From positions 1-39,654 of the forward strand of contig JAUIJI010000011.1 in the NCBI GenBank assembly GCA_030431435.1: a DNA stretch of 39,654 nucleotides, read 5' to 3'. This document shows positions 1 through 39,654 of the stretch, one piece after another (within the stretch, counting starts at the first letter, position 1; every line of letters begins with the position of its first letter). The position numbers were made by a program, and so were the translations under genes. This stretch comes from Alphaproteobacteria bacterium. GTDB lineage: Bacteria; Pseudomonadota; Alphaproteobacteria; Sphingomonadales; Sphingomonadaceae. The notes beneath the pieces are model-generated. The model did no database searches. It saw only the letters and a program-made list of their open reading frames with translations, and was not told the origin of the DNA.

Positions 1-52
1 CGGCGATGCGCGGTTCGGCAATACGGGTTATGCGCGGGAAGAGATCGTCGCC
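1..52 (+). pseudogene. Interrupted ardC-like gene, 5' part
   Basis: Frame 2 reads GDARFGNTGYAREEIVA up to position 52 and then meets a TGA (59-61) inside the inserted element. The pattern RFG-x3-YA-x-EE-x-V-x-E is the region after the zinc motif in ArdC-type zincin metallopeptidases; the intact ArdC at 5625-6527 has RFGSAAYAAEECCVE at the same place. The reading resumes in frame at 6584 (V-A-E-M-N-A-A-F). The gene was therefore cut by the mobile element between these points, and its N-terminal part lies left of the window. The assignment rests on a short stretch plus the perfect frame-preserving junction. Confidence 0.7.
47..52. repeat. Left flanking 6-bp direct repeat (gtcgcc)
   Basis: gtcgcc directly precedes the left inverted repeat and recurs right after the right inverted repeat at 6584-6589. 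In both places it is read as Val-Ala in the ardC frame. It is either a target duplication or the crossover region of the recombinases. Confidence 0.7.
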
Positions 53-66
53 TTATCTTGACAGTC
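53..66 (+). repeat. Left terminal inverted repeat
   Basis: ttatcttgacagtc matches the reverse complement of 6570-6583 (atatcctgacagtc) at 12 of 14 positions. It is the probable binding site for one or more of the three recombinases. The hexamer tgacag recurs at 98-103, possibly a subterminal binding motif. Confidence 0.7.
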
Positions 67-115
67 TGTACCGCATGCCGCCTTGCCTTAGGATGGGTGA
101 CAGGCGTCGACGGTA

Positions 116-179
116 GGCAGTTTTCAGGCTGGCCGCCGCGCTTACCAAAGAGCTGGCGGCGGCCAGCCTGAGAACTGCC
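116..179. repeat. Large inverted repeat before the recombinase trio
   Basis: Positions 116-138 and 157-179 form a 23-bp stem with one G-T pair and an 18-nt loop. The stem sequence is roughly ggcagttytcaggctggcc followed by gccg. It lies between the left end of the element and the GTG of the first recombinase. Plausible roles are an att-site structure bound by the recombinases, or a hairpin that stops transcription entering from outside. No T-run follows it, so a simple intrinsic terminator is unlikely. Confidence 0.75.
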
Positions 180-226
180 GGGCCGAAGCGTGCACCGGGT
201 GGGGGCATGGGGAGGGTTTCGCGCCG

Positions 227-1576
227 GTGTCGATTATTTCTGTTTGCGAGCGTCGCGAGGCCGGTGGTCTCGACGCGCATGTGCCGTTGATCCTGCGCGG
301 CGACGCGCTCTACGATCCCGATCTGGATCGCTTCTTTCTCGACCTGCCGCTATCGGGGATTCGATCGCGGCATTCGCTTCGCGCCCAGGCCTATGATGTG
401 ACAGTCTGGCTTCGCTTTCTCGATGCCTGTGGCAAGACCGTATGGGCTGCGACCCGCGACGATGTCGAGGCTTATCATCGTGCGCGCCGGCGCGGCGATG
501 CTGGTCAGCGGATCACGGCGGCAAGCTGGAACAGGGCCGTCGCCAGCCTTGATCGCCTCTATCGCTGGGGCGAGCGGCAAGGGCTGATCGCCGAGGCACC
601 GTTCAACCGTCGTGCCGTGTGGCGACCGGCGCAGGGTGGACGTCGCGGAATGATTGCCGCGCGCAACGACGCCTATGAACGTGTTGCGAAGCGGTCGGAT
701 GTCCGGTTCGTCACGATGGACGACTACCGCATCTTCCGCGAGGTCGGTCTGCGCGGCCTCGCGCCTGACGGCAGCGAACGCCCCGGCGCACGTGATCGGA
801 ACGGATTGCGCAACGCGCTCTTCGCCGATCTGCTCGTCACGACAGGTTTGCGACTGGAAGAGGCCTCAGGTCTGCTCGCCGGTGATCTCGCGGTCATCGT
901 TCCGGACGGCGATGAGAACCGGCAGCTCTGGCTGCGCCTGCCGCCGCCGCTCACCAAGGGCGATCGCGGACGAAGTGTTCTGGTCCCACGCCGGCTGCTT
1001 CGTCAGATCGCGGCCTATATCGATGTCGAGCGCGCGGCAGGCGCGGCCAAATTCGTCGCGCGCGATGGCGCGGCGCGCTTTGACCGGCCGATCCATATCA
1101 CCGACGCCGGTCTCGACCGCATGCGCGATGTCTGCACGCCAGAGGAACGATGCCGTCTGATTCTGTGCAACGAGAACGGAACGCCGCGCGAGCCCGCGGC
1201 GCTATGGCTGACCGAGGTCGGACAGCCCGTTCGACCCAATTCCTGGGAGGTGATCTTCGCCCGCGCCTGCAAGCGCTGTAGAGACTATGGTTTCTCGTTG
1301 TCGATCAGCCCGCACCAGCTGCGCCACACCTTCGCCGTCCATATGCTCGCTTTGCTGATCCAGGAGCGTCTGCGCGAAGCCGCATTGCCGGCGGGGCCGA
1401 TGGAGAGCTACCGGCTGATCCTGGGCGACCCGCTGCAGCATGTGCAACGCCTGCTCGGCCACGCGAGCCTCGCCACCACCTATATCTATCTCGACCATAT
1501 CGCGATCCGCGCCGATACGGTGGATTCGGCGGTCGAGGAGTTGCTGGCACTGCTGCCGGGACCGCAGGGCGCATGA
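227..1576 (+). CDS. Tyrosine recombinase A of the trio
   Basis: This 449-residue phage-integrase-family protein has the complete catalytic set. It shows Arg209 in TGLRLEEASGL, a Lys in the beta-hairpin (LTKGDRGRSV), H363-x2-R366 in HQLRH, H412 in LLGHASLATT and the nucleophile Tyr421 (TTYIYLDH). An N-terminal SAM-like DNA-binding domain precedes the catalytic domain (about residues 50-130). The start is a GTG with ggagg at 211-215. The stop overlaps the next start as ATGA, so the three recombinases are probably translated together. As the only member with every catalytic residue, it is inferred to be the main strand-cleaving partner. Confidence 0.92.
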   Translation: MSIISVCERREAGGLDAHVPLILRGDALYDPDLDRFFLDLPLSGIRSRHSLRAQAYDVTVWLRFLDACGKTVWAATRDDVEAYHRARRRGDAGQRITAASWNRAVASLDRLYRWGERQGLIAEAPFNRRAVWRPAQGGRRGMIAARNDAYERVAKRSDVRFVTMDDYRIFREVGLRGLAPDGSERPGARDRNGLRNALFADLLVTTGLRLEEASGLLAGDLAVIVPDGDENRQLWLRLPPPLTKGDRGRSVLVPRRLLRQIAAYIDVERAAGAAKFVARDGAARFDRPIHITDAGLDRMRDVCTPEERCRLILCNENGTPREPAALWLTEVGQPVRPNSWEVIFARACKRCRDYGFSLSISPHQLRHTFAVHMLALLIQERLREAALPAGPMESYRLILGDPLQHVQRLLGHASLATTYIYLDHIAIRADTVDSAVEELLALLPGPQGA

Positions 1577-3360
1577 GCGGGCGTCCCCGCAAGGGCAGGC
1601 CCGTCGCTTTCGCACCCGTCACGCCGGAGCGAGCCAAGCCCGATCCGGTGCTCGGCCTCAGGTTCGTCATCGAGGCGCGGCATGGCGGGACCGTCCTGGT
1701 CGACATGACCAATCTCGATCCTCGCCCGCTTGCTATCGCCTTTGCCAGCGCGTTGCGCCGGTCGGCCGCGCTCGGCGGCCCGATCGGTGCGGCCAGCGTC
1801 ATCAAACAGTATGTAAATTCCTATCGCCGTTTCTTCACCTGGCTTTCCGATGAGGCGGGGGAGGTGGACGGGCCCGAAGACATGCGCGCAGCCCATGTTG
1901 ACGGTTTCGTATCGGCACTCGAACGCGGGGGAATGGGCGCGATCTACCGCCATGTGACGGTCAGCAAGATCGTCAATACGCTGCGTGCGATCGAGGCGGA
2001 CCGGCCCGACAGGATCACGCCCGACCTCCATGAGCGGTTGCGCTATACAATGGCGACCTCAGCGGGACGCTCGACCCCGCGTGATGCCTACAGCTCCTTC
2101 GTCGCCCGCGCGCTGCGCGACGCGGCCCGAGCAGACGTCGAAGCGATATTCCGCCGGATCGGCGACAATGACCGGACCGATGAGGGCGATCCGGTCATTG
2201 CCGCTGCGCGTGCCGATGTCGAAGCTCTCATCGCACGCCATGGAGCCGTTCGGACCGACCGCGTCGAGCTGCGCCGTCTCTATTTCATGCGCTTGCGGCG
2301 CGGCTTGCCGATCAGCACGCTGATCGACGACCTGCATCGTCGGCATCATCTGCACGTCACCGATCTGCCGCCATTGCTCGTGCTGCTTGCTCTCGATACC
2401 GGCCTCGAGCCAGAATGCCTGAAGGCGCTGACGGTCGATTGCCTGGCCAATCCCTCCGCCGGAACCGTTGAACTTCGATACCTGAAGCGACGCGCCGGCG
2501 CCGCCGGGCACAAGAGCATGCGCGTGCGCGACGGCGGCCTCGGCACGCCGGGTGGCCTTCTCCGCCGGCTGATCGAGATCACGGCTGTCGCCCGTCAGCA
2601 TCTGCCCACCGATTGTCTCTGGGTTTACCACAACGTCGGCGGTCTCCATGCCGGTATCCGCCATCCGCGCGAACGCCTCGACGCCTGGGTGGCGCGGCAC
2701 CGGGTTGTCGATGACGACGGCAAGCCGCTCCATCTTTTGCTTTCCCGGCTTCGCAAAACCCACAAGGCGCTGTGGTACACCAAAACCGAGGGGCACATCG
2801 CCCGCTTCGCGGTCGGTCACACGCCCGAGGTCGCGGCGCGCCACTACGCCGATCTGCCATCGCTGCGGCCCCTGCACGAGGCGACCGTCGCCGATGCCTT
2901 CCGTGACGCTGTCGTCGCCGCGATGCCGACCATCCTCACGCCAGCAGCCGAGAAGACGCTGCGCGAAGCGCCCGAACAGGCCGCGCCGCTGATGTCGCCG
3001 GATGCGGTCGGTTCCATTCTCGATGGGGAGCAGGATCTCTGGCTCGCCGCCTGCGCGGGTTTCCATAGCAGCCCCTTCGCCGAGGCCGGCTCGCCATGCC
3101 AGCAGCCGTTCTGGGGATGCCTCCATTGCCCTAACGCGGTCATCACCGCCCGCAAGCTCCCCGCGATCATGGCCTTCCTGTCCTTTGTCGAAGACCAGCG
3201 GCAAGGGCTTCCCGGTCCCGACTGGATGGTCAAGTTCGGGCAGGTTCATGCCCGGATCGTCCATCAGATCTTGCCCGCGTTTTCCGATGCCGTTGTCGCC
3301 GAAGCGCGGTTGCGCGCCGTGGAGGAGCGCCTCTATCTGCCCCCCGAGGCGCGCGCATGA
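1573..3360 (+). CDS. Tyrosine recombinase B of the trio
   Basis: This 595-residue protein has a recognisable integrase fold: LLALDTGLEPECLKAL, then LLSRLRKTHKALW, then AVGHTPEVAARHYADL. The first catalytic Arg position is Glu279 and the His of the H-x2-R box is Ser391, while R394, H416 and Tyr425 remain. A C-terminal Cys cluster (CQQPFWGCLHCPNAVIT) looks like a zinc-binding module, as in TnpB-type recombinases of Tn554-like elements. The gene overlaps both neighbours by ATGA. Because two catalytic residues differ, it may act as an assembly or target-binding partner, or cleave only one strand. That role is inference. Confidence 0.88.
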   Translation: MSGRPRKGRPVAFAPVTPERAKPDPVLGLRFVIEARHGGTVLVDMTNLDPRPLAIAFASALRRSAALGGPIGAASVIKQYVNSYRRFFTWLSDEAGEVDGPEDMRAAHVDGFVSALERGGMGAIYRHVTVSKIVNTLRAIEADRPDRITPDLHERLRYTMATSAGRSTPRDAYSSFVARALRDAARADVEAIFRRIGDNDRTDEGDPVIAAARADVEALIARHGAVRTDRVELRRLYFMRLRRGLPISTLIDDLHRRHHLHVTDLPPLLVLLALDTGLEPECLKALTVDCLANPSAGTVELRYLKRRAGAAGHKSMRVRDGGLGTPGGLLRRLIEITAVARQHLPTDCLWVYHNVGGLHAGIRHPRERLDAWVARHRVVDDDGKPLHLLLSRLRKTHKALWYTKTEGHIARFAVGHTPEVAARHYADLPSLRPLHEATVADAFRDAVVAAMPTILTPAAEKTLREAPEQAAPLMSPDAVGSILDGEQDLWLAACAGFHSSPFAEAGSPCQQPFWGCLHCPNAVITARKLPAIMAFLSFVEDQRQGLPGPDWMVKFGQVHARIVHQILPAFSDAVVAEARLRAVEERLYLPPEARA

Positions 3361-5573
3361 CCGCGCCCGCCCTTGCCCGCGCTCACGCGTTCGATGATCG
3401 GCCCGTGCTGGCGTGCGCGCCGCTCAAGCCGGGCCATGCCCGCGAGGACCTGTCGCGCGTCGGCGATCCAAGCTGGGACCTGGGTCCGGCCGTCTTCCGC
3501 GAGAACGCCCGGCGCTGCCACGTCACCGTGCATTTCGACGTGCTCGAAGATGCCGATGTGCAGGCAATGATGCGCGCCTATCTCTATGCGCGTCTCAATG
3601 TCGACCTTCCCGGCCATCGTCCGAAGCTGCCGCCCAGCTGTGTGCGGCAGGCGTTCAACCGGGCGCGGCGCTTCTTCGCCTTCGTCCGCGAACGATTGGG
3701 CCCGCTCGACCTTGCCCGCATCGATCCTCCGCTGATCGACGCCTATGCGCGGCATCTCCGAGACGACCCGGCAAGGCGGCCCGTCATTGTCGGGCAGCTT
3801 CTCGAGGTCGTCATCGACCTCTATCTCTACCGCGAGCACCTTCCCGGCGGCGGCTTGTCGTTCGAACCGTGGGACGGGCGGCCACCCGCGCGCGTCGCGG
3901 GCTATCGTCATGTTCCCGAGAACCGGACCCCGCGCATCCCCGAGCCGATCATTGAGCCGCTTCTGGCATGGTCGCTGCGCTACATCACGGTATTCGCAGG
4001 GGACATTCTCGCCGCCCGGCGTGAGCTTTCCCGGCTTGAAGCGCGCCGCGACCGGCTCTTCGTTGCGGAACAGGGATTGCCGCACGCGGAGCGGCGCCGC
4101 CGGCAACGGCAGCGACTGGCGCGCTATTTCCGGTCCCGTGCGCGGCAGGGTCGTGGCGTGCCGGTCTGGGCAAGTCCACCCAACGGTTCCGCGTCCCTCG
4201 ATCCGGCAAGCGGGGAGCTTCTGCCCGTCGTCAACGTGCAGCTTCTGCATCTTCACGTCGGCGTCGATGCCGCCAGGGAGCCGGCGATGCATCTCGCTCT
4301 CGCCGGCGGCGCGTCCGATCTCATCGCTGCCGCCATCGCGGATATCGGCATCGAACCCGGCGGCATGGATACGCCGATCTCGGTCGATGCCGATCTCGGC
4401 CGGCCATGGCGGTTCCGCTTCGATGCCAAATCCCTCGTCCTGGAAGAGCGCATGCTGCAGGCAGCGGCCTACGTGGTCTGCGCCTATCTGACCGGTATGC
4501 GCGATTGCGAGGTGCAGGCGATGCGCCGGGGATGCCTGACGCTTGCGCGCAGCGAGGATGGCACCGTGTCACGGCACCGCGTCCGTTCCACTGCCTACAA
4601 GGGAAAGGGGGCCCGGGGAGCGCCGGCGGAGTGGGTGACCATCGCGCCCGTCGCCGATGCGATCGGGGTGCTCGAACAGCTTACCCGGCGCGCGGCTGTT
4701 GCCCATGGTCTCGATACGCTCTGGCCCGTGCTGTCAGTGACGCGAAGTAGCAAACCGCATGTCTCCGCCGAGATCGTGCGCCAGATCAACGCCTATCGTG
4801 ACCACCTGAACAGGCTGTTCGGGACGGTCGAGGCGCCCGCCATACCGCCCGGACCGGACGGCAAGCCCTGGCGAATCACGACCCGCCAGTTTCGTCGCAC
4901 GATCGCATGGCACATCGCCAACCGTCCCTTCGGAACGGTGGCCGGCATGATCCAGTACAAGCATGCATCCGTCGCCGCGTTCGAAGGCTACGCGGGTAGC
5001 AGTGCCTCGGGTTTCCGCGCCGAGGTCGAGGCGCAGCGCCGGCTCGGTCAGATCGACGATCTGCTCGAGTATTTCGACAGGCGGCGCGGCGGGGCTGACC
5101 TTGGCGGGCCGGCCGGTCCTCGTGTCGCGCGTACCCTCGACGAGACAGTTACCGAGCTCGGGCCATTGCCAGCGATGATCGCCGACCGTCCCCGTCTGCG
5201 CACCATGCTCGCCAGTCTGGCCCGCACCCTGCATGTCGGACCGCTTGCCGATTGCTTCTTCGATCCGGCAACCGCCCTGTGCCTGAAGCGCGTGACGGAT
5301 GCCGCGGCAGACCGCCCGCTGACAGCACTTTGTGAACCGACCCGCTGCCCGAACGCCTGCATCGCGGAACATCACAGGCCCGTCTGGGAGCGAAGTGCTG
5401 ATGAGGCACGCATGTTGCTGCGCGAGAAGCGGCTGCCCGGATTGCAGCGGGCCGCGCTCCAGCAGGAGGTTGACCGGATCGAGGGTGTGCTGGCCCGGAT
5501 CGCGCCCGAGGGCGCGACGCCGCCCGTTCGGGCGGCGGTAAAGGGAGAGGAGGCTTGGGATCGGGGTGAGTGA
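3357..5573 (+). CDS. Tyrosine recombinase C of the trio
   Basis: This 738-residue protein is the third and longest recombinase. The catalytic region shows Arg382 in AYLTGMRDCEVQAM, a Lys-rich hairpin (TAYKGKGARG), R510-x2-R513 in TTRQFRRTIAWH (Arg in place of the usual His), KH536 in IQYKHASVAAF, and Tyr545 (FEGYAG). The C-terminus has a Cys/His cluster (CEPTRCPNACIAEHH) and then a predicted coiled coil (about residues 680-720), suggesting zinc binding and protein contacts. It starts in an ATGA overlap with gene B. The long N-terminal region (residues 1-350) has no domain I can name. Confidence 0.87.
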   Translation: MTAPALARAHAFDDRPVLACAPLKPGHAREDLSRVGDPSWDLGPAVFRENARRCHVTVHFDVLEDADVQAMMRAYLYARLNVDLPGHRPKLPPSCVRQAFNRARRFFAFVRERLGPLDLARIDPPLIDAYARHLRDDPARRPVIVGQLLEVVIDLYLYREHLPGGGLSFEPWDGRPPARVAGYRHVPENRTPRIPEPIIEPLLAWSLRYITVFAGDILAARRELSRLEARRDRLFVAEQGLPHAERRRRQRQRLARYFRSRARQGRGVPVWASPPNGSASLDPASGELLPVVNVQLLHLHVGVDAAREPAMHLALAGGASDLIAAAIADIGIEPGGMDTPISVDADLGRPWRFRFDAKSLVLEERMLQAAAYVVCAYLTGMRDCEVQAMRRGCLTLARSEDGTVSRHRVRSTAYKGKGARGAPAEWVTIAPVADAIGVLEQLTRRAAVAHGLDTLWPVLSVTRSSKPHVSAEIVRQINAYRDHLNRLFGTVEAPAIPPGPDGKPWRITTRQFRRTIAWHIANRPFGTVAGMIQYKHASVAAFEGYAGSSASGFRAEVEAQRRLGQIDDLLEYFDRRRGGADLGGPAGPRVARTLDETVTELGPLPAMIADRPRLRTMLASLARTLHVGPLADCFFDPATALCLKRVTDAAADRPLTALCEPTRCPNACIAEHHRPVWERSADEARMLLREKRLPGLQRAALQQEVDRIEGVLARIAPEGATPPVRAAVKGEEAWDRGE

Positions 5574-5624
5574 CGGGATGAGGAGAGCGGGAAAGGCCTG
5601 TTCCGCCCGTCCTGGAGACCTGTC

Positions 5625-6527
5625 ATGTCCCGATCTTCCTCATCGGCCGGGCGCGCCGATGTTTATAACCGTATCACCACCGAGATCATCGCCGCCATCG
5701 AGGCAGGCGCCGGCGACTGGCGTGCGCCCTGGTTCCACGACGGGAGCAGCATCGCGCGTCCGACCAACGTTTCATCCGGCAAACGCTATCGCGGCATAAA
5801 CACGTTGGCGCTCTGGGCCAAGGGCTTTGCCGCCGGATATGGCGACGGTCTCTGGGGCACCTACAAGCAATGGCAGGATGCCGGCGCGCAGGTGCGTAAA
5901 GGAGAACGCTCCACCACGGTCGTATTGTGGAGAGAGATCAAGGTTTCCCAGCAGGCCGACGACGAAGACGATGATGACGGGCATCGACGGATGTTCGCCC
6001 GCGCATTTTCCGTCTTCAACATCGCCCAAGTGGACGGATACGAGCGCCTGGCGCCTCCTGTGCTGCCCGAGGCTGAACGCCTTGCCCATGCGGAAGCGTT
6101 CATCGCCAACTTGGGCGTCAAGACGGAGTTCGGCGGATCGGAAGCCTATTACCGTCCGTCGGCCGACACCGTGTTCCTGCCGCCGTTCACTTCGTTTCGC
6201 GATGCCGCGTCATTCTACGGTGTCTGGCTACACGAGAACGGTCACGCCAGTGGCGCAAAGCACAGGCTCGACCGCGATCTTTCCGGTCGCTTTGGTTCGG
6301 CCGCCTATGCCGCCGAAGAATGCTGCGTCGAAATTCTCAGCGGGCTGATCCTGGCAGACCTCGGGATCGCCCACCATCCGCGCCCCGATCATGCCGCCTA
6401 TGTTGCCTCGTGGCTCAAGGTCCTGAAAGACGACCCCAAGGCCATCTTCACCGCCGCCAGCAAGGCGCAGCAGGCGGCCGACTGGATGCATGCGCAGCAG
6501 CCCCACGCAGAGGAGATAGCGGCATGA
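5625..6527 (+). CDS. ArdC-family antirestriction zincin (element copy)
   Basis: This 300-residue protein has the two-domain ArdC layout. The N-terminal single-strand-DNA-binding domain begins with DVYNRITTEIIAAIEAG and contains the typical W-x3-P-W and YRGIN motifs. The C-terminal zincin-like metallopeptidase has the zinc motif H203-E-N-G-H207 and a downstream Glu in YAAEECCVE. ArdC proteins are carried by plasmids and integrative elements and help incoming DNA survive restriction. The start has ggaga at 5614-5618. An acidic stretch (DDEDDDDG, about residue 107) links the domains. The stop overlaps the next start (ATGA). At the point where the island ardC was interrupted, this copy reads ECCVEI, so it lacks the target sequence. 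Confidence 0.9.
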   Translation: MSRSSSSAGRADVYNRITTEIIAAIEAGAGDWRAPWFHDGSSIARPTNVSSGKRYRGINTLALWAKGFAAGYGDGLWGTYKQWQDAGAQVRKGERSTTVVLWREIKVSQQADDEDDDDGHRRMFARAFSVFNIAQVDGYERLAPPVLPEAERLAHAEAFIANLGVKTEFGGSEAYYRPSADTVFLPPFTSFRDAASFYGVWLHENGHASGAKHRLDRDLSGRFGSAAYAAEECCVEILSGLILADLGIAHHPRPDHAAYVASWLKVLKDDPKAIFTAASKAQQAADWMHAQQPHAEEIAA

Positions 6528-6569
6528 CCAACACCGTTTTCACCGCCGAAAAATTCCAGAATGGGGCTG

Positions 6570-6583
6570 GACTGTCAGGATAT
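6570..6583 (-). repeat. Right terminal inverted repeat
   Basis: gactgtcaggatat is the inverted partner of 53-66. It ends one base before the right copy of gtcgcc and marks the right end of the recombinase-trio element. Confidence 0.7.
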
Positions 6584-6589
6584 GTCGCC
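6584..6589. repeat. Right flanking 6-bp direct repeat (gtcgcc)
   Basis: Second copy of gtcgcc, in the same ardC reading frame (Val-Ala) as the copy at 47-52. Confidence 0.7.
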
Positions 6590-6804
6590 GAGATGAATGC
6601 CGCCTTCTGCTGCGCCTCGCTCGGCATCGTGCCGACGGTGCGCCATGCCGATTACATCGGCTCCTGGCTCGAGGTGCTGCGCGAGGACAACCGCGCGATC
6701 GTCCGTGCCGCCTCGCAGGCGAGCAAGGCCGCGGACTGGCTCCTGGCCCATCTGCCGGAGCCCGGGGCGGCCGCCTATGAGGCAGGACAGGGGAGGGTCG
6801 CGGC

Positions 6805-6996
6805 ATGATCCTCCTGACCCCCAGCCAGCGCGCCCGGCTTCTCGCCAACGGCGAATTGAAGGCGGGCGCCACCTTCGTCGTCGCGGGGGCATCCAAGGCC
6901 GCGGTCGAGGCTGTTGAAAAGGCGGGCGGCAAGGTCGATATCTTGCCGGCCAAGCCGAAGGCCGAGCGCTGGTACAAGCCGAAGGCCGAGCGTTAG
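6805..6996 (+). pseudogene. rplO: DUF2958-start / L15 C-terminus chimera (rplO remnant)
   Basis: This is a 63-codon frame. The first about 16 residues ([16 protein letters not shown]) resemble the start of DUF2958 proteins, which commonly follow ardC in mobile elements. From [10 protein letters not shown] onward ([19 protein letters not shown]) the sequence is that of the C-terminus of ribosomal protein L15, the gene that normally lies just before secY. The join falls in or near the shared stretch RLLANGE. It marks the chromosomal boundary of the island. The ATG has a ggagg-type Shine-Dalgarno site (6791-6796), so a peptide may be made. A functional rplO must exist elsewhere, probably beyond the island's left end. 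The L15 match is from memory of the family, without alignment. Confidence 0.7.
6952..6992 (+). repeat. 17-bp tandem repeat at the L15 C-terminus
   Basis: aagccgaaggccgagcg occurs at 6952-6968 and 6976-6992, a 24-bp period. It gives [14 protein letters not shown] as the last residues before the TAG. It is a small in-frame duplication of the basic tail. Confidence 0.8.
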
Positions 6997-7049
6997 CACA
7001 CCCATAGTCCCGGGCCGCCGCCGGCAGCCGCGAGGGAGAGCGAGGATAC

Positions 7050-8417
7050 ATGGCCGCCGTCGATAAAATGGCGTCGAATATCGGCCTCGGCGCCTTTTCC
7101 AAAGCGACCGATCTCAAGAAGCGCCTCTGGTTTACGCTCGGCGCCTTGGTGATCTATCGGCTCGGCACCTACATCCCGATTCCAGGGATCGACCAACAGA
7201 TCTTCGCCGACTATTTCCAGCAGCTGACCAGCCAGGGCGGGATGTTCACGATGCTGAACACCTTCTCCGGCGGGGCGGTCGAGCGCATGACGATCTTCGC
7301 GCTCAACATCATGCCCTACATCTCGGCCTCGATCATCATGCAGCTCATGCAGGCGGTGTCGCCCAAGATGGAGGCGCTGAAGAAGGAAGGCGAGGCAGGC
7401 CGCAAGAAGCTGAACCAGTACACCCGCTATGGCACCGTGCTGTTGTGCGCGATCCAGGGCTGGTTCCTCGCCGCAGGTCTTGAAGCCTATGCCGCGCAGA
7501 GCGGCTTGCAGGCCGTTGTCCAGCCCGGTGTGATGTTCCGCATCGGTGCTGTGATCTCGCTGATCGGTGGCACCATGTTCCTGCTGTGGCTGGGTGAGCA
7601 GATCACCTCGCGCGGTATCGGCAATGGTGTGTCGCTGATCATCATGGCGGGCATTGTTGCCCAGTTCCCGACCTTCACCAGCAATTTGTTCACCGGCTAT
7701 TCCGAGGGTTCTGTCGGCAACGGCACCGTGATCGGCATCATCGCCATGGTCGTCGGCCTGATCCTGGTGATCTGTTTCATGGAGCGCGCCCAGCGGCGCC
7801 TGCTGATCCAGTATCCCAAGCGCGCCCAGCAGCACGGCGGCATGCAGGCAGATCGTTCGCACCTGCCGCTCAAGCTCAACACTGCTGGCGTGATCCCGCC
7901 GATCTTCGCCAGCTCGCTGCTGCTGCTGCCGCTGACGATCAGCCAGTTCGCCGGCAACTCTGTCGATACCGGCAGTTCGTTCTACACCGTGATCCAGACG
8001 CTGAACCAGTATCTGGCACCTGGGCAGCCTATCTACCTTGGCCTTTACGCTGTCGGCATCATTTTCTTCTGCTTCTTTTACACCGCCGTTGTCTTCAACC
8101 CCGAGGACACTGCCGAGAACCTGAAGAAGAACAACGGCTTCATTCCCGGCATTCGCCCGGGCAAGCGTACCGCCGAATATCTCGATTATGTCCTCACCCG
8201 CATCACCGTGGTGGGCGCGATCTACCTGACGGTGGTCTGCCTGCTGCCTGAGTGGGCGCTGCGCCAGACTGGCTTCACCCTGTTCCTTGGCGGCACCAGC
8301 CTGCTGATCGTGGTGAACGTGACCGTGGACACAATCAGCCAGATCCAGTCGCACCTCTTGGCGCACCAGTATGGTGACCTTATCAAGAAGGCGAAGCTGA
8401 AAGGCCGCATGCGCTGA
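7050..8417 (+). CDS. secY: Protein translocase subunit SecY
   Basis: This 455-residue protein is the channel-forming subunit of the SecYEG translocon in the inner membrane. It has about ten hydrophobic segments, the N-terminal RLGTYIPIPGID motif typical of SecY, the plug-region SGGAVERMTIFALNIMPYISASI, and the conserved C-terminal loop with PGIRPGKRT. The ATG follows a purine-rich site (gagggagagcgagg, 7031-7044). In the usual order secY follows rplO; here the upstream part of the spc operon has been displaced by an island, so its transcription start is uncertain. adk follows after 52 bp. Confidence 0.98.
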   Translation: MAAVDKMASNIGLGAFSKATDLKKRLWFTLGALVIYRLGTYIPIPGIDQQIFADYFQQLTSQGGMFTMLNTFSGGAVERMTIFALNIMPYISASIIMQLMQAVSPKMEALKKEGEAGRKKLNQYTRYGTVLLCAIQGWFLAAGLEAYAAQSGLQAVVQPGVMFRIGAVISLIGGTMFLLWLGEQITSRGIGNGVSLIIMAGIVAQFPTFTSNLFTGYSEGSVGNGTVIGIIAMVVGLILVICFMERAQRRLLIQYPKRAQQHGGMQADRSHLPLKLNTAGVIPPIFASSLLLLPLTISQFAGNSVDTGSSFYTVIQTLNQYLAPGQPIYLGLYAVGIIFFCFFYTAVVFNPEDTAENLKKNNGFIPGIRPGKRTAEYLDYVLTRITVVGAIYLTVVCLLPEWALRQTGFTLFLGGTSLLIVVNVTVDTISQIQSHLLAHQYGDLIKKAKLKGRMR

Positions 8418-8469
8418 TCCGGCGCGGCGCTCTGGCGACACTCATTCCGAAACCGGGAGCTTCGGGTAT

Positions 8470-9117
8470 ATGAACATCATCCTTCTGGGGCCTCCGGGGG
8501 CAGGCAAGGGAACGCAGTCCAGCCTGCTGGTCGAACATCGCGGCATGCGCCAGCTGTCCACCGGTGACATGCTGCGCGCTGCGGTGAAGGCGGAAACTCC
8601 TGTTGGCCTGGAAGCCAAGGCAGTGATGGAACGCGGCGAACTGGTGTCCGACGCCATTGTCTCTGCCCTGATCGATGATGAACTCGCCGCGATGGGTGCT
8701 GACACTGGCGCCATCTTCGATGGTTATCCGCGCACAGAAGCGCAGGCGGTTTCGCTCGACGAGCTTCTCGCCAAACATGGTCGCAAGCTTGACCATGTGA
8801 TCGAGCTGGCCGTGAACGAGGAAGCACTGATCGAGCGTGTTGAAGGCCGTTTCACCTGCGCCAATTGCGGCGAGGGCTATCATGACACCTTCAAGCAGCC
8901 CGAAGTTGCAGGCACTTGCGACAAGTGCGGCTCGACCGAGTTCAAGCGCCGCAAGGATGACAATGCGGAAACCGTGCGCACCCGCATGGCCGAATACCGC
9001 GCCAAGACCGCGCCGATCCTGCCCTATTACGAGAGGCGCGACATTGTCACCCGCGTGGACGGCATGGCCGCGATTGACGAAGTGACCGCTGCGATCAGCA
9101 AGGTCCTCGACAGCTAG
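8470..9117 (+). CDS. adk: Adenylate kinase
   Basis: This 215-residue enzyme interconverts AMP + ATP and 2 ADP. It has the P-loop GPPGAGKGT (residues 7-15), the AMP-binding DGYPRTEAQA segment, and a long LID domain. The LID carries four cysteines, C130-x2-C133 and C150-x2-C153, a structural zinc site of the type seen in many Gram-positive and some alphaproteobacterial enzymes. It lies 52 bp after secY on the same strand, the normal arrangement in this operon. Confidence 0.97.
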   Translation: MNIILLGPPGAGKGTQSSLLVEHRGMRQLSTGDMLRAAVKAETPVGLEAKAVMERGELVSDAIVSALIDDELAAMGADTGAIFDGYPRTEAQAVSLDELLAKHGRKLDHVIELAVNEEALIERVEGRFTCANCGEGYHDTFKQPEVAGTCDKCGSTEFKRRKDDNAETVRTRMAEYRAKTAPILPYYERRDIVTRVDGMAAIDEVTAAISKVLDS

Positions 9118-9172
9118 GATCGCGCTACTTACCCTTGATGCCGGGACACTGGTGTAAGGGGAGGGCTCTTTC

Positions 9173-9706
9173 ATGAAATATCTGGCATGCATTGCTGCTG
9201 CGCTGTCGTGCGTGGCCACTCCGGCTGTGGCTGAAGTCACCCGGTCCGAAACCGGTGGTTTCGCGTCGCGCAACAGCGTGACCGTGGCTGCCGACAGGGA
9301 AATGACCTGGGCGATGCTGGTGCAGCCGGAAGAGTGGTGGACGCACAGCTGGTCGAACGATTCCGCCAATCTTTCGCTCGACCCACGGGCTGGCGGATGT
9401 TTCTGCGAAGTGATCCCGCACCCTGACGGTGGCCCGGATGGCTCTGCGGAACATGGCCGGGTTGTCATGGCCATGCCCGGCGCGATCTTGCGTATCGTGG
9501 GCTCGTTCGGGCCGCTGCAGGGAGAAGGCCTCTCAGGCACGCTCACCGTCACTCTGGATGAAGCCGAAGGTGGCACGGCCATCACGTGGGATTACGTGAT
9601 CGGCGGACAGTGGCGTATGCCGCCTGAGCAGATGGCGCAGGTGGTGGATGGGGTGCAGGCCGAGTTTCTCGGTGCTTTAGCCAATGCGCTGGGCGGGCCA
9701 GTCTGA
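9173..9706 (+). CDS. Secreted SRPBCC (START-like) domain protein
   Basis: This 177-residue protein starts with a Sec signal peptide (KYLACIAAALSCVATPAVA, cleavage probable before E22). The mature part has the pattern of the SRPBCC/polyketide-cyclase fold: SVTVAADREMTWAMLVQPEEWW, a Gly-rich LDPRAGGCFCE strand, then LTVTLDEAEGGTAITWDY and a long C-terminal helix. The fold binds hydrophobic ligands, but no substrate can be assigned. A ggggagg site precedes the ATG. It sits between adk and the rpsM promoter, so it is probably co-transcribed with secY-adk. Confidence 0.75.
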   Translation: MKYLACIAAALSCVATPAVAEVTRSETGGFASRNSVTVAADREMTWAMLVQPEEWWTHSWSNDSANLSLDPRAGGCFCEVIPHPDGGPDGSAEHGRVVMAMPGAILRIVGSFGPLQGEGLSGTLTVTLDEAEGGTAITWDYVIGGQWRMPPEQMAQVVDGVQAEFLGALANALGGPV

Positions 9707-9729
9707 GAGAGGCCTTTTCCACACCGGTT

Positions 9730-9758
9730 TTGACCTCGCCGCAAGAGCGCGCTATAAA
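9730..9758 (+). promoter_or_regulatory. Sigma70-like promoter of the rpsM-rpsK-rpoA-rplQ operon
   Basis: TTGACC (9730-9735), a 17-bp spacer and TATAAA (9753-9758) give a near-consensus promoter about 250 bp before rpsM. A weaker second candidate is TTGACG (9821-9826) with TACTTG (9844-9849). The 301-bp gap 9707-10007 holds these signals and a hairpin but no gene. Confidence 0.65.
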
Positions 9759-9784
9759 TCGGCATAGACACAGATCGCACCCAT

Positions 9785-9810
9785 GGATCGCGGGAATTTT
9801 CCTGCGGTCC
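9785..9810 (+). other. Leader hairpin in the rpsM 5' region
   Basis: Positions 9785-9795 pair with 9800-9810 (ggatcgcggga with tcctgcggtcc, two G-T pairs), with a 4-nt loop. It would form early in the rpsM transcript from the upstream promoter. It could be an attenuator or an autogenous control site for a ribosomal protein; no T-run follows it directly. The function is inference. Confidence 0.5.
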
Positions 9811-10007
9811 CTTTGTGCGCTTGACGCGAGGGGAGAATCACCCTACTTGCGCCTTCCATTCGTTTAATCGGAAACCGGTCCGGCAGGCGGCAGCCACTCT
9901 TGCTCGCCATCCGGGCTTATTGTCGTTCTGGCAGGGTTTGCGGATAAGCGAGTTCGAACTGTAGCGATGAGATAGGGGCGTGTCCCCTGTGGAGCATGGA
10001 GATTTAA

Positions 10008-10376
10008 GTGGCTCGTATTGCCGGGGTGAACATCCCCACAAACAAGCGCGTTATCGTGGCGCTGACCTATATTCACGGTATCGGCCCGACGACGGCCAAG
10101 AAGATTGCAGACAAGCTGGGCATTGATCACGCGCGCCGTGTTCAGGACCTGAGCGACGCCGAAGTCCTGCAGATCCGTGAAACCATCGATGCCGATTACA
10201 CCGTGGAAGGCGACCTGCGTCGCGACACCGCGATGAACATCAAGCGCCTGATGGACCTGGCCTGCTATCGTGGCCTGCGTCACCGCAAGGGCCTGCCCGT
10301 CCGCGGCCAGCGCACCCACACCAACGCCCGCACCCGCAAGGGCAAGGCCAAGCCGATCGCCGGCAAGAAGAAGTAA
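10008..10376 (+). CDS. rpsM: 30S ribosomal protein S13
   Basis: This 122-residue protein of the small-subunit head contacts tRNA and forms bridges to the large subunit. It matches the family from [17 protein letters not shown] through [20 protein letters not shown] to the basic C-terminal tail. The start is GTG at 10008, supported by ggaga at 9998-10002 and by the conserved (M)ARIAGVNIP beginning. It is the first gene of the alpha operon and is followed 49 bp later by rpsK. Confidence 0.98.
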
Positions 10377-10425
10377 GCGTCTTTACGCTTTTCCCTTCTT
10401 CCCGAGATAAAGAGGAATACGAGAT

Positions 10426-10815
10426 ATGGCTCGCGAACCAGGCCGCGTAAGGCGCCGCGATAAAAAGAACATTTCGAGCGGTGTTCCCCACGTCAACGCC
10501 AGCTTCAACAACACCATGATCACCATCACCGATGCGCAGGGCAATGCGATCAGCTGGTCTTCGGCCGGCATGATGGGCTTCAAGGGCAGCCGCAAGTCGA
10601 CTCCCTATGCCGCCCAGGTTGCTGCTGACGATGCCGGCAAGAAGGCTGCCGAGCACGGCGTGCGCACGCTGGAAGTGGAGATCAAGGGCCCGGGCTCTGG
10701 TCGTGAAAGCGCCCTTCGCGCGCTGCAGGCGGTGGGTTTCACCATCACCAGCATCCGCGACGTCACGCCGATCCCGCACAACGGCGTGCGACCGTCCAAG
10801 CGTCGCCGCGTCTGA
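10426..10815 (+). CDS. rpsK: 30S ribosomal protein S11
   Basis: This 129-residue protein of the small-subunit platform shows the family core: [41 protein letters not shown], and the C-terminal [17 protein letters not shown]. The length is normal. aaagagg lies just before the ATG. It lies between rpsM and rpoA in the standard order. Confidence 0.98.
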
Positions 10816-10936
10816 TCGAACCTGCCGCGAAGGCCCCGGAGCTCAGGGCTTTCGCAAAAACAGTCATTCGCATCGGCCGTGGCGCTCAAGAGGCGCTGCG
10901 GCCTTTGCCGCCGAAACAAACCTTTAGGGGAAGTCC

Positions 10937-11992
10937 ATGTCCGTCAACATGAAGAACTGGCAGGAACTCAAGAAGCCCAACAGCCTCGAAATCAAGGAAG
11001 GTAGCGACAAGAAGCGCAAGGCTACTTTCGTCGCCGAACCGCTGGAGCGTGGCTATGGCCTGACGCTCGGCAATGCGCTGCGCCGCGTGCTCCTGTCCAG
11101 CCTTCAGGGCGCGGCCATCACCTCGATCAAGATCGAGAACGTGCTGCATGAATTCTCGTCTCTCGCCGGTGTGCGCGAGGACGTGACCGACATCGTCCTC
11201 AACGTGAAGCAGATCGCGCTGAAGATGGAAGGCGAAGGCCCCAAGCGCCTGCAGCTTTCCGCCACCGGCCCGGCCGAAGTGACCGCCGGCGATATCGCCG
11301 TTTCGGGCGACATCGAAGTGCTGAACCCGGACCTGGTGCTGTGCCACCTGGACGAGGGCGCGACGCTGAACATGGAACTGACCGCAGACACCGGCAAGGG
11401 CTATGCTCCTGCTGTTGCCAACCGTCCGGCTGACGCGCCGATCGGCCTGATCCCGGTGGACTCGCTCTACTCGCCGATCAAGCAGGTCAGCTACAAGGTC
11501 GAGAACGCCCGCGTTGGCCAGGAACTGGACTTCGACAAGCTCTCGCTGACCATCGAGACCGACGGCACTGTCACCCCTGAAGATGCGATTGCCTATGCGG
11601 CCCGCATCCTGCAGGACCAGCTGACGCTGTTCGTCCACTTCGAGGATGGCATCCCGCAGCCGCAGAGCGCCATGATCGGCGTTGCTGCAGAGCCGCAGGA
11701 AAGCGACACCAACCAGCTCAACCGTTACCTCCTCAAGAAGGTGGACGAGCTGGAACTGTCGGTGCGTTCGGCCAACTGCCTCAAGAACGACAACATCATC
11801 TACATCGGCGACCTGGTCCAGAAGACCGAAGCCGAGATGCTGCGCACGCCGAACTTCGGCCGCAAGTCCCTGAACGAGATCAAGGAAGTGCTGTCGTCCA
11901 TGGGTCTGCGCCTCGGCATGGACATCCCCGGATGGCCGCCCGAGAACATCGAGGAAATGGCCAAGAAGCTCGAACAGGAGCTGCTCGGCTAA
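10937..11992 (+). CDS. rpoA: DNA-directed RNA polymerase subunit alpha
   Basis: This 351-residue protein has the N-terminal domain used for dimerisation and polymerase assembly ([21 protein letters not shown]), a linker, and the C-terminal domain that binds UP elements and activators ([37 protein letters not shown]). aggggaa precedes the ATG by 7 bp. It lies 121 bp after rpsK; the gap holds no gene. Confidence 0.98.
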
Positions 11993-12000
11993 TTGCCTCG

Positions 12001-12076
12001 GTGAGCCCTCGCGAAGGCGGGGGCCTCCATTGGCAAAGCGCCAGGTTAAAACAGGTCCCCGCCTTCGCGGGGACTC
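12001..12076. repeat. Inverted pair of interspersed palindromes between rpoA and rplQ
   Basis: One unit at 12001-12026 (gtgagccctcgcgaaggcgg...) faces a second at 12053-12076 whose core gtccccgc-cttc-gcggggac (12055-12074) is a perfect 8-bp hairpin. The two units are in opposite orientation and can fold into one long stem. The second shares 24 identical bases with 36047-36070. Such elements are common in sphingomonad genomes. Here they may affect mRNA stability or the relative output of rpoA and rplQ. Confidence 0.8.
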
Positions 12077-12162
12077 ATACAAGGGCAAAGGTGGCAGCCC
12101 ATGAATGTCACCAGCACTGGGGTACCTGATACGGCCCCCTTACGAACTGAAGGAAGACTACA

Positions 12163-12579
12163 ATGCGTCATGGTATTTCCGGCCGTAAGCTCTCTCGCAA
12201 GAGCGGCCACCGCAAGGCACTGTTCCGCAACATGGCTGCCGCGCTGATCAAGCACGAGCAGATCACCACCACCACGGCCAAGGCCAAGGAACTGCGCCCC
12301 TATGTCGAAAAGCTGATCACGCTGGCCAAGCGTGGCGGCCTTTCCAACCGCCGTCTGGCGCACGCCCGCCTGCTTGACGATGCGCAGCTGAAGAAGCTGT
12401 TCGACGTCCTGGCTGAGCGTTACAAGGACCGTGAAGGCGGTTACACCCGCGTGATCAAGGCCGGCTACCGCGCCAGCGACGCGGCCCCCATCGCCGTGAT
12501 CGAACTGGTCGATCGTGACGAGGACGCCAAGGGCCAGGACAGCGGCCCGGTGATGACCGACGAATACGAAGACGCTTAA
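12163..12579 (+). CDS. rplQ: 50S ribosomal protein L17
   Basis: This 138-residue large-subunit protein starts [21 protein letters not shown], with the family segments [25 protein letters not shown] and the Arg-rich [24 protein letters not shown]. It ends in a short acidic tail. aaggaag lies just before the ATG. It is the last gene of the alpha operon, separated from rpoA by a palindrome pair and followed by an intrinsic terminator. Confidence 0.98.
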
Positions 12580-12604
12580 ACATCAGCGTCACGCAGGATG
12601 AACA

Positions 12605-12636
12605 GGGCCGGGGGCATCAAGCCTTCCGGCCCTTTT
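12605..12636 (+). terminator. Intrinsic terminator after rplQ
   Basis: gggccgg (12605-12611) pairs with ccggccc (12626-12632), followed by tttt (12633-12636). It ends the rpsM-rplQ transcription unit before the prolyl oligopeptidase gene. Confidence 0.8.
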
Positions 12637-12713
12637 CTGTGGTGCTCTTCAGTTTGCAATCCGCGCTCATGTGATTACATATGAAATCACAATCCATGAG
12701 GTCGCACTCGCAC

Positions 12714-14876
12714 ATGATTCACACGCTTCGCCGCGCCGCTTTTGCGCTGTTCGCCGCCACGCCTCTTGCTGGCCTCGCCAGCGCTGCTATCGCGCAGGAT
12801 ATGACTGCACCGGAATACCCCGAAACCCGCCGCGGAGACGTGGTCGAGACCCTGTTTGGCGAAGAGATCGCCGATCCCTATCGCTGGCTTGAAGAAGACG
12901 TCCGAAATTCTGACGAAGTGGCCGACTGGGTTGAACGCCAGAACGCGGTGACAGACGCTTATCTGGCGCAACTGCCCGCGCGGGCCTGGTTCCTGAAGCG
13001 CACTGGAGAGATCTTCGACTTCGCCCGCTATTCCACGCCTGCGCGATATGGCGGGCGCTATTTCTACACCTTCAACACCGGGCTGCAGAACCAGAGCCCG
13101 CTTTATGTGCGCGAGGGCCTGGATGGCGAGCAGCGCCTGCTGATAGATCCCAACGAATGGGCCGATGATGGCACCACGGCGCTCTCTGGCTGGTTGCCTT
13201 CGCCCGATGGCTCGAAACTGCTCTACAGCGTGCAGGATGGCGGCAGTGACTGGCGCATCCTGCGCGTGCTCGATGTCGATACGGGCGAGCCGCTGGATGA
13301 CGAGATCCGCTGGGCCAAGTTCACCTCGCTTGCCTGGGTGGGTGAGGAAGGCTTCCTCTATTCACGCTTCCCCGAACCGGAGGAGGGCGAGGACTTCCAG
13401 GCATTGAACTACAATCAGGCGGTCTATTTCCACCGTCTCGGCACGCCGCAGGCAGAAGATGAACTGGTCTACGCCACGCCGGATGATCCTGAAGTTGGCC
13501 ATTCGGCAGGCGTGACCAGCGACGGACGCTGGGCCATCGTCACCAGCCACAAGGGCACAGATGCCCGCTATGAGGTTCATGCGATCGACCTCCACGCCCG
13601 CGACAGGCTGGGCTGGCAGGCGCGTCCGCTGGTGACGGGCTTCGAGAACAGCTGGAGCGTGGTGGACAGTGTCGGCGGAAAGCTGTGGTTCGTCACCAAC
13701 AAGGATGCGCCGCTCTATCGCGTGCTTTCCATCGATCTCGATGCCGCATCGCCTGAATGGGCCGAAGTTGTGCCCGAGATGGAGCAGCCCATCGATGGGG
13801 CATCCATTGTCGGCGACAGGCTGGTGCTGTCCTACTTGCGCGATGCCAGCTCAGCGGTGCGCCTGTTTTCGCTGGATGGCGCAGATGCGGGCGAGGTGGA
13901 ACTTGGCGAAATCGGCAGCGTTGGCGGCTTTTCGGGTGAACCGGGCAATCCGGAGACCTTCTACAGCTTCACCAGCTACAACCGTCCGCCGACGATCTAT
14001 CGCCTCGACATGGCGACGGGCGAGCGCAGCGTGTTTGCCGAGCCTGAACTGACCTTCGATCCGGACAATTTCGTGGTCGAACAGCGTTTCTACCAAAGCA
14101 AGGACGGCACAAGCGTGCCAATGTTCATCATGCGCCGCGCGGATATCGCTGCATCGGGCGAAGCGGTGCCCACGCTGCTCTATGGCTATGGCGGGTTCGA
14201 CATTTCGCTCACCCCCGGCTTCTCGGCCAGCAGGCTGGCATGGGTCGAGGCAGGCGGTGCCTATGTGGTCGCCAACATTCGTGGCGGCGGCGAATATGGC
14301 AAGGCGTGGCACGATGGTGGCAGGCTTGCCAACAAGCAGAACACCTTTGACGATTTCATCGCAGCCGGTGAATTCCTGATCGCCGAAGGCATCACGCCGC
14401 AAGACGGGCTTGCCATCCAGGGCGGTTCCAACGGCGGCTTGCTGGTGGGCGCTGTCGTCAATCAGCGTCCGGACCTGATCGCGGCAGGCAACGCCGCCGT
14501 GGGGGTGATGGACATGCTGCGCTTCGACCGATGGACTGCCGGTCGATACTGGGTCGACGATTACGGGCATCCAGACAAGGAAGAGGACTTCCGGACCTTG
14601 CGTGCCTATTCCCCGCTGCACAATATCCAGCGTGGGGTCGACTATCCCGCCTTGCTGGTGACCACGGCAGATACCGATGACCGCGTGGTTCCGGGCCACA
14701 GCTTCAAATATACCGCCGCCTTGCAGGAAGCGGGGCTGGGCGATCGTCCGCAGCTGATCCGCATCGAGACGCGGGCAGGGCACGGATCGGGCAAGCCGAC
14801 CGACAAGGCGATCGCCGAAGCGGCTGATATCATGGCGTTTCTGGGATACTGGACCGGGCTGCAGGCCCCGCAATAG
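12714..14876 (+). CDS. Secreted prolyl oligopeptidase (S9A family)
   Basis: This is a serine peptidase that cleaves short peptides after proline, probably in the periplasm. The N-terminal beta-propeller begins with the family motif IADPYRWLEE. The C-terminal alpha/beta hydrolase domain holds the triad, numbered from the upstream ATG at 12681: Ser583 in GGSNGGLL, an Asp in TADTDDRVVPGH, and His701 in RAGHGSG. The signal peptide (HTLRRAAFALFAATPLAGLASAAIAQ) fits best with the ATG at 12714. Upstream in-frame ATGs at 12681 and 12696 would add a short polar leader. The domain layout and length of about 700 residues are typical. It is a single gene behind the rplQ terminator. Confidence 0.93.
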   Translation: MIHTLRRAAFALFAATPLAGLASAAIAQDMTAPEYPETRRGDVVETLFGEEIADPYRWLEEDVRNSDEVADWVERQNAVTDAYLAQLPARAWFLKRTGEIFDFARYSTPARYGGRYFYTFNTGLQNQSPLYVREGLDGEQRLLIDPNEWADDGTTALSGWLPSPDGSKLLYSVQDGGSDWRILRVLDVDTGEPLDDEIRWAKFTSLAWVGEEGFLYSRFPEPEEGEDFQALNYNQAVYFHRLGTPQAEDELVYATPDDPEVGHSAGVTSDGRWAIVTSHKGTDARYEVHAIDLHARDRLGWQARPLVTGFENSWSVVDSVGGKLWFVTNKDAPLYRVLSIDLDAASPEWAEVVPEMEQPIDGASIVGDRLVLSYLRDASSAVRLFSLDGADAGEVELGEIGSVGGFSGEPGNPETFYSFTSYNRPPTIYRLDMATGERSVFAEPELTFDPDNFVVEQRFYQSKDGTSVPMFIMRRADIAASGEAVPTLLYGYGGFDISLTPGFSASRLAWVEAGGAYVVANIRGGGEYGKAWHDGGRLANKQNTFDDFIAAGEFLIAEGITPQDGLAIQGGSNGGLLVGAVVNQRPDLIAAGNAAVGVMDMLRFDRWTAGRYWVDDYGHPDKEEDFRTLRAYSPLHNIQRGVDYPALLVTTADTDDRVVPGHSFKYTAALQEAGLGDRPQLIRIETRAGHGSGKPTDKAIAEAADIMAFLGYWTGLQAPQ

Positions 14877-15006
14877 TTGTTCAGGTAACTATCAACTTTC
14901 CTGAATATCGCCTAACAGCGGAGTTCAGCGTCACCTCACGGCGACTCGGGTAGAACCTCAATCAACGGTGGCGATAGGGCCATCGCGGACAAGAAGGAGA
15001 TGCCCC

Positions 15007-15537
15007 ATGAAGTCCATTACCAAAACCCTCGTCGGGACTGCTGCCGCAGGTGTGTTGGCAGTGGGTTCTGCAACTCCCGCAATGGCCAGTGACCGTGATC
15101 GCGGCATTGACGGTGACGATATTCTCACCGGCGCGCTGATCATCGGTGGTATTGCTGCCGTTGCCGCGATTGCCGACAAGGACCGGGATGACCGCCGCTA
15201 CCGTGACCGCGATTACTACCGTGGCGACCGCTATGACCGGCATGACCGCCGCTATTCCCATCGCGGCAATGGTGATCGCGCTGTTGATCGCTGTATCCGC
15301 GCCGTCGAACGCCGCGCCGAGCGGTGGAGCGGAGCCCGCGCCGAAGTGACGCAGATCCGCGATGTCGACCGTGAACGTCGTGGCTGGGAAGTGAAGGGCC
15401 GCCTCGCGGTTCAGGACTACCGCCACAATGGTCGCCGCTACAATCGCAACAATGGCTGGGATGAAGGTCGCTTTACTTGCGACATCCGCAACGGCCGGGT
15501 GGTTGATATCGACTTCCGCGGTATCCGCGGCCTCTGA
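15007..15537 (+). CDS. Small secreted Arg/Tyr-rich protein, paralogue 1
   Basis: This is a 176-residue protein of unknown function. It has a signal peptide (TLVGTAAAGVLAVGSATPAMA), a hydrophobic segment (ILTGALIIGGIAAVAAIA), a run of Arg/Asp/Tyr repeats (DDRRYRDRDYYRGDRYDR), and a C-terminal region. That region has two cysteines and the pattern DRCIRAVERRAERW...RRGWEVKGRL...FTCDIRNGRVVDID. The ATG at 15007 is preferred over an upstream TTG because aaggaga lies just before it and the signal peptide starts there. The next gene is a diverged copy with the same order of segments. The hydrophobic segment suggests membrane attachment. Confidence 0.8.
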   Translation: MKSITKTLVGTAAAGVLAVGSATPAMASDRDRGIDGDDILTGALIIGGIAAVAAIADKDRDDRRYRDRDYYRGDRYDRHDRRYSHRGNGDRAVDRCIRAVERRAERWSGARAEVTQIRDVDRERRGWEVKGRLAVQDYRHNGRRYNRNNGWDEGRFTCDIRNGRVVDIDFRGIRGL

Positions 15538-15561
15538 TCCCGCACCATGACCTCCCTCGAT

Positions 15562-15595
15562 AGGCGGTTCAGGCAGAAGAAAGCCTGGGCCGCCT
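15562..15595 (+). terminator. Possible terminator hairpin between the two paralogues
   Basis: 15562-15574 pairs with 15583-15595 over 13 bp, including two G-T pairs (aggcggttcaggc with gcctgggccgcct). No strong T-run follows, so termination is uncertain. Confidence 0.45.
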
Positions 15596-15655
15596 ATTGC
15601 TTGTGGCATTGATCAAACGCACCCCAAGATGTTGGGGCACTGAAAGGACCTGCAT

Positions 15656-16393
15656 ATGGCCCTCATTTCAAAGAAGCTCTCTGCAAGCGCGCTGGCGCTG
15701 GCTGCCACTTCGATGCTGGCGCTGCCTTCTGCTGCTGCCGAGCTTCCGCATATTCCCACCAGCACGCCCGCCCATGTCGGCAGCTATGATGGCAGCGGCG
15801 AAGATGCCAATGGCTGGCGCCGCCATCGGCGCCACCGAGGCGGTGTGGATGCAGGTGACGTGATTGCCGGCGTGGCTGTGCTGGGCGCGATTGCCGTGCT
15901 CGCCAGCTCGGCCTCGAACAACCGCGATCGTGACCGGGACCGCCGCCGCGAGGATGTGCGCTATCGCGAGCCGGCTCCGCGCCAGGCAAGCTGGGGGTCG
16001 GGTGGTATCGACCGCGCAGTGGACATGTGCGTGAGCCAGGTCGAGCGCGGGCGTGACCGCGTTGAGAGCGTGGACAACGCCGGGCGCGATTCCAGCGGCT
16101 GGAACGTCTCTGGTTCGCTCACCAATGGCGATTATTTCACCTGCCGCATCGATAATGAAGGCCGCATCCGCTCGATCGACTTGGGCGATGGCTTTGCCGC
16201 CTATGACGCCCCGTCAGGCGATGCCCAATGGAGCGATCAGGACTATGCCGCCGCGCGCGCCAGCGTGCGCTCGCAGGGTGCGGCAGTCTCGACCGGTGGC
16301 GCTATTGACGCTGACCTTGATGGGCCAATGCCTGCTTACCCCGGCGGACCGCTACCCGGTGAAGAGGGTTATGAGGAGAGCCTTGGCGGCTGA
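15656..16393 (+). CDS. Small secreted protein, paralogue 2
   Basis: This is a 245-residue protein of unknown function with the architecture of the preceding gene. A signal peptide (SALALAATSMLALPSAAA) is followed by a hydrophobic stretch (DVIAGVAVLGAIAVLASS), an Arg/Asp-rich run (NRDRDRDRRRED), and the shared C-terminal module DRAVDMCVSQVERG...SSGWNVSGSL...YFTCRIDNEGRIRSIDL. A further acidic, Pro/Gly-rich tail is absent from paralogue 1. It converges on the TRIC-family gene, with 20 bp between stops. Confidence 0.8.
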   Translation: MALISKKLSASALALAATSMLALPSAAAELPHIPTSTPAHVGSYDGSGEDANGWRRHRRHRGGVDAGDVIAGVAVLGAIAVLASSASNNRDRDRDRRREDVRYREPAPRQASWGSGGIDRAVDMCVSQVERGRDRVESVDNAGRDSSGWNVSGSLTNGDYFTCRIDNEGRIRSIDLGDGFAAYDAPSGDAQWSDQDYAAARASVRSQGAAVSTGGAIDADLDGPMPAYPGGPLPGEEGYEESLGG

Positions 16394-16413
16394 ACCTCTG
16401 GCCGGTGGCAGTC

Positions 16414-17067
16414 TCAAACTGACAGGTCTTTTTCGGACACGTCCTTGTCCCGCGAATAGGCGGGAAGGGACAGATTGAAACGGATGGCCGCGGCGCGCAG
16501 CAGGAAGCCTGCGGCCGTTGCGCCGATCCATACAGGCACGCGCGGCAGGCCCAGTACCTCGCCGATCACCGCCAGTGCTGCGGACAAAGCGGCAGCCGTG
16601 ACATAGAGTTCCGGTCGCATCAGGATGGATGGTTTGCCCGCCACGACGTCACGCAGGATGCCGCCCACGCAACCCGTCACAATGCCCATCAGGATCGACG
16701 TGACGGGCGGTATGCCATAGCTCATCGCCTTGGCCGCGCCGATCACGGCATAGCCGGTGAGACCCGCGCCATCGGCGAACTCCAGCACCTTGCCCTCCCA
16801 CCAGCGGGTGGGGGTGAACCACGCGATCAGCGAGACAATCAGGCAAGCGGGGGCAACCCATGGATCGCTGATCCAGAACACTTCCGCACCGATCAGCAAG
16901 TCTCGCACCGTGCCGCCGCCCACACCGGTGATCAGCGCGAAGAAGGCCATGGTGACGAAGGTCTGCCGCTCCTTCGCCGCCAGCAACGCCCCGGAAAAGG
17001 CGAAAACGGCCACACCAAGAACGTCGAGCAGGTCAAGCAGCGGGGTCAGGACGACATCAGTGTCCAT
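16414..17067 (-). CDS. TRIC / UPF0126-family membrane protein
   Basis: This 217-residue inner-membrane protein has about seven hydrophobic helices and the two internal family repeats, each with a Gly-rich kink and a conserved Arg-Asp: ITGVGGGTVRDLL and VTGCVGGILRDVV. Bacterial members (YicG/YadS type) are related to the trimeric intracellular cation channels, and several behave as K+-permeable channels. The C-terminal tail is charged and cytoplasmic. It lies 3 bp after the VOC gene and is the last gene of the minus-strand lpd cluster. Confidence 0.85.
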   Translation of the reverse strand: MDTDVVLTPLLDLLDVLGVAVFAFSGALLAAKERQTFVTMAFFALITGVGGGTVRDLLIGAEVFWISDPWVAPACLIVSLIAWFTPTRWWEGKVLEFADGAGLTGYAVIGAAKAMSYGIPPVTSILMGIVTGCVGGILRDVVAGKPSILMRPELYVTAAALSAALAVIGEVLGLPRVPVWIGATAAGFLLRAAAIRFNLSLPAYSRDKDVSEKDLSV

Positions 17068-17070
17068 GGA

Positions 17071-17493
17071 TTACTCCGTGGCGAAAAGCTTCGACCGGTC
17101 AGCAAAAGCCTTCATTTCAATCGCATTGCCGCTCGGGTCGCGGAAGAACATCGTTGCCTGTTCGCCCGGCTGGCCCTTGAAGCGGATATAGGGTTCGATC
17201 ACGAACTCGGTCCCGGCAGCGGTGAGCCGGTCCGCCAGCTCCTGCCACTCCTCCATGCTCAGCACGATGCCGAAATGCGGCACCGGCACGCCGTGGCCGT
17301 CCACTGCGTTCACCACCGCATCGCCGCAATTTTCGGACAGGTGGGTGACGATCTGGTGGCCGTAGAAATCGAAGTCGACCCAGGTCTCGGCGCTGCGCCC
17401 TTCCGGGCAACCCATCACGCCGCCCCAGAAGGCGCGCGCCTCGGCAATGTCATGCACCGGAAAGGCGAGGTGAAAGGGGGAGAGCTGGGCCAT
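17071..17493 (-). CDS. VOC-family (glyoxalase-like) protein
   Basis: This 140-residue cytoplasmic protein has two beta-alpha-beta-beta-beta modules. Family positions for metal binding are visible: His in PFHLAFPVHD, His in VPHFGIVL, and Glu in NAIEMKAF, with FRDPSGNAIE the usual C-terminal motif. It could be a dioxygenase, glyoxalase-like or resistance-type member; the substrate cannot be told from sequence. It follows lpd by 10 bp and is probably co-transcribed. Confidence 0.85.
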   Translation of the reverse strand: MAQLSPFHLAFPVHDIAEARAFWGGVMGCPEGRSAETWVDFDFYGHQIVTHLSENCGDAVVNAVDGHGVPVPHFGIVLSMEEWQELADRLTAAGTEFVIEPYIRFKGQPGEQATMFFRDPSGNAIEMKAFADRSKLFATE

Positions 17494-17503
17494 TGCGGCC
17501 TCC

Positions 17504-18901
17504 TTACATGTGGATCGGCTTGCCCTGAACGGCCATCGCCGCTTCCTTGATCGCTTCCGAATGCGTCGGGTGCGCGTGGCAGGTATAGGCGATGTCTTCG
17601 GACAAGGCGCCGAATTCCATCGCCTGAGTGGCCTGCGCGATCATTGTACCAGCAACAGAGGCGATACACCACACGCCCAGCACGCGGTCGCTTTCCGCTT
17701 CGGCGATGACCTTTACGAAACCGTCCGGCTCATGGTTGGTCTTGGCGCGGCTGTTGGCCATCATCGGGAACTTGCCGACCTTCACTGCGCCGCGTTCCTT
17801 CGCCTGTTCCTCGGTGAGGCCGACGCCTGCGATTTCGGGCCAGGTGTAGACGACGCCGGGGATCAGATCGTGGTTCACGATGCCGACCTGGCCCGCGATC
17901 CATTCGGCGACGGCGATGCCTTCATCCTCCGCCTTGTGCGCCAGCATGGGGCCGGGCACCACGTCACCAATGGCGCGCACGCCTTCCACCGAGGTGCGGA
18001 ACTGGCCGTCCACCTCGATCTGGCCGCGATCATTGGTTTCAAGGCCGATGTTCTCAAGGCCAAGCCCTTCGGTGTTGGGCTTGCGGCCGATGGACACCAG
18101 CACGCAGTCGGCCTTGAGCACTTCTTCGTCCCCGCCCGCAGCAGGTTCCACGGTGACGGTGGCGGTCTTGCCGCGCACCGATACGCCGGTGACCTTGGTC
18201 GCCAGCTTCATTTCCATGCCCTGCTTCTTGAAGATCTTGGCGGCTTCCTTGCGGATATCCATGTCCATGCCGGGCAGCAGCTCGTCCAGATATTCGACCA
18301 CGGTGACATTGGCGCCAAGGCGGCGCCACACGCTGCCCAGCTCCAGCCCGATCACGCCGCCACCGATGACGATCATGTTCTTGGGCACCTTGGGCAGTTC
18401 CAGCGCGCCGGTGGAATCGACCACCACGCCTTTCTCGTTGTCGATCTCGACGCCCGGCAGCGGGGTAACGCTGGAGCCGGTTGCGATCACCACTTCCTTC
18501 GCAGTGTGGGCCTTACCGTCCACTTCCACCGTGTGCGCATCCTTGAGGGTGCCCATGCCTTTCAGCCAGGTGACCTTGTTCTTCTTGAACAGGAACTCGA
18601 TGCCCTTGGTCAGCCCGTCCACGGCATCGCGGCGCTGGCCGTGCATCTTCTCGAGGTTGAGCTTGGGTGTCGTCTCGATGCCCATATCCGCCATCGCGCC
18701 ATTGGCCGCCGCGTCGAAATATTCGGACGCATGCAGCATCGCCTTGGACGGTATGCAGCCGACATTGAGGCACGTCCCGCCCAGCGTTGCGCGGCTTTCC
18801 ACGCAAGCCACGTTCAACCCCAGCTGCGCCGCACGGATCGCCGCGACATAACCGCCGGGACCGGCACCGATGATAAGGACGTCGAAATCGTATTCAGCCA
18901 T
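17504..18901 (-). CDS. lpd: Dihydrolipoyl dehydrogenase (E3)
   Basis: This 465-residue FAD enzyme reoxidises the lipoyl groups of 2-oxoacid dehydrogenase complexes with NAD+. It has the FAD motif GAGPGG (residues 12-17), the redox disulfide C44-x4-C49 in GGTCLNVGCIPSK, the NAD-binding VIGGGVIGLELG, the second FAD motif RAIGDVVPGPMLAHKA, and the active-site His-Glu in HAHPTHSEAI. I chose the ATG at 18901 because ggatggag lies 7-13 bases upstream and would be inside the gene with the alternative ATG at 18913. It works with SucA and OdhB, encoded just upstream. Confidence 0.97.
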   Translation of the reverse strand: MAEYDFDVLIIGAGPGGYVAAIRAAQLGLNVACVESRATLGGTCLNVGCIPSKAMLHASEYFDAAANGAMADMGIETTPKLNLEKMHGQRRDAVDGLTKGIEFLFKKNKVTWLKGMGTLKDAHTVEVDGKAHTAKEVVIATGSSVTPLPGVEIDNEKGVVVDSTGALELPKVPKNMIVIGGGVIGLELGSVWRRLGANVTVVEYLDELLPGMDMDIRKEAAKIFKKQGMEMKLATKVTGVSVRGKTATVTVEPAAGGDEEVLKADCVLVSIGRKPNTEGLGLENIGLETNDRGQIEVDGQFRTSVEGVRAIGDVVPGPMLAHKAEDEGIAVAEWIAGQVGIVNHDLIPGVVYTWPEIAGVGLTEEQAKERGAVKVGKFPMMANSRAKTNHEPDGFVKVIAEAESDRVLGVWCIASVAGTMIAQATQAMEFGALSEDIAYTCHAHPTHSEAIKEAAMAVQGKPIHM

Positions 18902-18915
18902 TTTCTGCTCCATCC

Positions 18916-18995
18916 GTGAGTTCCTGCGAAAGCAGGAACCCAGAAGTAGGTCCGTGCTATCCTGCCCCTGGGCTCCTGCTTTCGCAGGAGCTCAC
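18916..18995. repeat. Inverted pair of interspersed palindromes between lpd and the GIY-YIG gene
   Basis: Units 18916-18943 and 18968-18995 are opposite in orientation, separated by 24 bases. Each contains an internal hairpin (ttcctgc-gaaa-gcaggaa and ctcctgc-tttc-gcaggag). The sequences differ at paired positions in a compensating way, so both stems remain intact. The pair sits inside the TCA operon, next to a nuclease gene often found beside such repeats. Confidence 0.85.
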
Positions 18996-19012
18996 TGAGG
19001 GCAAGCGGGATT

Positions 19013-19303
19013 TCATCGATCGATGTCTTCCCAGAGATCGCGCCAAAGTGGGTTGCCCTTTTCGATCAACTCCATCTTCCAGGCACGTTTCCACTTCTTC
19101 ATCTGTACTTCGCGGCGCCGGGCGTCGTGTAGGTTGGGAAAATGCGCGACCCAGACCAGCATTTTGCAGCCATGCTGCTTGCTGAAACCCTCGATCATAC
19201 CCTGACGGTGTTGCCAGATGCGCTGGCGCAGGTCGCTGGTTACTCCGAGATAGAGCGTTCCGTTCCTGCGGCTGGCCAGCAAATAGACCCAACCTTCCTT
19301 CAC
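19013..19303 (-). CDS. GIY-YIG nuclease family protein
   Basis: This 96-residue single-domain protein of the UPF0213/YhbQ type has VYLLASRRNGTLYLGVTSD in place of the canonical GIY...YIG (YLL...YLG), LRQRIWQH with the conserved Arg and His, and a downstream Glu in ARRREVQMKKWKR. Members of this small family have been linked to cleavage of branched or damaged DNA, but the cellular role is unsettled. The start lies 1 bp after the odhB stop, and the palindrome pair follows the stop. Its place between odhB and lpd is not a normal part of the operon and suggests insertion. Confidence 0.88.
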   Translation of the reverse strand: MKEGWVYLLASRRNGTLYLGVTSDLRQRIWQHRQGMIEGFSKQHGCKMLVWVAHFPNLHDARRREVQMKKWKRAWKMELIEKGNPLWRDLWEDIDR

Positions 19304-19304
19304 C

Positions 19305-20540
<1,236 letters not shown>

Positions 20541-20551
20541 GGATCAGTTCC

Positions 20552-23383
20552 TCAGCCCTTCTTGGTTCGGGATTTGCTGGTGTTGCCGCGCGAGGAAAGC
20601 CCCAGCGCGACAGAAACGAGGGCTTGCTGCTGCGCCTGATGGCGCGCGGCATAGCCGGTTGCGGGCGAGGCGCCGGGCTCGCGGCCTGCGTAGGACGGGC
20701 GCATGCCCTTGTGCCCCGCGGCGATCAGCGCATCCTCGATCCGGCTTTCGACAAAGAACCAGGCACCGTTGTTCTTCGGCTCTTCCTGGCACCAGACGAC
20801 TTCCTCGAGGTTGGTCATCCGCTTCAGGCGCACGGCCAGCGGCTCACCCGGGAAGGGATAGAGCTGTTCCAGGCGCACGATGGAGACATCGTCCACGCCT
20901 TCCTCGTCGCGCTTTTCCATCAGGTCATACGCCACCTTGCCGCTGCACAGCACGAGGCGCTTCACCTTCTTGTCGGCAATCTCGGTCTTGTCCGAAAGGA
21001 TGCGCATGAAGTGGCTGTCACCCATGAAGAACTTCGCGCTGCTTTTGGCCATCGGATGGCGCAGCAGGCTCTTGGGCGTCATGATCACCAGCGGCTTGCG
21101 GAACGGGCGCAGCATCTGGCGGCGCAACACGTGGAAGTAATTCGCCGGGCTGGTGATGTTGCACACCTGGATATTGTCGTTCGCGCACAGCTGCAGGAAG
21201 CGTTCGAGGCGGGCGGAAGAGTGTTCAGGGCCCTGTCCCTCGAAGCCGTGCGGCAGCAGCATGACAAGGCCATTGGCGCGCAGCCACTTGGCCTCACCGC
21301 TGGCGATGAACTGGTCGATCATGATCTGCGCGCCATTGGCGAAATCGCCGAACTGCGCTTCCCACATCACCAGCGTCTTAGGATCGGCCATGGCAAAGCC
21401 GTATTCGAAGCCGAGCACGCCGAATTCCGACAGGGTGGAATCATACACTTCGAACTTGCCATGGGGCAGGGTGGCAAGCGGGATGTACTTTTCCTCGGTC
21501 TTCTGGTCGATCCAGATGGCGTGCCGTTGGCTGAAGGTGCCGCGGCCCGAATCCTGCCCCGAAAGGCGCACGCCGAAGCCTTCGGTCACAAGGCTGCCGA
21601 AAGCGAGAGCTTCTGCCGTCGCCCAGTCGAAACCCTCGCCGCTGTCGAACATCTCCTTCTTGGCATCGAGCACGCGCTGCAGCGTCTTGTGGATCGTGTG
21701 ATCGTCGGGGACGGTGGTAAGCGTGCGGCCAAGGCTCTCGAACAGCTTGGCCTCGATCGCGGTGTGCACGTTGCGGCGCGCGGTTTCCGGGTCTGCCGGC
21801 TTGTGCAGGCCTGACCAGCGACCGGCGAACCAGTCCGCCTCGTTCGGCTTGTAGCTCTTGCCCGCCTCGAATTCCTGGTCGAGCACGGCGGTGAACTTGT
21901 CGGCTTCCTCGCCCGCCCAATCCTTGCTGATCACCCCTTCGGCCACCAGCCGGTCAGAATAGACCTTGCTCACGCGCGGGTGCTTCTTGATTTCCGAATA
22001 CATCAGCGGTTGGGTGAACATCGGTTCGTCACCCTCGTTGTGGCCGAAGCGGCGATAGCACCACATGTCGATCACGATATCGCGCTTGAACTTCTGGCGG
22101 TATTCCACGGCCAGCTTGCAGGCGAAGGTCACCGCTTCGGGATCATCGCCGTTCACATGCAGGATGGGGGCCTGAACGCCCTTGGCTACGTCAGACGGGT
22201 AAGGGGACGATCTGGCGAATTTCGGGCTGGTCGTAAAACCGATCTGGTTGTTGATCACGAAGTGGATGCAACCGCCGGTGGAATAGCCGCGCACGCCCGA
22301 CAGGCCGAAGCATTCCCACACCACGCCTTGCCCGGCAAAGGCGGCATCGCCGTGGATCAGCACGGGCAGCACCTTCTCGTGCTTGGACAAATCGTCATGG
22401 ATGGCCTGCTGCGCGCGCACCTTGCCCAGCACCACGGGGTTCACCGCTTCGAGGTGGCTGGGGTTGGGGACCAGCGACATATGCACCTTGATCCCGTCAA
22501 ACTCGCGGTCGGTGCTGGTGCCGAGGTGGTACTTCACGTCACCCGAGCCGCCGACATCGTCCGGATTGGCGCTGCCGCCGGAGAATTCGTGGAAGATCAC
22601 CTTGTAGGGCTTGGCCATCACGTTCGCGAGCACGTTCAGCCGGCCGCGGTGGGCCATTCCGTAGACGATCTCGCGCACGCCGGTGGCGCCGCCATATTTG
22701 ATCACTGCTTCCAGCGCCGGGATCATGGATTCGCCGCCATCAAGGCCGAAGCGCTTGGTGCCGACATATTTCTTGCCGAGGAAATTCTCGTACTGCTCGC
22801 CGCGGATCACGGCGGAGAGGATGGCGCGTTTGCCCTCGGGCGTGAATTCGACAACCGTATCGGGCAGTTCGAACTTTTCCTGCAGGAAACGGCGCTCTGC
22901 CGTATCCGAAATGTGCATGTATTCGATGCCGACATGGCCGCAATAGGTGTTGCGCAGTTCCTGGTAGAGATCGCCCACCTTGACCCATTCGAAGCCGAAC
23001 GCGCCGCCGACATAGACTTCCATGTCCTCCTGCCCGGCAAAGCCGTGCCATTCCAGCGTCAGGTCCTGCGGCTCCTCGCGGTGGGACAGGCCCAGCGGAT
23101 CGAGCTTTGCGGCAAGGTGGCCGCGCACGCGATAGAGCCGGATCAGCATCATCGCGCGAACGGAAGCGTCCGCTGCCTTCTCGATGGCGGCGGGATCGGT
23201 GGGCTTGCCCGCCTTGGCGGCAGCTTCCTTGACCGCGACCGCCATGTTGGTTGGGTCCATCGCATCGACCAGGTCCGGCTCGCTATCTGTCAGCGGCCAC
23301 TTGGCATTGCCCCAGCTGGGGCCTTGCTGCGGACCGTCCTGGTCGGACAGTTCGGGAAGGAAATGCTGCGCTTCGTTACCCAT
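20552..23383 (-). CDS. sucA: 2-oxoglutarate dehydrogenase E1 component
   Basis: This 943-residue thiamine-diphosphate enzyme decarboxylates 2-oxoglutarate and succinylates the lipoyl group of OdhB. Visible family segments are YGMAHRGRLNVLANVM, HGDAAFAGQGVVWE, HFVINNQIGFTTSP, the pyrimidine-binding region LGFEYGFAMADPKTLVMWEAQFGDFAN, and LLPHGFEGQGPEHSSARLERFLQLC. The C-terminus has the typical EEPKNNGAWFF. The length is normal. The N-terminal stretch (residues 1-60) is the short E2-binding tail. It is 35 bp downstream of sucD with a gagaggaggggg-rich ribosome site. Confidence 0.98.
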   Translation of the reverse strand: MGNEAQHFLPELSDQDGPQQGPSWGNAKWPLTDSEPDLVDAMDPTNMAVAVKEAAAKAGKPTDPAAIEKAADASVRAMMLIRLYRVRGHLAAKLDPLGLSHREEPQDLTLEWHGFAGQEDMEVYVGGAFGFEWVKVGDLYQELRNTYCGHVGIEYMHISDTAERRFLQEKFELPDTVVEFTPEGKRAILSAVIRGEQYENFLGKKYVGTKRFGLDGGESMIPALEAVIKYGGATGVREIVYGMAHRGRLNVLANVMAKPYKVIFHEFSGGSANPDDVGGSGDVKYHLGTSTDREFDGIKVHMSLVPNPSHLEAVNPVVLGKVRAQQAIHDDLSKHEKVLPVLIHGDAAFAGQGVVWECFGLSGVRGYSTGGCIHFVINNQIGFTTSPKFARSSPYPSDVAKGVQAPILHVNGDDPEAVTFACKLAVEYRQKFKRDIVIDMWCYRRFGHNEGDEPMFTQPLMYSEIKKHPRVSKVYSDRLVAEGVISKDWAGEEADKFTAVLDQEFEAGKSYKPNEADWFAGRWSGLHKPADPETARRNVHTAIEAKLFESLGRTLTTVPDDHTIHKTLQRVLDAKKEMFDSGEGFDWATAEALAFGSLVTEGFGVRLSGQDSGRGTFSQRHAIWIDQKTEEKYIPLATLPHGKFEVYDSTLSEFGVLGFEYGFAMADPKTLVMWEAQFGDFANGAQIMIDQFIASGEAKWLRANGLVMLLPHGFEGQGPEHSSARLERFLQLCANDNIQVCNITSPANYFHVLRRQMLRPFRKPLVIMTPKSLLRHPMAKSSAKFFMGDSHFMRILSDKTEIADKKVKRLVLCSGKVAYDLMEKRDEEGVDDVSIVRLEQLYPFPGEPLAVRLKRMTNLEEVVWCQEEPKNNGAWFFVESRIEDALIAAGHKGMRPSYAGREPGASPATGYAARHQAQQQALVSVALGLSSRGNTSKSRTKKG

Positions 23384-23418
23384 CGTGGATACTCGCTAGA
23401 GAGGAGGGGGAGGCGGTT

Positions 23419-24308
23419 TTACGCCAGCTCTTTGAGAAGAGCGTCCAGAGTGGTGCCAAGTTCCGAAGGCGAGGGCGAAACGCGGATGCCCGCTGCTTCC
23501 ATCGCCGCGATCTTGTCCTCCGCGCCGCCTTGCCCGCCGGAGACGATGGCACCGGCATGGCCCATGCGGCGGCCCGGAGGCGCCGTGCGGCCTGCAATGA
23601 AACCGACCATCGGCTTGGAGCGGCCCTTGGCAGCTTCCTGCTTGATGAATTCGGCGGCTTCTTCTTCTGCCGAACCACCGATTTCGCCGATCATGATGAT
23701 GGACTTGGTGTCATCGTCAGACAGGAACAGGTCGAGCACGTCGATGAAGTTGGTGCCGTTCACCGGATCGCCGCCAATGCCGACAGCGGTCGTCTGGCCA
23801 AGGCCGACAGCCGTGGTCTGGTGCACCGCTTCATAGGTGAGCGTGCCCGAGCGAGAGACAACGCCGACCGAACCCTTGGAGAAGATGGAGCCGGGCATGA
23901 TGCCGATCTTGCATTCGCCGGGGGTCAGCACGCCGGGGCAGTTTGGGCCGATCAGGCGGGACTTGGAACCGGACAGCGCGCGCTTCACCTTCACCATGTC
24001 GAGCACCGGAACGCCCTCGGTGATCGCCACGATCAGTTCCACCTCGGCTTCGATGGCTTCAAGGATCGCATCACCGGCGAAGGGCGGCGGTACGTAGATG
24101 CAGCTTGCGGTAGCGCCGGTGGCTTCCTTCGCATCGCGCACGGTGTTGAACTGCGGCAGGCCAAGGTGCTCGGAGCCACCCTTGCCCGGCGTCACGCCCG
24201 CAACCATCTGCGTGCCGTAATCCAGCGCCTGCTGCGTGTGGAAAGTGCCGGTGTTGCCGGTCATCCCTTGCGTGATGATCTTGGTGTCTTTGTTTACGAG
24301 GATGGACA

Positions 24309-24309
<1 letters not shown>
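23419..24309 (-). CDS. sucD: Succinate-CoA ligase subunit alpha
   Basis: This 296-residue subunit forms succinate and a nucleoside triphosphate from succinyl-CoA. It has the N-terminal CoA-binding Rossmann segment ([19 protein letters not shown]), the [11 protein letters not shown] motif, and the phosphorylated His in [14 protein letters not shown] place the start at the GTG 24309, giving [10 protein letters not shown] as in the family; aagga lies about 12 bases upstream. The GTG shares its G with the TAG of the preceding lipoprotein gene, indicating tight translational coupling. The partner subunit SucC is not encoded in this window. Confidence 0.95.
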
Positions 24310-26088
<1,779 letters not shown>

Positions 26089-26139
26089 CTAAGCGCGGGA
26101 CACCCCTATTGCAACCGCGAAAAGACCCTATGCGCCAGA

Positions 26140-26167
26140 TATTTATGATAACAGTTTGCAATAGCAA
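26140..26167 (-). promoter_or_regulatory. Candidate promoter of the mdh operon
   Basis: On the minus strand TTGCTA (26162-26167), a 16-bp spacer and TAAATA (26140-26145) lie in an AT-rich patch about 160 bp before the mdh ATG. The gap 25981-26242 otherwise shows no gene or strong hairpin. Confidence 0.5.
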
Positions 26168-26242
26168 TAATTGCCGCAAAATTGTGACATTTCGCGCTGC
26201 AAATGGCGCAAACGGGTCACTCCTCTGTCGTTGGCGGCCAAT

Positions 26243-28225
26243 TCAGCCAGCAGCGCGGCGGACGTGCGGCGCGCCCATCTCTTCTTCCAGCATCAGCAGG
26301 GCGAGGTGCGCGGGCACCGCGCGGCTGAAGTGGTAGCCCTGGCCCAGCGTGCAACCGGCTTCGCGAACCGCCTCCACCTGCTCGACCGTTTCGAGGCCTT
26401 CGGCAACAGTTTCCATACCCAGCGTCGCGCCCATTTCCGCCACGGCGCGGATGATCGCATCGCTGCGCCTGCCCATGCGCGCACCGGACACGAAACTGCG
26501 GTCAACCTTGATCGTGCGGAAGGGATATTTGTTGATGTAATGCAGCGAGGAATAGCCCGTGCCGAAATCGTCGAGCGCGAATTGTACGCCCTGCCGCGCA
26601 AGCTGGTCCATGAAGCTGGCGGTCTGCGCGTCGTCTTCCAGGAACAGGCTTTCGGTGACTTCGAGTTCCAGCCGCTCGGGAGACAGTCCAGCATCCTCCA
26701 GCGCCCGCAATATGCCCAGCGCGCCGCCCGGTGCGCGGATCTGCGCGGGCGAAAGGTTGACTGCCAGCCTGATGTGTTCCGGCCAGGCGGCACAGGCCCT
26801 GGCCGCCTGACGTGTGATCCAGTTGCCCAGCGTGATGATCAGGCCGGTGTCCTCGGCCACGGGAATGAATTCGTCCGGTGGCAGCTCGCCCTTTTCGGGG
26901 TGGAACCAGCGCACCAGCGCCTCGAAGGCGCGGATGCGACCGGTCTGGAGGTCGATGATCGGCTGGAAATAGACGCTCAGCTCGTCGCGCTGGATCGCCG
27001 CGCGCAGCTCTGCCTCGATCTCCTTCTTGCGGACGAGGTCGCGCGTCATCATGGCATCGAAGAAGCGCAGCTGGTTTCGCCCGCCTGTCCTGGCGTGATA
27101 CAGTGCGAGCCCGGCGTTCTGCAGCGATCGTTCAAGGTCGGGATCGGTGCGGTCCATGATTTCCACGCCGATGGCCGTGCCGATTTCCACGCGAGCGCCA
27201 GACAGGCGGAAAGGCGCTGCGATGTCGTTGCTGATCCGACCCGCCAGTTGTTCGACATCGCGCCGCGAAGGCAGTTCGGCCAGGAGCAGGAATTCGTCGC
27301 TGCCGAAGCGCGCGATGAGTGCATTTTCCGGCGCACGGTTGCGCAGCCTTTCTCCCACTTCCTCGAGCACGCGGTCCCCCGTCTGGTGGCCCATGACGTC
27401 ATTCACTTCCTTGAAGCGGTCGAGATCGAGCCAGAACAGCGCGATGGTGCTTTGCGGATCGGCGGCGGCAAGAATTTCCGGGGCCCCGACATCGAAGCCT
27501 ATACGGCTGGCAAGGCCCGTGACGCTATCGGTGCGGGCTTGCGTACTCATGCGCTCGGCAATCTCCGAACTTTCGCGCGCCAGCCTGACCTGACCGGCGA
27601 GCACGCCGTACATCCTGAGCGCGAGGAAGGAGAGGCTGACAATCATCGCAGGAAGTATCACCGCCAGCGCCAGCATGGCCGGCGTGCCCAGGATCGCGGC
27701 GGCAATGACCACCGGCAGCATCGTCAGCGCCATCTGCCCCAGCGCAACCAGCGGGCGTCCGGAATTGCCCAGGGCCATTCCCGCGCCGAAGATCAGCGCG
27801 AAAGACACCAACAGCAAGGTGATCTGCGGATCGTTTGCCGGGTGCATCGAAAGCCCTGCAGCAAGGCCCGCATTCGCTGCATAGGCGATGGCGCCGGTCC
27901 AGTAGGCCGCCCGCATCGCATTGCCAGCACGCTTCTTGAGCCTGGCTGCGCCGAATGTCGTCACCGAGCGCGAAAAGGCGATCAGGGCGAGCAGCAGCGA
28001 AGCGATTGCCAGTTCCGGGGTCGCAGCATGCAGGTACGCGGTCAGACCTGCCAGTATCCCGCAGGCCGATCCGACATAGAGCGCGATCGGACGCGTGTGC
28101 AGCGTACTGGCGAACTCGCGCCGGACGCGGGTGTCGTCACTGCCCAGTCCGAATTTCTCGGACAAAATGTGTTCCAGACTGCGGATATGCGACTCCCTTT
28201 GCAGTCCCTGGTTACCTGCCGGCAA
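26243..28225 (-). CDS. Membrane GGDEF-EAL cyclic-di-GMP protein
   Basis: This protein has 660 residues from a TTG at 28225, which directly follows a stop. The first 35 residues have other possible non-ATG starts, so the N-terminus is uncertain. About six transmembrane helices (residues 45-215) form an unnamed sensor region, followed by a GGDEF domain with RFGSDEF (G308-S-D-E-F312). The EAL domain has E435 in FEALVRW, VNLSP, EVTES, DDFGTGYSS, IKVDRSF and AEGLET. The EAL residues for phosphodiesterase activity appear intact. The GGDEF box has Ser instead of the second Gly, so cyclase activity may be weak or the domain may serve as a GTP sensor. It probably lowers c-di-GMP. Confidence 0.92.
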   Translation of the reverse strand: MPAGNQGLQRESHIRSLEHILSEKFGLGSDDTRVRREFASTLHTRPIALYVGSACGILAGLTAYLHAATPELAIASLLLALIAFSRSVTTFGAARLKKRAGNAMRAAYWTGAIAYAANAGLAAGLSMHPANDPQITLLLVSFALIFGAGMALGNSGRPLVALGQMALTMLPVVIAAAILGTPAMLALAVILPAMIVSLSFLALRMYGVLAGQVRLARESSEIAERMSTQARTDSVTGLASRIGFDVGAPEILAAADPQSTIALFWLDLDRFKEVNDVMGHQTGDRVLEEVGERLRNRAPENALIARFGSDEFLLLAELPSRRDVEQLAGRISNDIAAPFRLSGARVEIGTAIGVEIMDRTDPDLERSLQNAGLALYHARTGGRNQLRFFDAMMTRDLVRKKEIEAELRAAIQRDELSVYFQPIIDLQTGRIRAFEALVRWFHPEKGELPPDEFIPVAEDTGLIITLGNWITRQAARACAAWPEHIRLAVNLSPAQIRAPGGALGILRALEDAGLSPERLELEVTESLFLEDDAQTASFMDQLARQGVQFALDDFGTGYSSLHYINKYPFRTIKVDRSFVSGARMGRRSDAIIRAVAEMGATLGMETVAEGLETVEQVEAVREAGCTLGQGYHFSRAVPAHLALLMLEEEMGAPHVRRAAG

Positions 28226-28296
28226 TCAAGACCGGCTGAACGCGCTTGCTGCGTCCACTACCTAGGTGGTGCTTAAGGTGGCGAAGCTGCCCACCC

Positions 28297-28647
28297 TCAC
28301 CGGGTTTGTACCTGGCGCAAAAGCTCGTTCGCCATACGCCGATCGAGCGCATGGCAAATTTCCAGCCACCAGATGTAGGTCTGCTCATCACCCTTCTGGC
28401 GCGCCGTTTCCGCCTGCTGGCGGGCGTGCTGCGCAGCGGCAAGGCCGTGCGTGGCAAAGTGGCGCAGCGCGGCGCGCAAGGCGGCCTTGCTGGCGTGCCT
28501 GGCAGTATTGTCATTCGCCGGCAGGCGTCGTGCCGCTTGCACTTCTGCCTGTTCCATCCGGTTGCGGATCGCATGGGAAGGGGCGGCAAAGCGGATGGAC
28601 ATGGCGGAAATCCTGAAATTGCTGGGCGCCTGTGCAGACGCGTTCAT
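28297..28647 (-). CDS. Small conserved protein of unknown function
   Basis: This 116-residue protein is predicted soluble, helical and rich in Ala, Arg and His. The C-terminal half (RHFATHGLAAAQHARQQA, then GDEQTYIWWLEICHALDRR) looks like a conserved helical module I associate with sphingomonads but cannot name. The ATG at 28647 has aggcgg upstream. It lies between the c-di-GMP gene and sleB on the same strand, with 71 and 99 bp gaps. Confidence 0.65.
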   Translation of the reverse strand: MNASAQAPSNFRISAMSIRFAAPSHAIRNRMEQAEVQAARRLPANDNTARHASKAALRAALRHFATHGLAAAQHARQQAETARQKGDEQTYIWWLEICHALDRRMANELLRQVQTR

Positions 28648-28746
28648 GATCCGCCTGTTAAAGCGAGAGGACTGAAGCTTCGCTCCACAAGAATGGTTTC
28701 CGATTCCTTTCCGATGATCTGTCGCGAAATTCCGCGCCTCGCAGGA

Positions 28747-29739
28747 CTAGGGATCGCGCAGCCATTGTCCGCTTGAGGCATGCTGTTCGAGCACGCTTCC
28801 GGGAAGTTGCAGAACCGGCGTTTCCGCTGCCGGTGCAGCAGGTTGCGCAATTGCTGCATGCGTCACGCGTGGGGCAGGCGGCGTAGCGGGAGCGGATGCC
28901 GCCACGGACGCAGATACCCGGGGTTCCACCGCCGGACGCGGCGCTGCCACATAGGCCGAAGCGGCTCGCTCATATCCCGAATGCACCGCGTTGAAGGCAG
29001 GTCGCTCGCCAGCAGCGCCTTTCCAGCGATAGAAGCGGTGCGCGCCGACCACGCCTACGGGATTGAGGCTGGCTGCCCAGTAGGGATTGACTGCATGCGT
29101 ATGGTAATGCGTTGCCAGTCCCACCGGCGCATAGACATATCCGCCAAGCGCCTCACGCGCCACGCGGCCCGCGCGTTTCCATTCGCTTTGCTGCGGACGA
29201 CGGGCCAGCGAACCATCGCAAGTGAAGGTGAACTGACACCCGGTCGATCGCTGCGATCCTTCGAACACCACGCCGCACACCGAATTGGGCCAGGCGCTGT
29301 GCTGGACGCGGTTCATGACGACCTGGGCCACCGCGCGCTGGCCCGCCTCGCTCTCGCTGGCTGCCTCGTAATAGATCGCCATGGTCAGGCAGTGTTCGGC
29401 CCGCATGCGCGAGGTGAAGCTGCCTGACAGGGTGAAGGCGTTTGCCGCAGGGCTCGGCTGGTAGCTCGGCGCGGGCGCGGTAGTCGGCGCCAACTCGCCT
29501 GCTATCGCATCCTCCTCGGGAGGCGGGATGTAGGGCAGGGTCTCAGGCATGGCGAAGCGAATGACCTGCGGCTGGGGTTCAGCATTGATCTGCGGTGCCG
29601 CCATGGCCGGAACCGCGATTGCCACGGCCAGCACGCCCATCCGCCGAAACACGATGCGCCGCGCCGACTGCCGCTTGCCGAAAGCGGAGCGCGTACCCGT
29701 GCCGGGTTCAGTATCGTCAAAGTTCGGCTCGTAAGTCAC
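28747..29739 (-). CDS. SleB-type cell wall hydrolase
   Basis: This 330-residue envelope protein has an N-terminal Arg-rich stretch and a hydrophobic signal/anchor (GVLAVAIAVPAMAA, residues about 35-48). A hydrolase-2 domain (residues about 105-235) follows, with the catalytic-type Glu in TMAIYYEAASE, RAVAQVVMNRV, CQFTFTCDG and THYHTHAVNPYW. A long Ala/Pro/Val tail of low complexity ends it. The family cleaves peptidoglycan, in spore formers the cortex; in Gram-negatives it probably remodels septal or lateral wall. The start is a GTG at 29739 with agga upstream. Confidence 0.88.
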   Translation of the reverse strand: MTYEPNFDDTEPGTGTRSAFGKRQSARRIVFRRMGVLAVAIAVPAMAAPQINAEPQPQVIRFAMPETLPYIPPPEEDAIAGELAPTTAPAPSYQPSPAANAFTLSGSFTSRMRAEHCLTMAIYYEAASESEAGQRAVAQVVMNRVQHSAWPNSVCGVVFEGSQRSTGCQFTFTCDGSLARRPQQSEWKRAGRVAREALGGYVYAPVGLATHYHTHAVNPYWAASLNPVGVVGAHRFYRWKGAAGERPAFNAVHSGYERAASAYVAAPRPAVEPRVSASVAASAPATPPAPRVTHAAIAQPAAPAAETPVLQLPGSVLEQHASSGQWLRDP

Positions 29740-29861
29740 TCTGCAGGTCCTGTATCGCCCGATCGCGCTTTCGCGCGTAGCGTGAAATGCGATGCCTTGC
29801 CGCTGCGCTGAAACGGCTGTGCCACAAGGGGACGGTGTGCGCGGCCTTTCTTGCTGGTGCG

Positions 29862-30392
29862 TCAGGAAGGAAAGCGCTCCAGTTCCTCATAGCGGGCCGG
29901 GCCATGCGACAGATGGCTTTCGAACAGGCTGAAGCTCTCCACCATGAAGGGATCAAGGCGAAGCGGCGCGTTGAGCGCCAGCCATGCCGGAATGTCCGCG
30001 CTGTGGCGGCTGAAACGGGCGATGGTTATGTGCGGCACGTATCTGCGCGCCTCCATCTGCGGGGCAACCGGGCGGCACGCCGTGGCCACGCGTTTCTGCA
30101 AGCCGGTGAGCGAAGGCTGCTCTTCCACGCCCGCCCAGATCGAATGGACCAGCCCCTTGCGCTCGAAATGCCCGGTGCCGCTGATGGTGAGCGGGAAGGG
30201 CGCAAACTCCACCGATGCCAGCGCCGCTGCCACATCGCCGACATCCCGCTCCGCCACATCGCCCAGGAAGGCCAGCGTCAGGTGCAACTGCTCCTCATCC
30301 TGCCACCGCGCGTTCTCCACCGCCTCCATCGTATCGATCAGCGCATCGATCACGGCTTCGGGCGGGCGAATGGCGACGAACAGGCGAGGCAT
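29862..30392 (-). CDS. thpR: RNA 2',3'-cyclic phosphodiesterase
   Basis: This 176-residue protein of the 2H phosphoesterase superfamily has the two catalytic HxTx motifs: H37-L-T-L in QLHLTLAFLG and H121-I-T-I in VPHITIARFS. It starts with the typical MPRLFVAIRPP. ThpR (formerly LigT) hydrolyses RNA 2',3'-cyclic phosphates. The open frame extends far upstream antisense to uvrA, but the family start fixes the ATG at 30392. It is divergent from uvrA, sharing the 162-bp region 30393-30554. Confidence 0.93.
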   Translation of the reverse strand: MPRLFVAIRPPEAVIDALIDTMEAVENARWQDEEQLHLTLAFLGDVAERDVGDVAAALASVEFAPFPLTISGTGHFERKGLVHSIWAGVEEQPSLTGLQKRVATACRPVAPQMEARRYVPHITIARFSRHSADIPAWLALNAPLRLDPFMVESFSLFESHLSHGPARYEELERFPS

Positions 30393-30459
30393 GGGGCAGG
30401 GGTGCCAGCATTTGGGCGCAGTGGCTAGGCAGATGATTCCACAGCGCGCGCGGCACCCC

Positions 30460-30489
30460 TTGACCCGTGCGAACATTTGCGGAACATTG
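30460..30489 (+). promoter_or_regulatory. uvrA promoter overlapping a LexA box
   Basis: GAAC-N7-GAAC (30471-30474, 30482-30485) is the alphaproteobacterial LexA site (GTTC-N7-GTTC on the other strand). It sits just after a -35 match TTGACC (30460-30465) and overlaps a weak -10 region (about 30483-30489). This placement would let LexA block the promoter until DNA damage. Confidence 0.75.
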
Positions 30490-30554
30490 CGTCTTGTCGG
30501 GCCTGACCCAAAGGCCCGCTGGACTCTTCGCAGCAAAGGCACCACATCGCCGCC

Positions 30555-33521
<2,967 letters not shown>

Positions 33522-33540
33522 CCTTCCATATTATCAGACT

Positions 33541-34155
33541 TCACTTCTTGAGTGTCGATTTTTCAATCCGTCGACGCATTTGATCAATCGCGGTTTGCCA
33601 TTGATCATGGGCCTTCTTCACAGTGCCACTGAACAAAACGTCCTGCGAGTTTGCTAAGTTTTGGATACCGTCCAGAACGTTAAGTGCTGCTTGGGAAAAT
33701 TTGTCGAAGTCTTTTTGCCAACTCTCGCCCTTCACATCGCTTGATAGGTCCAATTCTCGCAAGATACCGCTGATGATAAGCGAGGTATCCTCGATTTTGA
33801 TGCGGATCGGCAATAGCTCAGCCTTTTGATCTTCAACGGATTTGTCGCTGGGATAGATGAACGCATTCAAATTTTTGATCTGTCGCTCTAACGTACGAGA
33901 GTGCGCTCTAAGATCATCGCCAAAACGCGATTCAAAGCGATTTAGACGTTCAAGCTTTGAGGCTCGTCGGTAGCCAAAATATGATAGAACAAGTGCAAGA
34001 AGCGATATCCAGACTGATACGTCTTCATAAAACGGCCCATCGGTTGCAGAACTCTCCGGTGCCGGTTGTTCCGCAATAGCTACGTAGTTATTGGCGCCTT
34101 CCGGCTGTTTGTTCTGCATACTCGGCAATTCTAGACCTGATATGTGCTGGAGCAT
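33541..34155 (-). CDS. Single-pass membrane protein with coiled coil, unknown function
   Basis: This protein has about 204 residues from ATG 34155; ATG 34119 (192 residues) is equally possible and neither has a clear ribosome site. One transmembrane segment (VSVWISLLALVLSYFGY, residues about 47-63) is followed by a basic patch and a long helical, probably coiled-coil, cytoplasmic part (ERLNRFESRFGDDLRAHSRTLERQIKNLNAF ... to the Lys-rich end). It overlaps the STAS-like gene by up to 68 bases and is the last gene of the AT-rich block. No family recognised. It may be the membrane output or anchor of the upstream GHKL/STAS pair. Confidence 0.7.
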   Translation of the reverse strand: MLQHISGLELPSMQNKQPEGANNYVAIAEQPAPESSATDGPFYEDVSVWISLLALVLSYFGYRRASKLERLNRFESRFGDDLRAHSRTLERQIKNLNAFIYPSDKSVEDQKAELLPIRIKIEDTSLIISGILRELDLSSDVKGESWQKDFDKFSQAALNVLDGIQNLANSQDVLFSGTVKKAHDQWQTAIDQMRRRIEKSTLKK

Positions 34156-34399
34156 CAAATCGATAATGATCTAAAAACGCCATAGCATTGCCAAAGGCAA
34201 GCACACTCTGTGCAAACATCCCCTGAAAAAACGATGGACTTATAGCACGAAAATCCGCTGGCACCTTCACTACAATTCGATCTGCTACACCATCAAGCTG
34301 ATCTACATTGAAATGGGCACGGGCTGATAGGCCACGGTCATGGCCAGCAAGGTTTCTAACCTCGCCTTTCGTGAGTTCCTCCAAAATTATCTCGGTCAC
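34088..34399 (-). CDS. STAS-like (DUF4325) domain protein
   Basis: This protein has about 103 residues from a GTG at 34399 (MTEIILEELTKGEVRNLAGHDRG), preceded by agagagaac. The region LSARAHFNVDQLDGVADRIVVKVPADFRAISPSFFQGMFAQSV has the strand-helix pattern of the DUF4325/STAS-like family: a G-x-x-AR start, a central strand ending in a turn, and I-S-P-S-F before a helix. STAS proteins are partners of GHKL ATPases in partner-switching regulation. The neighbour upstream is such an ATPase, 13 bp away, so a regulator pair is likely. Confidence 0.75.
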   Translation of the reverse strand: MTEIILEELTKGEVRNLAGHDRGLSARAHFNVDQLDGVADRIVVKVPADFRAISPSFFQGMFAQSVLAFGNAMAFLDHYRFDAPAHIRSRIAEYAEQTAGRRQ

Positions 34400-34412
34400 T
34401 TGCTCGTTCTCT

Positions 34413-34805
34413 CTATGCTGCAAGCTTTTGCTGCAGATAGCCTGGGTCGATGCAGAAACATGCTGACAAAATCGTGCCGCCAAAAACGTCGTCGATTTTG
34501 AACGCATGATTCGCGTCAGGCCTCATATTCTCATCATTTGCAGGGTTAAACCACAAATTTCGCAGTGTGTTCCCTTCTTGACTGAAGCCTTCACGATATC
34601 TGCCAGTTAATCTCAAACACGAACTCCCAGATAGAATTGTGAACACAGATTGCAACTCGCTTTGGTCAGTCTCACCCAACTCTGCGAAGACTTTTGCTAG
34701 CGTTAACAGTCCGATACCGCCTCGATTGGCCGCACTTGCAGACTTCACTCTCGTGATGCCGTCCTGCAATGCGGCAACCGTTCGACCAAGCTCTGGGTCA
34801 AGCAA
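34413..34805 (-). CDS. GHKL ATPase, C-terminal part (split gene)
   Basis: This 130-residue frame starts at a TTG (34805) that overlaps the end of the preceding frame. It contains what looks like the second half of a GHKL ATP-binding domain: a helix (AALQDGITRVKSASA), the Gly-rich RGGIGLLTLAKVF (G2-type box), and the final strands VFTILSGSSCLRLTGRY. The first half, with the N box, is in the next frame upstream. A +1 shift near 34803 would join them. It may be a separate subunit translated by coupling, or the product of a frameshift mutation. The tail (NHAFKIDDVFGGTILSACFCIDPGY) is unassigned. Confidence 0.65.
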   Translation of the reverse strand: MLDPELGRTVAALQDGITRVKSASAANRGGIGLLTLAKVFAELGETDQSELQSVFTILSGSSCLRLTGRYREGFSQEGNTLRNLWFNPANDENMRPDANHAFKIDDVFGGTILSACFCIDPGYLQQKLAA

Positions 34806-35844
34806 TTAGGCCTGCTACTCTCGGACCTGCCGTTTGCAGGCTCTCCGCGATCGTCGAGCCGATGCTCACAATCGCAACCGAACATTCAATCCTCTGAATG
34901 GTTTGTCCATCATGGATTATCCTCGCGAACCCCCCCATCGACCAATCACCCATTCCGCCATCTACTTCAGGGCAGCCATGTCTTTCGGCATTATCCAAAG
35001 CTTCGGTGATAGATACGATCAGCGCCTCAATTCCCACATCTGTTAACTCGAAACCCTTGGCTTCGAGCCAAGTGTTGAGCGCTGAACAAAATTGATCGGC
35101 TATGAATTCCTTATATTGCGGCCTGAGTTGATGCTCACGATCACCAAAAACACCGGGTGGGGCGCGAAATGCCATTCGGAAAGGCAAGATTGGGAATGGG
35201 CTGCTTGCCTTTTTTCCTCGATTTACACCGAGCATGCTATCCAACCCGACGGATTCAAGCACTGCCGCGACCTCTCGGTTGATAAGGCCTCCAGAAAAGA
35301 CCGGCGGTAGGGCCTTCATAATCTGGGCCAAAACCATGTAAGGGGCCACGTCGTCGCACTTGTCATCGGTAAAATTGATTCTGATCCCGATACTTCGCGA
35401 AGCGAGCCTTGCAATGTTTCGAATCTGTTCCAGTGTTCCAGACGGATTGCGCGCGAACGAAAAGTTTGAAAGTGTGATTTCCGGGCCAGCAGGGCTTCCG
35501 AGCCGTTCCTTGATCGGTACCCAGCGATTTAAAAAATTGGGGCAGAGTATGTCGCGCAAGTGATCTTCTGTAGCGCTATACAGCAGTAGTTTCGTAGATC
35601 GAACCGTATGTCGTCGGCGATCTCTCCCATACTCGGAGTCCAAAATTTTGGAGCGAACGCGTGCAAACTCTCGTTTGCCCTTTGCCCGCCGACTTGGATC
35701 ACCGCTAAAGTATGGTGACCTGAGTATCTGTTCCTTTTTCGCTAGTAGGAACGCCGAGATTGAAAGCTGCCTGTTTGAGCGCACCTCAGGTGGAAGGCCC
35801 GCCCTAAACCGCGCAAACTGACTTCGCCAATCAAGAATACTCAT
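34798..35844 (-). CDS. GHKL ATPase, N-terminal part (split gene)
   Basis: This frame has 348 residues. The N-terminal 100 residues are basic and helical. The middle (GIRINFTDDKCDDVAPYMVLAQIMKAL, residues about 150-178) resembles a STAS-like strand-helix. The C-terminal part has a GHKL N box, EALIVSITEALDNAERHG (Glu-Asn-His pattern), then IECSVAIVSIGSTIAESLQ, the position of the D-x-G-x-G/T box but with Ser for the Asp. The frame ends 17 residues later at TGA, before the Gly-rich box. The ATG at 35844 has gaaaag upstream. It is the first gene of the block, with promoter DNA in 35845-35997. An ATP-binding regulator or defence sensor is plausible; function unknown. Confidence 0.7.
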   Translation of the reverse strand: MSILDWRSQFARFRAGLPPEVRSNRQLSISAFLLAKKEQILRSPYFSGDPSRRAKGKREFARVRSKILDSEYGRDRRRHTVRSTKLLLYSATEDHLRDILCPNFLNRWVPIKERLGSPAGPEITLSNFSFARNPSGTLEQIRNIARLASRSIGIRINFTDDKCDDVAPYMVLAQIMKALPPVFSGGLINREVAAVLESVGLDSMLGVNRGKKASSPFPILPFRMAFRAPPGVFGDREHQLRPQYKEFIADQFCSALNTWLEAKGFELTDVGIEALIVSITEALDNAERHGCPEVDGGMGDWSMGGFARIIHDGQTIQRIECSVAIVSIGSTIAESLQTAGPRVAGLIA

Positions 35845-35997
35845 ATATACTTTTCAATCAGAACTGGTCGGTTAAGGGAATATCTTTGAGGAATTTCTCA
35901 CCAAGAATTGGTCTTAGGTTGCAACAACAAGACTTCCCTACACACCCCAATCCATGCCTCACTGCGAGCATTTCACTCGCACCCATGAGGCCATCCC

Positions 35998-36876
35998 ATG
36001 ACCGAACACCGCGCGCTTGTTCCTTCCCGTTTCGCTGAGCAGCAGGAGGTCCCCGCCTTCGCGGGGACTCGGGAGGGGACCACTCCCGCCACCACCATCT
36101 TCACCCCGCGCCGTCGCGCGAAGTTCTGCGATCATCTCGCTAACCATGGCAATGTGCGGCTGGCGGCGAAGGCGGCGGGGGTTTCTCCGCAGACGGCTTA
36201 TCGTGCGCGGCGCTCTTGCGCTGATCTTGCGGCGTGCTGGGATGCGGCGCTGGTGCTGGCGCGCGATGTGGCCGAGCAGGTGCTGGCCGATCGCGCGCTC
36301 AACGGGGTGGAGGAGGCGGTCTTCTACCATGGCGAGGAGGTCGCCAGGCGGCGGCGCTATGATAGCCGCCTGCTGCTCGCGCATCTGGCGCGGCTCGACC
36401 GGCAGGCCGAGCGCGAGGAGGCGCAGGCGCTCGCCGGGCAGTTCGATGATGCGCTGGTGAAGCTCGAGGCGGGGGAGGCCCTGCCGCGTGCCGTGTCGGC
36501 GCAGGCTGGCGCTGCCGGTGGCGCTTGCGATGAGGGGGCCGGGGAGGAGGAGCTGTCGCCGGTCGAGCTGGCCTTGCGCTGGCTGGAGGAGCAGGGTTTC
36601 GAGCCGGATGAGGATGAGGACGCGGGTGGGGACCCGGATGAGGACGCAATGGGCGATCCCGATGATGATGCGGCGCTGATGGAGGAGGACGCGGCTGACA
36701 GCGGCGATCCCCTGCCTGATCCGGCGCAGGAGGGGGACTTGCGCGGATCGCGCCCGGGCGATGCGGGCGACTGGCGCAGCTATGTGGGCGAGGCTCCTGC
36801 GGATGAAGCGCTTTTCGAGGAGGCCGGCGCGGATGAAGCGGGCGCGGACCAGGCGGGCGGGAATTCTCCGCCATGA
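35998..36876 (+). CDS. HTH protein with terminase-small-subunit-like domain and acidic tail
   Basis: This 292-residue protein has three parts. Residues 1-35 include VPAFAGTREG, the translation of an interspersed palindrome. Residues about 38-130 carry a helix-turn-helix (HGNVRLAAKAAGVSPQTAYRAR) and the conserved ALVLARDVAEQVLADRAL ... EEVARRRRYDSRLLLAHLARLDR, resembling phage terminase small subunits and sphingomonad chromosomal homologues. Residues 180-292 are highly acidic and low in complexity (PDEDEDAGGDPDEDAMGDPDDDAA). The ATG has gagg at 35987-35990. It is probably DNA-binding; no phage genes surround it, so a packaging role is unlikely. Confidence 0.75.
   Translation: MTEHRALVPSRFAEQQEVPAFAGTREGTTPATTIFTPRRRAKFCDHLANHGNVRLAAKAAGVSPQTAYRARRSCADLAACWDAALVLARDVAEQVLADRALNGVEEAVFYHGEEVARRRRYDSRLLLAHLARLDRQAEREEAQALAGQFDDALVKLEAGEALPRAVSAQAGAAGGACDEGAGEEELSPVELALRWLEEQGFEPDEDEDAGGDPDEDAMGDPDDDAALMEEDAADSGDPLPDPAQEGDLRGSRPGDAGDWRSYVGEAPADEALFEEAGADEAGADQAGGNSPP
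36047..36070. repeat. Interspersed palindrome inside the HTH gene
   Basis: The hairpin core gtccccgc-cttc-gcggggac (36049-36068) and its flanks are identical over 24 bases to 12053-12076 between rpoA and rplQ. It lies within the first 25 codons of the HTH gene and keeps the frame open. Confidence 0.85.
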
Positions 36877-37066
36877 CCGTGTTCCATGTGTTCCATCGCA
36901 GGCTACTCCGACATTCAGCCCTGACCGCCTGCAAATAGTGTGCTTCCAAGCTTCCGGTGCTCACGACCCTTAAGGTCGCTGCGCGCCGGGTCTTGGAATC
37001 CCACCATATTGGCCTTTGGCCTTCTTCGAATCCGGCAGGTCATCATCTGAATGTCGTAGCAGCCTG

Positions 37067-37588
37067 TTACTTGAACTCGATCAGTTCGAAGGGAATGCCC
37101 GAATTGTCGGCGAAGAAGACATAGGTGGTGCGCTCGGTCACCACCGGGCCGAGCAGCACGGTAACGCCCTTGGCCACCAGTTCGGCGGTGGCGGCTTCGG
37201 CGTCGTCCACCTCGAAAGCGAGGTGTTTCACGCCGTTGACATAGAGGTCCGCCGTGGGATCGAAGCGGTATTCGGGCATTTCGCGGTCTTCGACCACCTC
37301 GAACAGCTCGATGTTGAAGGCGCCGTTGGTGATGAGGGCGAAGTTCATCTCCGGGTCTTCGGGCTTGTACATCTTGCGGACCAGCTCGAAGCCGAGCATT
37401 TCGCCGTACCACGCGATGGAAGCATCAAGGTCCGGCACGCTGATGCCCACGTGATGCGCACCGATGGTGAAGCCGGGGCCGTCTGCGGGTGCGGCATCGT
37501 CCTGCGCCATTGTGGGTGTCGCGGCGGATGTGAAGGCAAGCGCGGCGAGCGCGGTGAACAGGCGGGTGGTTGCGGTGGCTCTGGTCAT
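37067..37588 (-). CDS. Secreted VOC-family protein
   Basis: This 173-residue protein has a signal peptide (LFTALAALAFTSAATPTMAQ, cleavage near residue 29) followed by a two-module glyoxalase/dioxygenase fold. Possible metal positions are His in GAHHVGISVPDLD, Glu in FNIELFEVV, His in GVKHLAFEVDD and Glu in IPFELIEF. Secreted members are less common than cytoplasmic ones. The substrate is unknown. The upstream region (37589-37825) is shared with the divergent CHRD-like gene and shows no other gene. Confidence 0.85.
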   Translation of the reverse strand: MTRATATTRLFTALAALAFTSAATPTMAQDDAAPADGPGFTIGAHHVGISVPDLDASIAWYGEMLGFELVRKMYKPEDPEMNFALITNGAFNIELFEVVEDREMPEYRFDPTADLYVNGVKHLAFEVDDAEAATAELVAKGVTVLLGPVVTERTTYVFFADNSGIPFELIEFK

Positions 37589-37825
37589 GGGTCTCTCTCT
37601 CTCCCTCGCGCACGGCCATCCGCCGCACGTCAGGCGGATAGACTAGCCGCCTTGGCAGCGGCTTGCCAGCGTGCGGATTCGCATGGGCAGACAGGGCCAA
37701 AGGGCAGGTGGGAACCGTCGCGCGAATGCTGCATTATGATCGTCGAGGCGCTGCTCGCGGCCGCGTCTCCTGTTTGTGTGTCCGGCCGCAGCGCGCCTCC
37801 CGAAACGATATTAGGGAGACAGTCG

Positions 37826-38239
37826 ATGCATCTCATGCCGAAACGCAGCCTTGCCCTTTTTGCTTCCCTCGCGCTGGGTACGGGCTCCATGCTTGCCGTG
37901 CCTGCCGCAGCCCAGGTCGCGCCGCACCCGGTCGTCACCGCGAAACTGGCGGGCGGGAACGATACCGCCGCCTTCACCGGCGTGGTGAAGGAAGAGGAAG
38001 GCACCTTGTGCTATATCCTCAACAGCACGCAGGTGGAACCTGCCAGCGGCGCGATGATCCGCGATGGGGCGGGCAATGTGGTGGCGCAGCTCGAACAACC
38101 CGAAGGCGGGGCGAGCGGCGATTGCGCCGCGATCGGGACCGACCTGGCCGCGGCCATGGTGGCTGATCCTTCCGCCTATGAAGTGGTGGTGACGAGCGAG
38201 AGCGCCATCGCGGGCGAAGTCAGCGGCAGGCTGATGTGA
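37826..38239 (+). CDS. Secreted CHRD-like domain protein
   Basis: This 137-residue protein has a signal peptide (SLALFASLALGTGSMLAVPAAAQ) and a single small beta-rich domain. The pattern TAKLAGGNDTAAFTGVVKEEEGTLCYILNSTQ ... ASGAMIRDGAGNVVAQL ... VVVTSESAIAGEVSGRLM resembles CHRD domains, which end in G-x-V-x-G-x-L. Two cysteines (LCYIL, GDCAAIG) could form a disulfide. I chose the ATG at 37826 because aggga precedes it by 8 bp; the longer frame to 37016 is antisense to the VOC gene. The function is unknown. Confidence 0.8.
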   Translation: MHLMPKRSLALFASLALGTGSMLAVPAAAQVAPHPVVTAKLAGGNDTAAFTGVVKEEEGTLCYILNSTQVEPASGAMIRDGAGNVVAQLEQPEGGASGDCAAIGTDLAAAMVADPSAYEVVVTSESAIAGEVSGRLM

Positions 38240-38279
38240 TGATGTGAGGCGTTGGCGTGGGGCCGGGGCGAATGGCGCG

Positions 38280-38870
38280 CTATTCGGCGAGCAGTTCCAG
38301 CTCCACGCTGGCGTGGCCAGAGCGGATCATGCCGAGTTCTTCGGCGGCGGCGCGGGACAGGTCGATAACCCGCCCGCGCACGAATGGCCCGCGGTCGTTG
38401 ATGCGCACGATCACGCTGTTGCCGTTGCGCGGGTTGGTGACGCGCACGCGGCTGCCGAAGGGCAAGGTCTTGTGCGCCGCCGTCATCTCGCGCGGGTTGA
38501 AGGTTTCGCCGCTGGCGGTCGGGCGACCGGCGAAGCGCGCGCCGTAATAGCTGGCGACGCCGCTGCCCAGATGCGCTTCGACCAGCGGCCCGCGCGGCGC
38601 TTCGACGGTGGCCATGTCCACGGCGTGGTCAGGCACGATCGGGGCGGCGAGATTGCCTTCGAGATGGGCGAAAGCCTCCTCGAACTGCGCTTCCTCGCTG
38701 GGGGTGAAGGCGGGCGCGGTGGCGGCGGTGATTTCGGCGGCTGCGAGGGTGATTTCCTGCTCCTCCGCCGAATGCGCCACGCTGCCGCTGACGGCTGCAC
38801 CTGCCGCCAGAAGGGCGGAGAGGGTGGCGAGGCGGAACCTGCGCAGGGGGGAGCTTGCTCTTCCCGTCAT
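38280..38870 (-). CDS. RlpA-family septal lytic transglycosylase
   Basis: This protein has 196 residues from ATG 38870 (TTG 38882 is an alternative). A signal peptide ([23 protein letters not shown]) is followed by an acidic linker (residues 40-100) and a double-psi beta-barrel domain: [37 protein letters not shown] and [18 protein letters not shown], with the conserved Asp in NDRGPF. RlpA proteins cleave peptidoglycan lacking stem peptides at the septum. No lipobox and no SPOR domain are present, so this is a minimal soluble periplasmic member. Confidence 0.9.
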
Positions 38871-38882
38871 GGAAGCTGCCAA

Positions 38883-39493
38883 TACGCCTCAAGCGTAAAG
38901 AATCCCAGTCTGGTGCCTTCGGATAGCCGCTGGAAGGGGGCAACCGGTCGCAAAATCGGGCATAAATGTGGCGGGGAGTGGCCTGAGAGAGGCCGAAAAG
39001 AGAAATGGGGCCGACATTGCTGCCGACCCCACTCTCACCGGCGTGTGGACCCCCGAGGGGATGCTTCGCGCCTGGCGTCTGGCCAATTGCTTGCCCTTGC
39101 GGGCATGCCTCTGGCTATGTCGCCCGGCGCTCGCGCCGGTGCGAAGGACTGTCCACGGAGCCATCCGCGTTCCGAGACCGTCCTGTCCGCTCCTGCTGCC
39201 TCGAGCGGCTGCGCCATTGCCAGGGGGCTTGGCGTTGCCATCGGCAACCGGGCTTTCAAAGCCGGTCTGTCCGGCGATGCTGCTGTGCGGGGATCGATGG
39301 TCCGTTTTGCTTTGCAACCCTTGCGGGCATCTCAGCGCTCTTTCCTACTCCCGCGCGGCTGTGCACCGTCGCGTCGATCTCTTCCTTGGTTTTCCTTCCG
39401 GAGCGGCAGGCGATCCTTCGTGAAACCCTTTCCGTGATCGATGAGTTGAGGATGCGCGCCGCCCCTGAGTCGGGCAAGAGGACGAGCGCCGAC
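38883..39493. other. Intergenic region with short hairpins, no convincing gene
   Basis: Open frames here have unnatural composition and no ribosome sites. The region holds several short hairpins, for example ggcc-tgagaga-ggcc (38980-38994) and ccggcgc-tc-gcgccgg (39124-39139). The 13-mer cccttgcgggcat occurs twice (39094-39106, 39318-39330). It may hold a structured RNA or a decayed gene; I could not match it to tmRNA, RNase P or SRP RNA. Confidence 0.4.
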
Positions 39494-39536
39494 TTATCCA
39501 CCGCGCGCGATTTTCGCGGTGGACAAGGGTGGATAA
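39494..39536. promoter_or_regulatory. Inverted pair of DnaA-box-like sites around a hairpin
   Basis: ttatccacc begins at 39494 and its inverse gtggataa lies at 39529-39536; both match the DnaA-box core TTATCCAC. Between them ccaccgcg (39498-39505) pairs with cgcggtgg (39515-39522). This could be a DnaA-binding regulatory site or a chance hit. Confidence 0.35.
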
Positions 39537-39595
39537 ATCAACCGCTCATCGCACGGTGGATCGATGGTTTCGCGAGGGTTTCGGGAAGTTGCCGA

Positions 39596-39654
39596 TCAGC
39601 GCTTCTGGTCGCGGGCAGCCAGCAGGCGCAGTCGCAAGGCATTGAGCTTGATGA
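39596..39654 (-). CDS. 3' end of an unidentified gene (partial)
   Basis: The minus-strand frame open to the right edge encodes IKLNALRLRLLAARDQKR before TGA at 39596-39598. It looks like the basic C-terminal helix of a real protein. Too little is present to name it, and the start lies outside the window. Confidence 0.4.
   Translation of the reverse strand, partial: IKLNALRLRLLAARDQKR

Follow-up and report, generated by a model that had tools for sequence, protein, structure and literature searches.

Positions 53-6583 of the window (the whole stretch of 39,654 nucleotides analysed here) are a complete mobile element of ~6.5 kb. With a probability of roughly 0.8, we read it as a self-contained, recombinase-driven element that moves like the strand-biased circularizing integrative elements (SEs) and Tn554, targets ardC, and carries an ArdC of its own as a replacement. 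ardC is a plasmid gene that shields incoming DNA from restriction enzymes. Comparative genomics shows the ends, the target, the codon phase of insertion, separate origins for the two flanking hexamers and conservation of the carried ArdC. The features referred to below are:

1-52, forward strand: left flank, 5′ portion of the broken ardC, ending GYAREEIVA (profile E 9e-4)
47-52, forward strand: hexamer GTCGCC within the left flank, read as native
53-66, forward strand: left terminal inverted repeat, TTATCTTGACAGTC, kept in relatives
116-179, no strand assigned: conserved long hairpin with 24-nt arms, lying between the left end and intA
227-1576, forward strand: intA, tyrosine recombinase, 449 aa (Pfam PF00589, E 1.4e-12)
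1573-3360, forward strand: intB, recombinase-like by eye, 595 aa, with invariant residues
3357-5573, forward strand: intC, large recombinase-like protein, 738 aa (R382, R513, H536 and Y545 by eye)
5625-6527, forward strand: carried ardC, 300 aa, with ArdcN and MPTase-PolyVal domains (Pfam), HENGH and EE
6524-6808, forward strand: restart ORF, whose ATG shares bases with the stop codon of the carried ardC (ATGA)
6570-6583, reverse strand: right terminal inverted repeat, GACTGTCAGGATAT
6584-6805, forward strand: right flank, 3′ portion of the broken ardC, with hexamer GTCGCC at 6584-6589

The element has defined ends and a codon-level target

The terminal sequences TTATCTTGACAGTC and GACTGTCAGGATAT are 14 bp long, of which 12 match as reverse complements, as the initial annotation had proposed, and GTCGCC lies outside both of them. 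These ends are shared by dozens of relatives, where they bracket the same genes, and therefore the inverted ends in the window exceed chance; when relatives were checked for copies with different ends, the ends proved to be the same. Complete copies (n=68, the set in which hexamers and the carried ArdC were counted) span 5.7-14.1 kb.

The left flank translates as GDARFGNTGYAREEIVA and the right flank, from 6584, as VAEMNAAFCCASLG in the same codon phase. Excision had been predicted to rejoin GYAREEIVA and EMNAAF in one frame, and the joined peptide indeed aligns unbroken across the junction to plasmid ArdCs, including that of Paracoccus versutus (81% identity over residues 5-89 of the 89-residue query, spanning the junction). 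The proposed insertion into a conserved ardC motif was confirmed among distinct left junctions with enough flank, 71/74 of which lie in ardC, all at the same codon boundary; of the other three, one lies in ligD, at a site resembling the target, and two lie elsewhere. Right junctions fall in ardC in the same phase in 73 of 76 cases (read by eye, with two false motif hits removed), and ardC profile scores back all junctions except L204 and L205. A search for empty sites found uninterrupted ardC relatives, which have the joined frame. For the Shinella ligD copy (L038), in which no ardC is broken, a sister strain holds the empty site, contiguous over 180 nt. Two loci, L029 and L030, have another target.

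The target core is roughly GARGARCTS-N6-GARMTS, DNA that encodes the metal-site 'glutamate helix' of ArdC, EE[L/I]xAE; in the available text of PMC7213743, the metal of R388 ArdC is bound by E229. Because the core site encodes this helix, the element would enter ardC in unrelated plasmids and islands.

Three overlapping recombinase genes

The three overlapping recombinase genes encode proteins of 449, 595 and 738 aa. IntA has invariant R209, H363, R366, H412 and Y421, with catalytic roles assigned by eye. The R-H-R-H-Y set of tyrosine recombinases is complete in IntA only and partial in IntC, and the first arginine and box-II histidine are missing from IntB (read by eye). Neither IntB nor IntC matched Pfam, NCBIfam or PHROGs, and no useful signal came from comparing IntA with IntB and IntC by profile. 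The best fold matches of the predicted IntB structure were Cre and the Tn1549 integrase (probability 0.77-0.95; E 0.02-0.04, TM to query 0.15-0.19, mean pLDDT 67), and the model points weakly to Cre-like folds. IntB is reminiscent of Tfp of the SEs and of GinC of the genomic islands with three integrases (GInts). For IntC, a profile search against PDB sequences returned no match at E 0.001 and a fold search no informative match, the model being poor in the catalytic part; for L043_c, a distant homologue, Phage_integrase matches with a score below the Pfam cut-off. Fusion of a fourth gene to the IntC C-terminus was considered and not supported: L043_c aligns with IntC as far as residue 718, and a 146-aa protein is encoded separately beside it. 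No small third gene of the TnpC type was seen in the element, no ORF of at least 80 aa lies between the left end and intA, and the 249 bp after intC in the trio-only copy L122 contain open frames but none that is obviously a fourth gene.

Flanking hexamers mostly record a donor-to-recipient footprint

The flanking GTCGCC repeats described initially are present on both sides, but the ordinary target-site duplication that they resemble does not hold for the family, the left and right hexamers being unequal in 51/68 complete copies. Where right flanks are at least 95% alike, 19 of 20 pairs have different right hexamers (14/20 at the amino-acid level), with a mismatch of 0.35 against a flank divergence of 0.017. 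For left flanks at least 90% alike, the corresponding values are 0.136 and 0.053 (11 pairs, with hexamer amino acids differing in one); at 95% or above, the left hexamer differs in 2/4 pairs and its amino acids in 0/4. In ten genomes with several copies, the right hexamer is identical to the left hexamer of another copy in 18 of 29 cases (shuffled mean 7.9; 0/10,000 shuffles reach 18), and in 9/16 with the two commonest hexamers excluded. Since right hexamers vary on near-identical flanks and match the left hexamers of other copies, the left hexamer is mostly native and the right one comes from the donor. The hexamers therefore appear to be mostly a donor-to-recipient footprint and not a simple duplication. 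Compared with empty sites, the version with the left hexamer agrees better than that with the right one in 3/3 records, by one or two mismatches. Hexamers were also predicted before retrieval of two loci; the prediction held for L204 and failed for L205 (GTGGCG expected, ATTGCC found).

We infer a circular intermediate, in which the recombinase-fold proteins would catalyse joining of both ends and the 6 bp beside the left (intA) end would be kept as a spacer. The circle would integrate at the target core, leaving the target's own 6 bp at the left end and placing the donor 6 bp at the right end. Insertion splits ardC, and the carried ArdC, often changed at the site, would most likely assume the antirestriction role while itself being spared from insertion, a form of immunity. 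Because insertions tend to retain a 6-bp donor trace, the element's spread inside a genome may be traceable from sequence, and the trace opens the question of copy-out versus cut-out transposition to comparison.

The carried ArdC

The carried protein matches the R388 ArdC structures 6i89 and 6sna (E 1e-51) and, like R388 ArdC (PDB 6i89, 6sna), has both ArdC domains, HExxH and EE. It differs in the glutamate helix, which reads EECCVE compared with EELIAE, the codons of the insertion site having been altered. The site is altered in three of the six motif types of carried ArdC, the window's included, and types ICA, LTA and LVA still resemble targets; universal recoding, true for 3/6 types, was rejected as a rule. 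By our own count in three genomes, the resident ardC is interrupted in 14/17 cases and the carried ardC in 0/14. Values of dN/dS from 0.045 to 0.286 (8 pairs) indicate that the carried ArdC is under purifying selection. The initial annotation had counted this gene as cargo; it is carried within the element, but the element probably uses it to replace the ardC that it breaks.

More tentatively, the element may wreck the ardC of nearly every conjugative element and supply an ArdC proof against re-entry, with the restart ORF, whose frame continues past the right end into the target ardC's 3′ half, keeping that half translated. If so, host plasmids would rely on the element to escape restriction, and left and right hexamers would record which copy begot which.

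Alternative explanations

That the carried ArdC is a mere passenger or helper of the element, replacing nothing, is a real possibility, though not the one we favour. It would account for the five of 68 complete copies that lack the gene (L030, L037, L122, L126 and L158, four of them in ardC), for its presence in the ligD copy, for the three unaltered site types and for the occurrence of other cargo inside the element, such as the ars genes of L035. A passenger sits less well with retention of the gene in 63/68 complete copies under apparent purifying selection, including alongside IntC lineages just 66-68% identical to the window's IntC, with the uninterrupted carried ardC in the three genomes counted, and with its absence from L029 and L030, the loci with another target. 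A different doubt concerns the movement itself: conservative cut-and-paste with a 6-bp core, the hexamers becoming unequal by later homologous recombination or by two-sided heteroduplex repair, for which resolution of the GInt attI heteroduplex is a parallel (PMC5385486, available text). L023 and L204 each carry the other's hexamers, which suggests exchange beyond one-way donation and recombination between copies; L024 has mixed ardC halves, hexamers are equal in 17/68 complete copies (7.5 expected) and some left hexamers vary. Nevertheless, right hexamers are far more variable than left ones on near-identical flanks, and the ligD copy pairs a native-like left hexamer with an ardC-like right one, making this course of events unlikely.

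Doubt about the window copy arises from its position at the start of contig C126, in a draft of 163 contigs, which limits the left flank to 52 bp. In addition, ~270 bp beyond the right end (~6852), a DUF2958-like start runs into the 3′ part of rplO, of which no complete copy was found in this draft genome, and this junction looks like an assembly or rearrangement join. An assembly chimera in place of a real insertion is nonetheless improbable, as the same arrangement, at the same codon, is seen in plasmid records listed as complete, and uninterrupted ArdCs match the joined peptide of the window. The label of recombinase trio given at the outset stands for the three genes but not for membership of the RIT (Recombinase in Trio) family. 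Like RITs, the element has inverted repeats at its ends and three recombinase genes that overlap, and RIT-like trios occur near or beside it on sphingomonad plasmids. However, archetypal RIT proteins of 315-410 aa and repeats of 34 bp, as given in the available text of PMC10214605, contrast with 449/595/738 aa and 14 bp here. The RIT-like proteins of L027 and L028 have no significant similarity to IntB or IntC (blastp/phmmer) and weak, general recombinase similarity to IntA. A classical RIT element is thus very improbable, membership being rejected on protein size, repeat length and sequence comparison.

Relation to known elements

An SE/Tn554-like element that targets ardC is the reading we favour. 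With SEs it shares an operon that combines an ordinary and a large recombinase with a recombinase-fold protein, inverted ends that are short and imperfect, a 6-bp footprint in the same direction and a target preference (PMC10214605, in the text available). Imperfect inverted ends within 13-19 bp, a putative joint region with a 6-bp spacer and an attB split between attL and attR are all found here, and transfer of 6 bp from the left of the donor to the right of the recipient is found comparatively, with exceptions; hexamer transfer in this direction is SE feature (iii) (PMC10214605, same text). The intA-tfp-intB-srap core of four genes is not, the trio standing without a srap-like gene that we could see. 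The alphaproteobacterial hosts, ardC target and carried ArdC also differ from SEs as described. The available text of PMC10214605 places tfp-srap in Gammaproteobacteria only, with none in Alphaproteobacteria.

GInts likewise have a three-recombinase operon, one member lacking the first arginine, and site-specific, 6-nt staggered exchange (PMC5385486, available text). A ginABCD operon with small GinD was not found, no fourth small gene being seen, nor were imperfect direct flanking repeats of 10-17 nt, the element repeating just the 6-bp hexamer, usually imperfectly. ginC-ginD blocks are reported missing from Alphaproteobacteria in the text available of PMC10214605, and putative homologues there are mentioned in that of PMC5385486. 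The ardC target and the size of complete copies also distinguish the element from GInts. The target gene of Tn554 is radC. Tn554 has an ordinary and a large recombinase and, according to the available text of PMC10214605, transfers the 6 bp at the donor's left to the recipient's right; by the same description it is set apart in having TnpC and no middle recombinase-fold protein.

Distribution

The element occurs mainly in alphaproteobacteria, both on chromosomes and on many plasmids, several of which are typed as conjugative, in keeping with the expectation that conserved ardC codons would let it spread among plasmids. IntC protein matches were found in 7/148 near relatives (own genome included; several weak), and the IntC profile in random draws hit 2/349 genomes at phylum level, the window's own included, and 1/385 at class level, the window's own. 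More distant plasmid matches, mostly below 60% identity, come from Streptomyces, Rhodococcus, Pseudomonas and others. A literature search, with most subscription journals outside its scope, found no paper on ardC-targeting recombinase elements. The favoured reading would extend SE/GInt/Tn554-type movement to a large alphaproteobacterial family, where one survey found none, name a single codon-level target in a gene common to many conjugative elements, and link the element's mobility to the gene by which its vehicles escape restriction.

Finally, the hairpin between the left end and intA matched nothing in Rfam at gathering scores. Across its 12 distinct sequences, 36 cells were changed on both sides compared with 11.2 after shuffling, a count of compensatory changes that 0/500 shuffles reached.

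The element and its target site

The window opens contig C126 of a 163-contig draft genome, and its copy of the element is arranged as follows:

47-52 and 6584-6589: flanking GTCGCC
53-66 and 6570-6583: inverted ends, matching at 12 of 14 positions
227-1576: intA, recombinase gene, overlapping intB
1573-3360: intB, recombinase gene, overlapping intA and intC
3357-5573: intC, recombinase gene, overlapping intB
5625-6527: carried ardC, complete, between intC and the right end

These ends and flanks agree with the initial annotation, which had also held that removing the insert restores an ardC frame. This was confirmed: the flanks translate as GYAREEIVA and VAEMNAAF in one common phase, and the joined peptide matches plasmid ArdCs across the junction (e.g. 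Paracoccus versutus, query residues 5-89, 81%, unbroken). Further along, a frame at 6805-7000 has a DUF2958-like start, of the sort found beside uninterrupted ardC, and then runs into the 3′ portion of rplO; a secY-like gene follows. A complete rplO was not found in the source draft genome, and the junction at ~6852 looks like an assembly join or a rearrangement.

Searches by tblastn returned 254 plasmid records for IntA and 284 for IntC, with at least 80% query coverage at one place in 188 and 89, respectively; the closest plasmid relatives (97-99% identical) belong to Roseovarius, Sagittula and Marinibacterium, where one strain has them on two or three of its plasmids. We examined 28 element-bearing plasmid regions drawn from the top 40 rows of either search, two intact ardC regions for comparison, the best 80 of 202 related stretches from a genome-collection scan, and further regions from relatives' genomes. 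Other copies of the element, which the initial annotation had proposed to look for, proved numerous. We take the named hosts among the best 80 of 202 stretches to be alphaproteobacteria, the sole exception being a Microbacterium-labelled metagenome bin (L116). The trio was rare in random draws (2/349 and 1/385 genomes, source genome counted in each). Contigs L094, L097, L121, L142, L147 and L172 are almost exactly element-sized, as expected if several copies collapse in assembly.

Left junctions were counted after collapsing identical flanks and requiring at least 63 nt of flank, which places the window, with its shorter left flank, outside the count. [DE]E[LIMVC] stood directly ahead of the hexamer (the 6 bp adjoining each end) in 72 of 74 left junctions, one of them (L038) in ligD. 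The remaining two, L029 and L030, lie in an unrelated gene with hexamer ACGATG. Among 78 right junctions, L021 minus and L124 minus were false motif hits; 73 of the other 76 were ardC (L204 and L205 on motif alone), leaving L030, ligD and L078. The consensus over 71 targets is ~GARGARCTS-N6-GARMTS, bearing out the proposal that a conserved ardC codon stretch is targeted: this DNA encodes the glutamate helix of ArdC. According to PMC7213743, the R388 protein has E229 as a metal ligand and E228 as the residue that orients H205.

At L078 the left flank matches the ArdC profile, whereas the right flank does not, possibly through rearrangement. The relatives at L029 (7806) and L030 (7805-14881), with IntC 66-67% identical, are located in a different gene; L030 has ACGATG on both sides, and a carried ArdC was not seen in either. 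In the ligD copy the site is GAGGAACTC-AGCCCC, of which the nine left bases fit but the hexamer does not. The search for empty ardC sites, suggested at the outset, succeeded in the plasmid ArdCs that align uninterrupted with the joined peptide. Element-free ligD likewise occurs in sister records, among them Shinella sumterensis (NZ_CP132303), which matched a 180-nt joined query unbroken at 180/180 bases.

Origin of the flanking hexamers

Were the hexamers an ordinary duplication, they would be expected to be equal. Across 68 complete copies, counted after four duplicate loci had been taken out and with the window excluded for its short left flank, left and right hexamers were equal in 17, compared with 7.5 after shuffling. 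Where right flanks shared at least 95% identity over 57 nt, the right hexamers differed in 19 of 20 pairs, with a hexamer mismatch of 0.35 against a flank divergence of 0.017. For left flanks these values were 0.127 and 0.093 at 85% (25 pairs) and 0.136 and 0.053 at 90% (11 pairs), and left hexamers differed in 2/4 pairs at 95%, indicating that left hexamers are also somewhat more variable than their own flanks. At 85, 90 and 95%, the encoded residues differed in 4/25, 1/11 and 0/4 pairs for left hexamers and in 21/33, 16/23 and 14/20 pairs for right hexamers.

Among the 29 right hexamers of ten multi-copy genomes, 18 recur as the left hexamer of a different copy (mean after shuffling 7.9; 0/10,000 as high), or 9/16 without the two commonest hexamers; some partial copies, e.g. 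in Sphingobium lactosutens and Novosphingobium olei, were omitted. Sphingobium sp. 15-1 contains a chain, with GTAGCG at L132 left and L131 right and GTGGCG at L131 left and L134 right, and in Tardibacter CGGGCC is found at L087 left and L088 right. In all three empty-site records of ligD, a joined query built with the left hexamer fitted better than one built with the right (98.9/98.3%, 97.2/96.1% and 96.6/96.1%). A native left hexamer and a right hexamer from the donor's left is the direction published for SE in PMC10214605, which states the same for Tn554. Counting against one-way donation, L023 and L204 have hexamers swapped between them; together with L024, whose halves look like different ardC types joined, this makes it probable that recombination between copies also occurs.

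The carried ardC gene

A full-length ArdC was carried in 63/68 complete copies, the exceptions being L030, L037, L122, L126 and L158, and its dN/dS was 0.045-0.286 in eight pairs. Against 289 alphaproteobacterial genomes, the window's carried ArdC, its own copy apart, had full-length matches of at most 49% identity and short partial ones of at most 52%. At nine loci the carried ArdC is 86-91% identical to that of the window, yet IntC only 66-68%, so carried ardC has probably been transferred between element lineages.

Six site types occur in the carried proteins: EECCVE, EEATAE, EEACAE, EEICAE, EELTAE and, in L170, EELVAE; EECSVE and EECLVE are variants of the first, each seen once. By a left-arm weight matrix derived from the 71 targets, those targets scored at least 6.5, and 58 intact native genes, selected by motif but with the residue after EE left free, at least 9.5. 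The CCV type of the window (6.0), ATA (0.9) and ACA (-0.3) fell below both sets, whereas ICA (11.2), LTA (14.2) and LVA (14.7) did not. Interruption affected 14/17 resident ardC genes and 0/14 carried ones in three genomes holding 7, 5 and 2 copies (chance ~0.001 by hand estimate if all ardC were equal targets). We infer that carried ardC is immune to insertion and that its product functionally replaces the broken ArdC. The ligD copy also has a carried ardC, and no ardC is broken there.

Additional cargo lies ahead of the right end, after the carried ardC or intC: arsenic genes in L035 (14401-17190), and oxidoreductases, a regulator and hchA in L037 (14395-18389).

Features of the two ends

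The left-end hairpin is kept by compensatory change, with 36 two-sided changes compared with 11.2 in shuffles (0/500 as high). The alignment held 13 sequences, 12 distinct: from the first 16 rows L160 was dropped because it did not align, L144, L163 and L167 because they resemble retained rows, and L022 was added. Rfam gave no match at gathering scores in window 1-7000.

Within 120 nt ahead of the right end, an in-frame ATG occurs in 38/52 distinct end sequences (23 at -60, 12 at -48, 3 at -78), compared with 9/52 and 12/52 for the other two frames. Frame openness alone does not separate the frames (41, 32 and 40 of the 52 open for at least 45 nt). In the window, the stop codon of the carried ardC and this ATG overlap, and the frame so begun leads into the 3′ half of the interrupted ardC.

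Kinship and other elements at ardC

The mechanism resembles that of SE and Tn554, and the gene trio that of GInt, but in its defining genes the element fitted none of them as tested, and a srap/ginD-like gene was not seen. Judged against the published descriptions of SE, GInt and Tn554, we group the element with these systems as a variant whose target and cargo are unusual. Identity as a RIT was rejected on protein sizes and sequence. PMC10214605 reports both tfp-srap and ginC-ginD blocks absent from Alphaproteobacteria; PMC5385486 mentions putative homologues there.

RIT-like trios occupy a position close to the HExxH codons within ardC genes that also hold the element, upstream of it (L028 4463-7607, L031 2477-5398), and in one genome (G055) three of five interrupted ardC genes are broken a second time there. 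In L024, L026, L037, L041 and L204, reverse transcriptases annotated as group II intron or similar are located within the 5′ half of the element-bearing ardC, making this gene an apparent hot spot for elements of several kinds. A second, distant trio (L043 194-5358, minus; 377/591/609 aa, 22-27% identical to IntA/B/C) adjoins ardC on pLA1 of Novosphingobium pentaromativorans; its 146-aa neighbour weakly matches a coiled-coil family, and its layout is GInt-like.
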